A stretch of DNA of 64,000 nt. Source: Verrucomicrobiota bacterium. GTDB lineage: Bacteria > Verrucomicrobiota > Verrucomicrobiia > Verrucomicrobiales > Akkermansiaceae. The position numbers were made by a program, and so were the translations under genes. The notes below the pieces were generated by a model. It saw only the letters and a list, made by a program, of their open reading frames with translations. It had not been told where the DNA came from and searched no databases. The stretch spans positions 1 to 64,000 of the forward strand of contig RDZR01000028.1 in NCBI GenBank assembly GCA_004294095.1, read 5' to 3'. Shown piece after piece: positions 1 through 64,000 of this stretch (the first letter of the stretch is position 1; the number at the start of each line of letters is the position of its first letter).

Positions 1-985
1 CAGAAGATTTTAATGAATCCTCGGGTAGAGCGCTGATCAATGTGATGGAAAGCGCATCGCCCATGCTTGGATCAACCGCCGCACCGAAGAGCACTTGCGC
101 GCGTTCTGGGATCAACTTGTGCAGTCCTTGCATCAGCAACTCGATTTCAAACAACGTCAAATCCTCGCCGCCGCACAAATGCACGATGACGGTTTGCGCT
201 TCTTTGAGTAGTGCCCCTTGATCTAACAGCGGACTGCTCAATGCGTGCCTGAGTGCCTTGGGAGCACGATCTTTTCCACTGGCCATGCCGGAACCAAACA
301 AACATCGCGAGCGAGTGGTGCGCAGAGCACTCATCAAATCATCCAACCCCATGTGAATCAAACCCGGTCTAACCACCAAGCGAATCACTGCTTTGATAGA
401 TTCACAAATCATTTGATCCGCAGCGGCAAATGCTTCGTGAATCCCTTGCTTGGCGAGAACCAGCTCACCCATGCGATTGTTATCAAACGTCACCAGTGCA
501 TTCGATAAAACGGCCAACTGATTCAATGAAGTCTCCGCTTGATCACGCCGGCGCTTGCCCTCGAATGAAAATGGCATCGTTGCAAAAACCACCACAAACG
601 CTCCTTCTTCTCGAGCGAGGCGCGTAACAATCGGCGCCGCCCCTGAGCCAGTGCCACCACCAAGGCCGGCACAAATAAACACAATCCGGCAGCCCTTGAT
701 TGCCTCGCGGATTTCAGCCTCGGCTTCTAACACCGCTTGGCTTCCGAGTTCTGGATCGCCGCCACAGCCAAGGCCTTTGGTGAGATTGAAGCCTAACTGA
801 ATTTTTTCACGAGCCATCGAGGCGTTCAAGGTTCGCACATCGGTATTGATCGCGAGCAGGGAATATCCCTGCATGCCATCAAGCGCGATGCGCTCTAACA
901 TATTCGCACCAGCTCCACCAAGGCCGATGATTTTCACGCTGTCCGTAGAGATGGTGGGCTGCGTTGGATGTTGGTAAGGGATCAT
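1..985 (-). CDS. ftsZ: Cell division protein FtsZ (partial, C-terminus off the left edge)
   Basis: Tubulin-like GTPase that polymerises into the cytokinetic ring at midcell. About 328 residues are visible from an ATG at 983-985; the C-terminal tail lies outside the window. The GTP-binding signature GLGGGTGSGAAPIV (about 640-675) is clear, and FGSGMASGKDRA follows further on. The T7 catalytic loop, NVDFADV in E. coli, reads HMGLDDL here (about 335-370): the position of N207 is His and that of D209 is Gly, while D212 is kept. It follows ftsA by 33 bp, the usual order at the end of a dcw cluster. The family is certain. Whether GTP hydrolysis is normal is open. Confidence 0.96.
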   Translation of the reverse strand, partial: MIPYQHPTQPTISTDSVKIIGLGGAGANMLERIALDGMQGYSLLAINTDVRTLNASMAREKIQLGFNLTKGLGCGGDPELGSQAVLEAEAEIREAIKGCRIVFICAGLGGGTGSGAAPIVTRLAREEGAFVVVFATMPFSFEGKRRRDQAETSLNQLAVLSNALVTFDNNRMGELVLAKQGIHEAFAAADQMICESIKAVIRLVVRPGLIHMGLDDLMSALRTTRSRCLFGSGMASGKDRAPKALRHALSSPLLDQGALLKEAQTVIVHLCGGEDLTLFEIELLMQGLHKLIPERAQVLFGAAVDPSMGDALSITLISALPEDSLKSS

Positions 986-1018
986 GCTGTTCTAAGGTTA
1001 AAAATTTGGCGCGTTCAT

Positions 1019-2233
1019 CTATTTTCCGAGTGGCCAAAAAATACGCCCAAGCCGTCTCATCATGCTTGGCGGCCTCTGTTTCTCGGTTTCCAAAATTTGC
1101 GCATAACGGATCAGGCCAATCGCGGTGGCGACGTGGGGGTCTTTAAAACTCGCTTGGCTGCCGCTCATCATCGGTGCTTCCGGTTGGTAAATATCTCGGC
1201 GGAAAATGTGATATGCCAGTTGGCTAAATCCTCGCATCAAGCTGGTGCCACCTGTGAAATAAATCCCTGCCGCGATGGCATCAAGCGCGCCGACAGGTAG
1301 TTGAGCTTTGACCAAGCGCATGGTTTCTTCAAGCCGTTGGCGAATGACTTCATTGAGCATATCTCGGCTCACTTCCACTTCAGCAAATCCACTTTCATCA
1401 TTCAATTTGGCAATGCCGATCGAATGTGCTGGATCCATCGAGACATTTCCTTGCTCGATTTTCAAACGCTCCGCTTTTGAGAACGGCAGGCCCGTGACTA
1501 AGTGAATGTCATTCGTGATGTGATCGCCGCCCACCGGGATGCAACCACTCGCCGCAATCACACCGCCTAGATACAGTGCGTAATCTGTGGTGCCGCCACC
1601 AATATCAATCACCAGGGCCCCGCGCTCGCGCTGATCGCGGTCAAGTGCCATCTGGGCCGTCGCGATTGGCGAGAAGACGACATCGTCCACTTCTAACGGA
1701 ATTTCTCTAACCAACTTAATGCTATTTTGGATGCGATTTCCCATCCCATGCACGATGTGAAAATCCGCTTCCACGGTTTTCCCAAACAAGCCGATAGGTG
1801 AGGTGCTTTGTTCCAAGCCATCGAGCCAATAGTTCCGCACAATCGGATGCAGATAGACATGATCGGCTGGGATTTGCACATCTCTGGCAATCGTGCGCGC
1901 CTCTTCAATATGTTCTTCCGTGACGCTCTGCTCGCCATCCGGCAAACGATACGTGCCGCGGTGGTTCACGCCGCGAATGTGCGAGCCAGTAACGGCGAGA
2001 TAGACACTGCCAATTTCTACATCGCTCGCATCCTCCGCTCGCGTGAGTGCATCTTTCAAACAAATCCGCGCTTGAGCGTAATCGTAAATTTCACCCTTCC
2101 GAATGCCGGTGGATTTGGTGAGGCCAATGCCTAAAATTTTCACCCCACTATCAGGCTTGACCTCACCGACGACCATGCACGTTTTGCTGGTGCCAATTTC
2201 AAGGCCTACATGGATTTTACTGCGGCGAGCCAT
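1019..2233 (-). CDS. ftsA: Cell division protein FtsA
   Basis: Actin-like ATPase that tethers FtsZ filaments to the cytoplasmic membrane and recruits later divisome proteins. The 404 residues match the usual length. Phosphate-binding motifs GLEIGTSKT (residues 10-18) and IDIGGGTTD (about 210) are visible. The C-terminus SMMRRLGRIFWPLGK is a basic amphipathic stretch of the kind that anchors FtsA to the membrane. It starts 9 bp after ftsQ stops and ends 33 bp before ftsZ, so co-transcription is likely. Confidence 0.96.
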   Translation of the reverse strand: MARRSKIHVGLEIGTSKTCMVVGEVKPDSGVKILGIGLTKSTGIRKGEIYDYAQARICLKDALTRAEDASDVEIGSVYLAVTGSHIRGVNHRGTYRLPDGEQSVTEEHIEEARTIARDVQIPADHVYLHPIVRNYWLDGLEQSTSPIGLFGKTVEADFHIVHGMGNRIQNSIKLVREIPLEVDDVVFSPIATAQMALDRDQRERGALVIDIGGGTTDYALYLGGVIAASGCIPVGGDHITNDIHLVTGLPFSKAERLKIEQGNVSMDPAHSIGIAKLNDESGFAEVEVSRDMLNEVIRQRLEETMRLVKAQLPVGALDAIAAGIYFTGGTSLMRGFSQLAYHIFRRDIYQPEAPMMSGSQASFKDPHVATAIGLIRYAQILETEKQRPPSMMRRLGRIFWPLGK

Positions 2234-2242
2234 GGAAATAAA

Positions 2243-3226
2243 TCAATTGCGATTGAGAAGTTGTTTGAGATCGCGCTGTTTTTTTTCATCGCGAGAAATT
2301 TCACTGTTAGAAGAGTCTGCTTGAATCGTCATCGTCGCCTGTGGCTCGCTGCGCAAGGTGATCGGGATATTTCGTTTGGGAATCAATTGCACGGTGGCCA
2401 AATCGTAACCTTTGCTCTCGGAGTGCTTGAGCACGGTGGACCAATTGCGAATTTGGCGCGCATAATCACCCATGCCCAAGGTGGCCGTCACGCCTTGCCG
2501 CATTTTGACTTCTAGTGACCATGCATTTACTTGGCGGATCACATCCATCTGCTGGGCGAGTTGGGAATCATGTTCTAACACCGCTGCGTAGAGCCGCAGT
2601 GCATGGCGCAACTCGGGATGCTCTAACAATTTTCCCGACGCCAAAGGATGCTCAGCCTGCCGCATCAAGCGCACAATCGGCAGATCCATTGCCCGCTCCA
2701 TCATGCCCGCAGAGCAGGGGAAAAGAAACCCATCGGAATCGGCAACGAGCCCGCCCACCCGGCGCACCTTATCCGCTGCCATTGGATGATCTAACATCAC
2801 CACCCAGATTTTTGGCACCCGCGTGCGGATGGTAACGTTGAGTGTGTCTGGCAAATGGCGCTCGACGTGCGCGTCAAGCACTTCCGCCCGCGCGTTGAGA
2901 TAGGCAGTGATGCCTTTCGTATCGACGTCAAAAATGCTTCCTGTTAGATTCAGCTGGGTCGCCTCTGCAAATTCAGCCTCATCGAATAATGGATTCTTAT
3001 TAAGCTGGATCATTTTCAAACTGAAATCCGGATTCTGATAGACCGCGTGGCGAAATCCTTGCCAAATTCCCCAGCCGATGCCAGCAAGCACCGCAAGCAC
3101 GCAGGCCAGTTTCCCCAATTTCCCCAACACTCCAAGGCATGCGAGCCAAATTAAACGGCCCGAAATAACGTGCGAATGCAGCACATGAGTATGCTGCCGT
3201 TTGCGGGAATGTCGGGTCTTGCTCAT
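2243..3226 (-). CDS. ftsQ: Cell division protein FtsQ/DivIB
   Basis: Bitopic divisome protein that links the cytoplasmic ring to septal peptidoglycan synthesis. It has 327 residues: a basic His/Arg-rich cytoplasmic N-terminus (1-25), one hydrophobic segment around residues 28-55, then a POTRA-like region (about 66-140) starting near SLKMIQLNKNPLFDE and ending in the typical RxPKIWV strand. Sequence conservation is low, as is usual for FtsQ. Its place between ddl (9 bp upstream) and ftsA (9 bp downstream) supports the call strongly. Confidence 0.9.
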   Translation of the reverse strand: MSKTRHSRKRQHTHVLHSHVISGRLIWLACLGVLGKLGKLACVLAVLAGIGWGIWQGFRHAVYQNPDFSLKMIQLNKNPLFDEAEFAEATQLNLTGSIFDVDTKGITAYLNARAEVLDAHVERHLPDTLNVTIRTRVPKIWVVMLDHPMAADKVRRVGGLVADSDGFLFPCSAGMMERAMDLPIVRLMRQAEHPLASGKLLEHPELRHALRLYAAVLEHDSQLAQQMDVIRQVNAWSLEVKMRQGVTATLGMGDYARQIRNWSTVLKHSESKGYDLATVQLIPKRNIPITLRSEPQATMTIQADSSNSEISRDEKKQRDLKQLLNRN

Positions 3227-3235
3227 GAGGTCGTT

Positions 3236-4183
3236 TTAACTGCGAAGTTGAAGTGAGGCCTCGGCTATCTCGCGGCACAGCGCACCAAACGAGATGCCCG
3301 TCGCCGCGGCAGCTTTTGGCAAAAGGCTGGTCTCGGTCATGCCCGGAATGGTGTTCGCTTCTAACACAAAAGGCCGACCATTTTTATCTAACAACACATC
3401 CACCCGAGAATAAATTTCCACACCCAATGCACGATGAGCAGCGAGAGCCGCCTCTTGCACAATGCGAGTCAGCTCTTCATCTAACGGCGCAGGGCAGAGA
3501 TACTCACTGCCTTTTGCCCCACTCAGCCACGGGTATTTACTGGCCATATCATAAACTCCATCTGGCGGGCGAATTTCCACAATCGGCAATGCACGATCGC
3601 CCAAAATACCGACGGTCAATTCGCGTCCATCGATGAATTCTTCGACTAAAATTTCACTCCCATATTTCGCAGCATCTTCCATCGCCGCCCATGCCATTGC
3701 GGGATCCCGCACCACATGCACGCCCACGCTGGATCCCTCGCGTGGCGGCTTGACCACGAAGGGAGCAGGAAAACTTGGCAAACAGATGCCTTGGGAAACG
3801 TCAATGATCTCGGCGCGCGGTGTCGGCACGCCGTGCTCGATCATGATGGCTTTGGCCAAATTTTTATCAAACGCGAGGCGGCTGCTTTTCGCTCCCGCGC
3901 CCGTGTAAGGAATCCCTAACTGATCTAACTGATCTTGCAGTCTTCCATCCTCACCATACGTGCCGTGAATCACATTGAAAGCGAGGCCCGTGCCCTCGGG
4001 TAAATCCACCGTTGCTTCGGTGACATCCACCGCACAGGCATTGAGGCCTTGCTCGATGAGTGCCTTGAGCACGGCATTTCCAGAAGCTAGTGAGACGGCT
4101 CTTTCCGATCCGGGGCCACCCATCAAAACTGCGATTTTTGTTGATTCTAACATGTCTGAATAATGATTAAAAACTTGGTTCAT
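3236..4183 (-). CDS. ddl: D-alanine--D-alanine ligase
   Basis: ATP-grasp ligase that makes the D-Ala-D-Ala dipeptide for the peptidoglycan stem. The start of the fold (VLMGGPGSERAVSLASG), the ATP-binding EGSSVGVHVV loop, VEEFIDGRELTVGIL and the C-terminal metal/substrate motif LEANTIPGMTETSLLPK are all present; 315 residues is typical. The ATG at 4183 overlaps the end of murC-murB by 17 nt. A second ATG at 4153 (MLESTKIAVLMGG) fits the family N-terminus better, but neither has a clean Shine-Dalgarno sequence, so the start is uncertain. Confidence 0.95.
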   Translation of the reverse strand: MNQVFNHYSDMLESTKIAVLMGGPGSERAVSLASGNAVLKALIEQGLNACAVDVTEATVDLPEGTGLAFNVIHGTYGEDGRLQDQLDQLGIPYTGAGAKSSRLAFDKNLAKAIMIEHGVPTPRAEIIDVSQGICLPSFPAPFVVKPPREGSSVGVHVVRDPAMAWAAMEDAAKYGSEILVEEFIDGRELTVGILGDRALPIVEIRPPDGVYDMASKYPWLSGAKGSEYLCPAPLDEELTRIVQEAALAAHRALGVEIYSRVDVLLDKNGRPFVLEANTIPGMTETSLLPKAAAATGISFGALCREIAEASLQLRS

Positions 4184-6467
4184 CCTCGCCGAGGACTTTG
4201 ACTTCCAGCTCCATTTCTATCTGCAATTGATCCATCGCGCGTTGGCGGATTTGCGTCGTTAACGAAAGCACATCGCTGGCAGTCGCACCACCAGCATTGA
4301 CGATGAAATTTCCATGCACATCTGAAACCTCTGCGCCACCAACGCAGGTTCCTTTGAGCCCCAATGTCTCAATCAGGCGGCCGGCTGGCATCAATGACGG
4401 ATTTTTAAACGTGCAGCCACTGGATGCCGCCACCGGTTGGCTCGTCTTGCGCTTCTCGCGTGATGCCTCCCAGCGTTGCTTGATGCCCGCTGCGGTATCG
4501 GGCTCGCCCTTGAAAACGGCCTGCAATGCGAAGTTGCGCCTCAGCTCAGACACACTGCGATATTGGGCAACAATCTCATCGCGCTCACGCGTGCGGATCA
4601 CGCCATCCTCATCGAGAAACGTCACTCGCACCACTTGATCAAACGTCTCAATTCCCATCGCACCGGCATTCATCCGCAAGGCACCGCCGACATTGCCCGG
4701 GATGCCTTCCATCCACTCAAATCCGCCGATCCCGCTTGCTCCGGCGACGCTGGCAAGTTTCTTCAAACGCACGCCTGCACCGGCGGTGACTTCATATTTT
4801 CCCGTCACCTCTACCTTTGAGAACGCACCGCCGGATGGATGAATCACCGCCCCGCGAATGCCGCCATCGCGAACTAACAGATTCGATCCTCGGCCAATCA
4901 CGCGAACGGGAATTCCCCGCTGGCGACAAAAATCAACCAACATGGCGAAGCCAAAAAAATCGTGAGGCTCGATCCAAAATTGTGCGGGCCCGCCGACCAT
5001 CATCGTGGTGTGGCGCTTCATCGGCTCATACAATTTTCCATCAATGATGCCTTGATCTGCTAGACCCATCATTTCTTCTAACAATTTCAAATCGCTAGCC
5101 AAGCGCGTGCCCACCTCATGCACATTGCCTGCACCAAGAGTGATCAAAAGATCGCCTGGCCTCAGAGCATTGCCAAGCTCGTGATGTGCGGCACCAAGAT
5201 CCGGCAAGTAATGCACTGGAATGTCCCCATGGCGTTTCATCGCCTCGACCAATGTGGCGCCAGAAATTCCCTCAATCGGCAGCTCCGAGGCTGCGTAAAC
5301 ATCGGTGATGAAAACCAAATCCGCAGCTTGCAGCACTTTGCCAAAATCATCGGCCAGCGCCTGCGTCCGGCTGTAACGATGCGGTTGAAATAAGACGACC
5401 AATCGGCTCGGCTTGAGTGATCGCGCAGTTTGCAAGGTCGCGGCCAATTCGCTCGGGTGATGGCCGTAATCATCAATGATGCGATAGTTGGCGGATAAAT
5501 ATTTCGTCTCAAAGCGCCGCTTGGCTCCCGCGAAAGCTGTTAGAGCGCGGGCGATGTGCTGGAAATCTGCGCCGCACGCGTCGGCCACTGCAATCGCTGC
5601 AAGAGCATTGAGCACATTGTGGCGGCCCGGGATGCCGAGCTCGATATCGCCTAAAACCTCGCCTCCTTTGACCACGGAAAAAGCAGATGTGCCTCGCAGC
5701 TCCCTCACATCATTAGCGATAAAATCTGCATCATGCCAACCATACGAGATCGCATTTTTTAGGCTACTACAAACCTCGTAGGCAACTGGATCTTCTGCAC
5801 AAAAAATGACGACCCCGCGCGTTTGTTCTGCTAGAGTGGCGAAGACTTTTTTGATCTGATCCAGATCGCGGTAGAAGTCCAAATGCTCTGCTTCGATGTT
5901 GAGAATCACGCTATGCTCTGGCTGATAGAGCGTGAGTGTGCCATCGCTCTCATCGCCCTCGGCCACCATGTATTCGCCTTCTTCAGACCACTTCGCATTC
6001 GCGCCAAGGATTGGAATTTCCGCGCCGACGTAGTGGCTTGGTTGCAAGCCAGCCTCGCGCAGAATGTGGGCCGCCATCGATGATGTCGTCGTTTTTCCAT
6101 GCGTGCCAGAAATCACGATGCCTTTCCGTGTGTGCAAAATCGCAGCGAGACACTCGGCTCGGCGCAATAGCCGGATACCCGATTTTTGCGCAGCCGCGTA
6201 AGCAGGATTTTCCGGACGAATCGCCGAGGAATAGACGACCAGATCCGCTCCTTGCACCGCTTCTGCGCTGTGGGGCGAAGAAAAACGCAGACCAAGACTC
6301 TGCATGCGTTCAGTCTCTTGAGTCGTCACCCGATCTGAGCCACTGACTCGATGGCCCATGCCTAACAGCAACAGCGCGAGCCCGCTCATACCGGATCCAG
6401 CAACACCTATCAGATGAATATGGAGCGGCTGATCGCGGTTCGTGAGCAAGTGGGTGATTTCGATCAT
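4167..6467 (-). CDS. murC-murB: Fused UDP-MurNAc--L-alanine ligase / UDP-MurNAc dehydrogenase (MurC-MurB)
   Basis: One 766-residue polypeptide carrying two cytoplasmic peptidoglycan-precursor enzymes. The first ~470 residues are MurC: Rossmann GVAGSGMSGLALLLL, ATP loop GTHGKTTTSSM, then DDYGHHPSE. The rest is MurB (FAD): VIGRGSNLLVRDGG, GIPGNVGGALRMNAGA, QYRSVSE, and SSGCTFKNPSLMPAG, where Cys stands in for the proton-donating Ser, as in some other MurB proteins. MurB (step 2) and MurC (step 3) act in succession, so fusion is logical. The chosen ATG at 6465-6467 overlaps the murG stop as ATGA, implying translational coupling; a start at 6500 is possible but overlaps murG further. Confidence 0.95.
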   Translation of the reverse strand: MIEITHLLTNRDQPLHIHLIGVAGSGMSGLALLLLGMGHRVSGSDRVTTQETERMQSLGLRFSSPHSAEAVQGADLVVYSSAIRPENPAYAAAQKSGIRLLRRAECLAAILHTRKGIVISGTHGKTTTSSMAAHILREAGLQPSHYVGAEIPILGANAKWSEEGEYMVAEGDESDGTLTLYQPEHSVILNIEAEHLDFYRDLDQIKKVFATLAEQTRGVVIFCAEDPVAYEVCSSLKNAISYGWHDADFIANDVRELRGTSAFSVVKGGEVLGDIELGIPGRHNVLNALAAIAVADACGADFQHIARALTAFAGAKRRFETKYLSANYRIIDDYGHHPSELAATLQTARSLKPSRLVVLFQPHRYSRTQALADDFGKVLQAADLVFITDVYAASELPIEGISGATLVEAMKRHGDIPVHYLPDLGAAHHELGNALRPGDLLITLGAGNVHEVGTRLASDLKLLEEMMGLADQGIIDGKLYEPMKRHTTMMVGGPAQFWIEPHDFFGFAMLVDFCRQRGIPVRVIGRGSNLLVRDGGIRGAVIHPSGGAFSKVEVTGKYEVTAGAGVRLKKLASVAGASGIGGFEWMEGIPGNVGGALRMNAGAMGIETFDQVVRVTFLDEDGVIRTRERDEIVAQYRSVSELRRNFALQAVFKGEPDTAAGIKQRWEASREKRKTSQPVAASSGCTFKNPSLMPAGRLIETLGLKGTCVGGAEVSDVHGNFIVNAGGATASDVLSLTTQIRQRAMDQLQIEMELEVKVLGEDEPSF

Positions 6468-7579
6468 GATGGTTGTAATGTGGCTTCGATCGCATCGCAA
6501 ACGCGCTCGGCGGCATCTGGAATGGCGAGCCCACGTGCGGCTTTTGCCATGCGCTGGCTAGTTGGCAAGTCTTGCATGATTGACTGCGCTAAATGCGCCA
6601 ATAACTCCGGGGAAAGATCGCGCTCTTGGATGAGTTTTGCCGCACCAGCAGCGGCGAAAACTTCCGCGTTGCGCGTCTGATGATCGTCCGCCGCGTAAGG
6701 ATACGGGACTAAAATCGAAGGCAAGCCGACGTGGGCAATTTCCGTAAGACTGGAGGCACCAGAGCGGGCGATGATTAAATCTGCCAGCGCGTAGGCCATC
6801 GCCATTTGATCACAAAATCCAAGCACCTGATAGCCATTGCGGGCGCGCCCCAATTCCAGCATGCGCGGCGCGTCAGAGGCTCCGGCGATGTGCAAGACTT
6901 GGATTGCTGGGTCCAAAAAAGCAGCCGCTTGGGCAGCAAGTTCATTGAGCTTGCGTGCGCCTTGGCTGCCGCCGGTGATCACGATCGTGAGGCGTGACGG
7001 ATCGAGCCCGAAGTGCGCTGCCGCCAGTTCGCGCGAAGGCAGTTGCTCCATTTCCGGGCGCATCGGCGTGCCTGTGATGAGCGTTTTTTTGTTAGGAAAA
7101 AATGCTTTTGCCGCTTCCAAGCCTAGAAAAACTGAGGTGCAAAAACGGCTTGTGAGAACATTCGCTCGGCCGGGTCTTGCATTCGAATCATGCACGAATG
7201 TTTTCAGCCCCATGCGATGTCCAGCAAGCACCGGTGGCAAAGAAGTGAAGCCGCCCATGCCAATCACTGCATCGGCATCTGCCTCGCGCAAAAGACGCTT
7301 GCAGGCCACCACCGAGCGCCACAATTTCCATAAAAATGGAATCATTTTTGGCGAAAGCGTTGCCGGCTTGGCCACCGCCTGCATTTTCACAAATTCTAAA
7401 TGCCGGTATTTTTCACTCGCCTCCGAATCCACTTTTTTTTCGGAAATAAGCAACCGCGGATGGTGGCCACGAGCCCGCATCGCTTCTGCCACGGCGATGC
7501 CTGGAAATAGATGACCGCCCGTGCCTCCACACGCGATCCATATCGTTAAAGATTTTTTCACTCGATTTGATAAAGCCAA
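6464..7579 (-). CDS. murG: UDP-GlcNAc transferase MurG (lipid II synthesis)
   Basis: Membrane-associated GT28 glycosyltransferase that adds GlcNAc to lipid I. Family landmarks: IACGGTGGHLFPGIAVAEAM at the N-terminus, GMGGFTSLPPVLAG, HDSNARPGRANVLTSRF, ITGGSQGARKLNE, and the UDP-GlcNAc site ARSGASSLTEIAHVGLPSILVPYPYAADDHQ. The given start is a TTG with AAGG just upstream; a GTG at 7559-7561 (VKKSLTIWIACGG) is an alternative. It is the first gene of the division cluster in this window; no ftsW or murD precedes it. Confidence 0.95.
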   Translation of the reverse strand: MALSNRVKKSLTIWIACGGTGGHLFPGIAVAEAMRARGHHPRLLISEKKVDSEASEKYRHLEFVKMQAVAKPATLSPKMIPFLWKLWRSVVACKRLLREADADAVIGMGGFTSLPPVLAGHRMGLKTFVHDSNARPGRANVLTSRFCTSVFLGLEAAKAFFPNKKTLITGTPMRPEMEQLPSRELAAAHFGLDPSRLTIVITGGSQGARKLNELAAQAAAFLDPAIQVLHIAGASDAPRMLELGRARNGYQVLGFCDQMAMAYALADLIIARSGASSLTEIAHVGLPSILVPYPYAADDHQTRNAEVFAAAGAAKLIQERDLSPELLAHLAQSIMQDLPTSQRMAKAARGLAIPDAAERVCDAIEATLQPS

Positions 7580-7700
7580 TGACCTTCAAAGAAGTAAACA
7601 AACCTAAAGTATCCGGCAATGATCAAAACTAAAAAAATCCAAATATTCTCGCTTGATCTTTTTTTGATGGGGTGCAAATTGGTTAGGAAACATTAATTAT

Positions 7701-7955
7701 ATGAAAACAATCTCAAAATTCCTTATCGCTATATTCGCAGCAGCTACTCTCAGCCAGTGCGCCGAACCTATGGGTCCTAACACGCAACGTGGTGCAGCCG
7801 TCGGTGCTCTCGGTGGTGCCGCACTAGGTGGCATTGTTGGCCATCAATCGGGCCGTGCGCTGGAAGGCGCGGCACTGGGTGCGGCGGCCGGTGGTGTCGT
7901 CGGTGGGGTGGCAGGAAATCAAAAAGATAAGCGCTACTACGATCGCAACTACTAA
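7701..7955 (+). CDS. Small glycine-zipper lipoprotein
   Basis: An 84-residue exported protein. MKTISKFLIAIFAAATLSQC is a lipoprotein signal with lipobox LSQC (Cys20), so it is probably membrane anchored. The rest is a glycine zipper (GAAVGALGGAALGGIVGHQSG, then GAALGAAAGGVVGGVAGNQ) ending in a charged, Tyr-rich tail. Such zippers occur in small outer-membrane-associated proteins of unknown function. It is transcribed divergently from murG across a 121-bp gap and followed by a strong terminator, so it is likely a single-gene unit. Confidence 0.8.
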   Translation: MKTISKFLIAIFAAATLSQCAEPMGPNTQRGAAVGALGGAALGGIVGHQSGRALEGAALGAAAGGVVGGVAGNQKDKRYYDRNY

Positions 7956-7986
7956 AATAATTTTTGCACATCCAATCATATCAAAA

Positions 7987-8017
7987 GGCATCCGGCACGT
8001 TCGGGTGTCTTTTTTTT
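7987..8017 (+). terminator. Rho-independent terminator after the glycine-zipper gene
   Basis: Stem arms GGCATCCG (7987-7994) and CGGGTGTC (8002-8009) pair over 8 bp including two G-U pairs, with a 7-nt loop, followed by eight T residues. It lies 32 bp downstream of the stop. Confidence 0.85.
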
Positions 8018-8053
8018 GCATGGAATTAGGATTCCCCGCCGTTATCTAAGTGG

Positions 8054-10144
8054 ATGATGTTCATGCACAAACGCGCACAATCTCGCTGGCTGCTCTTGGG
8101 GATTCTCGCGCTGATGAGCGGCTTGCTACAACAAGCACGCGCAGAAAAATCAGTGGCGACGATGGTGGCGGAGCAGAAAATCATCGCGCCTAACAGCAAG
8201 TTTACGTTAGCACTCACCTTAGAGCATCCATCAGGCTGGCACAGCTATTACATGCAATCCGGCGGGATCGAGATGCCTCCGGAAATCCGTTGGGAACTCC
8301 CGCCAGGATTTACAGCAGGCCCCATCCAGTGGCCAACGCCGCAAATCAAAGACGGCTTCAGCGGGAAAAGTTTTATCTACTCGGGTAGCCCGACGTTTTT
8401 GATCGATCTCACCGCGCCGGCGGATCTTGTGCCGGGCAGCCAAGCCACTTTGCGCGCCGATGCTTCGTGGCAAATTTGTGAGACAACATGCATTGATGAG
8501 CAAAAATCATTCACGCTCAATCTAACAACTGGTGAGGTGCTTCAGCTCGATCCAGCGCAAGCAAAGCACTTTGCCCAAGCACGCGCTCAACTTCCCATCG
8601 AGCAGAGGGAAGCGACATGGCTGGCAAAAAAAGCGGGAGATCAGGTGCTCATTGAGGCCGGCAAATTGGGAAATTTTACCCCCATCGATTTCGTGCCGAA
8701 TGTGAAATTTCTCCGCGCGGCGAGCGATGGAGGTGAAATCCGCCAAGATGGCGAGAACTGGACGATACGGCTCAACCGCGCGACGGAAGATTTGTTAGGC
8801 GATGCCATTCCGCAGGGAGATGAGCTATCGGGAATTTTGTTAGATCAAACTGGACGAGGTCTAACAGTTTCTAACATTTTTGGGGATTCAGGAACAGCAC
8901 CTGCGATACAATTTTCTAACAATTTACCTCTGAGCCAATTTTTTTGGATCCTTGGCTACATGTTTCTCGGTGGAATGATTTTGAATTTAATGCCATGCGT
9001 CTTTCCGGTGATTGGCTTAAAAATCATGGGATTTGTCCAGCAAGCGGGCCAAGACCGGAAGAAGGTCGCGCTGCATGGAATGACCTTCGCCCTCGGAGTT
9101 TTTGTTTCATTCGCCATCTTGAGCGGCGTTCTTTTTTTTGTGAGATTAGCGGGTAATTTAGGCTCGAGCGATGCAGGATGGGGCTACCAATTACAGCAGC
9201 CATGGATGATTTTTGGACTGCTTTTGCTGATGTTTGTCTTGGCACTCAATCTAGCAGGTGTGTTTGAAATGGGCACTTCGGCGACATCGATCGGCGGCTC
9301 GCTGCAAAGCAAACAAGGCTTGAGCGGCTCTTTTTTCTCGGGAGTTCTGGCAACTGTCGTCGCCACGCCGTGCTCGGGCCCATTCTTGGGCTACGCCATT
9401 GGTGCGGCCATCGGTTTGCCAGCGGTGCAGTTTTTTAGCGCGTTTGCAGCAATGGCGGCTGGGCTCGCATTGCCTTATTTACTTCTCTCGATGAATCCAA
9501 AATTGCTCAACATGCTGCCGCGGCCGGGCGCGTGGATGGAGACATTCAAGCAAGCGATGTCGTTTTTCATGTTTGCAACCGCCGCGTATCTGCTGTGGGT
9601 CTATGCAGCGCAAATTGGGTTGGACTATCTGTTAGATCCGTTGCTTGCACTTTGTCTCATCGCCATGGCATGTTGGATTTATGGGCGGTGGTTTCTGCCG
9701 CATCGTTCATCGTCTGCGCGCAAAATTTCTCTGGTCGCCGCAGTATTTTTGGTCATCGCCTCGATTTGGTTAGGCAAGCCACCCGGCAAATCTAACTTGG
9801 AGTGGCAACCATGGACGACAGCCGCGATGCAGCAGCATTTAGCCGCAGGAAATCCAGTTTATATCGATTTCACCGCGCGCTGGTGTGCGACATGCCAAGT
9901 CAACAAACGCACCGCTTATACGACAGAGGTGATCGCATTGATGAAGAAGAAAAAGGTGATCGCGATGCGTGCGGACAAGACCAAAGCGAATCCTGAAATT
10001 GATGCCATGCTGAGCAAACTTGGGCGTGCGGCCATTCCTGTCAACGCGCTGATGTTGCCAGATAGGGAACCCATTTTAACGCCTGAAGTTCTCACCTCAG
10101 GACTTTTGTTAGAGTTGTTTGAAAAACAAATCCCCTCACCTTGA
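8054..10144 (+). CDS. dsbD: Protein-disulfide reductase, DsbD family
   Basis: Inner-membrane protein that carries reducing power from cytoplasmic thioredoxin to periplasmic proteins. Order in 696 residues: signal peptide (1-30), N-terminal periplasmic domain with a CETTC pair (about 140), a DsbD transmembrane core from about 297 to 570 with essential-type cysteines in NLMPCVFPVIGLK and VATPCSGPFLGY, and a C-terminal thioredoxin-like domain with WCATC (about 617). Nearby ATGs at 8054, 8057 and 8063 leave the start slightly uncertain. The tail overlaps the convergent cinA by 9 bp. Likely roles are cytochrome c maturation or disulfide isomerisation; the substrate cannot be seen here. Confidence 0.9.
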   Translation: MMFMHKRAQSRWLLLGILALMSGLLQQARAEKSVATMVAEQKIIAPNSKFTLALTLEHPSGWHSYYMQSGGIEMPPEIRWELPPGFTAGPIQWPTPQIKDGFSGKSFIYSGSPTFLIDLTAPADLVPGSQATLRADASWQICETTCIDEQKSFTLNLTTGEVLQLDPAQAKHFAQARAQLPIEQREATWLAKKAGDQVLIEAGKLGNFTPIDFVPNVKFLRAASDGGEIRQDGENWTIRLNRATEDLLGDAIPQGDELSGILLDQTGRGLTVSNIFGDSGTAPAIQFSNNLPLSQFFWILGYMFLGGMILNLMPCVFPVIGLKIMGFVQQAGQDRKKVALHGMTFALGVFVSFAILSGVLFFVRLAGNLGSSDAGWGYQLQQPWMIFGLLLLMFVLALNLAGVFEMGTSATSIGGSLQSKQGLSGSFFSGVLATVVATPCSGPFLGYAIGAAIGLPAVQFFSAFAAMAAGLALPYLLLSMNPKLLNMLPRPGAWMETFKQAMSFFMFATAAYLLWVYAAQIGLDYLLDPLLALCLIAMACWIYGRWFLPHRSSSARKISLVAAVFLVIASIWLGKPPGKSNLEWQPWTTAAMQQHLAAGNPVYIDFTARWCATCQVNKRTAYTTEVIALMKKKKVIAMRADKTKANPEIDAMLSKLGRAAIPVNALMLPDREPILTPEVLTSGLLLELFEKQIPSP

Positions 10145-11383
10145 TGCCGGAATATCTAACAACTGGCGGCGGACTTGATTCATCGCGTATTGGCTCACGG
10201 CTTGTTTGAAATCTTTGCGATTTCTCGGTTGGAAAAATCGCTTCGCCTGAGTCGCGCTGCCTCGCAGCGCGACTGCAACCCACGCCGTGCCCACAGGTTT
10301 TTCCGGAGTGCCGCCGGATGGGCCAGCGATGCCAGTGACAGCCACCGCGATGCAGGCACCACTCGCAGCAAGTGCACCTTCTGCCATCGCGCAGGCCACC
10401 GCTTCACTGACGGCACCCTCGCGCTCGATCATCTCTTGCGGCACAGACAGCGAGCGGATTTTTGCTTCATTGGCATAGGTAATAAATCCTTCACAAAAAA
10501 CGCGGCTGGAGCCTGAGACATTCGTCATGCGGTGGCAAATCAGACCGCCCGTGCAACTTTCCGCAGCGGCCATCGTCATGCCCCGCTGATCTAGCAGTTT
10601 CACCAGCGTTTCTTCCATGGATGATCCATCATCGCTCACCAAAAAATCTGAGAACTTAGCGAGCGTAATTTCCCGCGCTTTCTCTAAGACCGCGGTTTCT
10701 CCGATCAAACGCAAATCCACCTCGCCCACGTGCGCGCAATAGCCGTATTCGAGCCCGGAAATTTCTGCGAGTTGCGCATCAATCCCTTGGTGGAAATCAC
10801 TCTCGCCGATGCCGGTAAATTTGAGTTCTAACACCTCTACTGGGCGATCGATGCCGCTTAGCGCACACAAACGCGGCACCACCTCTGCATGCACCATCGG
10901 ATGCAATTCCCGCGGCGGGCCCGGCAAGAGCCAAATCGCACAATTAGAGCGGCCATTGAGGCGTGGCGGTATGTAAACTCCGGGTGCGGTGCCATTCGGA
11001 TTGGGAAGAACATCTGCACCCACTGGCACCAGCGCTTGCTTGCGATTGGCATCCGCCATCGGATAATTTCTCAAGGCAAAAAATGCTTCAATTGAGCGCA
11101 GTGCCGCTTCGTCTGTGATCAAATCCAGCCCAAGCACCTCGGCAGTGATTTCTCTCGTGAGATCATCACTCGTAGGCCCCAATCCGCCGGTGACTAAAAT
11201 GGCATCTGCCCGCATGATCGCCTCTGTTAGAACCTCATGAATCGCCTCACCATCCGGCACCGTCGATTGCCGCGAGACGCGCAGGCCAAGCTTGAATAGC
11301 TCGCGGCCAAACCACGCAGCGTGGGTATTGAGTGTATTTCCTAACAGCAGCTCAGTGCCGGTATTGATGATTTCAATTCGCAT
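10136..11383 (-). CDS. cinA: CinA family protein (NMN amidohydrolase / competence-damage protein)
   Basis: 415 residues with the usual two parts: an N-terminal MoCF/COG1058 domain (IEIINTGTELLLGNTLNTHA, then LVTGGLGPTSDDLTREI) and a C-terminal CinA/PncC deamidase domain (MAAAESCTGGLICHRMTNVSGSS, VAVTGIAGPSGG). Known members recycle nicotinamide mononucleotide, and in some naturally competent bacteria the gene belongs to the competence regulon. No other competence gene is visible in the window. It overlaps dsbD tail to tail. Confidence 0.93.
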   Translation of the reverse strand: MRIEIINTGTELLLGNTLNTHAAWFGRELFKLGLRVSRQSTVPDGEAIHEVLTEAIMRADAILVTGGLGPTSDDLTREITAEVLGLDLITDEAALRSIEAFFALRNYPMADANRKQALVPVGADVLPNPNGTAPGVYIPPRLNGRSNCAIWLLPGPPRELHPMVHAEVVPRLCALSGIDRPVEVLELKFTGIGESDFHQGIDAQLAEISGLEYGYCAHVGEVDLRLIGETAVLEKAREITLAKFSDFLVSDDGSSMEETLVKLLDQRGMTMAAAESCTGGLICHRMTNVSGSSRVFCEGFITYANEAKIRSLSVPQEMIEREGAVSEAVACAMAEGALAASGACIAVAVTGIAGPSGGTPEKPVGTAWVAVALRGSATQAKRFFQPRNRKDFKQAVSQYAMNQVRRQLLDIPASR

Positions 11384-11428
11384 CGGTGCAGGCTCGACGC
11401 GGCTGCTGGTCTTGGCAAGAGATGAAAA

Positions 11429-12061
11429 TCAAGAACCCCGCCACTTCTGCAGTCGATCCGCGATCAAAAACAATAAGCAGGGAATCACAATGCTCAGCGC
11501 GATGGCTAACATCGGCGATTTTTCAGCCTTTTCCCCAATCGCCGCAAAGACCAAGCCCATCGGCAAACTCCCGCAGGCGAGCGCGATCATGAACTTGGGC
11601 AATGACATCCGCACGATCCCAGCCGTGCATGAAATGACTTCCGGCAACGTCGGCAACGCCCGTGAAATGGCGACCGCCCAGCCACCATTTTTCGCGAAAA
11701 AGAGGCGGCCTTTTTCAAAATCATGATCGCCAAGCCACCTGCGCGCAAAACGTTCCGTCGCGCAGCGGCCAAGCGTGTAGCCGATCATGCCCGCCACCAT
11801 CAAGCCAAGACCACCAATCAAACCGCCGAGCACCGTGCCATAGACGATACCCAAGGCAGAAATGATCACCGTGGCAGGAATAGGGAGAAAAAGATCGCTC
11901 GCTAACAGCCCGATTCCTGCAAGCCATGCCCACGATCCGCTATTTTCTAAAAATGCTATCGCACCTTGAAGAGAGAATTGTTTTTCTAACTGATCGGCAA
12001 AAAGAAACCAGCCTAACAGAAGAAGCACATTAAACCCAATCATCCAAAACAATAAACGCAT
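11429..12061 (-). CDS. TVP38/TMEM64 (VTT-domain) membrane protein
   Basis: A 210-residue polytopic inner-membrane protein with about five to six hydrophobic segments. The VTT signature is visible: DLFLPIPATVIISALGIVYG, a Gly-rich stretch GGLIGGLGLMVAGMIGY, and a re-entrant-like region AISRALPTLPEVISCTAGI. Family members relate to DedA proteins and are linked to lipid scrambling or membrane homeostasis; the substrate is not known from sequence. It sits 45 bp upstream of cinA on the same strand and could share a transcript. Confidence 0.85.
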   Translation of the reverse strand: MRLLFWMIGFNVLLLLGWFLFADQLEKQFSLQGAIAFLENSGSWAWLAGIGLLASDLFLPIPATVIISALGIVYGTVLGGLIGGLGLMVAGMIGYTLGRCATERFARRWLGDHDFEKGRLFFAKNGGWAVAISRALPTLPEVISCTAGIVRMSLPKFMIALACGSLPMGLVFAAIGEKAEKSPMLAIALSIVIPCLLFLIADRLQKWRGS

Positions 12062-12223
12062 CGAAATTTTTTTATTTGCCTACGCATAATCGATTCCTCG
12101 GTCGAGTTTTTTCCCAACCGCAAGATCCAGCGAGCACATCTCTAACTGATATAAAAACTCAAACCAAGCGCCCACACATTTTACGTTTTACACTTCCGAG
12201 GCTTCCGACTTAATCCGACTTAA

Positions 12224-12985
12224 ATGACATCTCGCTCACCAAACGACCCATCGCCGAGCATTGAAAAGCCCAAGACCAACTCGTTCCCTCAAACTCCATG
12301 GACGATGGTGTTGGCCATGGCGGGAACATCAACTCCGGTCTCGAACGAGGCGTTAGAGAAAATTTGCCAAGCCTACTGGCCGCCGATTTATGCCCATCTG
12401 CGGATGAAAGGTTATGCATTGCACCACGCACAAGACCTCACGCAAGAGTTCTTCACGCGGCTGCTGAAGGGCAATGGCTTTGCTGGCATCACTCCCGAAA
12501 AAGGCCGTTTCCGCAGTTTTCTGTTAGCATCACTCAAGCACTTTCTGATCAACGAATGGAAACGTGAGCGCACGCAAAAACGAGGCGGCGGCCAATACCT
12601 CGTGGAGTTAGATGCGATCGAGCCCGGAATGCTCGCTGCCTGCGAACCGCAGACTGGTGAAGATCCTGAGCAGGCCTATGATAAACGCTGGGCACTCACC
12701 CTACTTGCCAGAGCTCGCTCAAGGATGAGAAATGAATACGAGGCTGCCGGTCAGATCGAGCGCCACGATGTCCTTAAGCGCTTCCTTGCCGATGGCGAGG
12801 AGCCTTCTTCTTACGCTGAAACTGCAACTCTACTCGGCATTTCCGAAGCTGCTGCGAAATCTGCAATTTATAAAATCCGCCAACGCTTCGGACAATTACT
12901 GCGCGCGGAAATCTCCCGCACCGTGGCGGCGCCAGAAGACGTGGAAGATGAATTGCGCTACTTGATTGCGACCCTTCGCTTCTAG
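12224..12985 (+). CDS. ECF-type RNA polymerase sigma factor
   Basis: 253 residues. Region 2 is visible around HHAQDLTQEFFTRLLKG and FLLASLKHFLINEWKRERTQKRG (about 70-125). Region 4 is the helix-turn-helix around SSYAETATLLGISEAAAKSAIYKIRQRFG (about 185-220). It directly precedes a WD40 Ser/Thr kinase (gap 8-44 bp depending on the kinase start), an arrangement known from ECF groups of Planctomycetes and Verrucomicrobia in which the kinase is thought to control the sigma factor. No anti-sigma gene is present. The N-terminal 25 residues are low-complexity. Confidence 0.85.
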   Translation: MTSRSPNDPSPSIEKPKTNSFPQTPWTMVLAMAGTSTPVSNEALEKICQAYWPPIYAHLRMKGYALHHAQDLTQEFFTRLLKGNGFAGITPEKGRFRSFLLASLKHFLINEWKRERTQKRGGGQYLVELDAIEPGMLAACEPQTGEDPEQAYDKRWALTLLARARSRMRNEYEAAGQIERHDVLKRFLADGEEPSSYAETATLLGISEAAAKSAIYKIRQRFGQLLRAEISRTVAAPEDVEDELRYLIATLRF

Positions 12986-13029
12986 CTGGAAACTTGAACC
13001 GTCCGATCTTGTTTTTTATCGCAGAGACG

Positions 13030-15945
13030 ATGCCCGAAAATGCCTTATCATCCCGCTGCCCAAAATGTGGCACCGCTACGATTCTAGCCGATGCAGATGC
13101 ATTGTGCCCGGGCTGCCTATTGGCGACAGCCCTCCATTTCGGCGATATGGAAAATGAAGATACCGGTGAAATTTCACTCGGCACCTGCGGTTCCTATCAA
13201 CTCGAAAAAATCATCGGTCGTGGTGGCCACGGCATCGTTTTCCTCGCGCGAGCTGATGATTCCACCGAACCCGTAGCGATCAAAATGCTCGCCTCAGCGC
13301 AGCTCGCTGGGCCGGATGAACTGCGCCGCTTCCGCTTGGAAATCGAATCCGTTCTCAAGCTGGAGCATCCTCACATCGTGCGCATCATCGCTGTGGGAGA
13401 GAACGATGGCTCGCCCTACTATGTGATGCAATACGCGTCTAACAGAACGCTCGCGGATTGCCTATTTCAAAATGGTTTCCCAAGCACATCGGCTACCGCG
13501 CTCGCGTTGATCCCGCTATTCATCAAAGTTGTCCGCGCCGTGCATTTCGCCCACGAGCACGGCATTCTCCACCGAGATCTTAAGCCAGCAAACATCCTTC
13601 TCGATGCCCATGGCGAGCCTCAGGTTAGCGACTTCGGCCTCGCACGCATGGCTCTCGCGCCTCCCGGTGCGACCATGACCGGAGCGGCACTCGGCAGCCC
13701 CAGCTACATGGCGCCCGAGCAAGCCGCTGGCATCAGCATCACCACCGCAGCGGATCTATACAGCCTCGGCGCAATTCTCTACCACATCCTGACTGGCAAG
13801 CCTCCCTTCACCGGAGGAACGCCGCTCGATGTCCTTCGCCAAGTCACCACTCAAGACGTGCCGGATCCTCGAGCAAGTGCCGCATGGATCGATCAAGATC
13901 TGGCGATGATTTGCCTCACCGCACTTCATCGCCAGCCCGCACGCCGCTACGCCACCTCGGCCAGCTTCGCAGACGACCTCGAGCGCTGGCAGCGCAAGGA
14001 AGCCGTGATCGCCCGCCCGCTTGGTTTTTTTGAAAAATCTCTCAAAGCCTGCCGCCGCCATCCCATCACCGCCACCCTAGGAATCGCCGCGACCGTCGCC
14101 GCGTTGGTTCTGATAGGCATGTTCATGGTTGGCTCCGTCCTTTTGCAGAAAGAAAAAGATCAGGCCTTGCGCCAAGCCGCCATCGCTAGAACCAAGGCCG
14201 CTGAAGCCACACGCGCTCGCAACCAATTCCAGCTCAATTCATACGCGGCCGATCTCTACCTTGGCTTCGATGCCATCCAAGCAGGTCATCTCGGGCAAGC
14301 GCGCACCATGCTTGCCAATCATCTTCCCAAAGCCGGTGAAAATGACCTGCGCGGTTACGAGTGGCACTGGCTCGCCCACCTGTGCACAGGCGATGACTTG
14401 CAGGTGTGGCGAGATTTTACTTCTGCTGCCACCGCCATCGCCATCGACCCAAGTGGCAAGACTCTCGCCAGCGCTGGCCGCGAGGGAAAGGTCATCTTCC
14501 GCTCATTTCCAGATGGGGAAATGCGCATGGAGCTTCCCAGCACCAATGCGCCCTCGCCGTTGGGCGAAGTATCCATTCTCGCGTGGTCGCACGATGGCAC
14601 AAACCTGCTCACCGCCGGCCCGGGAAATGACACAAGAATTTGGAAAATGCCCGAGGGCGAACTGATTGGACAGATTGCCGAGCACAAGGTCGCTCAAGCC
14701 GAATACGATCCCAACGGGAAATTCATTTGCCTTCTCTGCTTGTTAGATCCAGCCGCACAAAGTTACCAACTGCGCATCTACGACGCGGTAAATCTAACGC
14801 TCGCCAGAACGATTAACGACCTCCAGCGGTCGTTTACGATTTCACCCAACGGACAATCGATTGCTGTGCTCCCGCACGGCTCCACTCAGATCGCGATTCA
14901 CAGCCTCTCGGACCGGTCGCCAACCCACAGCTTCGAGACGAACATCACCCTCAGGCAAATCAGCTACTCGCCTGACGGAAAATCTATTTTCGGAAATATC
15001 AATACCGGCATTCTGATCGCCCAATGGGACTTGCCCGAAGGCAATCGAAGCGGCCAAGTTTATCCAATCGCAGGAACATTTTGCAAATTCACCATTTCAT
15101 CCGATGGCCAGCGCATCGCCTCCACCAATGGCGGACAAAACCTATATCTACAATCACTCCAAGGAACAAGCACTGCCGTGATCCTCCGAGGGCACGAAGA
15201 TGGAATCAACGATTTTGAATTCTCGCCAGACGGACATCACCTTTTCACCGCAAGCATCGATCAGACATCTCGCCGCTGGATCGGCTCGCTGCAACCCGCG
15301 CCTTCTCTGCATGAGAAAATTTCTAACACAACGGCAAATCTCAACTCCACCCAGCCACTCAGCCCGAGCAACACTCACGGCGTGTGGCACGGAAGCGGCC
15401 TCGCCAATGACGCAATCACCTTTCAGAACTCGAACGCCACCATTGCTAGCAACACATTTCCTGGGCCACCTGAAAATTACACGCGTCTCGTCACATCCGA
15501 CGATCCCCGCTTTCTCGGCGCCTTCTCGGCTCCGAGGAATTTATGGGTGTTTGACACCTCATCCGGCCGCTGGGCGGCTCCCATCCGCTTGACCCAGGAC
15601 GTTGCCACCGCCGTCTGCATTTCACACATCGGCGGCTTAGTCGCCTCTGGCGGCGATGACAATACCGTGCGCGTCCGGACATTACCTGAAGGTAGGCTCA
15701 TCACCGAGTTGCGTGGCCATCAGGGGAGAATCACCAGCATCGCGTTCTCTCATGATGGGAAAACCCTCGTCACCAGTTCATTGGATACCACCACCCGGCT
15801 TTGGCAAATCGCCACATGGCGCGAACTTGGGATCCTCCATCGAGGCGAGAACTTTCAAGAACTTCTATTCACCGCCGGTGACCGCCTCTTGCTAGGAAAG
15901 ACGACCGATGGCATGTGGCGCGAGTTTCGGGGAAAAACGGAGTAA
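13030..15945 (+). CDS. Transmembrane Ser/Thr protein kinase with zinc ribbon and WD40 propeller
   Basis: About 971 residues from the ATG at 13030; a TTG at 12994 would add 12. An N-terminal zinc ribbon (CPKCG ... CPGCL) precedes a Hanks-type kinase domain: GRGGHGIVF loop, AIKML lysine, HRDLKPANILL catalytic loop, DFGLA, and APEQ. One hydrophobic segment near 14080-14140 (ATVAALVLIGMFMVGSVLL) separates the cytoplasmic kinase from a C-terminal half rich in WD40/PD40 repeats (LRGHEDGINDFEFSPDG, LRGHQGRITSIAFSHDG), presumably extracytoplasmic. It probably senses an envelope cue and signals to the sigma factor encoded just upstream. All catalytic residues are present. Confidence 0.92.
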   Translation: MPENALSSRCPKCGTATILADADALCPGCLLATALHFGDMENEDTGEISLGTCGSYQLEKIIGRGGHGIVFLARADDSTEPVAIKMLASAQLAGPDELRRFRLEIESVLKLEHPHIVRIIAVGENDGSPYYVMQYASNRTLADCLFQNGFPSTSATALALIPLFIKVVRAVHFAHEHGILHRDLKPANILLDAHGEPQVSDFGLARMALAPPGATMTGAALGSPSYMAPEQAAGISITTAADLYSLGAILYHILTGKPPFTGGTPLDVLRQVTTQDVPDPRASAAWIDQDLAMICLTALHRQPARRYATSASFADDLERWQRKEAVIARPLGFFEKSLKACRRHPITATLGIAATVAALVLIGMFMVGSVLLQKEKDQALRQAAIARTKAAEATRARNQFQLNSYAADLYLGFDAIQAGHLGQARTMLANHLPKAGENDLRGYEWHWLAHLCTGDDLQVWRDFTSAATAIAIDPSGKTLASAGREGKVIFRSFPDGEMRMELPSTNAPSPLGEVSILAWSHDGTNLLTAGPGNDTRIWKMPEGELIGQIAEHKVAQAEYDPNGKFICLLCLLDPAAQSYQLRIYDAVNLTLARTINDLQRSFTISPNGQSIAVLPHGSTQIAIHSLSDRSPTHSFETNITLRQISYSPDGKSIFGNINTGILIAQWDLPEGNRSGQVYPIAGTFCKFTISSDGQRIASTNGGQNLYLQSLQGTSTAVILRGHEDGINDFEFSPDGHHLFTASIDQTSRRWIGSLQPAPSLHEKISNTTANLNSTQPLSPSNTHGVWHGSGLANDAITFQNSNATIASNTFPGPPENYTRLVTSDDPRFLGAFSAPRNLWVFDTSSGRWAAPIRLTQDVATAVCISHIGGLVASGGDDNTVRVRTLPEGRLITELRGHQGRITSIAFSHDGKTLVTSSLDTTTRLWQIATWRELGILHRGENFQELLFTAGDRLLLGKTTDGMWREFRGKTE

Positions 15946-16039
15946 CTCAAAAAATTTTCAAATTCCGAGAAACTTTTGAAGCCTTTTCTTGATGGAAGGG
16001 ATTGGCCGCCTCTGCGACTTAGTCCTACCCAAACAAACG

Positions 16040-17389
16040 ATGATTCGATACCTGCCGATTTTACTCCTGCCATTTACTCTATCAACTGCAATAGCAGCGG
16101 ACCGGATTATGAACTTCAACTCCGTCAACCTGCCTGCGAACACCGAATTTCAAATCACCAACCCGTGGATCGAAGATGGGATGGTTTTGACATGTTCAAA
16201 CTTTAGCAACGCGAATTTTAGTGATTTGGTCATCCGCAATAGTGACAACTTTGGCTACAAGACGGGAGTGAAATCACCAAGTGCTAGATGGAATGCTGCG
16301 CGCTTTTTCTTCCACCATGTAACCGATACTCCAGGTTTTTACAGACCTTTCACTATGAAGTCGATTCGTCTTTTTCCGATGGGAGGCGCAAGCACGGTGA
16401 CCTTTCTGGGAATTAAAACAAACGGTGATCCGCAAGTCACCGTGACCTTCAATACCGGCAACTCCCTTTCAGGAACTACTCACCAATTTCCAGCGAATTT
16501 CGAAGCTCTAGGCATCTTGCGATGGACGGTCAATAATAACAATGCCGGACTCGGCTATCACCAGTTTGATGATCTTGTCTCAGAATTGGCGCCCACCATC
16601 TCCGTGCCGCAAACACTGACTCTCTCTGAAGGTTCAGGCGTGAGCAACATCACCCTCGAGCGCGAAGCCGGATCTACTGGGACCATCACACTCACGCCAA
16701 CCATCAGCGGCACCGCCTCCAGCTCTGCGGACTACACATCCAGCCTCCTTCCATCAAATAGCGTGGAATTCACCGGCTCAAACAGCACCGCCAGCTTCAC
16801 GTTCCAACCACTGCCAGACACAGCCAATGAATCGCCCGAAACGGTCATCATCACTTGGCCGACCTCGCCAAACTACGTGCTCAGCCATCCAACCACCACC
16901 ATCACGATCGGCGACACCAACGGCAGTGGATTTGCCGATTACATGAGCGGACACGGCGTAACCGGCAATGACGCCCTGGCCAGTGCCGATCCCAATAGCG
17001 ACGGAATCAGCAACATTGAAAGCTACCTCCACCGCATCAACCCAGCAGGAACATCGCCAAGCACGTGGCTCGCGCGCCGAGCCTCTTACGTAACGGCAGC
17101 GGGAAATGTGCCTGCCTTGCAAATGACCATCCCCACTCCCTTGCCAAATGATGTGAGATTGATTTTCCAAGAAAGCCCGCAAATGGACTCCTGGAGCGAA
17201 CAAACCCGCCGCAGTGGATTTGCCTCAGGCAGCTCTTGGACCGGAACAGGCGCATCCAGAGTCATCGAGTCGAACAATTTTGCCGCACGCACAATCACCT
17301 TGCCATCAAGCCAAAACGCTACCAGCCGCCCCGCCGCATTTCTTCGCATGAAGTATGAATTGATCACCGGCGGTGGTAGCTCGGAATGA
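16040..17389 (+). CDS. Secreted Calx-beta domain protein
   Basis: About 449 residues from the ATG at 16040, chosen because a clear signal peptide follows (MIRYLPILLLPFTLSTAIAA). Residues 20-190 form a beta-rich region I do not recognise. A Calx-beta domain follows (about 195-300; LTLSEGSGVSNITLEREAGS ... ESPETVIITW). Then comes an Asp-rich linker (ASADPNSDGISNIESYL) resembling the calcium-binding type-3 repeats common near the C-terminus of verrucomicrobial exported proteins. Likely extracellular and calcium-binding; function unknown. No TGTTAGA word occurs in it. Confidence 0.7.
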   Translation: MIRYLPILLLPFTLSTAIAADRIMNFNSVNLPANTEFQITNPWIEDGMVLTCSNFSNANFSDLVIRNSDNFGYKTGVKSPSARWNAARFFFHHVTDTPGFYRPFTMKSIRLFPMGGASTVTFLGIKTNGDPQVTVTFNTGNSLSGTTHQFPANFEALGILRWTVNNNNAGLGYHQFDDLVSELAPTISVPQTLTLSEGSGVSNITLEREAGSTGTITLTPTISGTASSSADYTSSLLPSNSVEFTGSNSTASFTFQPLPDTANESPETVIITWPTSPNYVLSHPTTTITIGDTNGSGFADYMSGHGVTGNDALASADPNSDGISNIESYLHRINPAGTSPSTWLARRASYVTAAGNVPALQMTIPTPLPNDVRLIFQESPQMDSWSEQTRRSGFASGSSWTGTGASRVIESNNFAARTITLPSSQNATSRPAAFLRMKYELITGGGSSE

Positions 17390-17722
17390 TGTGCACTAAG
17401 GATTCTTATGAAAGCCACTCATCGTTTTTAAGCGAGGGGCTATCTGTTCCCGGGGGAATGAACTTATTGATTTTTGGCAGCGTGACTCCTGCGTTGGGAG
17501 GAAGGACGAATCAAACGCTTGCCATGGCTTATCCGCCATCCCGCACTGGGGCATCATCCGCTTTCCAATTGCCGTAGATATGCTTAACGAATTGACGCGC
17601 CTTTTGTTACGTGCTAACCAACGACCGCGAAGTTATTTTCTCTCCCATTTTTTCGCACCACGCTGGGTGCTAAAAATCTGTGTATTCGCAAACAAGCTCT
17701 GTGCCTAAAGATTGATCGAACC
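17390..17722. other. 333-bp gap between the Calx-beta and VWA genes
   Basis: No convincing gene. A 63-codon frame at 17386-17577 on the plus strand has no family features and overlaps the end of the Calx-beta gene. The short inverted pair GCACC/GGTGC near 17660 is too weak to call a terminator. The last ~100 bp presumably hold the promoter of the VWA gene, but I cannot define one. Confidence 0.5.
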
Positions 17723-19726
17723 ATGAAATTTTTTCCAAGCGTCGCGTTATTTTTCTCCATCTGTTTGTCATCGCTACCGGTTCAGGCGGCGACAGAACAA
17801 GCACCCGTTTCAGCCCTGATTGTATTTGATGCCTCGGGCAGCATGTGGGGCCAAATTAAAGGCCGCCCAAAAATCGAGATCGCACGTGAGGTGGTGGCAG
17901 GTTTGGTGCGCGATCTGCCTGAAAATACCGAGCTGGGCTTGATGGCATACGGCCATCGTCAGAAGGGCGATTGCGCGGACATCGAGCTGCTCATCCCCGT
18001 GGGAAAAGTGAACAAAAGCGCGTTCATTGAGACCGTGAATGCCATCGTGCCCAAGGGCATGACTCCAATCACCGCCTCTCTCGAGCTCGCGGCCGAGGGT
18101 CTCGGTTACAAAGAAAATAAGGCGACGGTGATCCTCGTTTCAGACGGGTTGGAAACCTGCAATGCCGATCCTTGCACGGCTGCCAAAAAAATCGAAGAGC
18201 TCGGCCTCGATTTCACCGCACACGTCATCGCCTTCGATCTAAAGCCTGAAGAAACCGAAAAACTGCGCTGTATCTCCAAGGCCACCGGCGGAAAATTTTT
18301 CCCCGCATCGGATTCCATCTCGCTGAAAAATGCGTTAGAATTCGCCGTCAGCGCCGCAGCAGAGAAGCCGCAACCCGCGCTCGAAGATGCCCGCACCATC
18401 AAGCTCACCGCTCCAGAAACCGCCGTCGCGGGATCGGACGTCAACGTCTCATGGGAAGCCAAAACTGAAAAGGGCGACTACATCACCATCGCGAAAATTA
18501 ATTCACCCGATACCCTCAGCAGCGGATTTAGCTACACTCACGAAAAGCAATCGGCATTGCTAACCACTTTGATCGACCCAGTGAAAGCAGAAATTCGCTA
18601 CGTTTCCGGCCTGACTTCGAAAGTCCTTGCACGCGCTCCGATTCAGTTGACTGAATTTTCCATCACACTCAAAGCCCCCGCAGAAATCACCGCAGGCGCG
18701 GCGGTTCCCATCGAGTGGACCGGCCCGAATTACGATCGGGACTTCATCACCATCGTGCCGAAAAATGCCGAAGATGGAACATACCAGCAATGGGCCTACA
18801 CCAAAGATGGCTCACCGCTGAAAGTCGAAGCGCCGCTCACGCCGGGCGAGGCCGAGATTCGCTACATGAACGAGCAAGGAAATAAAGTGCTCGCGCGGCA
18901 ACCGATCAAAATCATCACCGCCGAAATTTCCCTCAAAGCCGCAGAATCAGCCATAGCGGGCGCGGCTGTCACCATCGAGTGGACTGGGCCGGATAATAAA
19001 AGCGATTTCATCACCATCGTGCCAGCGGCCGCCGATGACGGGCAATATAAAGCATTTTCCTACACCAAAGACGGCACACCCATCAAAGTCGCGGCACCGA
19101 TCACACCGGGCGAGGCCGAGATCCGCTACATGGGTGGACAAGGAAATAAAGTCCTCGCACGACAACCGATCAAAGTCATCGCCGCCGAAATTTCCCTCAA
19201 GGCCGCAGAATCGACCATCGCGGGCGCCGCCGTCAGCATTGAGTGGACCGGCCCAGATAATAAAAGCGATTTCATCACCATCGTGCCCGCCACCGCCGAT
19301 GACGGACAATATAAAGCATTTTCCTACACCAAAGACGGCACACCCATCAAAGTCGCGGCACCGATCACACCCAGCATGGCTGAGATCCGCTACATGAATG
19401 GAGAAGGAAATCAAGTCCTCGCGCGGCAGCCGATCAACGTCATCGCCGCCGAAATTTCACTCAAGGCCGCGGCTCAAGCAGTGGTTGGGGAGAACATCTC
19501 CGTCGAGTGGACCGGCCCGGATAATAAAAACGATTTCATCACGATTGTGCCAGCCGCCGCCGATGACGGCCAATACAAAGACTTTTTCTACACGAAAGAT
19601 GGCTCGCCAAGTCAACTCAAAGCCAGCGAGGCGGGCCCTGCGGAAATCCGTTACATGCACGGAGAGGGCAACGTCGTGATCGCTCGCATTCCGATCACCA
19701 TCATCGAGGCCGAGAAAAAGGAGTAA
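17723..19726 (+). CDS. Secreted VWA-domain protein with tandem 88-residue beta repeats
   Basis: 667 residues. Signal peptide (1-22), then a von Willebrand A domain (about 28-215) with an intact MIDAS motif DASGS, a conserved Thr in GMTPI, and SDGLETC. The C-terminal two thirds consist of beta-sandwich-like repeats. One divergent copy (about 225-311) precedes four regular 88-residue units (codons 312-399, 400-487, 488-575, 576-663), each with an IEWTGP core, DFITIVP, and IRYM...ARQPI. Units 2 and 3 are nearly identical in DNA. Likely periplasmic or surface-exposed and metal-dependent in binding; ligand unknown. Confidence 0.85.
   Translation: MKFFPSVALFFSICLSSLPVQAATEQAPVSALIVFDASGSMWGQIKGRPKIEIAREVVAGLVRDLPENTELGLMAYGHRQKGDCADIELLIPVGKVNKSAFIETVNAIVPKGMTPITASLELAAEGLGYKENKATVILVSDGLETCNADPCTAAKKIEELGLDFTAHVIAFDLKPEETEKLRCISKATGGKFFPASDSISLKNALEFAVSAAAEKPQPALEDARTIKLTAPETAVAGSDVNVSWEAKTEKGDYITIAKINSPDTLSSGFSYTHEKQSALLTTLIDPVKAEIRYVSGLTSKVLARAPIQLTEFSITLKAPAEITAGAAVPIEWTGPNYDRDFITIVPKNAEDGTYQQWAYTKDGSPLKVEAPLTPGEAEIRYMNEQGNKVLARQPIKIITAEISLKAAESAIAGAAVTIEWTGPDNKSDFITIVPAAADDGQYKAFSYTKDGTPIKVAAPITPGEAEIRYMGGQGNKVLARQPIKVIAAEISLKAAESTIAGAAVSIEWTGPDNKSDFITIVPATADDGQYKAFSYTKDGTPIKVAAPITPSMAEIRYMNGEGNQVLARQPINVIAAEISLKAAAQAVVGENISVEWTGPDNKNDFITIVPAAADDGQYKDFFYTKDGSPSQLKASEAGPAEIRYMHGEGNVVIARIPITIIEAEKKE
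18656..19711 (+). repeat. Four tandem 264-bp coding repeats in the VWA gene
   Basis: In-frame units at 18656-18919, 18920-19183, 19184-19447 and 19448-19711, each 88 codons. Units 2 and 3 differ at only a few bases over long stretches, including silent sites, which points to recent duplication or gene conversion. Unit 1 is the most diverged. Confidence 0.9.
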
Positions 19727-19820
19727 TCAAAAAATTTCCTCATCAGCGGCCAAGAGTCGTGCCAGCAACTTTCTCGGCTTCTCGCTTGATGGAAATCAAA
19801 GCACCCTTCATCTTGAAGCG

Positions 19821-21239
19821 ATGAAACGTTTAGGCATCTTTCTCGCGCTGTGGTCACTTGCCACGGCGGCATTTTCGCAGCCGATGGCACCCAGTGGAGA
19901 GCGTCCGCCGGTGATTGCTCAAGAATTTCGCGCGGCGTGGATTGCAACCATTTACAACATCGATTGGCCAAGTTCGTCACGCCTGAGTGCCAGTGCTCAG
20001 CAAAATGAAATGCGCCGGATTTTAGACACCGTGGCCTCGCTCAAAATGAATGCCGTGATTTTCCAAGTCCGCCCGCAGTGCGATGCGCTTTATCAATCGT
20101 CCATCGAGCCGTGGTCGTCTGTTCTAACAGGCTCGATGGGCCGTTCGCCCGGCTATGATCCGCTTGCGTTTGTCATCCGAGAAGCCCACGCGCGCGGCAT
20201 CGAAGTGCATGCTTGGTTCAATCCATTTCGCGCGCTATCTAACAATTCGCAAGCTGTTTCTAACAAACACATCACTCGCAGCGCGCCTGGCCTAACCAAA
20301 CGCTTCGGCACCATGACATGGGCTGATCCAGCCTTGCCCGAAGTGCGTGAACGGGCGACCCGCGTGATCCTCGATGTGGTGCGGCGCTACGATATCGATG
20401 GCGTGCATTTGGATGATTATTTTTACCCATATCCATCGGGTGATTTGCGCTTCCCTGATGGAAAGTCTCCGGCGCAGCGCCGCTCTTATGTGGATGGTTT
20501 TGTTAAAAATCTCTATGGCTCTGTGAAGCGGCAGAAGCCGTGGGTGCGTGTGGGAATCAGCCCGTTTGGCATTTGGCGGCCTGGCGTGCCAAGCGGCATC
20601 GAGGCGGGGATCGATAGCTACGAACAGCTCGCTGGCGATTCGCGGAAATGGTTAAAAAATGGCTGGGTGGATTATCTTGCGCCGCAGCTTTACTGGCGCG
20701 AATCGCCGCGCAAGCAGAGCTTTTCTCTTTTGTTAAATTGGTGGCGTCAACAAGGCTCGCGCCCAGTGTGGCCGGGCATTGCCACATCCCGCATTCAATC
20801 GAGCGAAGATCCGGGCCGGCCGGCTTCTGAAATCACGCGGCAAATTCAAACAAGCCGTAAAATCGGTGGCGCATCCAATGGCCAATTGCATTGGAGCGTG
20901 AAAAGTCTGGTGCGCAATCAAGGCGGCATCGCCAAGCAGTTAGGCTCCGTTTACACGCAGCCCGTCGCCGTGCCAGCGATGCCGTGGATCAATCGCAAAA
21001 CGCCTGCTGCACCGGGCCTAAGTGCCACGGTGAGAGATGGAAAAACCGACGTTTCATGGCAAGTGGGCGGTGGTGTCTCACGCGTTGCCATCCAGCTCAA
21101 GATTGATGGCAAGTGGCGCACGCAGCGCATTGCACCCGCCTCTGCGAAATCGCTCAAACTTCCCGCTGCGGATGTGATTGCCGCAACCGCCATCGACCGC
21201 TTTGGCAACATGAGCCCGCCAAAAGTGCTCGCCCGTTAG
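19821..21239 (+). CDS. GHL10/DUF187-type glycoside hydrolase-like protein (DigH-related)
   Basis: 472 residues with an N-terminal signal peptide (MKRLGIFLALWSLATAAFSQ). The TIM-barrel family signatures are clear: EFRAAWIATIYNIDWPS, NAVIFQVRPQCDALY, GIEVHAWFNPFRA, DIDGVHLDDYFYPYP, and VDYLAPQLYWRES. The best studied relative, E. coli DigH (YddW), cleaves denuded septal peptidoglycan, so a role in cell-wall turnover is plausible, but the substrate is inferred. The last ~85 residues resemble a fibronectin-like module. The stop codon lies within a GTTAGA word, and a second copy follows 6 bp later. Confidence 0.85.
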   Translation: MKRLGIFLALWSLATAAFSQPMAPSGERPPVIAQEFRAAWIATIYNIDWPSSSRLSASAQQNEMRRILDTVASLKMNAVIFQVRPQCDALYQSSIEPWSSVLTGSMGRSPGYDPLAFVIREAHARGIEVHAWFNPFRALSNNSQAVSNKHITRSAPGLTKRFGTMTWADPALPEVRERATRVILDVVRRYDIDGVHLDDYFYPYPSGDLRFPDGKSPAQRRSYVDGFVKNLYGSVKRQKPWVRVGISPFGIWRPGVPSGIEAGIDSYEQLAGDSRKWLKNGWVDYLAPQLYWRESPRKQSFSLLLNWWRQQGSRPVWPGIATSRIQSSEDPGRPASEITRQIQTSRKIGGASNGQLHWSVKSLVRNQGGIAKQLGSVYTQPVAVPAMPWINRKTPAAPGLSATVRDGKTDVSWQVGGGVSRVAIQLKIDGKWRTQRIAPASAKSLKLPAADVIAATAIDRFGNMSPPKVLAR

Positions 21240-21245
21240 ATTTTG

Positions 21246-22391
21246 TTAGAACGCGTGGAGGTATTTCCAGCGCAACGGCACGCGGACCTTGATCCCACTG
21301 CGCGAGGTAAGCTCGACTTCATCCTCATGGTCTGTTGGCTCGATCGAGGCCACAGCATCAAACTCTTTTGAAATTTTTGCCACCGCCATGATCGTGCGAA
21401 TCACCGTCGGCTGATTTGGATCTAACATCACCACTTTAGGATCTGCTTCGCAATGAGCGGCGACAGACTCCGCAAGCCCGTAGTGAAAATGCGAAGTGAT
21501 TTCCTCCAAGCCTAACACATTTTGATGCCGGCCGCTCCACGGCGGATAGTGACGGCCAGCATTGGACGACCAAATCAAGGTGTGCCGCAGCACTTCCGGA
21601 TTTTTGAGACTGAACCAGACGTAGCCATCGTCGCTGAGAGTGGCTGCCGTCCACGCAAAATGTGGGCGTGGTGCGGAAGTCAGCATCGCGGCATCTTCAT
21701 ATCCGCGGCGGGCAGGGTATGATGAAAGATCCGTGGTGCCGCCGAGGGTGATGGGCACTTGCTCGAGTTGCTGAAATTTTGCGCCCGCCGTAAAAATCGA
21801 GTAACCTTTGTTTTCCGGCACTTCCAGTGGCAATGGCAAATTTTGGCCGTGTAAAAACGGGCTGGTGGTGATCACTCCCGCGCCGAGCCGATCGGGAAAT
21901 TTCAACATCGCATGATGTCCGAAATTCATCGGCCCTTCAGCTCCTGAAATCTGAATGTGCGAATACACTGCCGCGTGGCCATCGATCAACGTCACTTCGC
22001 GATCGACTGTGCCATGGCGAATTTCTAACTGCATGCGCAACTTGAGCGTGGTGTTAGATCCATTGCGGTCTAAATCAACTGCTTGCCACTCGCGGTTAGA
22101 GGTTTCTCCGTGCGGCGGGTGTATTTCTCCCTGATAGATCGTATCATTGGCACCGAAGGGCATGCAGAAAAAATCGCCCCTCAGCACTTGAAGCATCGCG
22201 GGAGTGTCATCATCTAACACTTCATCATGCCATGGCGCGATGGCAAGTGGTTCGATTCGTTGGCCGTGACGATCGAAAATGACCGGTGCGAGATGTCCGC
22301 CTGTGCACGAGATAAATGCCTGAGTTTCCGCATTTTCAACTCGCCATGACGGCTGACCAAAAACAATTTCAGTTAGAATCGATGGGTTCAT
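21246..22391 (-). CDS. Galactose-mutarotase-like fold protein, function unknown
   Basis: 381 residues, no signal peptide or membrane segment, so cytoplasmic. The pattern (GGHLAPVIFDRHGQRIEPLAIAPW near the start, MNFGHHAMLKFPD in the middle, a late WSSNAGRHYPPWSGRHQNVLGLEE) resembles large beta-sandwich sugar-binding or aldose-epimerase-like proteins. No catalytic residues can be assigned with confidence. It ends 6 bp from the convergent GHL10 gene and lies 9 bp downstream of the epimerase gene on the same strand, suggesting an operon concerned with sugars. Confidence 0.55.
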   Translation of the reverse strand: MNPSILTEIVFGQPSWRVENAETQAFISCTGGHLAPVIFDRHGQRIEPLAIAPWHDEVLDDDTPAMLQVLRGDFFCMPFGANDTIYQGEIHPPHGETSNREWQAVDLDRNGSNTTLKLRMQLEIRHGTVDREVTLIDGHAAVYSHIQISGAEGPMNFGHHAMLKFPDRLGAGVITTSPFLHGQNLPLPLEVPENKGYSIFTAGAKFQQLEQVPITLGGTTDLSSYPARRGYEDAAMLTSAPRPHFAWTAATLSDDGYVWFSLKNPEVLRHTLIWSSNAGRHYPPWSGRHQNVLGLEEITSHFHYGLAESVAAHCEADPKVVMLDPNQPTVIRTIMAVAKISKEFDAVASIEPTDHEDEVELTSRSGIKVRVPLRWKYLHAF

Positions 22392-22400
22392 AAAATGATT

Positions 22401-23354
22401 TTAGCATGAGGCCTGCGCTCGCACCCATTCAACGTAACGTTCTAGCCCTTGGCGCAATGTGGTGTGAGGTGAATAATCTAACAATCGGTTAGCTTTGCTC
22501 ACATCCGCAAACGTCCGCGGCACGTCACCGGGTTGATCGGGCAGTTGTTTGATTTCCGCTTTTTTACCGATGATTTGTTCCAAAAAATTGATCAGCGTGG
22601 AAAGTGAATGTGTATCCGAGCCGCCGAGGTTGATGATTTCAAATGGGCTAGCAGAATAATCAGACGCGGCCATCACACCATCAATGATGTCATCAACGTA
22701 AGTGTAATCGCGAGCACTACTACCATCGCCATATTGTTCGATCGCTTGATCTGTTAGAAGACGATGGGTAAATTTTGAAATCGCGAGATCCGGCCGTTGC
22801 CGCGGGCCGTAAACGGTAAAAAAACGCAAGCAAACACAACGGATGCCAAACAAATGCGCGTAATTCGAGCATAGTTGCTCGCCAGCAAGTTTGCTCGCTG
22901 CGTAAGGAGAAATCGTGCGCTGAATTAGATCATCTTCGGCGAATGGAATTTTTGGGTTAATCCCATAAATCGAGGAGGATGAGGCAAAGATCATGTGCGG
23001 GACTTTGTGAGCGCGGCATCCTTCTAACAAATTGAGCGTGCCATCCACATTGGTGCTTAAATAAAGCCGCGGATCTGCAATGGATGGCCGCACGCCGGCT
23101 CGCGCGGCAAAGTGAAACACTTTTTCAAAAGCATGCTTGGCAAAAATCGATGCCACCCATGCCGCATCGCGAATGTCACCTTCATAGAGTGTGATGCTAT
23201 TGCTGAACGAAGCCAAATTTCCACGTTTAATACGAGGATCATAGTAGTCATTGAAATCATCGATGACGACCAATTCATGACCTTCGCCAATGAGGCGTTC
23301 GCACAGATGAGATGCAATGAAGCCAGCTCCTCCAGTGACTAAATAACAAGACAT
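22401..23354 (-). CDS. NAD-dependent nucleotide-sugar epimerase (UDP-glucuronate 4-epimerase-like)
   Basis: Extended SDR enzyme of 317 residues. NAD site TGGAGFIASHLCERL, the motif VIDDFNDYYDPRIKRGNL seen in UDP-glucuronate 4-epimerases, the catalytic pair YAASK (Tyr and Lys), and the late FTVYGPRQRPDLAI are visible. It should interconvert UDP-sugars for surface polysaccharide. Upstream by 12 bp is the DUF4254 gene, downstream by 9 bp the mutarotase-like gene, all on one strand. The exact substrate is inferred from the DYYDPRIK motif. Confidence 0.9.
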   Translation of the reverse strand: MSCYLVTGGAGFIASHLCERLIGEGHELVVIDDFNDYYDPRIKRGNLASFSNSITLYEGDIRDAAWVASIFAKHAFEKVFHFAARAGVRPSIADPRLYLSTNVDGTLNLLEGCRAHKVPHMIFASSSSIYGINPKIPFAEDDLIQRTISPYAASKLAGEQLCSNYAHLFGIRCVCLRFFTVYGPRQRPDLAISKFTHRLLTDQAIEQYGDGSSARDYTYVDDIIDGVMAASDYSASPFEIINLGGSDTHSLSTLINFLEQIIGKKAEIKQLPDQPGDVPRTFADVSKANRLLDYSPHTTLRQGLERYVEWVRAQASC

Positions 23355-23366
23355 GATGAAAGTGGT

Positions 23367-23969
23367 TTAGGATTTTTCAGAAGCACCATACAACTGAGGA
23401 TTCAGAGCAGGATCGTTATACATTTTAAATTGATAATAGACGGCGAAGGTCCGGCGCTGAGCAAGCACATCGTCGATCAATTCGCTCAGACAATCGGCAA
23501 GATCGCCGCGCTGCTTGACGATGCGGACGAGTTTGGTTTGGCAATTTTCAACATGGCTGGCGGTGGCGTCGCTGCGCTGGGTTTCTTCGCGCATGTGAAA
23601 TTCTTTGAGCGCTAAAATCGAGAGGCGATCGAGCATCATGCCGGGAGTTTCAGAATTTTTTGGGCAACCACTCAGCGCCGGCATGAGAAGATGAATGAGT
23701 GCTTTGTCCATTTCCTCGATAAAATTGTTGCGAAGTTGGTTGTAGCGATCGATGGCGCGTTTGGCCTGAGCGATGCGTTCAAATCCCAAATCATCGCGGC
23801 GGGCAATGTCCTCTTCGTGCCATAACATGAAATTGAAGTAATGGTTTTGTCTGACCAAATCGGTTAGATTGGTGCCAGCCGCGTGTGGCTCGCTGGAGTG
23901 CCATTCTGCGGTGAGGTCAGACTGGAGGCGCACGAATTGTGGGATCAGATCAGTGATTGTCTCAGGCAT
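23367..23969 (-). CDS. DUF4254 protein
   Basis: A 200-residue, mostly helical soluble protein with the DUF4254 pattern NHYFNFMLWHEEDIARRDDLG followed by AKRAIDRYNQLRNNFIEEMD and MMLDRLSILALKEFHM. The biochemical function of the family is unknown. It is repeatedly found beside family 9 glycosyltransferases, as here: the glycosyltransferase starts 63 bp away in the opposite direction. A part in lipopolysaccharide or glycan assembly is an inference from context only. Confidence 0.8.
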   Translation of the reverse strand: MPETITDLIPQFVRLQSDLTAEWHSSEPHAAGTNLTDLVRQNHYFNFMLWHEEDIARRDDLGFERIAQAKRAIDRYNQLRNNFIEEMDKALIHLLMPALSGCPKNSETPGMMLDRLSILALKEFHMREETQRSDATASHVENCQTKLVRIVKQRGDLADCLSELIDDVLAQRRTFAVYYQFKMYNDPALNPQLYGASEKS

Positions 23970-24032
23970 GATGATTAGGGAAAGAGGTTTAAGTTTGCAG
24001 AGCTTGTTTGACTAGGCAAGCTTTCGCAATCC

Positions 24033-25007
24033 ATGCCCGCGCCGCTTCCAATTTCGCCGCCACGTCATTTATTGGTGATCAAACCATCATCGTTGGGGGA
24101 TATTGTGCACGCCTTGCAGGTGATTCAACTGTTGCGTTGCGAGTTGCCAGCATGCCGCGTGACGTGGGTGGTGCGGGATCGTTTCGCACCGCTTGTGGAG
24201 GCCGCGCCATTTGTGGATGAGGTCATTTTATTTCATCGCAAAGAAGGCCTCCGTGGGTTGGCGAAGTTGCTTAGGGAATTGCGCCAGCGCGAGTTTGATA
24301 TGATCTGGGACATGCAAGGGCTGCTGCGCAGTGGCCTGATGACGGCCGCCGCCATGGCCAAGCAAAAATGGGGGCGGAGTGATGCTCGCGAGGGGTCGGC
24401 TTGGTTTTACAAGCGGAAAATAGATCTGCCGTCGAGCGCTGGCCCACACCACGCGATCGCCATTTTGTTAGAATTTACCAAAGCCCTCGGAATCGATCGA
24501 GATATTGCTTACCCGCTGCAACTCGCTGATGGGCCGAACATGCCATGGAGCAGTTTTTTTGCAGGCGATCCCAACGAGCAATTTGTGATCTTCACCGATA
24601 GCCGAGGTGCTGGAAAAGAATGGCCTGGATTTGATGCATTGACTCACCTTATCTGGCAAGAAATCCCTAACAGTCGCATCGCTTGGTGTGCCGGATCCAG
24701 CATGCAGCCAAGTGGCTCGATTCCCGACGGGCGTTTTCTCAATCTGACTGGATGCCCACTGTTAGAAATGATTGAATTGGTGCGTCAGCCCTCCATTTTC
24801 ATCGGAAATGATAGCGGCCCGATGCATCTATCTGCGGCAGTTGGCAACAAGGTCTTGGCCATCTTCGGCCCGACTTCGCCGCTGCGCTTCGGTCCCTGGC
24901 CACTCGACTCCCCGCGAACATCATCGGTGCAAGCACCCAATGGCGTGCTTGCCAATCTTTCCGCGCAGCAAGTCCTCAGTTCGCTGCTTACCCTGCGGGA
25001 AAAATAG
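24033..25007 (+). CDS. Glycosyltransferase family 9 (heptosyltransferase-like)
   Basis: 324 residues with the family 9 pattern: N-terminal LLVIKPSSLGDIVHALQVIQLL, central FTDSRGAGKEWPGFDALTHL, and the nucleotide-sugar motif FIGNDSGPMHLSAAVGNKVLAIFGPTSP, which includes the conserved D-S-G-P-M-H-L. Such enzymes add heptose or a related sugar to the lipopolysaccharide core at the inner membrane. It is divergent from DUF4254. The donor sugar cannot be told from the sequence. Confidence 0.9.
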   Translation: MPAPLPISPPRHLLVIKPSSLGDIVHALQVIQLLRCELPACRVTWVVRDRFAPLVEAAPFVDEVILFHRKEGLRGLAKLLRELRQREFDMIWDMQGLLRSGLMTAAAMAKQKWGRSDAREGSAWFYKRKIDLPSSAGPHHAIAILLEFTKALGIDRDIAYPLQLADGPNMPWSSFFAGDPNEQFVIFTDSRGAGKEWPGFDALTHLIWQEIPNSRIAWCAGSSMQPSGSIPDGRFLNLTGCPLLEMIELVRQPSIFIGNDSGPMHLSAAVGNKVLAIFGPTSPLRFGPWPLDSPRTSSVQAPNGVLANLSAQQVLSSLLTLREK

Positions 25008-25094
25008 TCGTCTTAGGTGCGACTTGGTCTTGGAGGGCAAAGGCAAGGATCTGCACCAATAAACCAAAAATGTCCCAACTTCGGCTTTTTTCGA

Positions 25095-26235
25095 TCAATC
25101 GTCTTCATCTTTGGCACCTTTCACGCGGACTTTGCCGCGCAACTTCGCCTCGATGAAGGCATCCAAATCGCCATCCATTGTGTCTTGGATGTTGCCGGTT
25201 TCCTCACCAGTGCGCAGGTCTAACACTTTTTGATACGGTTGGAAAACGTAGGAGCGGATCTGGTTACCCCATGATACGTCGCCCTTTTCGCCGTAAGCGC
25301 GATCGGCCTCAGCGCGTTGTTTGTCCTCCTCGATGGTGTAGAGCTTGGCTTTGAGAATTTCAAAGGCCAGCTCGCGGTTCGCGCCTTGTGTGCGGGCTGC
25401 AGTGGAGCGAATCAAGATGCCGGTGGGCAAGTGACGAAGGATCACCGCGGTCTCCACTTTGTTGACGTTTTGTCCACCTTTGCCGCCAGAGCGTGTGGTG
25501 GTGATCTCGATGTCTTTTTCCTGAATATCAATATGAATTTCCCGTGAAATTTCAGGCGTGGCATCAATCGAAGCAAACGAAGTGTGCCGCTTGGCGTTGG
25601 AATCAAATGGAGAAATGCGGACCAAACGATGCACGCCGCGTTCGTTTTTCAAAAATCCATACGCGTAATCGCCGGTGATCTTGAGCGTCGCGGTGCGCAG
25701 GCCGGCTTCATCGCCATCTTGCCAATCGAGCATCTCCACGGTGAAGCCCTTGCGCTCCGCCCAACGCACATACATGCGGTGCAACATCTGCGCCCAATCG
25801 CAGGCTTCAGTGCCACCCGCACCAGCGGAAATGACCAAAAAGCAGGGAGAAATATCGCTGGGCTGATCTAACAGCGTGAGCAATTCAAATGTGCGAATGT
25901 CTTTTTCTAACAGACTTGCTTGATCGATCGCTTCACGCGCCAACTCACCATCATCGAACTCTTTAGCCAGCGAAACGCCCTCCACGATATCGCCCAAACG
26001 GCTCTCTAACTTGAGAAATGTCTCAAGCTTTTTTTTCATGCTCGCCGCCTGCGAACTAATTGCTTTCGCCTTATCCGAATCATTCCAAAACTCAGGTGCA
26101 CCCATCGCTTCTTCGAGCGTTTGGATGCGATTTTCTAGTTGTGGGACGTCAAAGATACCTCCTGAGTTTCGAAAGACGGCTCTTTAAGCCATCGACATCG
26201 AGCGCCAGGAGGTCAGCGGTAGGAAGTGCAGACAT
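25095..26235 (-). CDS. prfB: Peptide chain release factor 2 with programmed +1 frameshift
   Basis: Recognises UGA and UAA stops and triggers peptide release on the ribosome. The first frame starts at an ATG (26233-26235), encodes 27 residues beginning [16 protein letters not shown], and ends at an in-frame TGA (26149-26151). Just before it stands AGGAGG TAT CTT TGA C, the conserved RF2 frameshift cassette (SD-like AGGAGG at 26158-26163). A +1 shift at CTT joins [14 protein letters not shown] and the main frame, giving about 378 residues. SPF (codon recognition) and GGQ (in [12 protein letters not shown]) are intact. Expression is autoregulated by RF2 level through this stop. Confidence 0.95.
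26149..26163 (-). promoter_or_regulatory. prfB programmed-frameshift cassette
   Basis: Reading on the minus strand: AGGAGG TAT CTT TGA. This is the classic RF2 arrangement of a Shine-Dalgarno-like hexamer three bases upstream of the CUU-U slip site and a UGA stop. The usual first hexamer is AGGGGG; here it is AGGAGG, a perfect anti-SD match. Confidence 0.95.
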
Positions 26236-26278
26236 GGCGCGCAGCTAACGGGATTCTGCGCAGCGAGGCAAGGCGGAT

Positions 26279-26851
26279 TCAACACCGCAGGCGAAATGTT
26301 AGATTGATCCGCGGGCCAAGGACTTTTTTGGACTTGGGCAAGGCGTGTTTCCAGCAACGTTGCGTCGCACCTTTCATCACCAACAAGCTGCCGGATTCGA
26401 GGATCGTGGAAATGGATTCTTTGGAAATGCGGTGCTTGAAGGAAAATTTTCGCGCCGCTCCAAAGCTGAGTGAGGCGATGGCGGAATCGCGCACAATCGC
26501 CGGCTCATCATCGGCATGCCAGCCCATTCCTTCACTGCCATCGTGGTAAAAATTCAAGAGGCAGGAGTTAAAAACCTCGCCGCTGATCGCTTCGCATCGG
26601 TGCTTCAATGCGCAGAGCAGCGGAGTCCACGGCAGCGGCAATTTTTCTGATCCGGAGTAGAGATACGATTGCTCGCGATCCGCCACCCATGCCATTTTTC
26701 GGCTCAGCGTGATGCGCTTGCCAAACATCACCACCTCCTCATGAGCCCACGGGATTTCTTGCTCAAGTTTCGTTTGATATTCTAACTGCTCGGCAGCAGA
26801 AAAAATAACCCCGTAATTGATTGCTTCTCCATCACAAAGCAAAAGATTCAT
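26279..26851 (-). CDS. alkB: AlkB-like Fe(II)/2-oxoglutarate dioxygenase (DNA alkylation repair)
   Basis: About 190 residues from the ATG at 26851 (MNLLLCDGEAINYG); longer starts at 26866 or 26950 exist but add no family sequence. The nucleotide-recognition and iron motifs are present: NFYHDGSEGMGWHADDE supplies the H-x-D pair, a later His lies in WKHALP, and RINLTFR binds 2-oxoglutarate. It oxidatively removes alkyl groups from DNA or RNA bases. It lies 43 bp upstream of prfB on the same strand and may share a transcript. ALKBH2/3-type spacing suggests the short, single-domain class. Confidence 0.88.
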   Translation of the reverse strand: MNLLLCDGEAINYGVIFSAAEQLEYQTKLEQEIPWAHEEVVMFGKRITLSRKMAWVADREQSYLYSGSEKLPLPWTPLLCALKHRCEAISGEVFNSCLLNFYHDGSEGMGWHADDEPAIVRDSAIASLSFGAARKFSFKHRISKESISTILESGSLLVMKGATQRCWKHALPKSKKVLGPRINLTFRLRC

Positions 26852-26945
26852 GGCGAACGATGGCATAGCTCGTAATTTTCTCAGGAAAAAAATTTTGCAG
26901 ATATTTAAAAGTTGGCACAACGGGTGCTCTATGTAAGATGTCGAC

Positions 26946-27022
26946 ACCAACAGGCAGTCCGACTGAGATGCTTCAGGGTTAATGGGTTTTCCTCGAAGAT
27001 GATCAGTCGGGCTGCTTTTTTT
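26946..27022 (+). ncRNA. Candidate small structured RNA with intrinsic terminator, upstream of mutL
   Basis: Arms GCAGTCCGACTGA (26954-26966) and TCAGTCGGGCTGC (27003-27015) form a 13-bp stem with one G-U pair, followed at once by seven T residues. The 36-nt interior folds again: CTTCAGG pairs with CCTCGAAG with one bulged C. A weak sigma-70-like promoter (TTGGCA at 26912, TAAGAT at 26934, spacing 16) would start a transcript near 26946. The genes to the left are on the opposite strand, so this is not the terminator of a known gene. It could be an independent sRNA or a mutL leader/attenuator. Confidence 0.55.
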
Positions 27023-27081
27023 GGCCTCGGATCATTTTTCAGATTTGAGCTTGGCCCGTAAACTCTCAAGCTGTTCAGGAA

Positions 27082-28815
27082 ATGCAGAAAATCCGCGTTC
27101 TTCCCGATATTTTAGCCAGCCAAGTTGCCGCAGGTGAAGTCGTCGAGAGGCCTGCTTCCGTCATCAAAGAATTGGTGGAAAATAGCTTGGATGCCGGTGC
27201 TCAGGAAATCCGCGTGGATGTGGACCGTGGCGGCGTGGCTCTAATGCGTGTGATCGACGATGGTTGCGGAATGTCACGAGAAGACGCCCTGCTTTCGTTA
27301 GAGCGGCATGCGACGAGTAAGTTGCGCAGCGTGGGTGATTTGGCGGCCATTTCCACATTAGGCTTTCGTGGCGAAGCGGTGCCGAGCATTGCCAGCGTCT
27401 CGCGCTTCCGCATGATCACACGTGAACGCGATGCCATCTCCGGCACGGAAATTGTCATTGAAGGCGGCACGATGCGCTCAGTGCGCGAGGCCGGATGCGC
27501 GCCCGGCACCACCATCGAGGTCAAATCACTTTTCTATAACATGCCCGCTCGGTTGAAATTTCTCCGTGCCGAATCGACTGAGGCCGCGCACATCGAGCAT
27601 CAAATGCGCTTGCATGCACTCGCCGCACCCAATGTGAGATTTCGCCTGCGCCGCGACGACCGTGAGGTTTTTGATCTGCCAAGCTGTGCCCACGCGCTTG
27701 ATCGTTTACGGCAATTGTTAGGCACGGAGCTCGCACGCGATTTAGTCGAAATTCCGCTCACGCAAATCGATCGAATCGCGGTGTTTGGATATTTGCTGCC
27801 ACCCACGCACGCCCGCAAAGGGCGCCGCCACCAATGCGTATTTCTCAATGGCCGCCCTGTCGAAGATGCAGGCATCGCACGTTCGCTGGCCGATGGATTT
27901 CGCGGTGCACTGGCCGATGGTTTTTACCCTGCTGCGTGGGTTTGGCTGAAAGTCCCGCCAACGCATGTCGATGTCAATGTGCACCCTGCCAAACGTGAAG
28001 TGCGCTTCCACCGGCCGCATGAAATTCGCGAGGTGATGTTAGAAGCAGTGGCGCGTGGACTCAGGCCAGAGCAACCTCAGCCAAGCCCCACACCGCAAAA
28101 AGCAAGTAATCTAACAGACCATTCAGTGCCGATGTGGTCGGTGCCTGCACAGCGATTGGTTGCACCTCCACGAGACATCTCTTTGCCAACACTTGAGCAA
28201 GCTGAGAAACCATGTGCGGCTCTGCAACCGCAAGTCACACCTAGCCCGCAATTCCGGTTCGTCGGAATGCTTCACCAACGCTTTGCTCTGTTAGAAGGAG
28301 CTGATGAACTGGTCATCTTCGATCCCAAGGCAGCTCACGAGCGCATCATTTACGAAGAAATGGTGGCCGCCAGCGCAGCCCACTCGAGCAGCCAGCGACT
28401 GCTCGTTCCCATCCTGTTAGAACTAGAGCCAAGGGACTACGAACTCATTTTGCGGCATCGCTTGAGCTTGCAAGAATGCGGTATGGAAATCGATGCATTC
28501 GGCGGAAATACCCTTCAAATCAATGCCCTACCAACCGTGCTCGAACTGGAAAATCCACGGGAATTCGTCGCCGCGTTGCTCGATGAACTCCTCCACAGCT
28601 CGTCTGCCAACGCGCGCTTCGGAATCGATCGTTTTGCCAAAATATATGCCAAACGAGTCGCCTCACTGATTCATGTGCGCGAAGTAGAAATTGAACCTCT
28701 TCTGCTCGCTCTTTTTTCATGCGAGCTACCCTACTGCGCGGCGGATGGACGGCCGACTCTCACCGCAATGAGCATGGCCGAGATTCAGCGGCGCTTCGGG
28801 CTGAATAAAAATTAA
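27082..28815 (+). CDS. mutL: DNA mismatch repair protein MutL
   Basis: GHKL ATPase that links MutS mismatch recognition to strand incision. In 577 residues: N-terminal ATPase motifs IAAGEVVERPASVIKELVEN, DDGCGM and GFRGEAVPSIASVS, a transducer domain with NGRPVEDAGI and THVDVNVHPAKREVRF, a low-complexity linker (about 330-390), and a C-terminal dimerisation domain. The C-terminus has no clear DQHAxxExxxxE endonuclease motif: the aligned part reads FDPKAAHERIIYEEM, which keeps AAHERI and the E pattern but with FDPKAAH for DQHAAH. Whether it has nicking activity is uncertain. Confidence 0.96.
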   Translation: MQKIRVLPDILASQVAAGEVVERPASVIKELVENSLDAGAQEIRVDVDRGGVALMRVIDDGCGMSREDALLSLERHATSKLRSVGDLAAISTLGFRGEAVPSIASVSRFRMITRERDAISGTEIVIEGGTMRSVREAGCAPGTTIEVKSLFYNMPARLKFLRAESTEAAHIEHQMRLHALAAPNVRFRLRRDDREVFDLPSCAHALDRLRQLLGTELARDLVEIPLTQIDRIAVFGYLLPPTHARKGRRHQCVFLNGRPVEDAGIARSLADGFRGALADGFYPAAWVWLKVPPTHVDVNVHPAKREVRFHRPHEIREVMLEAVARGLRPEQPQPSPTPQKASNLTDHSVPMWSVPAQRLVAPPRDISLPTLEQAEKPCAALQPQVTPSPQFRFVGMLHQRFALLEGADELVIFDPKAAHERIIYEEMVAASAAHSSSQRLLVPILLELEPRDYELILRHRLSLQECGMEIDAFGGNTLQINALPTVLELENPREFVAALLDELLHSSSANARFGIDRFAKIYAKRVASLIHVREVEIEPLLLALFSCELPYCAADGRPTLTAMSMAEIQRRFGLNKN

Positions 28816-28827
28816 CTGTTAGGTTGA

Positions 28828-29658
28828 TTATTTCTTATGCAAAGCATCGCGGTAGGCCGATGGACGCACGCCCATGTTTTTGAAAAATATGTTAGAAAAA
28901 GTGGAGCGGTATTCGTAGCCGACTTCTTCGCAAATCGCATCTAACTTAAGATTCGTAGTGCGGAGTAAATTCTCTGCCCGCGCGAGCCGCAGCATGGTTA
29001 GGTGCGCCATCGGTGCTTGGCCAAACGCTTGCAAACACAACCTGCGAAAGTGCTCAGGACTCATTTTAGCAACCTTTGCCATCGAGGGCACACACCATGC
29101 TTGGTTCAAATCTCGAACGATGGTCCGCCAAGCGTCTTCCATTCGCGGATCGATTTTTTCGTGATGTAAAATCGTTTGCCCGTAGTGATCGATTAGCTCA
29201 ATCCATAAATAACAGGCAGTGCCGCTCGGCTGTTGCTCGGCTTCTGCGTGAAGACCTCGCATCGCATGCAATATTGGAGCCGCCACACAGGGAATCCCTG
29301 CAACTGTTAGATTTTCACGCCGCACATCATTTTGGTAAGTGATCGCCGCGAAACATAATGGGGTATCTTGCCACTGGCGCAATTGAACCAAGCTAGAGAA
29401 AATAGCGGCCGTTTGCGCAGCCATCATTTGCCAGTCTCCATCGCACTTGACTTCACAGGCGTTGTGAAAAAAGACCACGATGCATGATGCCTCGCTGCTA
29501 ATTGTTAGATTCGGCACTTTTGATAAATACTGCTCACCTAGTAATAGTTCTTTAATTTTTCTCTGAGCCAATGACTGAATCACCCTTCGCAACTCGCCTG
29601 TCTGCGGTTCTTCGTCACATTGCATCCGCAATAAGTGTTGTGGCCGGCTTGAATCCAT
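28828..29658 (-). CDS. AraC-family transcriptional regulator
   Basis: 276 residues. The N-terminal ~170 residues are a cupin-like ligand-binding region without clear family landmarks. The last 100 hold the double helix-turn-helix: MAKVAKMSPEHFRRLCLQAF, then LDAICEEVGYEYRSTFSNIF and GVRPSAYR at the end. It begins 2 bp after the stop of the large CehA-like gene, so the two are probably one transcript and the regulator may control it. The inducer is unknown. Confidence 0.88.
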   Translation of the reverse strand: MDSSRPQHLLRMQCDEEPQTGELRRVIQSLAQRKIKELLLGEQYLSKVPNLTISSEASCIVVFFHNACEVKCDGDWQMMAAQTAAIFSSLVQLRQWQDTPLCFAAITYQNDVRRENLTVAGIPCVAAPILHAMRGLHAEAEQQPSGTACYLWIELIDHYGQTILHHEKIDPRMEDAWRTIVRDLNQAWCVPSMAKVAKMSPEHFRRLCLQAFGQAPMAHLTMLRLARAENLLRTTNLKLDAICEEVGYEYRSTFSNIFFKNMGVRPSAYRDALHKK

Positions 29659-29660
29659 GA

Positions 29661-32600
29661 TCAGGGTGAGATTTCTAACTGTTTTCTCAACGATTCGAGT
29701 GCTGCTTGAGATTCACGCAAACTTTCGACGTTCATCCATGGCTTGCTGCGATTGATTTCATCCTGCATGCGCTGAAGTATAAAGGCAGCTTGCTCGGTCC
29801 GCGCGCGCAGCGGCTTATCCTTCACATCAAACCAAACCGGTGCCGTGTGCGCAAACCTCGCGCGGCCATCTTCGCGCGGCTCCCACACACGCAGCGCAAA
29901 CCAACTCGTGCCATCCAGTGTGAGAGTGCGTTCGATTGACGCGCGATCTTGATTGACTGGAATGATTTCTTTCACCGATCCATTCACAATCAGCTCGACG
30001 GATCCGATCGCTTGCTCGCCTGCAACTTGAGCTGTTAGATGGACCCCATTTTCAGTGAGTGAAAAATCCGCCATGCACATCGGACCAGTCGTCACAAAGC
30101 TATTCCCGCGGTGTAATCCATCAAGCCAGTGCGCGTAAGAAAATCCTTGCGGGCAATGCACATACACGCGGCTAAAACCTAACGGAACTGGATGCACGCC
30201 GCTCGCGGTGCCCGCAGTTGGACGCAGGCGTTTCCCACAATTCAACAATGCCCAATACGTCTGATGGGTGTATTCAATCCAGTCACGCTCATTGCCCCCA
30301 TGCGTCGCGTGCGGCAACATCCATGCGGGTGCTGGCGTGAACCATGGAGTGATGGCAAATGGCACTTGCCAGACATGATTGTTAGAAAGTTCATACAACG
30401 TCTCAGGTGCCAGCTCCGGCAACAGCGCCATCCATGGCCAGTCCGGTTTATCCATATCAAAAAACGCACCCTGCTTACGAGCTGCGGCCAGCATCGGCAG
30501 CAGTGGTGGCACCTTTTGTGGCAGCGGCATGCGATGGCCGAGCGCAAAAATAGCACCCGTGGTGTGTTCGTGGCCACCGAGTGAGAAAATTTCCCATTCC
30601 GTATTGCATGGCCAGATCACATGGGTTTCATCCACTTTGATCAGCTCAGCAGGTTGCTCAGGCGTCGCACTTGGATCAAATTTTCTCGGGCTTTGATCAT
30701 CGCGAATCGTCCAATAGGTGAGCGGAAATGCGACATTCAAATCTTCTGCAAGCATTAGATTGGGCAAATCTAACAATGTGCGATGCACGTGCGTCTCGCC
30801 GCTATACCAACCATCTTCTTGCATATCGATCCAACGCTCCATCGGAAAATTCATCTCAAGCGGTTGATCACTCACCACAATTTCCCGCAACAACGGCCGC
30901 CATTCTTTGCCGTGCTCAATGACCAACGTGTAGCGGCCTGCCGGAAGATGGGCGATCCATGGATGCGCAGTCAGCGTGGTGTGATTTTCTTCACTCAACG
31001 GATTTCTGAAATTGCGTTTTTCATAGCGCACCGCACTGCCACCATCACTTTGCGGGAAGAACCATGATCCTGCTAGATTTCTCAAAGTGATGCGCGAAGG
31101 CAATGGCCGGCCGCTGGCCGCATCGATCACATGGCCTCTAACAGTTATGAGTGGAACGGCTTCATCCATTTTTTTAATCCACGTATTTTCCGCAGCTTCA
31201 AACGATGCGATTGCAGATCGTCGCTTCTCAGGCTCCGTGATCGCGCGAGTTACTTGCTCTTGGCGTTGCTGGGCAAGTTCCCGAAAAACTTGAACATCGG
31301 CACGCTGCGGCTTCAGTGCAGTGCCGCCAATCTCAACATACCATGGCGCGATGAGAGCCACTTTGTGGTCTGTTAGAAAACGCAGGGCAAACCAGCCACT
31401 TTCCTGCATGGTCATCAGGTGTGGCAGCGCGATGGTCTCCACTCGCCCGTTGCGGATCAACTCGATGCGAGTCAGCGGATCTGCGGAGTCCAGTTTGCCT
31501 GCAAGGTGAATTTGCAGCGGCCCGGTCGTCACCATCGTGCGCCCAGCTTTGAGCGCATCCCACCATCCTTGCCATGTCAATGATTGGCCGACGTGGACAT
31601 AAACTCGCCCGTGTTGGCCTGGGCGAGAGCTGACGATTCCAGCGAGTGGAATTCTCAAGCCAGTATTGAGCGCATGAAAATAGCTAGCGTGTGTTGTTAG
31701 ATCATCACCAACTCCAAGCGAATCGAGTTTTCCGCTGGCGAGCCAAACTGGCAAATCACTTGGTGAACTGATGTGCGCATGAATCCACGCCTCACGCCGC
31801 GCGGCGAGATCAACCACAAATTGAGAGATTGGCCACTGAGCTGTTAGATCGGGGAAATCCGTAATGCCGAGTGGCTCGCGCAGACCATGATAGGAAACAA
31901 CTCCGCCGCTTCGTTGATCGCAGCCAGCAACAAGATGAAACCATCGCAGATCCGGAGTTTTTTGAATGCGGGGAGCAGGAGGTTTTTCATTTTTCCAATG
32001 GTTCATTTGATTGGACCATGTGATTGCTTCGCCGATCCATAAATCTGATGCGCGCATCTGAACGGGAATTTCACTGAGATCGAAATCCATACCGAGATCT
32101 CCCGCCCACCATCCTTCTTTTGCGAGATCCGTGAGACGTTCGAGCGTGATCGTTAATTCCGTGCCCTTCGGCTCAACCAGCAATTCGCCCTGCTGCGCGA
32201 TCCACTCCGGCCCCTTATCTATCTGATAGATGTAGCGTTCGCATGGTATGGATAAATCAGTTTCTCCATCTAACAAAAAATAGCCATCGTGAGCTGAGTT
32301 GATTGATTCACCTCGAGCATTTTTCAAATAAACGCGCGCGGCCAGTGGCACTCCATGGACATCGCGCAATGCTAAATGCAACGAGCTATGAATTGTCTCT
32401 AATTCGGACGCTTGATTGTGCCCAATAGGATTATTTTTGATCTGAAAATTCAACAGCACATCGCTCCGAAATCCCAGATCCTGTGTGCCTTGGCCGGCAT
32501 TGACGTGGATGAGTGCGGATCGAATCCCAATGTGATTCGTGCGCAGTTTGAGCATGCGTTTTTCTAACCGTTCACCGCTCAAGCGGCCTTCGGGTTCTAA

Positions 32601-32891
32601 TTTCCATTCAAGCCACCCATCGCGTTTGGCATCATCTTCAGCAGCGCCGTGATCGATGAAATGAGGACTCTCTAACTGAAGTGCGGATGTGATTCCAGCC
32701 GAGTTGAGAATTTCAATCTCATAATCTCGCCACTCATTTTGGATTAAATCGAGAGGTTCTGTCCCCGGGTCCACCTTCACTCGTGCTTCCGGACTGATCG
32801 ATACTGACATGATCACCGGCGGCTCTGCCGATGCCAAAGACAGCATCATGCCAAGCCCAAGCAAGCACGCCAGCAACTTACGAATTTCCAT
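29661..32891 (-). CDS. Large exported CehA/McbA-like protein with two tandem metallohydrolase modules
   Basis: 1076 residues with a signal peptide (first 22). Two parallel halves each have a carboxypeptidase-regulatory-like beta segment, a CehA/McbA (PHP-type) core, and a closing block (RVYVHVGQ...MVTTGP and RVYVHCPQ...FVTTGP). The second core, near residue 697, has the metal-binding GETHVHRT (H-x-H). The aligned position in the first core, near residue 263, reads GDLGMDFD, so its H-x-H is missing. The first module is therefore probably non-catalytic and the second probably active. Substrate unknown; relatives hydrolyse carbamate or phosphoester-type bonds. Confidence 0.75.
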   Translation of the reverse strand: MEIRKLLACLLGLGMMLSLASAEPPVIMSVSISPEARVKVDPGTEPLDLIQNEWRDYEIEILNSAGITSALQLESPHFIDHGAAEDDAKRDGWLEWKLEPEGRLSGERLEKRMLKLRTNHIGIRSALIHVNAGQGTQDLGFRSDVLLNFQIKNNPIGHNQASELETIHSSLHLALRDVHGVPLAARVYLKNARGESINSAHDGYFLLDGETDLSIPCERYIYQIDKGPEWIAQQGELLVEPKGTELTITLERLTDLAKEGWWAGDLGMDFDLSEIPVQMRASDLWIGEAITWSNQMNHWKNEKPPAPRIQKTPDLRWFHLVAGCDQRSGGVVSYHGLREPLGITDFPDLTAQWPISQFVVDLAARREAWIHAHISSPSDLPVWLASGKLDSLGVGDDLTTHASYFHALNTGLRIPLAGIVSSRPGQHGRVYVHVGQSLTWQGWWDALKAGRTMVTTGPLQIHLAGKLDSADPLTRIELIRNGRVETIALPHLMTMQESGWFALRFLTDHKVALIAPWYVEIGGTALKPQRADVQVFRELAQQRQEQVTRAITEPEKRRSAIASFEAAENTWIKKMDEAVPLITVRGHVIDAASGRPLPSRITLRNLAGSWFFPQSDGGSAVRYEKRNFRNPLSEENHTTLTAHPWIAHLPAGRYTLVIEHGKEWRPLLREIVVSDQPLEMNFPMERWIDMQEDGWYSGETHVHRTLLDLPNLMLAEDLNVAFPLTYWTIRDDQSPRKFDPSATPEQPAELIKVDETHVIWPCNTEWEIFSLGGHEHTTGAIFALGHRMPLPQKVPPLLPMLAAARKQGAFFDMDKPDWPWMALLPELAPETLYELSNNHVWQVPFAITPWFTPAPAWMLPHATHGGNERDWIEYTHQTYWALLNCGKRLRPTAGTASGVHPVPLGFSRVYVHCPQGFSYAHWLDGLHRGNSFVTTGPMCMADFSLTENGVHLTAQVAGEQAIGSVELIVNGSVKEIIPVNQDRASIERTLTLDGTSWFALRVWEPREDGRARFAHTAPVWFDVKDKPLRARTEQAAFILQRMQDEINRSKPWMNVESLRESQAALESLRKQLEISP

Positions 32892-32973
32892 GAATCACTT
32901 TTGACCATGCCCTATGCGCTCGTCAGAAGTCGAGACGTTCATTGGGATGGGTGATGTGATTTTCAGTTAGAAA

Positions 32974-34359
32974 TTATGCCAGCGCATCCAATAATTTTTG
33001 GTGAATGCCGTCAAAGCCGCCATTGCTGAGAACCGCGATGATGTCTCCGTGCTCAGCTTCAGCAGCGACCTTTTTCACAATTTCATCCACATTTTGGAGA
33101 TACCAACCATGTCCGCCGCGGGAGGCGATGTCTGCAGAAAGGCGCGATGGATCGAGGCGATCGTTTTCTGGGATTTTGTGGAGATCTGGAATGGCAGCCA
33201 CCACCGCACGATCGGCCAACGCAAGTGCATCGGCCAGCTCGGTTTGGAAAACAGCGCGGCGAGTCGTATTCGAGCGCGGCTCGAACAGCACCCACAGGCG
33301 AGCATTCGGATGACGTTGGCGCAGGCTTTGCACGGCGAGGCGAATCGCCGTCGGATGATGCGCGAAATCATCGATCACCTTGATGCCATTAACTTCGCCC
33401 TTGAGTTCTTGACGGCGGGCGATGCCCTCGAATGCGAGTAGGCCATCGTGAATTTCTTGAGGCGTTAGACCGGCAAAAGTTGCGGCAGCGGCGGCCATCG
33501 CGGCATTGCGCACATTGAACTCGCCCGTCATCAATATGCGATATGACGTGCCATCTAACACAAATGAACTTCCATCACAATCATAGCTTACTTGCTCGAT
33601 GCGGAGTGTGCAATTTTCTCCGAAGCCAACGGTGGTGACGGGGCAGGGCGCAGCGGCAGCAACTTCCAAGCAAGTTGGCTCGTCGCCATTGATCAGTGCG
33701 AGGCCGCGCCGTGGCACGATGTTGAGCAGGCGGCGGAAGGTGAGTTTGATTTCATCTAACGAATTGTAGATATCGGCATGATCAAATTCGATATTATTGA
33801 TCACCACACATTCTGGCAGATAGTGGAGAAATTTTGACCGCTTATCGAAAAATGCAGTGTCGTATTCATCGCCTTCTAACACATTAAATTCCGAGTCGGT
33901 AAAATGCGCGCCACAGCCTAAATTTTTCGGCAGGCCGCCGATGAGGTATCCTGGATCGCGGCCAGCGCGTTTGAGCAACCAAGCGAGCATCGAGGTGGTA
34001 GTGGTCTTGCCGTGAGTGCCGCTGACGACGAAATTGCGTTTGCCGCGCAGGAAGTATTCTTTGAGCACTTCGGGCAATGAATGATAGAGCAGCTTGCGAT
34101 CGAGTGCGGCTTCTGCTTCGGGATTTCCACGAGAAATCGCGTTGCCAATGATCACCACCTCCGCATCATGTGGGATGTGTTCTTCCGCATATCCTTCTGT
34201 TAGAACGATTCCTTGGTCGCGGAGAAAATCAGACATCGGTGGGTAAACATTGGCATCAGAACCGCTGACGTGATAGCCCCGTTGTTTCATCGCGGCGGCG
34301 ACAGCTCCCATGGCGGTGCCGCAGATGCCGGTGAAGTGGAATCGAGAAAAATTGGACAT
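32974..34359 (-). CDS. mpl: UDP-MurNAc:L-Ala-gamma-D-Glu-meso-DAP ligase (Mpl)
   Basis: Recycles tripeptide released from old peptidoglycan by attaching it to UDP-MurNAc in the cytoplasm. 461 residues of the Mur ligase fold: FTGICGTAMGAVAAAMKQRG at the start, ATP loop VSGTHGKTTTTSML, LEGDEYDTAFFDKRSKFLHY (diagnostic of Mpl against MurC), and DDFAHHPTAI. It points to DAP-type peptidoglycan and an active recycling route. It is 12 bp downstream of the YheT-type hydrolase gene on the same strand. Confidence 0.94.
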   Translation of the reverse strand: MSNFSRFHFTGICGTAMGAVAAAMKQRGYHVSGSDANVYPPMSDFLRDQGIVLTEGYAEEHIPHDAEVVIIGNAISRGNPEAEAALDRKLLYHSLPEVLKEYFLRGKRNFVVSGTHGKTTTTSMLAWLLKRAGRDPGYLIGGLPKNLGCGAHFTDSEFNVLEGDEYDTAFFDKRSKFLHYLPECVVINNIEFDHADIYNSLDEIKLTFRRLLNIVPRRGLALINGDEPTCLEVAAAAPCPVTTVGFGENCTLRIEQVSYDCDGSSFVLDGTSYRILMTGEFNVRNAAMAAAAATFAGLTPQEIHDGLLAFEGIARRQELKGEVNGIKVIDDFAHHPTAIRLAVQSLRQRHPNARLWVLFEPRSNTTRRAVFQTELADALALADRAVVAAIPDLHKIPENDRLDPSRLSADIASRGGHGWYLQNVDEIVKKVAAEAEHGDIIAVLSNGGFDGIHQKLLDALA

Positions 34360-34371
34360 GTGTGGAAAGCA

Positions 34372-35379
34372 CTATGCAGATGGCTGCGACTTGCCAATCG
34401 CAATGTGTGGATCGGGCGCGGCGAGAAATTCCACCACGCGCCGTTCCATCCAATTTTCCCCTAGCAGCGAATCTCCGGGGAAGCCGACGTGGCCACCTTC
34501 GGCAGGTGCTTCAAAAAATAAAAATGGGTTCTCATTTGCCTCATCAAATGGATAACAATCCGGACCGAGAAATGGATCATTGCGAGCTGTTAGAAGAAGC
34601 GTTGGGTGTTTAATTTTTGTAAGATGCGGCTTTGAACTGCATTTTTGCCAATAATCTTCCGCATTCAGGAAGCCATGGATCGGCGCGGTGTATCGATCGT
34701 CAAATTCAGCAAACGTGCGCATGGCATCGATTCCTGTTAGATCAATTTGGCCAGGAAACTCGATGGCTTTGCGGCGAATGCGCGCCTGCATTTTGCGCAT
34801 AAACCGGCGCATGTAGAGCCAGTTCGATGGTGTGGCTAAAGTCCGGGAGGCACAGGCCAAATCACAGGGCACGCTAATCGCCGCCGCGCGATGTATGGCG
34901 GGCGGCAATGACGCGGGTGTTTCACCCAAATACTTGAGCGTTAAATTCCCGCCGAGGCTAAAGCCAACCAAATCTATCAGACTGTTAGGAAATCGCTGCA
35001 TCGCGTGTTGGATGATGGCGATGAGATCTTCCGTTGCACCACTGTGATACATTCTAAGCAGCCGATTGGGAGTGCCGCCGCAGCCGCGAAAGTTCCACGC
35101 CATGACGCTCCAGCCAAGCTGATGGAGCGTTTCGGCAATGCCTTGGATGTATTCGCTGCGCGGACTTGCCTCGAGGCCATGGCTTAAAATCGCGAGCCGC
35201 TTGCTATTTGGAGTGATGGCCCACTGAGCATCCAAAAAATCACCATCTGCCAGTTCGATGCGCTCGCGCTCCGTGGTGACCATCGGCACATGACGAAATA
35301 AGGCAGGCACAATAGTTTGCGCATGCGCACCACGCAACCATGCAGGCGAGCGATAGGTGCTTTGAGGAACGACCGGCAT
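34372..35379 (-). CDS. YheT-family alpha/beta hydrolase
   Basis: 335 residues. The family landmarks are SPAWLRGAHAQTIVPALFR near the N-terminus, MAWNFRGCGGTPNRL, the nucleophile elbow VGFSLGGNLTLKYLGE (catalytic Ser), an acidic residue in NDPFL, and GGHVGF (catalytic His). Related proteins are short-chain or phospholipid esterases of unclear physiological role. No signal peptide, so cytoplasmic or membrane-associated. It precedes mpl by 12 bp. Confidence 0.88.
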   Translation of the reverse strand: MPVVPQSTYRSPAWLRGAHAQTIVPALFRHVPMVTTERERIELADGDFLDAQWAITPNSKRLAILSHGLEASPRSEYIQGIAETLHQLGWSVMAWNFRGCGGTPNRLLRMYHSGATEDLIAIIQHAMQRFPNSLIDLVGFSLGGNLTLKYLGETPASLPPAIHRAAAISVPCDLACASRTLATPSNWLYMRRFMRKMQARIRRKAIEFPGQIDLTGIDAMRTFAEFDDRYTAPIHGFLNAEDYWQKCSSKPHLTKIKHPTLLLTARNDPFLGPDCYPFDEANENPFLFFEAPAEGGHVGFPGDSLLGENWMERRVVEFLAAPDPHIAIGKSQPSA

Positions 35380-35449
35380 CTAACAAAATTTTTCTAACCC
35401 ATCAGGACGGCCGAGCATGCGATCCGTTTCCAGCGCGAGGCATCCTTGG

Positions 35450-36319
35450 TCATGATCCATTCGGTTGAGTGCAATCGAGGTGTTGATTCATTTCAATTGC
35501 TGGATTTGGCTCGGCAGCGGCACCAACGACCACCGCGGGCACACCTGCGACGGTCGTGTGCGGCGCGACATGATGCAAGACAACGCTGCCGGAGCCAACT
35601 TTTGCTCCAGTGCCAATTTCCACACGGCCGAGAATTTTCGCACCTGCTCCTAACAGAACTCCCGAACGCACGATTGGGTGCCGATCTCCCGTTGCTTTGC
35701 CAGTGCCGCCGAGGGTCACTTCGTGCAAGATGGAAACATCATCTTCAATGATTGCCGTTTCTCCAACGACAAAGGACGTGGCATGATCTAACAGAATTCC
35801 GCAACCAATCTGCGCGGCGGGGTGGATGTCCACTGCGAAGACTTCACTAACCAAGCTTTGCAAATACAAAGCAAGCCAACGGCGATCATTGTGCCAAAGT
35901 GCATGGGCCGCGCGATAACTTGATAGGGCCAAGAATCCTTTAAAAAACAACAACGGCTCTAACGGTGAGAAACACGCGGGATCGCGTTCATGCATGGCCA
36001 CTAAATCTCTGGCCGCGCGCTGTAAAATTTCCGGACTCGCCTCAAAGACTTGCAGCAGCAGTGGCTCCATCGAGTGGCGTGGCATGTCTTCTCGTGCCAA
36101 GCGGCGCGCGAGCCGAGCCGCCAATGATTCCGCAAAAGACGATCGCGAAAAAACCACATCATCGAGCAAATGCCGCAAGCAAGGCTCCTCATCTGCCGCG
36201 CGCGTTGCTTCCTGAAACAAAAGCGCCCACAGTAAATCTTGGCTAATTGGCTTGCCCGAGCAAAGATCTAACGTTTTCTTGCTCGATGCGGATGTGGATG
36301 TCTGCTGAAGTGGATTCAT
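35450..36319 (-). CDS. cysE: Serine O-acetyltransferase CysE
   Basis: Makes O-acetylserine from serine and acetyl-CoA, the first step of cysteine synthesis. About 289 residues: a helical N-terminal domain and a left-handed beta-helix of hexapeptide repeats (VDIHPAAQIGCGILLDHATS, GETAIIEDDVSILHEVTLGGTGK, HPIVRSGVLLGAGAKILG). His residues in DHAT and LHEVTLGG match the active site. The ATG at 36317-36319 lies in the same CATG as the start of the divergent Rrf2 gene; an ATG at 36334 would lengthen the overlap. GAGAG upstream on the minus strand is a fair Shine-Dalgarno for 36319. Confidence 0.93.
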   Translation of the reverse strand: MNPLQQTSTSASSKKTLDLCSGKPISQDLLWALLFQEATRAADEEPCLRHLLDDVVFSRSSFAESLAARLARRLAREDMPRHSMEPLLLQVFEASPEILQRAARDLVAMHERDPACFSPLEPLLFFKGFLALSSYRAAHALWHNDRRWLALYLQSLVSEVFAVDIHPAAQIGCGILLDHATSFVVGETAIIEDDVSILHEVTLGGTGKATGDRHPIVRSGVLLGAGAKILGRVEIGTGAKVGSGSVVLHHVAPHTTVAGVPAVVVGAAAEPNPAIEMNQHLDCTQPNGS

Positions 36320-36731
36320 GAAAATTTCTCTCAAATTGGAATATGCATGCCGAGCACTTGCTCAGCTTGCGAAGCTCCATGACGGCAAAACCCTTACACG
36401 CCTCGAAGACTTGGCGCAACGGGAAGCCGTCTCTGGAAATTTTTTAGTGCAAATTCTCAATGACCTCAAACGAGCCCATCTCATTGAAAGCCGCCGAGGT
36501 CAAGCAGGCGGTTATTTGTTGGCGCGGCATCCTCAGCAAATTTCCCTGCGCCAAATCATTGATGCCGTTGATCCTTCATTGCTGGTTTGCTCAGCCCATC
36601 CGGACGGCGAATCCGGTGCAGCCGTCCAGCGCGCATGGGATCAAGTTTCCTCTGCATTGCGCCATACGCTTGACCGAATCACGCTCGATCAATTGGCGCA
36701 CGAGCCGCAGGCGACGATGTTTCATATTTGA
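36318..36731 (+). CDS. Rrf2-family transcriptional regulator
   Basis: 137 residues. The winged helix starts right at the family's usual N-terminus (MKISLKLEYACRALAQLAKL) and includes LAQREAVSGNFLVQILNDLKRAHLIES and RGQAGGYLLAR. Only one Cys (Cys in LLVCSAHPDG) is present in the region where IscR has three, so Fe-S ligation of the IscR type is unlikely; a CymR-like cysteine-metabolism regulator fits the neighbour cysE better. Its start codon overlaps that of cysE on the other strand. Confidence 0.9.
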   Translation: MKISLKLEYACRALAQLAKLHDGKTLTRLEDLAQREAVSGNFLVQILNDLKRAHLIESRRGQAGGYLLARHPQQISLRQIIDAVDPSLLVCSAHPDGESGAAVQRAWDQVSSALRHTLDRITLDQLAHEPQATMFHI

Positions 36732-36829
36732 AAAAACGGGCAGGCCGGAATTTTTATTAACAAATCCTGATATTTGCTTGGATTTAATTGTAATGTCTGC
36801 TAACGGCTGAGCAGTTCATACATCTCACC

Positions 36830-37459
36830 ATGCCATCAAGCAACGAACACACCCATCACCTAAATATTCGCCAAAGCCAGATGGAGATTAGCCACCCTAG
36901 AACGCTCAAAGGCGAAGACTTTGATCAACAGTTGCGCGATGCGGAGCTTGAGATGGAGCGTATCCAGCGGGAGAGAGATGATTTAGCGAGGAAAAAAATC
37001 GAGCTCGAGGAGCTAACTAAACGCAAGCGCGGCCTGCTGAGCCAACAAGCAGAATTGCTAGAAAAAATATCATCCTCGATCACACTGATCGAGCGCGAGC
37101 TATACAGCATGCGCCAAGAAGGTGAAGATCTAGAGCAAACGCGCGCCTGCTTCGCGACACATTTAGAAAGGCTTAATAAAATCAATCCCGAGCAATGGAC
37201 ACCGGCGAATCAAGTTGAGAAAATTGAGAAGGCGAGCATTCTGTTAGATCTAGCAGCCGATGATTATGATCAAGCATCCGCTCACTTTCAGAATGGCCGC
37301 AGTGCACCCATTTTTGGCCACGGCAGCAGCCGCAAAAACAATCACCCACGGCGTGGCGAAGCATCTGATTTCATGCGCCAATTGCAAAGTGGATTTGCCT
37401 TTAATTTACCCATCATCACACTCGGCGGAATTGCCTTGATCATTTATTTCATCAAATAA
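36830..37459 (+). CDS. Tail-anchored coiled-coil protein, unknown function
   Basis: 209 residues, not recognised. Residues 28-110 are very rich in Glu, Arg, Lys and Leu with heptad character (AELEMERIQRERDDLARKK), a strong coiled coil. A single hydrophobic segment at the extreme C-terminus (NLPIITLGGIALIIYFIK) suggests a tail anchor with the coiled coil in the cytoplasm. The next gene, 10 bp on, has the same architecture, so the two may form a membrane-bound complex. No signal peptide. Confidence 0.6.
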   Translation: MPSSNEHTHHLNIRQSQMEISHPRTLKGEDFDQQLRDAELEMERIQRERDDLARKKIELEELTKRKRGLLSQQAELLEKISSSITLIERELYSMRQEGEDLEQTRACFATHLERLNKINPEQWTPANQVEKIEKASILLDLAADDYDQASAHFQNGRSAPIFGHGSSRKNNHPRRGEASDFMRQLQSGFAFNLPIITLGGIALIIYFIK

Positions 37460-37469
37460 GCACACGACG

Positions 37470-37796
37470 ATGAGCAAAAAACAAAAGTTACAAGAAGAAC
37501 TGGAGCTTGAGCACTTAGCTGAAATAGAACGCGCGTTGCTAGCTCGCGAAAAAGAGTGTAGCGATTTACCGAAAAAACTCGCCAAGGAGAAACGAGACTT
37601 GGAAACGATGATGCCGCCGCTGGCGGAAATTAGTCATCGCGTAACCCTCAAACATCATGAAGAAACCGTCACCCGCGGTGCTGTTTCTAACACATTGCGC
37701 GATCAGAACCGCAGTATCATGCTTTTATTATTATTGATGATCGCTACTGGCTGCCTGATTTGGTGGGCCTACACGATCATCCAGCCGACTCATTAG
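37470..37796 (+). CDS. Small tail-anchored coiled-coil protein, unknown function
   Basis: 108 residues, not recognised. The N-terminal 65 residues are a charged coiled coil (KLQEELELEHLAEIERALLA), followed by a C-terminal membrane segment (MLLLLLMIATGCLIWWAYTII, about 84-104) and a five-residue tail. Same plan as the gene just upstream. Its end overlaps the convergent MGMT-type gene by 20 bp. Confidence 0.6.
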   Translation: MSKKQKLQEELELEHLAEIERALLAREKECSDLPKKLAKEKRDLETMMPPLAEISHRVTLKHHEETVTRGAVSNTLRDQNRSIMLLLLLMIATGCLIWWAYTIIQPTH

Positions 37797-38151
37797 CATC
37801 CTCCTCGGCGCAGCCGTTTTTTGAGGAATCAAAAATGGCTAAAAATGAGCCCGGTATGACACGGCCAGAGCGATCAAATGCGACGCCTTCCGAGCGCAGC
37901 AATTCATGCTTCTCAAGCATGCGCGCCCCCTGCGTCATGCCGTGAAATCCGCCGAGTGCACCATCTGAACGAACCGCTCGATGACATGGAACTTCGGGCG
38001 CAAAAGGATTTTTCGCAAGAGCGGAGCCGACTGCGCGCGGGCTTCCGCGGCCAATACTGGCCGTTACCTGCTTGTAACTCACCACTTTGCCTCGCGGAAT
38101 ACAACGCACGGCTTGATAGACGGCAGCTTCAAAATCAGAAATGTTGCACAT
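37777..38151 (-). CDS. MGMT-type O6-alkylguanine methyltransferase domain protein (short form)
   Basis: 124 residues corresponding to only the C-terminal catalytic domain: VYQAVRCIPRGKVVSYKQVTASIG, RAVGSALAKNPFAPEVPCHRAVRSDGALGGF. The alkyl-acceptor Cys in PCHR is present, unlike alkyltransferase-like proteins that have Trp there, so it may transfer alkyl groups from O6-guanine to itself. The usual N-terminal domain is absent. It starts 26 bp from the divergent outer-membrane gene. Confidence 0.85.
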   Translation of the reverse strand: MCNISDFEAAVYQAVRCIPRGKVVSYKQVTASIGRGSPRAVGSALAKNPFAPEVPCHRAVRSDGALGGFHGMTQGARMLEKHELLRSEGVAFDRSGRVIPGSFLAIFDSSKNGCAEEDANESAG

Positions 38152-38177
38152 TTTAAAAGACTAGTTTACAATCAGCC

Positions 38178-39059
38178 ATGCGCAAACAAATAGCATATAC
38201 AGTCGGAATTTTAGGCGTCTCTCTCGGTCAATTATCGGCACAAGAAGAATTGCCCAACATCGATGTCATCCAAGCCCGCTTTAATTTAACAGGTGAAAGA
38301 GATTTCAAAGACACCGCTGGCAGCATGGATTACAGCAACATCAACATCATGTCTGTGATTTCCAAACCGATCAACATCACCGAAACCACCTTCATCCTGC
38401 CACTTGCGCAATATGATCTGACGATGCTCTCGGTGGATGGCGCTCCTACCAGCCCGATTGGCGATGAAGATCTGCACTCATTTAGTCTCATGGCCGGAAT
38501 CGTAAATATGGAAAAAGGCTCACCATGGATCTTCGGTGGCTTTGCCCGGGCTGAGATTTCAAGCGATTTCCAACACATCAATGGCGATGACTTCACCTTC
38601 GATCTTGCGGCGGGTGCTGGCTACAAATTTTCAGATCAATTCACGCTCGGCTTCGGCGTAGCAGCCATCAATTTGAATGGCGATGCGATGATTTTCCCCG
38701 GCATCAATTTTGATTGGAAAATCAGCGAAGATTTCCGCGCGGGGCTTTACGGGCCGAATTTGATTGTCTCATACGAGCCTTGCGATGATTGGTCATTGAG
38801 CCTTCGTGGCAGACCAAGTGGCGGTTATTGGAACATCACCGATGATATGGGAGAATCCCGCAACATTGATCTCGCAAGCTACCAAGTCGGCCTTTTTGGC
38901 TCGCACCGATTGGTTGACAAGCTGTTCCTCCAAGCTGGTGTCGGTGTCACCCTAGGCGATGAATTGAGCCTGCAGAATTCCGATCAAGATGACCTTTGGA
39001 GCGAAGACATGGATGGCGCACTTTTTGGCGAAATTTCGCTCGTTGTTAGAGCGTGGTAA
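38178..39059 (+). CDS. Putative outer-membrane beta-barrel protein (DUF6268-like)
   Basis: 293 residues with an N-terminal signal peptide (MRKQIAYTVGILGVSLGQLSA). The rest alternates hydrophobic and polar residues in strands typical of a barrel (FILPLAQYDLTML, AAGAGYKFSDQFTLGFGVAAI, HRLVDKLFLQAGVGVTLG) and ends in an aromatic residue after LVVRAW, as outer-membrane proteins do. The DUF6268 assignment is by overall impression. It overlaps the convergent SET gene by 14 bp. Confidence 0.65.
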   Translation: MRKQIAYTVGILGVSLGQLSAQEELPNIDVIQARFNLTGERDFKDTAGSMDYSNINIMSVISKPINITETTFILPLAQYDLTMLSVDGAPTSPIGDEDLHSFSLMAGIVNMEKGSPWIFGGFARAEISSDFQHINGDDFTFDLAAGAGYKFSDQFTLGFGVAAINLNGDAMIFPGINFDWKISEDFRAGLYGPNLIVSYEPCDDWSLSLRGRPSGGYWNITDDMGESRNIDLASYQVGLFGSHRLVDKLFLQAGVGVTLGDELSLQNSDQDDLWSEDMDGALFGEISLVVRAW

Positions 39060-39609
39060 TTTCACTCAAACGCCGTTTCAGCTCATCCCATTGCTCGCGC
39101 GCCACAATGTAGCCAACGCAATTTGGCCGCCCGCATAAGCAGGGGTGATCTTGATAATGCTCCACATCAAACGCGTAGTCGAACGTGAGTTCCTCTCCCG
39201 GGGAAATGTCCCGCAGGGCATGGATAAATATCCGCCGCCCTTGGATCCAGGCCTCACAGTTCGGCTCGCATGAGTGATTGATCAAACGCGCCGTATTCCA
39301 AGGCACGTCGCCATCAATGTCGTATGTTTTATTGAGGGTAAAAATGTAAACAGCAGCATCGCCCGTTTGTTCGGACTTCGCTTGCTGAGCCACCCCGCGG
39401 CGCTCACTCTTTTTTTTATCAATCAGCTCGCCGACGTATTCGATAATTTTTTCCCCACCGGCAATCGCTTGCGCCGCGTAAACACCCCGTCCGTGAATCT
39501 CAGAATTTCTTACTTCACAAAGCTCACTCTGGCCGCGTTTCCATAATTTCAGAAGTTGCTGGTGAAGGGTCTGCGGGTTGTTCGCCAAGCGGCGATTTTT
39601 ACTGGCCAT
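39046..39609 (-). CDS. SET-domain protein (lysine methyltransferase-like)
   Basis: 187 residues. The SET domain is complete: the start EIHGRGVYAAQAIAGGEKIIEYVGE, the S-adenosylmethionine/catalytic motif INHSCEPNCEAWI, GEELTFDYAF, and a post-SET zinc cluster CLCGRPNC. In eukaryotes this fold methylates histone lysines; bacterial copies are scattered and their targets mostly unknown (ribosomal or DNA-binding proteins have been proposed). The N-terminal 35 residues are basic. It lies 12 bp downstream of the exported protein gene on the same strand. Confidence 0.88.
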   Translation of the reverse strand: MASKNRRLANNPQTLHQQLLKLWKRGQSELCEVRNSEIHGRGVYAAQAIAGGEKIIEYVGELIDKKKSERRGVAQQAKSEQTGDAAVYIFTLNKTYDIDGDVPWNTARLINHSCEPNCEAWIQGRRIFIHALRDISPGEELTFDYAFDVEHYQDHPCLCGRPNCVGYIVAREQWDELKRRLSEITTL

Positions 39610-39621
39610 GATTCGGATAAT

Positions 39622-40308
39622 CTAGCGGGATTCTTTTTTCTCAGTTGGTGGCAATTCGAGGTCCTGTGGCAACGTCGGGTAAAGGCTGCGAAGTTCGCTC
39701 ACGCTGATCCCAGCCCCATCAATGAAAGACCAATTGTTTTTCCCCTTATCCGCCACCGCGACTTGAAAACCGGTGCTATCAATAAAAATCGGCTTCGCAT
39801 CATCGGGCCGTATGATACGGAACTTGGTCGTGGTCGGAACCAGCACTAGCCATTTATGGAAAATCAATTTTTCAACGACTTGGCCATTGACCGTTTCCAT
39901 CGATTTTCCTGGGGCCACTTCGAATGATGCCTTCGGAGCGTGGGGTGTGAATTTAATCATGCTGATCCCTTGCTGCACCATCTGATCTGCCACGCCCTGC
40001 AACTGGCGTTCTAACACGTCCATCCCGCCCAAGCGCAATGCCGTGCGTTCTTTCCACTGTGGATTCATTTGCTCAATCGCCGCGGTAAATCTTCCCATGA
40101 CCACCTCATTTCCGAGCCGCGCCACCGCATCCACCGCCGCGGCAATCACCTCAGGTGGCGCGCTCACCCGAGTTGCTGGCTCTGCCTCGGGTGCTTCTGC
40201 AGGTTGATCTAACTTAGGCAGAGGAGGCAACTCAGCGGGCTCGGCAAAAACCCAACCTTGCGACACCAGCAATCCCACCCATCCCGCGCACAATAATCGT
40301 TTCATCAC
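39622..40308 (-). CDS. Exported protein of unknown function
   Basis: 228 residues with a signal peptide (first ~23, ending FAEPAE) and a Pro/Glu-rich linker (LPPLPKLDQPAEAPEAEPAT). The remainder, about 50-220, is a mixed alpha/beta domain with no motif I recognise. It may be a stand-alone transcript or share one with the SET gene 12 bp downstream. Confidence 0.55.
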   Translation of the reverse strand: MMKRLLCAGWVGLLVSQGWVFAEPAELPPLPKLDQPAEAPEAEPATRVSAPPEVIAAAVDAVARLGNEVVMGRFTAAIEQMNPQWKERTALRLGGMDVLERQLQGVADQMVQQGISMIKFTPHAPKASFEVAPGKSMETVNGQVVEKLIFHKWLVLVPTTTKFRIIRPDDAKPIFIDSTGFQVAVADKGKNNWSFIDGAGISVSELRSLYPTLPQDLELPPTEKKESR

Positions 40309-40444
40309 TTATCGATGGCCCCTTCTGGCGACCGCGTCAAGTGTAGCAGCAATTACACCAGACAAGATCTAAATAAAAAATCTCTCGAATTCCTTGACAG
40401 CTCCCTGAAAAATTGGATCTTCTGCTCGCCCGCAGCCGCGCAAG

Positions 40445-40518
40445 GCACCCGTAGCTCAATTGGATAGAGCGTCTGACTACGAATCAGAAGGTTAGGGGTT
40501 CGAGTCCCTTCGGGTGTA
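40445..40518 (+). tRNA. tRNA-Arg (anticodon ACG)
   Basis: A 74-nt cloverleaf: acceptor arm GCACCCG pairs with CGGGTGT, with a G-U at the first pair; D-arm GCTCAATTGGATAGAGC; anticodon loop with ACG in TGACTACGAATCA; T-arm GGGTTCGAGTCCC. The first anticodon base is read as inosine to decode CGU, CGC and CGA. CCA is not encoded. A perfect terminator follows 11 bp later, and a decayed toxin-antitoxin island lies downstream. Confidence 0.97.
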
Positions 40519-40528
40519 TTTCTTTTTC

Positions 40529-40563
40529 AAACCCTGTAACTCTCAAAGTTACAGGGTTTTTTT
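40529..40563 (+). terminator. Rho-independent terminator of tRNA-Arg
   Basis: Perfect 13-bp stem AAACCCTGTAACT (40529-40541) with AGTTACAGGGTTT (40547-40559), a 5-nt loop, and a T-run continuing to 40563. Confidence 0.95.
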
Positions 40564-40714
40564 CATCTTCACCGTCTCTCATGGCAACCAGACAAGCGGT
40601 GATGAAAGACTTGCAGCCTCTCCTCTAACAACCGTTGATTTTTTATTCTGTTAGAAAAATAATGAATCGCACGATGAGTTTTCCAATGGCTGCCAAGGCG
40701 GAGGTATAGGCGAC

Positions 40715-41794
40715 TCATAGCGGTTCGCCATCTTCATTGAGGATTTTTAGGTAGTGGGTGTAGGCGTAGAGCCGCCCGTAATTGCCGCCTGTGACTTCAT
40801 GGATCAAGCCGAGTGCAGTGAGCTTTCTAAATGCCAAGTTGACAGTGGGTTGGCTGGCTTTGATCCGCTTCGCAGCGGCACTTGTGGAGAGAATGGGATG
40901 GGTTTGTAAAGCAGCGTGGAGGCGGAGGACAGAGGCGGCCTCGGACTCAAGACGGACGCGATCATTCTCAAAGAGATCGAGAAGGCGGCGAGCCGTAGCG
41001 ACCGCTTCCCGCGAAGTTTCGATGACGCCATTGAGGAAAAAAGTAAGCCACTTTTCCCAATCCCCATGGAGCCGGACATCCTGAAGCAGCTCGTAATAAG
41101 TTTCCCGGTGACGTTTGAAATGCAGAGACAAATAAAGGAGCGGTTGACTAAGCATGCCTTCAGCGCAGAGGATAAAGGTGATGAGAAGTCGGCCAAGGCG
41201 GCCATTGCCATCGAGAAAGGGATGTATGGTCTCGAACTGAACGTGAGCAAGCGCCGCCTTGAGCAAAGGGCGGGTGGTGATTGGATCATTGTGTAGGAAT
41301 TTCTCCAGTGCACCCATACAATCGAGCGTAAGATCGGGAGGGGCGGGGACGAAGCGGGCATTGCCCGGACGTGTGCCGCCAATCCAATTCTGACTGCGCT
41401 TGAATTCGCCCGGTTGTTTTGCGGACCCTCTTCCATTTGCCAAAAGACGGGCGTGAATCTCCCGGATCATCCGCAAAGACAGAGGATGACCGTCTGCTAA
41501 CAGCTTGAGACCGTGCTCCATGGCATCCACATAGCAGGAGACTTCACTAACGTCCTCAGCAAAACCTCCGGGGGTGCCTCCAATTTCGTGGCGGAGCAAA
41601 TCGGACAAGGAGGATTGGGTGCCTTCGATCTGGGAGGAGAGAACGGCTTCTTTGCGAATGTAGGTGTAGAGAAATATTCTAGGATCCGGCAGCAAAGATG
41701 AAAAGAATTCTTTATAAGATTCAGGACATTTAAAGAAAAAACACTTTTCTTTAAATGTGATGCGGAGATGTAAAGGTTCAGGCCCGCTATGCAA
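40715..41794 (-). CDS. Fic family protein, probably truncated at its N-terminus
   Basis: 359 residues. The Fic AMP-transferase core HPFLDGNGRLGRLL is intact and the N-terminal inhibitory-type motif SSQIEGTQSS is present; a winged helix (LSTSAAAKRIKASQPTVNLAF) closes the protein. Relatives have about 50 further residues before LLPDPRIFLYTYIRKEAV; here that part is replaced by about 35 unrelated, Phe/Lys-rich residues that are encoded by a perfect inverted repeat. Fic proteins transfer AMP to target proteins and often act as toxins. It heads a decayed toxin island and may be non-functional. Confidence 0.8.
   Translation of the reverse strand: MHSGPEPLHLRITFKEKCFFFKCPESYKEFFSSLLPDPRIFLYTYIRKEAVLSSQIEGTQSSLSDLLRHEIGGTPGGFAEDVSEVSCYVDAMEHGLKLLADGHPLSLRMIREIHARLLANGRGSAKQPGEFKRSQNWIGGTRPGNARFVPAPPDLTLDCMGALEKFLHNDPITTRPLLKAALAHVQFETIHPFLDGNGRLGRLLITFILCAEGMLSQPLLYLSLHFKRHRETYYELLQDVRLHGDWEKWLTFFLNGVIETSREAVATARRLLDLFENDRVRLESEAASVLRLHAALQTHPILSTSAAAKRIKASQPTVNLAFRKLTALGLIHEVTGGNYGRLYAYTHYLKILNEDGEPL
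41726..41758. repeat. Perfect 14-bp inverted repeat at the Fic gene 5' end
   Basis: ACATTTAAAGAAAA (41726-41739) and TTTTCTTTAAATGT (41745-41758) with a 5-nt spacer. It lies inside the apparent coding start of the Fic gene, exactly where homology to the family ends, so it may mark a deletion joint or be a former terminator. Confidence 0.85.
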
Positions 41795-41886
41795 CCCGTA
41801 AATTAGTCATAAGACCTGACAAGCCGGAGTCCGGGAAATAGGATTGTGAACTCGGCAAGATTTGTGGGCGGGAGTTTGCCACTCAG

Positions 41887-42099
41887 TTAGCTGAGTCTGT
41901 GGCGCGGGACGGCTGATGAACCATGTGAAACGGCAGCTCGATTCTGCGAATCTTTGGCGCGGTCGATTCGATGGAAGCTGAGACTCGAATGGGATGGGTT
42001 GATCTGAAGATCGAATACGGTTGTCTTCACAGTCTTTTGTTCTTGGGCTGTGAGTTTGGCCAAGCTGCTGGTAAAAGTGTCGGAGATGCGGAAGTTCAT
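41887..42099 (-). pseudogene. Broken RelE-like toxin gene
   Basis: From the ATG at 42099 the frame reads MNFRISDTFTSSLAKLTAQE and on to FHRIDRAKDS, the first ~46 residues of a RelE-like (mRNA interferase-type) family usually about 80-90 residues long. After RAKDS the conserved continuation (normally an FWSxRVS type strand) is lost in this frame and the stop comes at 41887. A frameshift is likely. The start lies 9 bp after the end of the PIN-gene remnant. Confidence 0.6.
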
Positions 42100-42107
42100 C
42101 GCATTGG

Positions 42108-42666
42108 TTAGCAAAGCTCCAGATCATCAATCAGTCGCGCGGCAAAGGTGGGGCACGATTTGTCGAGCTCCACCAGAGTATCGAATTGTGTCTCGTCGTG
42201 TTGACCGGCAATCTTCGCGACGCGTTGAATCATCTGAGCCGGATCGAGTTCATAGAGAACCAGGAGGTAATCCTGTGGGTGGGTTGCTTCGACATTTCAT
42301 TCCTTGATCGAATCTGGAGGGAAGTCCTTCAGATTGAAGGTAACAATCAACGAACTTCCCGCACGGATGGCGGCGGCAAGAACGTGCCGGTCCTTCGGAT
42401 CGTTGGTCAGGCGCGGGAGGATGTGCTGGTAATCATCATTGATGGCGTCCGGAAAAAAACGCCGGACTTCCCAGTTGGAAGTAATCCGCCAGCTCAGAGT
42501 CCTATCCGAGCTTGTCCACGTGGGTCCGGCGCACTTCTTCGAGGATGGCATTGGACCAGATGGGAAGGAAAAGCCGGGGCTTTTCGGCGAGCCTGAGCAG
42601 TAGGTCGCAGACCCGGATATTTGCCAGGACGCAGGCATCCAAGCAGACTCTGAAATCCGCCCTCAC
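42108..42666 (-). pseudogene. Broken PIN-domain toxin gene (nonsense codon and frameshifts)
   Basis: Reading from a GTG at 42664-42666 gives VRADFRVCLDACVLANIRV and on to ILEEVRRTHVDKLG, a PIN N-terminus with the metal-binding Asp, then an in-frame TAG where Trp is expected. The PIN core continues in a second frame (EVRRFFPDAINDDYQHILP, then LTNDPKDRHVLAAAIRAG), and the C-terminus (VEATHPQDYLLVLYELDPAQ) in a third, ending at 42108. A healthy gene would encode a VapC-like ribonuclease. The GTG overlaps the antitoxin stop by GTGA, as in a functional pair. Confidence 0.8.
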
Positions 42667-43118
42667 CGTGTTTTGGCTTTGAAATCGCCCTCGTATTTCC
42701 CCGACTCCGCCACCTTGCGGAACATCCGGTTGAGTCCCTCGTGGCGTTCACCGTCCCTTTTGTCTTCATATTCTAGGAGGTCATTAAAGGCGATGCGGCG
42801 ATGAGTTCCTGCTTTGTGGAACGCAATCTCACCCGCTTCCAGAAGATCCACCAAGTGCTGCCGGGAAACTCCGAGATAGTTGGCAGCGGCCTGAGTGGTG
42901 AACTTCTCGTCCACCGGCATCATCACGACGGCCCGCCCTTCATTCATTAAGCGAACAATTCGGGCTAAATGCTGGAAAATCTCCTCGGGAATTTCCGTCT
43001 GATTTCCTTGATCATCAATGAGTTTTACATGTCCCGGCTCGGCGAAGGCGACGGTAAGACGACGGAGTTCGCTTTTGTTAATGAACGAAGGGTCTAATCG
43101 ATTTTTATGAGACAACAT
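42663..43118 (-). CDS. HTH (excisionase-type) antitoxin of the PIN toxin
   Basis: 151 residues. A helix-turn-helix of the MerR/excisionase type lies at about 80-130 (TTQAAANYLGVSRQHLVDLL, then GTHRRIAFNDLLEYEDKRD). This protein type is repeatedly found directly upstream of PIN-domain toxins and is taken to be the antitoxin and operon repressor. It looks intact while its toxin is broken, as expected if an antitoxin is harmless to keep. The region lacks the TGTTAGA word seen elsewhere. Confidence 0.75.
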   Translation of the reverse strand: MLSHKNRLDPSFINKSELRRLTVAFAEPGHVKLIDDQGNQTEIPEEIFQHLARIVRLMNEGRAVVMMPVDEKFTTQAAANYLGVSRQHLVDLLEAGEIAFHKAGTHRRIAFNDLLEYEDKRDGERHEGLNRMFRKVAESGKYEGDFKAKTR

Positions 43119-43223
43119 GGGAACTAGGTAAACGAGAAATCATAACCATACAACCAAATAAACGCTATAAACGCCATAATTTCCAGATTTTAGACGGTTC
43201 CAAATTCGGCGTAGCGCTGTGGG

Positions 43224-44903
43224 TTAGAACATGAGGTGGCCCGCCCATGCGATGATCAGGCTAAATCCTGCGGCCCACGCCATCTGGCGAGCGCAGAGCT
43301 TCACCGCAAATTTCCATTTCATTTCGCGGCCGATCGTCACAAGAGTGACCAAGCAAGGAAGCAGAACCCCGGCGAGATAGACCGCCGTCAGCACTTGAGC
43401 AGGAGTCGTGAGAGCGACTTTGAGGGCACCCCACTCGCTATCTAACAGCCCGATGGCCAAGCCGTCTTTGCGGATCGAGCCAAGGACGATGGCGGTGGCA
43501 GCTTCGCCCGGAAGATTAAAGAGCGCCATCAACGGAGTCAGCGCCTTGGACAGAGCATCGAGCACGCCGAGCCATGCGAGTGCCGCGGCGGCGAAGCAGA
43601 TGCCGATGAAAATCGGGAAAGCCATGATCACAAATTGTTTCAACGTGCCCGCCGTCTCGCGCCAAACGGCAAGCCACGATGGGCGGCGGAGAGGGCTGGC
43701 CTCGGGGATGAGCAATTTGTTGGTGGCGAGGCGCAAAGCCCGCGGAGTGGTGAAGCGCAGATAGATGAGAGTGGTGATCGAGAGCACGGCTAGGTAAGTG
43801 AGCCCCATGCCAGCCATTCCCGCGGCGGCAAAGACGGCCAGCGTGGCGGGAAGTTGATAGGAACATGCCGAGCCAAATGAGATGGCTGAGACGCAGGCCC
43901 CACGAGAACACGAAGTGCAGGCGCGGCTGGAAATGATGGCCGGAACATTGCAGCCAAATCCCATCATCACGCGAACGAGATCGCGCCCGCCGATGCCGAA
44001 TGGCCGCAAGTAGGGATGCAGGGCGACGGAGATTTTTTCAATAAGCCCGGTGGATTTATAAATCGCAAGAATCGCCGAAAAAACCAGAATCGTAGGCGCG
44101 GCGTAGAGGATTAAAAATGGAAACATCGAGACCAATCCGTAATCGCCACCGAAGAGTGCAGCGAGTAGCGATGGCCAGGTGGCGATCTGAGCAAGTGCCG
44201 GATCTAACAGGGATTTTACAGAATCAAAAAGCGCGTCGGCAATCCGGTTTGCCTGAACCACAGCGATCGCGGCGGGCAGAAAAAGCAGAGCAAGCGCGAC
44301 GAGCGGGAAGGAAACAAATTTGTCGAGCCAAGTCCGTCGATCCGGCGCGGCAGCAAAAGGTGCCGGGATCTCAGACGGAGCGATGACCGGAAAATGAGTG
44401 AGCTCGGAAACAGGCGCGTTGGCCAGTGAACGCAGACTCGCAAGGATCGCGGCGGGTGGCTTCCGGGCATCGATCAGGAAGACGGGCACTCCTAGTTTTT
44501 CTTGCAGAGCTGTTAGGGAATCCGCGGAGTTCTCGGCAGCAGGGATTTCATCAGCGAAAGTCAAAATGACAAAGCCGGGCCTGCCTGCGGCGATGGGTAA
44601 CAAGCTCGCTAGTTCTTCACTCGCGCGGCTTGCGCGAGCGATCAGCGCGATGCGGTCTGATTCTTCAATGCTCGCAAGGGCAGCTCGGGTGGTGGCCGTT
44701 TCCGATTCGCGGTGAAGACCAGGTGTGTCGATCCACTTCGCCTTGCCATCGCGGTAAGTCTCGCACGCAAGAGTCGAGCCACGGAAATTTTCCGGCAGTG
44801 GGAGCTTGCCTACGAGCGAGGCGAGAAGTTGCGTTTTGCCAACATTTTCCAAACCTAACAAAACGGTGGTCAAGGTGGTGGCTGTCTGACTTTGGGTGCT
44901 CAT
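43224..44903 (-). CDS. FeoB-like ferrous iron transporter
   Basis: About 559 residues from the ATG at 44903 (MSTQSQTATT); 44957 is a longer alternative. An N-terminal G domain has GLENVGKTQL (G1) and DTPG (G3), but where FeoB has NxxD (G4) it reads TFADE. The membrane part has the FeoB gate signature GFGCNVPAIISSRACTSCSR and two gate-type repeats with about eight to ten hydrophobic segments. Length is below the ~700 or more typical of FeoB, and no feoA is nearby. Iron transport is likely but GTP specificity may be altered. Confidence 0.8.
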   Translation of the reverse strand: MSTQSQTATTLTTVLLGLENVGKTQLLASLVGKLPLPENFRGSTLACETYRDGKAKWIDTPGLHRESETATTRAALASIEESDRIALIARASRASEELASLLPIAAGRPGFVILTFADEIPAAENSADSLTALQEKLGVPVFLIDARKPPAAILASLRSLANAPVSELTHFPVIAPSEIPAPFAAAPDRRTWLDKFVSFPLVALALLFLPAAIAVVQANRIADALFDSVKSLLDPALAQIATWPSLLAALFGGDYGLVSMFPFLILYAAPTILVFSAILAIYKSTGLIEKISVALHPYLRPFGIGGRDLVRVMMGFGCNVPAIISSRACTSCSRGACVSAISFGSACSYQLPATLAVFAAAGMAGMGLTYLAVLSITTLIYLRFTTPRALRLATNKLLIPEASPLRRPSWLAVWRETAGTLKQFVIMAFPIFIGICFAAAALAWLGVLDALSKALTPLMALFNLPGEAATAIVLGSIRKDGLAIGLLDSEWGALKVALTTPAQVLTAVYLAGVLLPCLVTLVTIGREMKWKFAVKLCARQMAWAAGFSLIIAWAGHLMF

Positions 44904-44957
44904 GGGCGTGGGTTCATTCAATGAGTGGACGCACCATTTTTGGGCGATGGACAGCAA

Positions 44958-45161
44958 TCATGATGACAGCGCTTGGCGGAACCAAGCGATGACTTGATCG
45001 CGATAGTCAGCGCCGTAAGTCTCGATGAATGGCTTCGTTCCAGGTGCTTTTTCATCCATCAGCGCTGCGATGCGTTCTTCGCAGTATTCCTTGCTGAGGG
45101 TCAGGCCACAACGGCCGGTAATGGCGCTGTGCCATTCATCATATGAGGCGAAAACTTGCAT
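44958..45161 (-). CDS. Small conserved-looking protein, unknown function
   Basis: 67 residues from the ATG at 45161 (MQVFASYDEWHSAITGRCGL); a longer frame reaches 45239 but overlaps hisI. It is soluble, with no motif I recognise. It ends 54 bp before the chosen FeoB start and begins just after hisI, so hisI, this gene and the FeoB-like gene could be one transcript. Confidence 0.45.
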   Translation of the reverse strand: MQVFASYDEWHSAITGRCGLTLSKEYCEERIAALMDEKAPGTKPFIETYGADYRDQVIAWFRQALSS

Positions 45162-45189
45162 GGAATTTAGGTGGATTATATTGAGTGTT

Positions 45190-45699
45190 TTAAAGACGGG
45201 TGGGGTTCGGCACGCCCTGATAAACGGTCTCGGGATCAAACGATTTTGAGTCCTCGATAAAAGTCAATTTCACGGATTTCTCAGCACTGGGACGAATCGG
45301 GATTTCTCGATAAAAACATGACCGATAGCCCACGTGACATGACGCTTCGTTGCCGCCGATGGCAGGTGGAGTCAACTTCACTTCGAGAATCACACAGTCC
45401 TGATCGTCATCAATCAGCATGCGTTGAACGAGCTGAAACATCCCAGAAGTTTCCCCTTTTTTCCACAGTTTCTGCCGCGAGCGCGACCAATAGTGCGCAA
45501 GGCCAGAGGAAATTGTTAGACGCATCGCCTCCGCATTCATGAAAGCGAACATCAGCACCTCGCGAGACCCGGCATGAACTGTGATGCAAGGAATGCAGCC
45601 ATGTTCATCGAATTTGGGCGCGAGCTGATCGCCTTCTTCAACTTGCTCCACCGAGGTGCGAGCAGCGAACGGAATTTGAGATTGAATGGTCTCAGGCAT
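45190..45699 (-). CDS. hisI: Phosphoribosyl-AMP cyclohydrolase HisI
   Basis: Third enzyme of histidine synthesis, opening the adenine ring of PR-AMP; cytoplasmic zinc enzyme. 169 residues, longer than the ~130 core because of a 35-residue N-terminal extension. Family motifs: VLMFAFMNAEAMRLTI, HYWSRSRQKLWKKGETSG, DDDQDCVILEV with a metal-ligand region, and the zinc Cys residues in EASCHVGYRSCFYR. No other his gene is nearby and no HisE domain is fused. Confidence 0.95.
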   Translation of the reverse strand: MPETIQSQIPFAARTSVEQVEEGDQLAPKFDEHGCIPCITVHAGSREVLMFAFMNAEAMRLTISSGLAHYWSRSRQKLWKKGETSGMFQLVQRMLIDDDQDCVILEVKLTPPAIGGNEASCHVGYRSCFYREIPIRPSAEKSVKLTFIEDSKSFDPETVYQGVPNPTRL

Positions 45700-45941
45700 G
45701 TTGATTTCTGTATTATTAAATGGGATCTTCGTTTCGCCGCAGTTTCCATTCCAGCGGTGCGCAATTCCTTGAAGGAAAAAAACCTAAGCTCGGCAGTAAC
45801 GCAAGTAATATGCAAGTGCTGAGGCGGTATCGATCATATATTTTCATAGCGAGCTTCAGGGGTTTAGAAAAAGACGCTGTTTGTGAATCCGTGCTGCAAT
45901 CCTATTTTCCCAATGATTTTCAGATTTACTCTTTAATTTTA

Positions 45942-46000
45942 CATTAATGACGAATTATCTTGTTTTGTGCATTCAATTCGCCACATTAGGCGCATTAATG
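45942..46000 (+). promoter_or_regulatory. Candidate hipBA operator: two CATTAATG palindromes
   Basis: The palindrome CATTAATG occurs at 45942-45949 and again at 45993-46000, 51 bp apart (about five helical turns), in the region containing the hipB start. HipB-type antitoxins repress their own operon by binding repeated palindromes here, so these are plausible sites; binding is inferred. Confidence 0.4.
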
Positions 46001-46348
46001 AAAATAAATTCAAACTCCACCGATGATGTTCTGCTCAAAGAAATTGGAGCGCGGCTGGCGAGCTTGCGGATTGAGCAAAACCTCACACAAGCCGCATTGG
46101 CCGAGCAGGCGGGAATTTCCAAACGCACAGTGGAGCGGCTAGAATCCGGCGCAGTGGCGACCCAGCTCTCTGGATTTTTACGCATTTGTCGCGTGCTCAA
46201 GATCATCGATCGCATCGATGCATTGCTGCCGGAAGTATCGCTCAGCCCAATGGCTCAATTGCGGGAAGAAGGGCGGAAACGGCAACGTGCGACTGGCCAA
46301 AAAACGCTTTCAGCTCCCCAAAAATGGACGTGGAATAAAAATTCATGA
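45998..46348 (+). CDS. hipB: HipB-like XRE-family antitoxin
   Basis: About 116 residues from the ATG at 45998 (MKINSNSTDD); an ATG at 45947 is possible. The XRE helix-turn-helix is clear: IGARLASLRIEQNLTQAALA, EQAGISKRTVERLESG. It overlaps hipA by ATGA at 46345-46348, the usual translational coupling. It should bind operator DNA and neutralise HipA. Confidence 0.88.
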   Translation: MKINSNSTDDVLLKEIGARLASLRIEQNLTQAALAEQAGISKRTVERLESGAVATQLSGFLRICRVLKIIDRIDALLPEVSLSPMAQLREEGRKRQRATGQKTLSAPQKWTWNKNS

Positions 46349-47649
46349 TCGCAAAAGTCAATCTCTGGGGGCGAACGATCGGCGCGGTTTTGCTCGAAGA
46401 AGGGCGCGATACCGCTGCATTTCAATACGATGCTGAGTTCGCGCACAGTGGCATTCAACTCTCGCCACTGATGATGCCATTGAGCGAACGGGTTTATGAA
46501 TTTCCCGCGCTGCCAAAGGCCACATTTCACGGCCTGCCCGGCATGTTGGCGGACTCACTTCCAGATAAGTTTGGAAATTTATTGATCGATGCTTGGCTTG
46601 CCACTCAGGGCCGCGGCTCGAGCAGCTTTAGCGCGGTTGAGCGGCTTTGCTACACTGGCAACCGAGGAACGGGAGCACTGGAATTTTCACCCGTGCTTGG
46701 GCCCAAGGAGCGGAAATCATCCAAAATGGATATCGATGCGTTGGTGCAACTGGCCAGTGAAGTGCTCACCCATCGCCACCGATTGCACGAGCATTTTGAC
46801 GAAGACCGGAAAGCGGACGCTCTGAGGGCCATCCTACGCGTCGGAACGTCAGCCGGCGGAGCGCGTGCTAAAGCCGTGATTGCTTGGAATCGCCAAACTC
46901 ATGAGGTGCGGTCTGGGCAAATTCCGGCCGGGGATGGCTTCGAATACTGGCTGCTCAAATTCGATGGCGTTTCTGGCAACAAGGACAAAGAAATCGAGGA
47001 TCCAAAAGGTTACGGTGCCATTGAATACGCGTATTACCTAATGGCCAAAGCCGCGGGCATCACCATGAGCGAGTGCTGCTTACTTGAAGAAAACGACCGC
47101 CGCCACTTCATGACGCGGCGCTTCGATCGCCTAGCCGGTGGAAAAAAACTCCACATGCAATCACTCTGCGCGCTAGCACATTTTGATTTCAACCAAGCCG
47201 GTGCCTATAGCTACGAGCAAGCGCTCCTGACTCTGCGACAACTGAATTTACCGATGGCCACAATCGAAGAACAATTCCGCCGCATGGCCTTCAACATCAT
47301 CGCCCGCAATCAGGACGATCACGTCAAAAACATCTCCTTTTTGATGAACCAGCAGGGCGAGTGGTCGCTGGCCCCAGCCTACGACATCACTTACAGCTAC
47401 AATCCGAGCGGCGCATGGACTGCCACGCACCAAATGACACTCAATGGCAAACGCGATCGCTTCAGCCACCAAGACTTTGACGCATGCGCGCAATCAGCTC
47501 TGATGAAACGTGGCCGCGCAGCGAGCATCCTAACAGAAGTTCTCGCCGCAGTCCGCGATTGGCGGAATTTCGCAACTCAAGCAAAAATCCCTGACGATTG
47601 GCAAAAAATGATTCAAAATAGCCATCGCTTGGAGCTTTCCAAAAAATAA
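46345..47649 (+). CDS. hipA: HipA-like Ser/Thr kinase toxin
   Basis: 434 residues, full length. An N-terminal HipA domain (FHGLPGMLADSLPDKFGNLL) precedes a PI3K-like kinase core with the Gly-rich loop GTSAGGARAKA, substrate region FDGVSGNKDKE, catalytic RNQDDHVKNISFL, and metal-binding PAYDITYSY. E. coli HipA phosphorylates glutamyl-tRNA synthetase and causes growth arrest and persistence. Nothing suggests decay, unlike the toxins at 41-42.7 kb. Confidence 0.92.
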   Translation: MIAKVNLWGRTIGAVLLEEGRDTAAFQYDAEFAHSGIQLSPLMMPLSERVYEFPALPKATFHGLPGMLADSLPDKFGNLLIDAWLATQGRGSSSFSAVERLCYTGNRGTGALEFSPVLGPKERKSSKMDIDALVQLASEVLTHRHRLHEHFDEDRKADALRAILRVGTSAGGARAKAVIAWNRQTHEVRSGQIPAGDGFEYWLLKFDGVSGNKDKEIEDPKGYGAIEYAYYLMAKAAGITMSECCLLEENDRRHFMTRRFDRLAGGKKLHMQSLCALAHFDFNQAGAYSYEQALLTLRQLNLPMATIEEQFRRMAFNIIARNQDDHVKNISFLMNQQGEWSLAPAYDITYSYNPSGAWTATHQMTLNGKRDRFSHQDFDACAQSALMKRGRAASILTEVLAAVRDWRNFATQAKIPDDWQKMIQNSHRLELSKK

Positions 47650-47677
47650 ACTCCCCACGCGCAGTTGCTGGCCAATT

Positions 47678-47989
47678 TCAGGATTTTTCATACTTCTCCG
47701 CACGCAGCACATCCACATCCGCCGCGTAAACGATGACCGACCAATCGGCAAAATAGTTGCACGCAATTTCATCCATGATGCGATCCGCGCGGTGCGTGGA
47801 AATGAGCGTGTCGATTTGCACATTGCTACCCTCCAACTCGGAGGCTCGGCTGCCATGCGCGCCCTCGCCTTGCACGGGTGTGAGCGTCCAACCGGTAGCA
47901 CCATGCTTGCGTAAAAGATCGAGAATCTCGTCACGCAGCACGCGCTCGGCGATGATGCTAACTTTGCGAAGTTGAATTTTTACAGCCAT
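47678..47989 (-). CDS. P-II-like regulatory protein (SbtB type)
   Basis: 103 residues from the ATG at 47989 (MAVKIQLRKVSIIAERVLRD). The ferredoxin-like PII fold is recognisable, with a T-loop region HGATGWTLTPVQGEG and a B-loop-like segment. The C-terminal CGPxGC motif of some cyanobacterial SbtB proteins is absent. The gene overlaps the end of the SbtA-like transporter by 10 bp, the arrangement known for SbtA/SbtB, where SbtB binds adenine nucleotides and inhibits bicarbonate uptake. Confidence 0.8.
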   Translation of the reverse strand: MAVKIQLRKVSIIAERVLRDEILDLLRKHGATGWTLTPVQGEGAHGSRASELEGSNVQIDTLISTHRADRIMDEIACNYFADWSVIVYAADVDVLRAEKYEKS

Positions 47990-48942
47990 CGTTGGAGAAG
48001 GATTGCGATTTTCTGATAGAGTGGAATGCCCAGGGCAAGATTGAATGGAAAAGTGATGCCCAACGCCATGGTAAGATAATACGCAGGATTGGCTTTTGGC
48101 AATGCCACACGCACAGCTGCCGGTGCGGCAATGTAAGAAGCGCTCGATGCCATCGCCCCAAGCACGGCCGCTCCGCCCACAGACATGCCCGCCACCAGCG
48201 CCACGGCGACTCCGAGAAATCCGTGCAACACCGGAATCAAGCATCCGAGCACTAACAACCGCGCGCCAGCTCGTTTCGCATCGCGCAGCCGTTTGCCGGC
48301 GGACAAGCCTAACTCGATCATGAAAATGCACAGCGCTCCCTTAAATGCCGTGCTGAAAAATACCTGCACGTCATGCAATTTCGCCGGGCCGCAAAGCGCG
48401 CCAATGATCAATCCCCCGCCTAACAGAACGATGCTCTTGCCCGTGATCACCTCGTGCAATGCGCGCTTCCAACTATTTTTGTTGGTGCTACTCGAGTTCG
48501 CAAAAAGCAATGCAACGATGATGCCGGGCACTTCCAACATCGCTACCAACGCTGGCAAATATCCCTCTGCCGTCATCCCAGCTCTCTTCACCGCCTCGCC
48601 CGCTGCCAAAAACGTCACCACCGAAACAGATCCATAATGCGCAGCCACCGCCGCTGAGTCTTCCACCCCCAAGCGACCGAATTTTCGCATCAAAAAATAC
48701 GCAGAAATGGGCGTGATCACTCCTAACAATAACGTCAGCAATCCGGGGATCATCACCTCGCTCACTGGCGTGGAAGCCAACGCCGAGCCGCCCTTCAATC
48801 CAATCGCCAGTAACAGATAAATCGAAAGCCCTTGATAAATTTGCTCCGGCACAAACAGATCACTCTTAATCCAGCGCGCGACGATTCCTAACACAAAACA
48901 CAGAACAACCGGTGAGATTAAATTATCCGTTATCAACTGCAT
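47980..48942 (-). CDS. SbtA-like sodium-dependent bicarbonate transporter
   Basis: About 320 residues from the ATG at 48942 (MQLITDNLISPVVLCFVLGI); a longer frame upstream to 49185 has no family sequence and overlaps the next gene's start. About ten hydrophobic segments in two inverted halves, with the family blocks LSIYLLLAIGLKGG, AAHYGSVSVVTFLAAGE, and VLGAMASSASYIAAPAAVR. It overlaps the PII-like gene by 10 bp. In cyanobacteria SbtA supplies inorganic carbon for fixation; in a presumed heterotroph bicarbonate could feed carboxylases. Substrate is inferred. Confidence 0.85.
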   Translation of the reverse strand: MQLITDNLISPVVLCFVLGIVARWIKSDLFVPEQIYQGLSIYLLLAIGLKGGSALASTPVSEVMIPGLLTLLLGVITPISAYFLMRKFGRLGVEDSAAVAAHYGSVSVVTFLAAGEAVKRAGMTAEGYLPALVAMLEVPGIIVALLFANSSSTNKNSWKRALHEVITGKSIVLLGGGLIIGALCGPAKLHDVQVFFSTAFKGALCIFMIELGLSAGKRLRDAKRAGARLLVLGCLIPVLHGFLGVAVALVAGMSVGGAAVLGAMASSASYIAAPAAVRVALPKANPAYYLTMALGITFPFNLALGIPLYQKIAILLQRWL

Positions 48943-49044
48943 CGCGCGCCATCTCACCCCACTCCGCCGCAGGATGCAAGCACTCGGCATGGCACTTGCA
49001 GAAAAGCATTTCCATTTTTGAAAAATATACGCTAATGTGATTTT

Positions 49045-49764
49045 ATGAAATGGATCATTCCCGCGTTCTTTCTCATGACCATCTCGCATGGCTTGGCGCA
49101 ACTCACGCCCGACACACGCAAACAAGGCATCGATTCCGAGCCCGGAGTCGTTTACATGGAGCCACTTTTCTCCAAACCCATCCAACTCTTCGTAGCCAAA
49201 GACGCACCCGTTTTTTCAGATAAAGACGGTAAAAACCGGCTTGGCACGCTCATGGCTAATCAAACCGTCCGGTTGGAAGCAATTTCTGAGCGCAGCTACC
49301 GCGTTCGTGGCCGCGGAAAGACCGACGGCATCGCTGGCTGGGTCGGGCCGTGGGCATTCACTTCAGAAAAACATCCGGATTTTGAAAATCAGCTCAAAGC
49401 GTTATACCAACGGCAAATTCAAGTCCAAGAACTGATTGCGGCCCGCGCCGTGGCCGTGGGCATGACCTATGACGAAGTCACGCAAGCTCTCGGCAAACCG
49501 AAAAAAACGTCCGTGCGCAAGACCGAAACAGGCGAGACATCCGTGTGGGAATTCGTTGAAGTTAAAGAGACTAAGCACTACGTGCGGCGGGTCAATCCGG
49601 TCACGGGCGACGTTTTTCGCCAACTTTCGCACGTCACTCAAGAGGAGACCAAACGCACCAACGTCGAGTTCACTGATCAATTAGTTTCCGCAGTGGAGCA
49701 CAAAGAAGATCACACGGCGGGCAACCTGCGCATCGTCGTCCCACCATTGGTTTTTGGCTGGTGA
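49045..49764 (+). CDS. Exported protein with SH3-like and BamE/SmpA-like parts
   Basis: 239 residues with a signal peptide (MKWIIPAFFLMTISHGLA). Residues 50-110 look like a bacterial SH3 domain (VAKDAPVFSDKDGKNRLGTL, WVGPWAF). Residues 130-200 contain AVGMTYDEVTQALGKPKKTS, the pattern of small BamE/SmpA-type folds. Function unknown; periplasmic. It ends 1 bp from the convergent mnmG stop. Confidence 0.55.
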   Translation: MKWIIPAFFLMTISHGLAQLTPDTRKQGIDSEPGVVYMEPLFSKPIQLFVAKDAPVFSDKDGKNRLGTLMANQTVRLEAISERSYRVRGRGKTDGIAGWVGPWAFTSEKHPDFENQLKALYQRQIQVQELIAARAVAVGMTYDEVTQALGKPKKTSVRKTETGETSVWEFVEVKETKHYVRRVNPVTGDVFRQLSHVTQEETKRTNVEFTDQLVSAVEHKEDHTAGNLRIVVPPLVFGW

Positions 49765-49765
49765 T

Positions 49766-51655
49766 TCAACTATCGGCTGAGCAAGCGGCGGCTTGCTCAC
49801 GCTCGGATTTTTCAATCCAAATCACCAACAGCGCCACATCAGCGGGCGTAATCCCCGGAATGCGTCCTGCTTGGCCAACGGTGGACGGGCGGATTTCCGT
49901 AAATCTCACCTGCGCCTCTTTTTTTAAGCCACGAATAGTAGAGAAATCCAGACCGATCGGAATGTTTCTCTCCTCTTGTCGAGACATGCGGTCAATTTGC
50001 ACCTGTTGGCGGACCAAGTGGCCCTCATATTTAAAATCCGTCTCGATCGATTCCCAAATCTCCGGCTGATAGCGGGCACGTAAATCATCTGGTAAATCCT
50101 GCCATTGGCTTTCATTGCGGCGGAACCACAAATCGAGCTTCACACCCGCGTGATTCGTCTGCCGGACCCATGAGCCAGCTTCCGCGAGTTGTTCGATTTT
50201 TTTTTCGGCGCGGGCCACGCGCTCTCCGGCCACGAGGCCGATTTTTGCCGCGACCGGGGTGAGCCGGATGTCCGCATTGTCCTGCCGCAGCCGCAAGCGA
50301 TACTCTGCACGGCTGGTAAACATGCGATACGGTTCTGTGCAACCACGAGTGACCAAATCATCAATCATCACGCCGAGATATGCTTGATCGCGTCCAAGAA
50401 CCCATGGGCTGCGGCCAAGGACTTTGAGCGCAGCATTCGCACCCGCAATGAGACCTTGCCCCGCCGCTTCTTCATAACCGGAGGTGCCGTTGATTTGCCC
50501 AGCAAAATACAAATGGCTCACCAGCTTGGTCTCTAGCGTGGACGAAAGCTGCGTGGGCGGACAGAAATCATACTCCACCGCGTAGCCTGGGCGCAAAATT
50601 TCGCAGCGCTCAAGGCCCGGAATCGTCCTCAAAAAGGCCAACTGAACTTCATAAGGCAGGGAAGTCGAAACCCCATTCACATACATTTCATGCGTGTCGC
50701 GGCCTTCCGGCTCTAGGAAAATTTGGTGGCGCTCTTTTTCTGCGAACCGCACGACCTTATCCTCGATCGACGGACAATAGCGCGGACCCACACCCTCGAT
50801 GATGCCACAATACATCGGCGATTGATGCAAATTCGCACGGATGATGTCGTGCGTTTCAGGCCGCGTGTAGGTGATCCAGCAGGGCAATTGTTCCACGTGG
50901 AACGCGGGGTCGCCCCACGGATTGAGCGTAAAAAGATCATTCGGCTCGCGCGTCAAGGTATCCGCTATGAAACTGAACTTCGGCACTGGTTCGTCGCCGG
51001 GCTGGCGCTCGCACTGGGAAAAATCGATACTGCGAGCGTTGAGGCGGCATGGAGTGCCGGTTTTGAAGCGATTGACTTGAAAGCCTAAATGTTTGAGCGA
51101 TTCGGATACTTGGGAACTCGCGTCTCCCATGCGTCCGCCTTTTTCGTTTTTGAGCCCAACGTGCATCAATCCGCCCATGAATGTGCCTGCGCTGAGCACT
51201 ACCGAGCGAGCGTGAATTTGCATCCCAAGAGTCGTCGCAATGCCGAAAATTTGATCTCGCTCGACGAGTAGCTCTGCCACATTCGCCTGATGGATCTCCA
51301 GATTCTCAGTTTCCTCCAAAACTCGCTTGAGACGAAATTGATAGGCTTTTTTATCGCATTGAGCGCGCGGTGCGCGGACCGATGGTCCTTTGGATGCGTT
51401 TAGCATGCGCCATTGGATGGCCGTCGCATCTGTATTGAGTGCCATCGCGCCGCCGAGTGCGTCGATTTCCCGCACCATGTGGCCTTTGGCTAGTCCACCG
51501 ATCGCGGGATTGCATGACATTTGGCCGATCGTATCCAAATTCTGCGTCAATAGCCCGACTTGCGCGCCAAGACGAGTGGCGGCAAGCGCGGCTTCGATGC
51601 CTGCATGGCCGGCGCCAATCACCAGGACATCATAGATTTTAGGATAGCGAAACAT
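49766..51655 (-). CDS. mnmG: tRNA uridine-34 modification enzyme MnmG (GidA)
   Basis: FAD protein that, with MnmE, installs carboxymethylaminomethyl groups at the wobble uridine. 629 residues: FAD site [43 protein letters not shown], and late [14 protein letters not shown] and [25 protein letters not shown]. The gene is often close to the replication origin and to parAB in bacteria; here a parS palindrome lies inside it and another follows its start. mnmE and rsmG are not in the window. Confidence 0.97.
50890..50903. other. parS: parS site 1 (ParB-binding centromere)
   Basis: Perfect 14-bp palindrome GTTCCACGTGGAAC, preceded by T. It matches the Pseudomonas-type parS TGTTCCACGTGGAACA at 15 of 16 positions. 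Located inside mnmG. Confidence 0.85.
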
Positions 51656-51725
51656 GGATCAGTTAGTCAGGGCCGCAGCATAGGACGAGATCCGAGAAGC
51701 TCAAGTGCGGAAAAATCGGGGGAAA

Positions 51726-51739
51726 GTTCCACGTGGAAC
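51726..51739. other. parS: parS site 2 (ParB-binding centromere)
   Basis: Second perfect GTTCCACGTGGAAC, followed by A, again 15 of 16 matches to the consensus. It lies in the 92-bp gap between mnmG and cdd, 836 bp from site 1. Two identical 14-mers this close are not expected by chance. Confidence 0.88.
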
Positions 51740-51747
51740 AACGCGTC

Positions 51748-52140
51748 TCATGGCGGCGCATCGAGAATTCCCGCGCTGGCTCGCGGCAAGAGTTCTTCGA
51801 GTGACATTTCGAGGCGTTGCGCACGATTGGCCATCATGACCACCGGCACGCCGAATTCTGCCATGACTTGGCGGCAGGCACCGCATGGTGAAATGGGCAC
51901 TTGGGTATCTGCGACGACGGCGATGGCCAAAAATTCCATCTTGCCCGCGGCGACCGCTGAGCCGATGGCCACGCGTTCGGCACATTGAGTGAGGCTGTAG
52001 GAAATATTTTCAACATTGCAACCCGAGAAGATCGATCCATCTGCGGCGAGCAGTGCTGCACCGACGCGGAAATTGGAGTAGGGGGCGTAGGCGTTTTCAC
52101 GGGCAGCCCATGCGTGTTCAAGCAGCGTTTCCCAAATCAT
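51748..52140 (-). CDS. cdd: Cytidine deaminase
   Basis: About 130 residues from the ATG at 52140 (MIWETLLEHAWAARENAYAPYSNF), the usual length for the small tetrameric class. Zinc and catalytic motifs: NVENISYSLTQCAERVAIGS (Cys-Ala-Glu) and PCGACRQVMAEF. It deaminates cytidine and deoxycytidine for pyrimidine salvage. A frame extends upstream to 52254 but overlaps the divergent gene and has no family sequence. Confidence 0.95.
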   Translation of the reverse strand: MIWETLLEHAWAARENAYAPYSNFRVGAALLAADGSIFSGCNVENISYSLTQCAERVAIGSAVAAGKMEFLAIAVVADTQVPISPCGACRQVMAEFGVPVVMMANRAQRLEMSLEELLPRASAGILDAPP

Positions 52141-52252
52141 GGGGTTATGTAAAACTGAAAGATCTGCTTGAAAACCAAAAACCGCCACTTTCTTAGGATT
52201 CGAGCAATTTTTCGCTAGAACATGAGCAATAATCGATACACAATGCCTTGTC

Positions 52253-52825
52253 ATGCAGCGCTACATCCCACTTGTGTTGATTCTCGGGCTACTGATCGGC
52301 TTCCGATTACTAGGCAGTGCTTTTCCCGAATATTTACCAAATTTCCAGCCACTGACGGCGATTTTTTTCTGTGGATGTCTTCTGGCGACTGGTTGGAAAG
52401 GCTACGCAATGCCGCTGGCAGTGTGGTTGGTGACGTATCCATTTGCCACGGGGCCAGTGGGGGATTGGGGGATTTTCCTCACGGCAGGCATCTGCCTTTC
52501 CCTCATGTATGTGCTAGGTCTTGGCTTCCGGCGTTTTTCTACAATGTGGGTCTGGCTGGGTTCTGCCTTGGCTGCCGTTTTATTTCACACCCTCACCTGC
52601 ACTCTCGCGTGGGCGATTGATCCGATGTATGCAAAAACGGGTCTTGGTCTGTGGCAGTCATTATGGTTGGGGCCAGATATCGCCGGCGCATTGCCATCGT
52701 GGGTTTTCTTGAGAAATATGTGCGCTGCAAATTTGATCTTTACAGGCATCATTCTTATGGCCAATTGCCGCATGCCGAGTTTAGGTTCTGCGCCATCAGT
52801 TTCCAAACAACCCGTGCTTTCCTGA
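52253..52825 (+). CDS. DUF6580-like membrane protein
   Basis: 190 residues with about five hydrophobic segments (LVLILGLLIGFRLLG, LTAIFFCGCLLATG, IFLTAGICLSLMYVLG, SALAAVLFHTLTCTLAW). The PNFQPLTAIFFC pattern is that of DUF6580/ECF-transporter S-component-like proteins. Function unknown. It ends 43 bp before pdhA on the same strand and is the first gene of the plus-strand series that fills most of the right side of the window. Confidence 0.65.
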   Translation: MQRYIPLVLILGLLIGFRLLGSAFPEYLPNFQPLTAIFFCGCLLATGWKGYAMPLAVWLVTYPFATGPVGDWGIFLTAGICLSLMYVLGLGFRRFSTMWVWLGSALAAVLFHTLTCTLAWAIDPMYAKTGLGLWQSLWLGPDIAGALPSWVFLRNMCAANLIFTGIILMANCRMPSLGSAPSVSKQPVLS

Positions 52826-52868
52826 TTTTCCACTTCCCGTCATTCCTGTCAATTTTTCATCGATTCCC

Positions 52869-53957
52869 ATGCTCCAAGCTAGCCCCGCCAGTTTAGATTT
52901 TGCCAACTCACCGATCAATCAAGCACTGACTGCTGGAGATAAGGTGAATCTTTACAAGCAGATGGTCCGCATCCGTCGCTTTGAACAAGCATCGCTCAAG
53001 TATTACAATGCCGGACGGATGGCCGGATTTTTGCATTTGTATATTGGCCAAGAGGCGGTGGCAGTCGGCACGATTTCTCTCGGTGGAGCAGATGATCACT
53101 TCATCACTGCCTATCGGGATCACGGCCATGCGTTGGCTGTCGGCATGTCGATGGATGAGTGCATGGCGGAAATGTTTGGCAAGCAAACGGGCTGCTCAAA
53201 GGGCAAAGGAGGCTCCATGCACTTTTTCGCACCGGATAAAAATTATTGGGGCGGGCACGGCATCGTCGGAGGACAAACGCCGCTCGGCCTTGGATTGGCC
53301 TATGGTCTGAAATATCTTGGCCGCGAGGGCTGCTGCCTGTGTTATTTGGGCGATGGTGCGGTGAATCAAGGTGCCTATCACGAATCACTCAATCTCGCCG
53401 CTTTATTTGATATTCCGGTCATTTATGTGATTGAGAATAATGGATACTCGATGGGAACATCGCAAAAGCGCTCCTCAGCTTATCAATCGTGCTTGGCCGA
53501 GCGTGCAGAAGCCTACGGCATCGAGTGGGATGTGATCAATGGCTCAGATATTTACGAAGTGCGGGCAAAAACGCACATCGCCATGGAGCGCGCGCGAAAG
53601 CAGCATCAGCCGTCGGTCATTGAAATTGATACCTATCGCTACTATGGGCACAGCGTGGCAGATGCGAATCACAAAAAATACCGCACTCCCGAGGAGATTG
53701 AGAACTACAAACTCAATCATGACCCGATATCTGTGTTCCGCACTCGCTTGGTTGCGGAAGGCGTGCTGACTAACGAACAAGCCGAAAGCATCTCGAAGGA
53801 TGCCGCAGCAGAAGCCGCACGATCCGTGAAATTTGCGGAAGAATCCGCAGCTCCAACGGTCGCAGACATCGGAACTGATGTGTATTGGGAAAGTGATCAT
53901 CAAACGGCTGCTTCTAAAATTGGGCGCCACTTTTTCAACGATACAGCCGTTCAGTAA
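52869..53957 (+). CDS. pdhA: Pyruvate dehydrogenase E1 component, alpha subunit
   Basis: 362 residues. Thiamine diphosphate site GDGAVNQGAYHESLNLAALF ... IENNGYSMGTSQKRS, preceded by ITAYRDHGHALAVG and SKGKGGSMHFF, all typical of E1 alpha. With E1 beta it decarboxylates pyruvate and acetylates the lipoyl arm of E2 in the cytoplasm. The beta subunit begins 35 bp downstream. The HPSVIEIDTYRYYGHSV-type end is also present (QPSVIEIDTYRYYGHS). Confidence 0.95.
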   Translation: MLQASPASLDFANSPINQALTAGDKVNLYKQMVRIRRFEQASLKYYNAGRMAGFLHLYIGQEAVAVGTISLGGADDHFITAYRDHGHALAVGMSMDECMAEMFGKQTGCSKGKGGSMHFFAPDKNYWGGHGIVGGQTPLGLGLAYGLKYLGREGCCLCYLGDGAVNQGAYHESLNLAALFDIPVIYVIENNGYSMGTSQKRSSAYQSCLAERAEAYGIEWDVINGSDIYEVRAKTHIAMERARKQHQPSVIEIDTYRYYGHSVADANHKKYRTPEEIENYKLNHDPISVFRTRLVAEGVLTNEQAESISKDAAAEAARSVKFAEESAAPTVADIGTDVYWESDHQTAASKIGRHFFNDTAVQ

Positions 53958-53992
53958 AAACACCCACTGTTACTCATTTTTCAAAATCTACC

Positions 53993-54982
53993 ATGCGCAC
54001 ACTGACATACCGCGAAGCTCTTCGCGAAGGCCTTGATGAAGAACTCGCTCGCGACCCTAATGTGGTGCTTCTCGGCGAAGAAATTGCCCAATACAACGGT
54101 GCTTATAAAGTCACTGAAGGACTTTGGAATAAATGGGGCGATAAACGCGTTGTCGATACGCCGATTTCTGAAGCAGGCTTCATCGGCATGGGCATCGGTG
54201 CTTCCATGCTCGGCGTGCGTCCAGTGATGGAGCTGATGTTTTGGTCATTCCACTCGGTGGCTTTTGACCAGCTCGTGAGCAATGCCGCTTGTGTGCGCTA
54301 CATGTCTGGCGGCCTTTGCCACTGCCCGATCGTCGTTCGTGGGCCAGCCAATGGCGGCACGGGCGTTGGGGCCACCCACTCGCATATTCCGGAAGGATTA
54401 TTTGCGGCATTTCCTGGCTTGAAGGTTTGCTCACCAGCCACACCCGCAGATGTCAAGGGCCTAATCAAGTCTGCGATTCGTGACAACGATCCAGTTTATT
54501 TCATGGAAAATACCTTGCTGTATGGAAATACCGGCGAGGTGCCTGATCCGGCGGATGGAGATTTTGTGATCCCACTCGGCGTGGCAGATCTGAAACGTGA
54601 AGGCAAAGACATCTCTTTGATCGCCCACGGCCGCTCGGTGATTCACGCGCTCGCTGCGGCAGAGATCCTGAAGGCGGAGCACGGCATTGATGCAGATGTG
54701 TTAGATTTACGCTCGATTCGCCCGTTAGATGTCGAGGCCATTTTGCGCACGGTCCACAAAACTCACCGTGTGGTATTAGTGGATGAATCGAAGCCATTTG
54801 GCGGTGTTTCAGCGATGATTGCCACGATTATTCAAGAGGAAGCATTTGATGCCCTGGACGCGCCGATTCGCCGCGTTTGTTCGTTAGATTCGCCTTCGAT
54901 ATATTCACCACACATTGAGAATGAACAACTTCCAAACCCTAAGCGGATTGTGGAAAAAGTTCTTAGCATGAAATTTGCATGA
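53993..54982 (+). CDS. pdhB: Pyruvate dehydrogenase E1 component, beta subunit
   Basis: 329 residues. Start MRTLTYREALREGLDEELA, then GLWNKWGDKRVVDTPISEAGF, GVGATHSHIPEGLFAAFPGL, and LDLRSIRPLDVEAIL, all conserved in E1 beta. It forms the heterotetramer with PdhA. The E2 gene follows only after a 0.7-kb insert holding two small lipoprotein-like genes. Three GTTAGA words lie in its last 290 bp. Confidence 0.95.
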   Translation: MRTLTYREALREGLDEELARDPNVVLLGEEIAQYNGAYKVTEGLWNKWGDKRVVDTPISEAGFIGMGIGASMLGVRPVMELMFWSFHSVAFDQLVSNAACVRYMSGGLCHCPIVVRGPANGGTGVGATHSHIPEGLFAAFPGLKVCSPATPADVKGLIKSAIRDNDPVYFMENTLLYGNTGEVPDPADGDFVIPLGVADLKREGKDISLIAHGRSVIHALAAAEILKAEHGIDADVLDLRSIRPLDVEAILRTVHKTHRVVLVDESKPFGGVSAMIATIIQEEAFDALDAPIRRVCSLDSPSIYSPHIENEQLPNPKRIVEKVLSMKFA

Positions 54983-55012
54983 TTTTTGCCAAGCTGTCAC
55001 ATTTTGGTTGCC

Positions 55013-55030
55013 ATGAAATGATCACTTCAT
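55013..55030. promoter_or_regulatory. Near-perfect 18-bp palindrome, candidate operator
   Basis: ATGAAATGATCACTTCAT is symmetric in 8 of 9 pairs. It lies 12 bp upstream of a tiny lipoprotein-like frame, in the gap after pdhB. A repressor site is possible but no binding protein can be named. Confidence 0.35.
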
Positions 55031-55042
55031 AGAATTTGCGCC

Positions 55043-55117
55043 ATGGTTTTACGTATTTCTTTTCTATTTGTCGCAGCCGTTGGACTTGTCACGTTAAGTT
55101 CTTGCTGCTGCTTATAA
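55043..55117 (+). CDS. 24-residue lipoprotein-like peptide
   Basis: ATG at 55043, TAA at 55115-55117. The peptide begins MVLRISFLFVAAVG and ends LVTLSSCCCL: a basic/hydrophobic signal followed by a lipobox (LSSC) and stop three residues after the lipidated Cys. If real, the mature product would be only a diacylglyceryl-modified CCCL peptide. The larger lipoprotein 31 bp downstream has a similar FSSCC junction, suggesting a duplicated leader or a paired small lipoprotein. It could also be a chance frame or a truncated copy. Confidence 0.45.
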   Translation: MVLRISFLFVAAVGLVTLSSCCCL

Positions 55118-55148
55118 ACTTATTTTTACTAATCACTTATCACCAATT

Positions 55149-55541
55149 ATGAAAAAACTCTGCTACCTCGCCGCCCTTCTTGCTGTTACTTTAGGTTTTT
55201 CCTCGTGCTGTTCCATGTTTGGTTTGCACAGCCAAACTGCCGGTTACGTCACTGAAACCCGCCAAGTCAAAACTTGCAAATATGACATCGTGACGGAGGA
55301 AGTCGTCGTCGAAGGTAGTAAAGGCGGTATGGTGCAAACGATTGAGAAAAAAGTCCCTCGTTACAAAACGGTGACCAAAAAAGTGCGTGTAAGATGCGGA
55401 CCATGCGTGCGTTACTATTGCCCTAAAAAGGATTGCTGTGGCACCACTTCCGACACGACGCTCAAAATGGCAACCGTGCAATCAGGTGATGGAAATCCTC
55501 ATCTTGGAATGATTCCATCGATGAAGCCGCTTGCTCCATAA
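55149..55541 (+). CDS. Cysteine-rich small lipoprotein
   Basis: 130 residues. MKKLCYLAALLAVTLGFSSC is a lipoprotein signal (Cys20). The mature part has basic strands (TRQVKTCKYDIVTEEVVVEG, KKVPRYKTVTKKVRVRCG) and a cysteine cluster CGPCVRYYCPKKDCCG that could bind metal or form disulfides. Not recognised. It lies between pdhB and pdhC and is followed by its own terminator, so it is probably not part of the dehydrogenase. Confidence 0.65.
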   Translation: MKKLCYLAALLAVTLGFSSCCSMFGLHSQTAGYVTETRQVKTCKYDIVTEEVVVEGSKGGMVQTIEKKVPRYKTVTKKVRVRCGPCVRYYCPKKDCCGTTSDTTLKMATVQSGDGNPHLGMIPSMKPLAP

Positions 55542-55558
55542 CTTTTTGACTTTGAATC

Positions 55559-55596
55559 ACGCGCGGTGTGCCTCAATTGGCCATCGCGCGTTTTTT
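55559..55596 (+). terminator. Rho-independent terminator after the Cys-rich lipoprotein
   Basis: Arms ACGCGCG (55559-55565) and CGCGCGT (55585-55591) form a 7-bp GC-rich stem, followed by T residues to 55596. It would separate pdhC from the upstream genes transcriptionally. Confidence 0.75.
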
Positions 55597-55685
55597 GTTG
55601 CTATTTTTTACATGCTTCAAGGAAAAAGGATTGGAACTCAGCATGAATTAGAACATCTTCACCCAGTTTTTAGACCTATCTTACT

Positions 55686-56990
55686 ATGTCAGTGAATATC
55701 GAAATGCCTAAGCTCTCAGACACGATGACTGAGGGAACACTCATCAAATGGCACAAAAAAGTCGGCGATCAAATCGAAATTGGCGACATTCTTGCCGAAG
55801 TGGAAACAGACAAGGCAACCATGGAAATGGAAGCATTTGACGAAGGAACTCTGTTAGAAATTCGAATTCAAGAAGGTGAAAAAGCACCGATAGGAAGTGT
55901 GCTCGCGGTCCTTGGCGATGATGGCGAAACTCCCGCGGCACCGACGACAGCAAAAAGCGCACCCCCAGCGCCGGAAGTGTCATCGCCAGTTGCAGTTGCC
56001 GTGGTTTCAGCACCAGCGCCTGCGACACAATTAGCAAGTGGAGAACGCATCAAGTCGTCTCCGTTGGCCCGCAAAGTAGCTGCGGATATGGGTGTTTCCC
56101 TGCAAAAAGTTCAAGGCACTGGGCCTGGTGGACGGATTGTCAAAGCGGATGTAGAGCAGGCCGCCCACTCCGCACCTTCAGTTGAGGCGACTGCTGCAAA
56201 CAACCTTGCCGCAGCGGTGAAATCAAAAATTGCCGCTTCCGTCACGCCAGCAGCCACTGCGAATTCCGGGGTCGAATTGATTTTACCAAAAGCCAAAGAA
56301 GGTGATGAAAAAATTCCACTTTCATCGATGCGAAAAATCATCGCCTCAAGATTGCTGACTTCCAAAGTCACGATCCCACATTTCTACCTACACGTAGAAG
56401 CAGATGTTGCTCCATTGATGGCACTGCGCAAACAAATCAACGATCAGGCAGAAAAGACGAAAGGAAACAAGTATTCCGTCAACGATTTTGTGCTCAAAGC
56501 CGTCGTGCAAGCCACACAAGCGGTGCCGGAAGTCAATTCATCCTATGCGGGAGATCACATGGTGCGATTCAAGCACATCGGCCTATCGATTGCGATCGCT
56601 GTGGAAGATGGCTTAGTGACACCAGTGATTAAGCAGGCTGAAAATTTATCATTACTCGCCATTTCCAAAGCTGTCAAAGAAATGGCAGCTCGTGCCAAAG
56701 ACAAAAAGCTCAAGCCAGACGAATTTGATGGCGGCACTGTCACGGTTTCTAATCTGGGCGCATGGGGCATTGAGTCGTTTGATGCGATTATCAATCCGCC
56801 ACAGGCCGTGATTGTATCCGTCGGTGCAGCGATTGAAAAACCAGTCGTCGTCAATGGACAAATCATACCCGGACTGCGCATGAATTTAGGCGTTTCCTGT
56901 GACCATCGAGTGGTCGACGGCGCCATTGCTGCGCAATTTCTTGCCGAAGTTAAAAAACTCATCGAGCAGCCTGCGTTGATGTTGATTTGA
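55686..56990 (+). CDS. pdhC: Pyruvate dehydrogenase E2 (dihydrolipoamide acetyltransferase)
   Basis: 434 residues with the full E2 plan: one lipoyl domain (lipoyl Lys in [16 protein letters not shown], about 43), an Ala/Pro-rich linker, a peripheral subunit-binding domain ([20 protein letters not shown], then [14 protein letters not shown]), a second linker, and a catalytic domain ending [16 protein letters not shown] with the His-x-x-x-Asp motif. It transfers acetyl groups to CoA and forms the core of the complex. No E3 gene is in the window. Confidence 0.96.
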
Positions 56991-57000
56991 GGAGTCATTT

Positions 57001-57250
57001 GCTTCTAACATAAATTCTTGTTTGATGATGATTCTTTAACTTTTTTCAACCAAAGATATCTTCTTCTTCATAGTGTGGATAAGTCGCTGTTAGAGGAGTT
57101 CCTCATTGAAAGCATCAGTGTTCCATGCGAAGAATAACATGTGGTTTGGATCGATTTTTTGGGGAAAAGTCATTCAATCATAGATGAAATAAAAACTGTG
57201 CTCAGTCATTCACGAGTTATTCACGATTTATGCAGGGCTTATTAGGCAGG
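57001..57250. other. oriC: AT-rich gap with DnaA-box array: candidate replication origin (oriC)
   Basis: Between pdhC and an SDR gene. It contains a perfect DnaA box (TGTGGATAA at 57074-57082, TTATCCACA on the other strand). A tandem 11-bp array holds DnaA-box-like 9-mers: TCATTCACG (57206-57214), TTATTCACG (57217-57225) and TTATGCAGG (57228-57236). An AT-rich, pyrimidine-rich stretch lies at 57040-57072. Gene orientation is mostly minus on the left and plus on the right, and two parS sites lie 5-6 kb away. dnaA itself is not in the window, so this remains inference. Confidence 0.4.
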
Positions 57251-57260
57251 AGAGAATTTT

Positions 57261-57908
57261 ATGAGTCAACGGGTCGTTATCACGGGTGGGGCTGGTCATT
57301 TGGCGCAGGCCATCTCCCGAGATTTACGTGCAGCTTTTTGCGAGGTGTTGGCTCCAGATAAAGTTCAACTGGACATCGCTCGTCAGTCATCCATCACTGC
57401 CTATTTTGAAAATCGCGAAGTTGATCTGCTGATTTGTGCTGCTGGGAAAATTCATGACGCACCTTTAAAAAACCTTACCGAAAAAAATTGGGATGATCTG
57501 TGGAGCGTAAATTTTGTCGGTGCGCAGCAAGTCGCTAATCATGTTTTGCCTGCGATGGAGAAAAATCGGTGTGGCCATATCATTTTCATTTCAAGTTTTT
57601 CCGCGATTCATCCACCGATTGGACAGGTTCCTTACGCCTGTGCAAAAGCGGCACTCATTGGATTAACTCATGCGTTAGCAAAACAATATGGAAAGAGCCA
57701 AATCCGCATTAACGCAATCATGCCGGGATTTTTAGATACACCCATGACAAGGGCAATCAGTGCCAAACGCCGCGCGGCGATTCTAACAAATCACGCACTC
57801 GGAAATTTCAATAGAGTCGAAAACGTTGCGTCATTTATTCGCAATCTCCATTTTGAAATGCCTTTCACCAGTGGCCAAGTATTCAACCTCGATAGCCGTA
57901 TCATTTGA
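57261..57908 (+). CDS. Short-chain dehydrogenase/reductase
   Basis: 215 residues, classical SDR. Cofactor motif VVITGGAGHLAQAI, the NxxG-equivalent CAAGKI, Ser in FISSFSAIHPP, and the catalytic YACAK pair are present. The substrate is unknown; the protein is slightly short for the family (about 245) but looks complete, with a typical MPGFLDTPMTRAI and a C-terminal SGQVFNLDS. It has a good Shine-Dalgarno (AGGAGAG) at 57248-57254. The upstream gap is the candidate origin. Confidence 0.88.
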   Translation: MSQRVVITGGAGHLAQAISRDLRAAFCEVLAPDKVQLDIARQSSITAYFENREVDLLICAAGKIHDAPLKNLTEKNWDDLWSVNFVGAQQVANHVLPAMEKNRCGHIIFISSFSAIHPPIGQVPYACAKAALIGLTHALAKQYGKSQIRINAIMPGFLDTPMTRAISAKRRAAILTNHALGNFNRVENVASFIRNLHFEMPFTSGQVFNLDSRII

Positions 57909-57980
57909 TTCCGCGATTTATAGAAAAATAAGCAGATCTTCCATGAACGGATCTCTTGCGTCTGAAAAATAAGATGCATA

Positions 57981-59438
57981 ATGTGGAGTGTGTTTGGACG
58001 AACGTTTTTTTCTATAAGCGCATGCTTAATGAGCGTATGCAGTGTGCTTTTTGCGCAAGCATCGCCCGTTGAAATGGATTCCGAGAAGGTCGTTTCCAAG
58101 CCTTCTTCCGTGATGGTGATTCCGATTAAAAATCAAATCGCCAACCCAGAATGGTTTATCCTGCGCCGTGGGCTCAAGGAAGCGATGGATAAAAATATCG
58201 ATACGGTCGTGCTCGATATGGAAACGCCAGGCGGCGCTTTGGATGTGACATTTGAAATGCTCAAAGGCATCGAAAAATTTCCAGGCCGCGTCATTACTTA
58301 CGTCAACCGTGAAGCAATTTCCGCAGGTGCATTGATCGCTGCTGCAACGGATGATATTTATTTCGCACCCGGTGGCCTGATTGGAGCAGCCGCGCCTGTG
58401 CTCGCGACGGGCCAGGAGATCGATGAAGTCATGCGCGAAAAAATCGTAAGTTACCTTGCTGGCCGAGTCCGCGCAGTGACTGAAGGCAAGGGATATCGCG
58501 CAGATGTGATCAATGCAATGGTGGATATCAATAGCGAATACAAAATCGGTGATCGAGTGCTCAAAGAAAAAGGCAAATTACTCACTCTAACAGCCACCGA
58601 GGCGCTTGAGAAATTTGGAGATCCACCCGTTCCATTATTAGGCGCTGGCATTTACGAAAACTTGGAATCATTGTTAGATTCTTACTACGGCAAGGGAAAA
58701 TACGAAATCATCCGATTAGAAGTAACTTGGTCGGAAAAATTAGCTCAATACATCACTGGCGTTGCTCCCGTTTTGCTGGCCTTAGGAATTCTTGGATTAT
58801 TCATTGAATTTAAAACCCCAGGCTTTGGTTTCTTTGGCATCACAGGCATTTTACTGCTCGCCGTTGTATTTCTCGGTCATATGGTGGCCGGTCTATCAGG
58901 CCATGAACCGCTTTTACTATTTCTCGGCGGAATCGTCCTCATCGCCGTGGAAATTTTCTTCATCCCGGGAATCATCATTTTAATTTTTACCGGAGTTATG
59001 ATGATTCTAGTAGCACTGATTTGGTCGATGGCTGATATTTGGCCAAGCCAATCATGGGCCTTTGATCCGCAGATATTCGTCAATCCGGCTGTGAACTTGG
59101 GAATTGGCTTATTGTTAGCCATCATTCTTTTTTTTCTCATCCTGCGTTTTTTACCCAATGGTGGCATATGGAATCGTATGGTGCTCAAAACCGCGGTGGG
59201 TGGTGAGCCGCTTGGTCCCGGCCATGCATTACATCAACAAAAAGGATCGGTAAGAACCAATTCGCTCACCGGTCTCCATGGGGTTGCCGTTACGGATCTT
59301 TTCCCAAGCGGTCATGTGGAAATTGCTGGTAAACGCTATGAAGCGCGTGTTTTGTTAGGTTATATTAAAGAAGGCACTCCCATTGTCGTTCAAAACCATG
59401 ATTCATTTTCTTTGCAAGTGACCGAACTGAAATCATGA
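57981..59438 (+). CDS. NfeD-family membrane serine protease (ClpP-class, long form)
   Basis: 485 residues: signal-like N-terminus, a ClpP/SppA-fold protease domain (about 40-235) with the nucleophile in REAISAGALIAAATDD and GGLIGAAAPV after it, then four to five membrane segments (about 255-390), and a C-terminal OB-fold NfeD domain (LTGLHGVAVTDLFPSGHVEI). Archaeal relatives cleave stomatin-type proteins, and a flotillin gene follows two genes downstream. It overlaps the short NfeD gene by 4 bp (ATGA). Confidence 0.9.
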   Translation: MWSVFGRTFFSISACLMSVCSVLFAQASPVEMDSEKVVSKPSSVMVIPIKNQIANPEWFILRRGLKEAMDKNIDTVVLDMETPGGALDVTFEMLKGIEKFPGRVITYVNREAISAGALIAAATDDIYFAPGGLIGAAAPVLATGQEIDEVMREKIVSYLAGRVRAVTEGKGYRADVINAMVDINSEYKIGDRVLKEKGKLLTLTATEALEKFGDPPVPLLGAGIYENLESLLDSYYGKGKYEIIRLEVTWSEKLAQYITGVAPVLLALGILGLFIEFKTPGFGFFGITGILLLAVVFLGHMVAGLSGHEPLLLFLGGIVLIAVEIFFIPGIIILIFTGVMMILVALIWSMADIWPSQSWAFDPQIFVNPAVNLGIGLLLAIILFFLILRFLPNGGIWNRMVLKTAVGGEPLGPGHALHQQKGSVRTNSLTGLHGVAVTDLFPSGHVEIAGKRYEARVLLGYIKEGTPIVVQNHDSFSLQVTELKS

Positions 59439-59908
59439 CACTGATCATCACATTTTTCTTGTTAGGAATCATGATGCTCATTGCTGAGGTAATCGTGCCA
59501 GGAGGAGTATTGGGTCTTATTGGCGGGCTTCTCATGTTGATAGGAACCGTTTTCTCATACATCGAATTTGGATTAAATGGTGGCGGCCTCGCCTTGCTGG
59601 CAGCCGCTCTGCTCTCAGCCATCGCATTTTCAATCGAATTCCTCATTTTACGCAAAACCAAGATGGGAAGACGATTATTTCTTTCCAGCGAAGTCACCAG
59701 CCAAGCCAGCTTATTCTCAGACGATGCGAAAAAATGGATTGGCTGCGAGGCATTGGCGATTTCCGCACTTGCGCCGACCGGTTATGTAATGATCGATAAT
59801 CAACGCTTCGAAGCATTTTCACAATCTGGATTTACTGCATCTGGCGAACGCCTCAAAGTCATCGGAGCAGATAATTTTCGCCTCATCGTGACTAACACAA
59901 CTTCTTAA
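59435..59908 (+). CDS. NfeD-family membrane protein (short form)
   Basis: 157 residues without protease domain. Two or three membrane segments (FFLLGIMMLIAEVIVPGG, LIGGLLMLIGTVFSYIEFG, LLAAALLSAIAFSIEFLIL), then an OB-fold domain (WIGCEALAISALAPTGYVMI). Short NfeD proteins occur with flotillins and are thought to stabilise or target them. Its ATG overlaps the stop of the long NfeD gene and floA begins 21 bp after it. Confidence 0.85.
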   Translation: MTLIITFFLLGIMMLIAEVIVPGGVLGLIGGLLMLIGTVFSYIEFGLNGGGLALLAAALLSAIAFSIEFLILRKTKMGRRLFLSSEVTSQASLFSDDAKKWIGCEALAISALAPTGYVMIDNQRFEAFSQSGFTASGERLKVIGADNFRLIVTNTTS

Positions 59909-59929
59909 TTTTCTAACATACACACAGCC

Positions 59930-60931
59930 ATGATTAACCTAACACTCATTATCACCATCGTCTTGGTCGTCGTCGGCCTCATTATTTTATTCATCGTCAT
60001 TTCATTCTTCAACGTGTGGTTGAGAGCGTGGCTCGCCGGTGCTTACGTAGGCTTCACCGATTTGGTGGCCATGCGCTTGCGGCAAGTGCCCTACGGCATG
60101 GTCGTGGATGCGCGCATCACCGCAAAAAAAGCGGGGATCGATATTCCAATCGATGATATCGAGGCGCACTTTCTAGCAGGTGGCCATGTGATTCAAACCA
60201 TCCAAGCCTTGATTGCTGCGCGCAAAGCCGGCATCGAGTTGGATTGGGACCGCGCTTGTGCGATTGATCTGGCGACGAAAGGATCTGGCAAAAGCGTCGT
60301 CGAAGCGGTGCGCACATCCGTTGACCCGAAAGTGATCGATTGTCCGAATCCTGCAACAGGCAGAACGACAATTGATGGTGTGGCAAAAGACGGCATCCAA
60401 GTCAAAGTGCGCGCTCGCGTGACGGTCCGCACCAACTTGGATCGCTTCGTCGGCGGTGCCAAGGAGGACACAATCATCGCCCGCGTTGGCGAGGGCATCG
60501 TCACCACCATTGGCTCGGCGGCGACCTATAAAACGGTGTTAGAATCCCCGGATAGCATTTCTAAAGTCGTTCTCCAGCGTGGCCTTGATGTCGGCACCGC
60601 CTTTGAAATTCTATCGATCGATATCGCGGATGTCGATGTTGGTGAAAACGTCGGCGCTCAACTCCAAGAAGCACAAGCTGAGGCGAATAAAAACATGGCC
60701 CAGGCCGAAGCTGAAATTCGCCGTGCAGCAGCCGTCGCCCTCGAGCAGGAAATGATCGCTCGCGTGGCGGAAATGAAGGCAAAAGTCGTCGAAGCCGAGG
60801 CTCAAGTGCCGCTTGCGCTGGCTGAAGCATTCCGCAGCGGCAGCCTTGGTGTGATGGACTACTATCGCATGGAAAATGTGAAATCAGACACGCAAATGCG
60901 CACCAACATCGCAAAGGCGGACGGAGTCTAA
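59930..60931 (+). CDS. floA: Flotillin-like protein FloA
   Basis: 333 residues, matching the FloA (YqfA) subfamily: an N-terminal membrane hairpin (residues 5-30), an SPFH/PHB domain ([43 protein letters not shown]), and a helical tail rich in Glu-Ala ([20 protein letters not shown]). It oligomerises in functional membrane microdomains that affect membrane fluidity and proteases. The NfeD pair directly upstream is its usual partner set. Two TCTAACA words fill the 19-bp gap after it. Confidence 0.94.
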
Positions 60932-60950
60932 CACAATCTAACAGATCGAT

Positions 60951-61490
60951 ATGGCTAACTGGATTTTAGACAATCTTTACATCATCGCCTTCGTGGTGAT
61001 TGGCCTCGTTTCGTGGGTGAAATCACTCATCGAAGCGCGGCAACAAGCGCCCCCGCGCGATGAGCAGCCATTCGATCCAGATCCTTACTTCGAGACGGAG
61101 GAAAACTGGCATCCATCCCATGAAGGTGGCAATACCCAAGCGGTGCCGCCGCCGTTGAGCATGCCACAAGCACCGCCGCCGCTTAGCATGCCTCAAGCGC
61201 CGGTATTTCATGCTCCGCCCCAGGTGCCAGCTCAGGTCCAGATGGTCGAGTCTCACGATTCTGTTCTGGCAAAACAGCACGCACTCCAGGAGCGTTTGCG
61301 TGAAGTGCGCCAAGCCCGTGGCGAGAAAAAAGCAGCACTGGCCCGCGTGCCGAAAGGCAGCTCGATTTCCGCAAAGCCGCTTGTTTCAACTGCACCGCAA
61401 ACTATCCGCCAGCAGTTCAAAAGCCGCAGCAGCATTCGTCGCGCATTTGTGATGCGTGAAATTTTGGATCAACCGCTCAGCCTTCGCTAA
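60951..61490 (+). CDS. Single-pass membrane protein with Pro-rich middle, unknown function
   Basis: 179 residues, not recognised. One membrane segment near the N-terminus (LYIIAFVVIGLVSWV, about 6-22), then an acidic patch, a Pro-rich section with a short tandem repeat (PPPLSMPQAP twice), and a basic helical C-terminus (HALQERLREVRQARGEKKAA ... FKSRSSIRRAF). The soluble part is presumably cytoplasmic. Position between floA and rseP suggests a membrane-organisation role; that is only context. Confidence 0.55.
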   Translation: MANWILDNLYIIAFVVIGLVSWVKSLIEARQQAPPRDEQPFDPDPYFETEENWHPSHEGGNTQAVPPPLSMPQAPPPLSMPQAPVFHAPPQVPAQVQMVESHDSVLAKQHALQERLREVRQARGEKKAALARVPKGSSISAKPLVSTAPQTIRQQFKSRSSIRRAFVMREILDQPLSLR

Positions 61491-61558
61491 GCGGGAATGC
61501 ACTTGCTGAAATAAAATTCATGATCGACCTTTCTGCGGTTTTATAAAAATCCACCTGC

Positions 61559-62974
61559 ATGCTCACATCTATACTTCAAGTCATCCTCTTGATTTTCATC
61601 GTGCTGATGATTTTCAACGTCATCATCTTCGTCCATGAATTAGGGCACTTCCTTGCTGCCAAATGGCGTGGATTGCAAGTGGATCGATTCCAAATTTGGT
61701 TCGGTCGTCCGATTTGGAAAAAAACGATCGGCGGCGTGCAATATGGCCTCGGCTGGATTCCAGCAGGCGGCTTCGTCGCTTTGCCGCAAATGGCCCCGAT
61801 GGAGTCGATCGAAGGATCCAACGAGCAGCGAGCGCCGCTTCCGCCGATTTCTGCGATGGATAAAATCATTGTCGCCTTTGCCGGTCCGTTATTCTCGATG
61901 TTGCTCGCTCTTATCGCCGCGGTGGCCGTTTGGAAAGTCGGCAAACCCGCAGATTTTATTCCGACGACGGTCGTCGGATTCGTCGAGCCAGACAGCCCAG
62001 CAGCGGCTGCCGGCATTCTGGTGGGCGATCGCATTCTAGCCATCAACGGCAAACCAGTCGATGGATTTGCCGGTTCATTGGACTCGATTACCGAGCAAAT
62101 CATTCTGAGCCGTGGCGAGAAACTCCGCGTGCAAATTCAGCGCGAATCGATGCCCAAGCCGTTAGAAATTGCCACCGGCTTTGAGCGTGAAGAGAGCAAG
62201 TGGTTCCAGCGCAGTGGCCTCCGCCAAATCGGCATCAGCGCCTCGCGCCCGGCCGTGATCGGTGCCGTCGTGGAAAACAGCCCTGCGGAAAAAGCCGGCC
62301 TCAAGCCAAACGATGAAATCGTCGCGGTGGATGGTTCGCCGTTGTTGAGCGTCGAGCAGCTTTCTTACCTTTTGAAAAAAGGGGACTGGAAGGCCGTTCA
62401 GCTCAGCATCAAAGATCCTCAAGGCGCCGTGCGTGAAGTGCTCGTCGCACCGAAAAAACCGATCACTCCAAAAGACTCGGAACCCCGAATTGGAATTGTT
62501 TGGGATTTTTCTCGCGATGCCGATACCACCATCGTGCATCCCAAGCCGTTTAAACAAGTGGCAGACAGTCTTGAAATGATGTGGGTGACGATTACCGGCG
62601 TGAGTTCGCCCACATCAGGCCTTGGTGTGGATCACCTGAGCGGCCCGGTGGGCATTGCTAAATTGATCTATCAGCTCCTGCAAACTGAAGACGGCTGGCG
62701 CCGAATTCTCGCATTCATGGTGCTTTTTAACGTCAATCTTGCCGTGCTCAATATGCTGCCATTTCCAGTCTTGGATGGTGGCCACATCACGCTCGCCATT
62801 CTTGAGAAAATCGCTCGCCGTCCGGTGCAGGCGCGTCCGTTAGAAGTGATCCAAACGGCCTGTGCGCTCGCATTGATTAGCTTGATGCTCTACATCACGT
62901 CCAAAGACATCGGGGATGGCTTCGGCCGTGGTGGATCCGGATCATCCAACAAGATGATTTTTGAACCAAACTAA
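61559..62974 (+). CDS. rseP: Site-2 protease RseP (intramembrane zinc metalloprotease)
   Basis: 471 residues. Zinc site HELGH in an N-terminal membrane segment, a second metal residue motif NMLPFPVLDGGHI near the C-terminus, and two PDZ domains between (FVEPDSPAAAAGILVGDRI, then VVENSPAEKAGLKPNDEIVA). It cleaves anti-sigma factors or signal-peptide remnants inside the membrane. The usual neighbours dxr, cdsA and bamA are absent; instead it follows floA and NfeD genes. It overlaps the convergent gene by 4 bp. Confidence 0.95.
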   Translation: MLTSILQVILLIFIVLMIFNVIIFVHELGHFLAAKWRGLQVDRFQIWFGRPIWKKTIGGVQYGLGWIPAGGFVALPQMAPMESIEGSNEQRAPLPPISAMDKIIVAFAGPLFSMLLALIAAVAVWKVGKPADFIPTTVVGFVEPDSPAAAAGILVGDRILAINGKPVDGFAGSLDSITEQIILSRGEKLRVQIQRESMPKPLEIATGFEREESKWFQRSGLRQIGISASRPAVIGAVVENSPAEKAGLKPNDEIVAVDGSPLLSVEQLSYLLKKGDWKAVQLSIKDPQGAVREVLVAPKKPITPKDSEPRIGIVWDFSRDADTTIVHPKPFKQVADSLEMMWVTITGVSSPTSGLGVDHLSGPVGIAKLIYQLLQTEDGWRRILAFMVLFNVNLAVLNMLPFPVLDGGHITLAILEKIARRPVQARPLEVIQTACALALISLMLYITSKDIGDGFGRGGSGSSNKMIFEPN

Positions 62975-63867
62975 CGCGCTGTTAGATTTGTTAGAGCTGA
63001 CTCTAGTGTAGGATAATCGAAGCAAAATCCGCTTTCTAACAAAACTTTAGGCAGTGCTTTTTGACCAGAGAGTAGCACTTCGGCAAATTCTCCTAACACG
63101 ATTTTCAACGCCCAGCTCGGCACTGGAAAAATCGCAGGCCGCCGCACGGCTTTGGCCAGCTTGTGCGTGAAATCTCGATTGCGCTCAGGAAATGGCGCGG
63201 TGCCGTTGATTGGGCCTGTTAGATCGCTTTGATCAGCGATGTGCATGATCGCCCGCCGCAGATCATGCACATGAATCCACGGCATCCATTGATCTCCAGC
63301 ACCGAGTCTGCCACCGATTCCGCTGCGGAAGACGAGCATCAATTTTTCAAATGCACGGCCATGGCGGCCTAACACAATGCCGATGCGCAAGGTCGTGACT
63401 CTCACTCCAGAATTCTGAGCCTCCATCGCCGCTTGTTCCCATTCATGGCACAATTGAGCGAGGTAGCTCTCACCTGCCGGAGACGATTCATCAATCTTAG
63501 AATCTTTACTATCTCCATAGTAGCCAACCGCTGAGGCATTGATCAATGTGCGCGGACGTTCTTCTTCTGGGATCGATGCGAGGGCGGCGACGATTTTTTG
63601 CGTGAGCACGACGCGGCTTTGGTAAAACGATTCACGAATTGCCCGCGTCCAGCGTTGGTCCACCGGCTCACCGGCAAGATTGATGACGCATTCGTGGCCT
63701 CTCAAATCTAACGAATCAAGCGATTGCCACGTCTTGACACCAGCGACGTTGCCCGTGCCGGAGCGGCTAATGCCAGTCACCTCAATGCCTTGATCAGCAA
63801 GCATGCTGACCAGCCCGCTGCCGATAAATCCAGTGACTCCGACGATTGCCCAACGCCTTTTTTCCAT
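62971..63867 (-). CDS. TIGR01777-family NAD-dependent epimerase/dehydratase
   Basis: About 298 residues from the ATG at 63867 (MEKRRWAIVGVTGFIGSGLV); a start at 63948 would add 27 residues that overlap the next gene. Family landmarks: VINLAGEPVDQRWTRAIRES, LINASAVGYYGDSKDSKIDE, RIGIVLGRHGRAFEKLMLVF, and WMPWIHVHDLRRAIMHI. Human SDR39U1 and bacterial relatives have no firmly known substrate. Convergent with rseP. Confidence 0.9.
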   Translation of the reverse strand: MEKRRWAIVGVTGFIGSGLVSMLADQGIEVTGISRSGTGNVAGVKTWQSLDSLDLRGHECVINLAGEPVDQRWTRAIRESFYQSRVVLTQKIVAALASIPEEERPRTLINASAVGYYGDSKDSKIDESSPAGESYLAQLCHEWEQAAMEAQNSGVRVTTLRIGIVLGRHGRAFEKLMLVFRSGIGGRLGAGDQWMPWIHVHDLRRAIMHIADQSDLTGPINGTAPFPERNRDFTHKLAKAVRRPAIFPVPSWALKIVLGEFAEVLLSGQKALPKVLLESGFCFDYPTLESALTNLTAR

Positions 63868-63917
63868 ATGAGCATCATCGCTGAGAATGTGCCTTAGTAA
63901 ACCCACGAAAATGGGAT

Positions 63918-64000
63918 CTACGGCGCGGAGCCATGAAGGCTTTTCCAATACTCCAGCCGCTCGCGAATGCGTTTCTCCAAGCCTTGATCACCGGGTTCAT
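63918..64000 (-). CDS. C-terminal fragment of a gene running off the right edge
   Basis: The last 27 codons of a minus-strand frame ending in TAG at 63918-63920: it reads EPGDQGLEKRIRERLEYWKS and ends LHGSAP. It is charged and helical; too short to identify. It ends 50 bp before the preferred start of the epimerase gene. Confidence 0.5.
   Translation of the reverse strand, partial: EPGDQGLEKRIRERLEYWKSLHGSAP

Follow-up and report, generated by a model that had tools for sequence, protein, structure and literature searches.

The question raised by this locus is what a long hairpin ending in a run of T residues is doing on the plus strand ahead of mutL, in a window (the whole stretch of DNA analysed, 64,000 nucleotides) from a bacterium of the Akkermansiaceae. 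The first-pass annotation considered it to be either an independent sRNA or a leader that attenuates mutL. Judged from sequence comparison, it is likely that the locus is a standalone gene for an sRNA some 83 nt long, which has one further copy in its genome and belongs to a multi-copy family of the order.

Folding of the window copy gave a minimum free energy of -35.1 kcal/mol (z = -5.4), which none of 200 shuffled sequences equalled, and the 13-bp stem, the inner bulged stem and the seven T residues described previously were thereby borne out. The outer stem was found to extend to 15 bp, made up of a 13-pair core and two basal pairs that involve the first U residues of the tail, and the apical loop comprises 11–12 bases (Table 1). 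The 5' end of the RNA probably lies near 26939/26940, several nucleotides upstream of the start given in the first-pass annotation; the size of 77 nt proposed there was roughly right, and a length nearer 83 nt is predicted when counted from 26939/26940. The 8-base palindrome found there in the window copy is not predicted to fold into a hairpin. Most homologues have a short 5' hairpin (TGTCGCGACA, TTGTCGCAAGACAA and others), the sequence of which differs between families.

Table 1. Features of the window copy and of its neighbouring genes (positions in the window)
Feature	Positions	Strand	Basis or remark
Neighbour, 2OG-Fe(II) oxygenase of the AlkB type (divergent)	26279..26851	-	PF13532, 126.5 bits
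Sigma-54-type element TTGGCACAACGGGTGCT	26912..26928	+	GG at 26914-26915 and GC at 26926-26927 with N10 between; 10/11 matches to TGGCACG-N5-TGCT
Predicted 5' end, palindrome TGTCGACA	26939..26946	+	12 nt downstream of the -12 GC
Outer stem, 5' arm	26952..26966	+	Fold and covariation
4x4 internal loop, 5' side (GATG)	26967..26970	+	Fold; kept in most genus copies
Bulged inner stem, 5' arm	26971..26978	+	Letters vary, pairing retained
Near-invariant apical motif GGTTAATGGGTTTTCC	26977..26992	+	GTT-N-GGG-N-TTT conservation among copies
Inner stem, 3' arm, one bulged base	26990..26998	+	Fold
4x4 internal loop, 3' side (ATGA)	26999..27002	+	Fold
Outer stem, 3' arm	27003..27017	+	Fold and covariation
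Seven T residues, intrinsic terminator tail	27016..27022	+	Sequence
Neighbour, mutL	27082..28815	+	PF01119 and PF08676

A search of the whole window with the 4227 models of Rfam release 15 at gathering thresholds matched only a tRNA, and at relaxed thresholds the best sub-threshold matches at the locus reached 11–13 bits and pointed to no family, which upholds the earlier statement that the structure matches no known riboswitch. Neither this RNA family nor any regulatory sRNA of Luteolibacter and related bacteria was found described in the open-licence literature searched. On the basis of Rfam and of that literature, the family is apparently undescribed.

A DNA search identified a second copy in the window genome (contig C61, 24652-24727; 83% identity), which brings the total there to two; its flanking genes resemble, by sequence inspection rather than by profile, those for an S1-type RNA-binding protein and a ribosome-associated GTPase. 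Dozens more copies, many of them in tandem, were detected in the genus (the Luteolibacter group of the Akkermansiaceae). When a sequence pattern made from the copies was run against GTDB contigs, it matched 64 stretches, all in records named Verrucomicrobia(ceae), Akkermansiaceae, Luteolibacter, Akkermansia or Prosthecobacter. Among them is the isolate Luteolibacter pohnpeiensis, which has several copies. The covariance search in related genomes that had been proposed as a check recovered homologues in 72 of 73 genus genomes (48/48 of those of good quality) and across the order, with E-values that are rough owing to a shortened calibration. The covariance model gave 1 to about 13 matches per genus genome. 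The highest numbers, 11–13 matches each, were seen in genomes G162 and G073, the latter with tandem runs on contigs C125 and C146. Order-wide, 56 of 240 genomes matched, with best scores of up to 85 bits in other Akkermansiaceae genera and up to 53 bits, sparsely, in other families, and a sample of 388 genomes of the phylum contained just two weak matches outside the family. Essentially no matches were obtained in one genus of the order (g18), which appears to be Akkermansia, suggesting that the RNA is missing from almost all Akkermansia.

Compensatory changes in the stems, which the first-pass annotation had named as the kind of observation that would support the structure, were found. In 52 genus copies, 97.9% of the cells pair, and double changes were present at 12 of 19 pairs, amounting to 27 double-change cells compared with 4.6 in shuffled alignments and at most 13 in slid versions. 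A model-fitted alignment of 45 matches from outside the genus, which also includes a few genus copies and a few opposite-strand matches, shows covariation at 18 of 19 pairs (138 cells versus 35); the genus figure is the safer of the two because the outside-genus alignment leans towards the model. Whereas the letters of the stem change, those of the apical loop, GGUUAAUGGGUUUU(U)CC, hardly vary across the copies. Of 89 genus copies, 85 have GTT-N-GGG-N-TTT, as do 65 of 70 others, the latter including the copies of G162 and G260, both members of the genus, and GUU-N-GGG-N-UUU persists across families while the spacing of the loop and the length of its G run vary. A small ORF in the loop (ATG GGT TTT) was considered and rejected, since many copies have lost its ATG (TTATTGGG, TTTTTGGG).

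With respect to transcription, the first-pass annotation had placed a plausible promoter 8 to 34 bp upstream of the hairpin. The sequence TTGGCA-N16-TAAGAT is indeed present at 26912-26939, but such sites are not enriched over chance (5 found versus 3.8 expected). GG-N10-GC is the hallmark of sigma-54 promoters, and TTGGCA fits better as the -24 part of a putative element of this type, TTGGCAC-N6-TGCT, which recurs at a fixed place elsewhere and is located in the window as in dozens of other copies. Of 159 copies, 49 agree with TGGCACG-N5-TGCT at 9 or more of its 11 positions, 41 at 10 or more and 28 at all of them, compared with about 1 (at least 9 matches) and 0.1 (at least 10) per 159 copies in shuffled sequences, and these elements mostly lie at one distance from the 5' end. 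Other copies are preceded by sigma-70-like TTGAC/TTGCC boxes with a TAAT-like -10, as recognised by eye and left unscored. No clear operator or enhancer was found upstream of the sigma-54-type promoters, where the top words were AT-rich (AATTTCC) together with a few resembling CGATGAG. At three loci (L043, L044 and L045), two copies lie head to tail behind one sigma-54-type promoter, and the first of them lacks a proper T run and is degenerate in its stem; with a single promoter and a degenerate first copy, both may therefore form one transcript.

RpoN is encoded in 54 of 61 genus genomes, and neither RpoN domain was found in the window genome, the assembly of which is 97% complete. This genome encodes three full sigma-54 activators, one with GAFTGA and two with GSFTGA, the latter variant also occurring in sigma-54 activators of RpoN-bearing relatives. 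Given the presence of these activators, rpoN may either fall within the few percent that the assembly lacks or have been lost recently. An examination of rpoN synteny, aimed at deciding between a gap and a loss, showed the tested neighbours to be conserved in only two of eight loci.

The surroundings of the copies bear on whether the hairpin serves an adjacent gene. As described previously, the nearest plus-strand gene on the left, encoding a glycosyltransferase, ends far away, at 25007, and the genes between it and the hairpin, prfB and the alkB-like gene, are both on the minus strand. A riboswitch or attenuator acting in cis on mutL might be suspected, as the hairpin lies about 60 nt ahead of this gene on the same strand. 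Among the loci fetched, however, mutL and alkB adjoin the window copy alone, and the genes downstream of other copies are unrelated to mutL and often on the opposite strand. The association is therefore not a conserved one, and a mutL leader, as the first-pass annotation had suggested, is unsupported and extremely unlikely. By sequence inspection only, the neighbours of other copies include an XylR-resembling regulator, a protein similar to fumarylacetoacetate hydrolase and others that look like PhoH, MetG, RsfS, pyruvate carboxylase and a POT transporter. Conservation within a genus was seen for some positions, for example that beside the pyruvate-carboxylase-like gene in g19.

That the hairpin could be the ordinary terminator, or a 3'-UTR-derived RNA, of whatever gene lies upstream draws on the finding that two thirds of the genus copies share their strand with the upstream gene (58 versus 28 opposite; for the downstream gene, 51 opposite versus 35 same), counts which include tandem and orthologous copies repeatedly and are uncorrected for duplicates. 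Such a bias would fit an origin of some copies behind genes, and an ordinary terminator would produce it likewise. Nevertheless, the gene upstream of the window copy is divergent, and promoter elements and 5' hairpins recur right upstream of copies, which makes a terminator or 3'-UTR origin very unlikely. A dispersed repeat or mobile terminator element (of the REP, MITE or uptake-sequence type) with no RNA function would account for the many unrelated intergenic sites occupied, often in tandem, and for the terminator-like end. It would not readily account for the low number of copies per genome and their persistence across the order, nor for the compensatory changes, the invariant loop and a promoter at a fixed distance. 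The genus-type pattern was unmatched in viral contigs and no similar DNA was found in plasmids, and a mobile or phage-borne element was accordingly rejected; an inert repeat is improbable. The homologues, the covariation, the scattered contexts and the possession of its own promoter and terminator strongly support an independent sRNA, the other alternative of the first-pass annotation.

An sRNA of this kind would be transcribed from its own promoter, would be stopped by its own hairpin and would act in trans, with the loop as its active part and no regulation of mutL in cis. The loop UUAAUGGGUUUU, held out by the stem, would be the active surface and may form short duplexes with several mRNAs or bind a protein such as an RRM protein. 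Having two promoter types would allow a single pool of the RNA to be fed by different signals. In the 61 genomes, the full complement of the loop, AAAACCCATTAA, occurs mainly in the RNA genes themselves, and no long conserved target was found; therefore, pairing must be short, or else the loop binds a protein. Hfq was absent from all 61 genus genomes (controls were positive), and RRM_1 proteins were present in all 30 order genomes tested, with two in the window genome. A decoy RNA, the loop of which titrates a regulatory protein in the manner of CsrB/RsmY or through an RRM protein instead of pairing with mRNAs, is a possible but somewhat doubtful mode of action. Conservation of GUU-N-GGG-N-UUU over families in spite of varying spacing and G-run length, the lack of a long complementary target and the occurrence of RRM_1 proteins throughout the order genomes tested in a group whose genus has no Hfq all point in this direction. 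Against it stand the lack of a known protein partner and the presence of one loop per RNA, as CsrB-type decoys usually carry many sites. The likeness to CsrB/RsmY is that protein titration could be achieved by a conserved, stem-borne loop; the loop of the present RNA is GUU-N-GGG-N-UUU and not of the GGA kind.

Several known systems share features with this family. The Qrr sRNAs of Vibrio are several sigma-54-driven copies of one sRNA and depend on Hfq. The present family resembles them in having multiple copies, some with sigma-54-type promoters, but the genus has no Hfq and the RNA matched no Rfam family. GlmY and GlmZ of Enterobacteria are homologous sRNAs with sigma-54 and sigma-70 promoters, and belong to the RapZ system. 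The two promoter types recall those found here, but GlmY and GlmZ are longer and fold differently, and again no Rfam match was obtained. The closest functional analogue found is FopS/RbpB of Bacteroides, likened here by its published description (PMC11697453). In Bacteroides thetaiotaomicron, FopS sRNAs are about 65–70 nt long, mostly intergenic and present as 12–15 paralogues per genome, the hosts have RRM-1 proteins and no classical RNA chaperones, and the sRNAs act via a 5' seed (R1') and are transcribed from canonical sigma-ABfr promoters (PMC11697453). Both families are short, multicopy and mostly intergenic, in hosts that have RRM-1 proteins but no classical RNA chaperones; the conserved part of the present RNA, however, is not a 5' seed but the apical loop of a 3' hairpin, and some of its promoters are of the sigma-54 type.

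Tentatively, these RNAs might constitute an Hfq-free system spanning an order of Verrucomicrobiota, in which paralogous sRNAs under sigma-54 and sigma-70 promoters share one invariant loop that would be read by an RRM protein or by mRNAs, thereby coupling post-transcriptional control to nutrient signals. An RNA that is nearly universal, multi-copy and invariant in its loop offers a direct handle on post-transcriptional control in a genus that lacks Hfq, and can be tested in cultured strains such as L. pohnpeiensis, while the two promoter types provide a natural case of paralogous sRNAs under different sigma factors.

Other features of the window were also observed. Upstream of prfB, at 26148-26163 on the minus strand, the sequence AGGAGG-TAT-CTTTGAC resembles the classical programmed +1 frameshift site of release factor 2, and the listed prfB ORF (25095-26105) begins past this site. 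A 1076-aa ORF at 29661-32891 on the minus strand has no Pfam match at E 0.001 and is adjacent to an AraC-type regulator. In another genome (G004, locus L114, 3107-3472), an alkB homologue with 63% identity lies near rpoN; the homologue in the window is the one beside the RNA.
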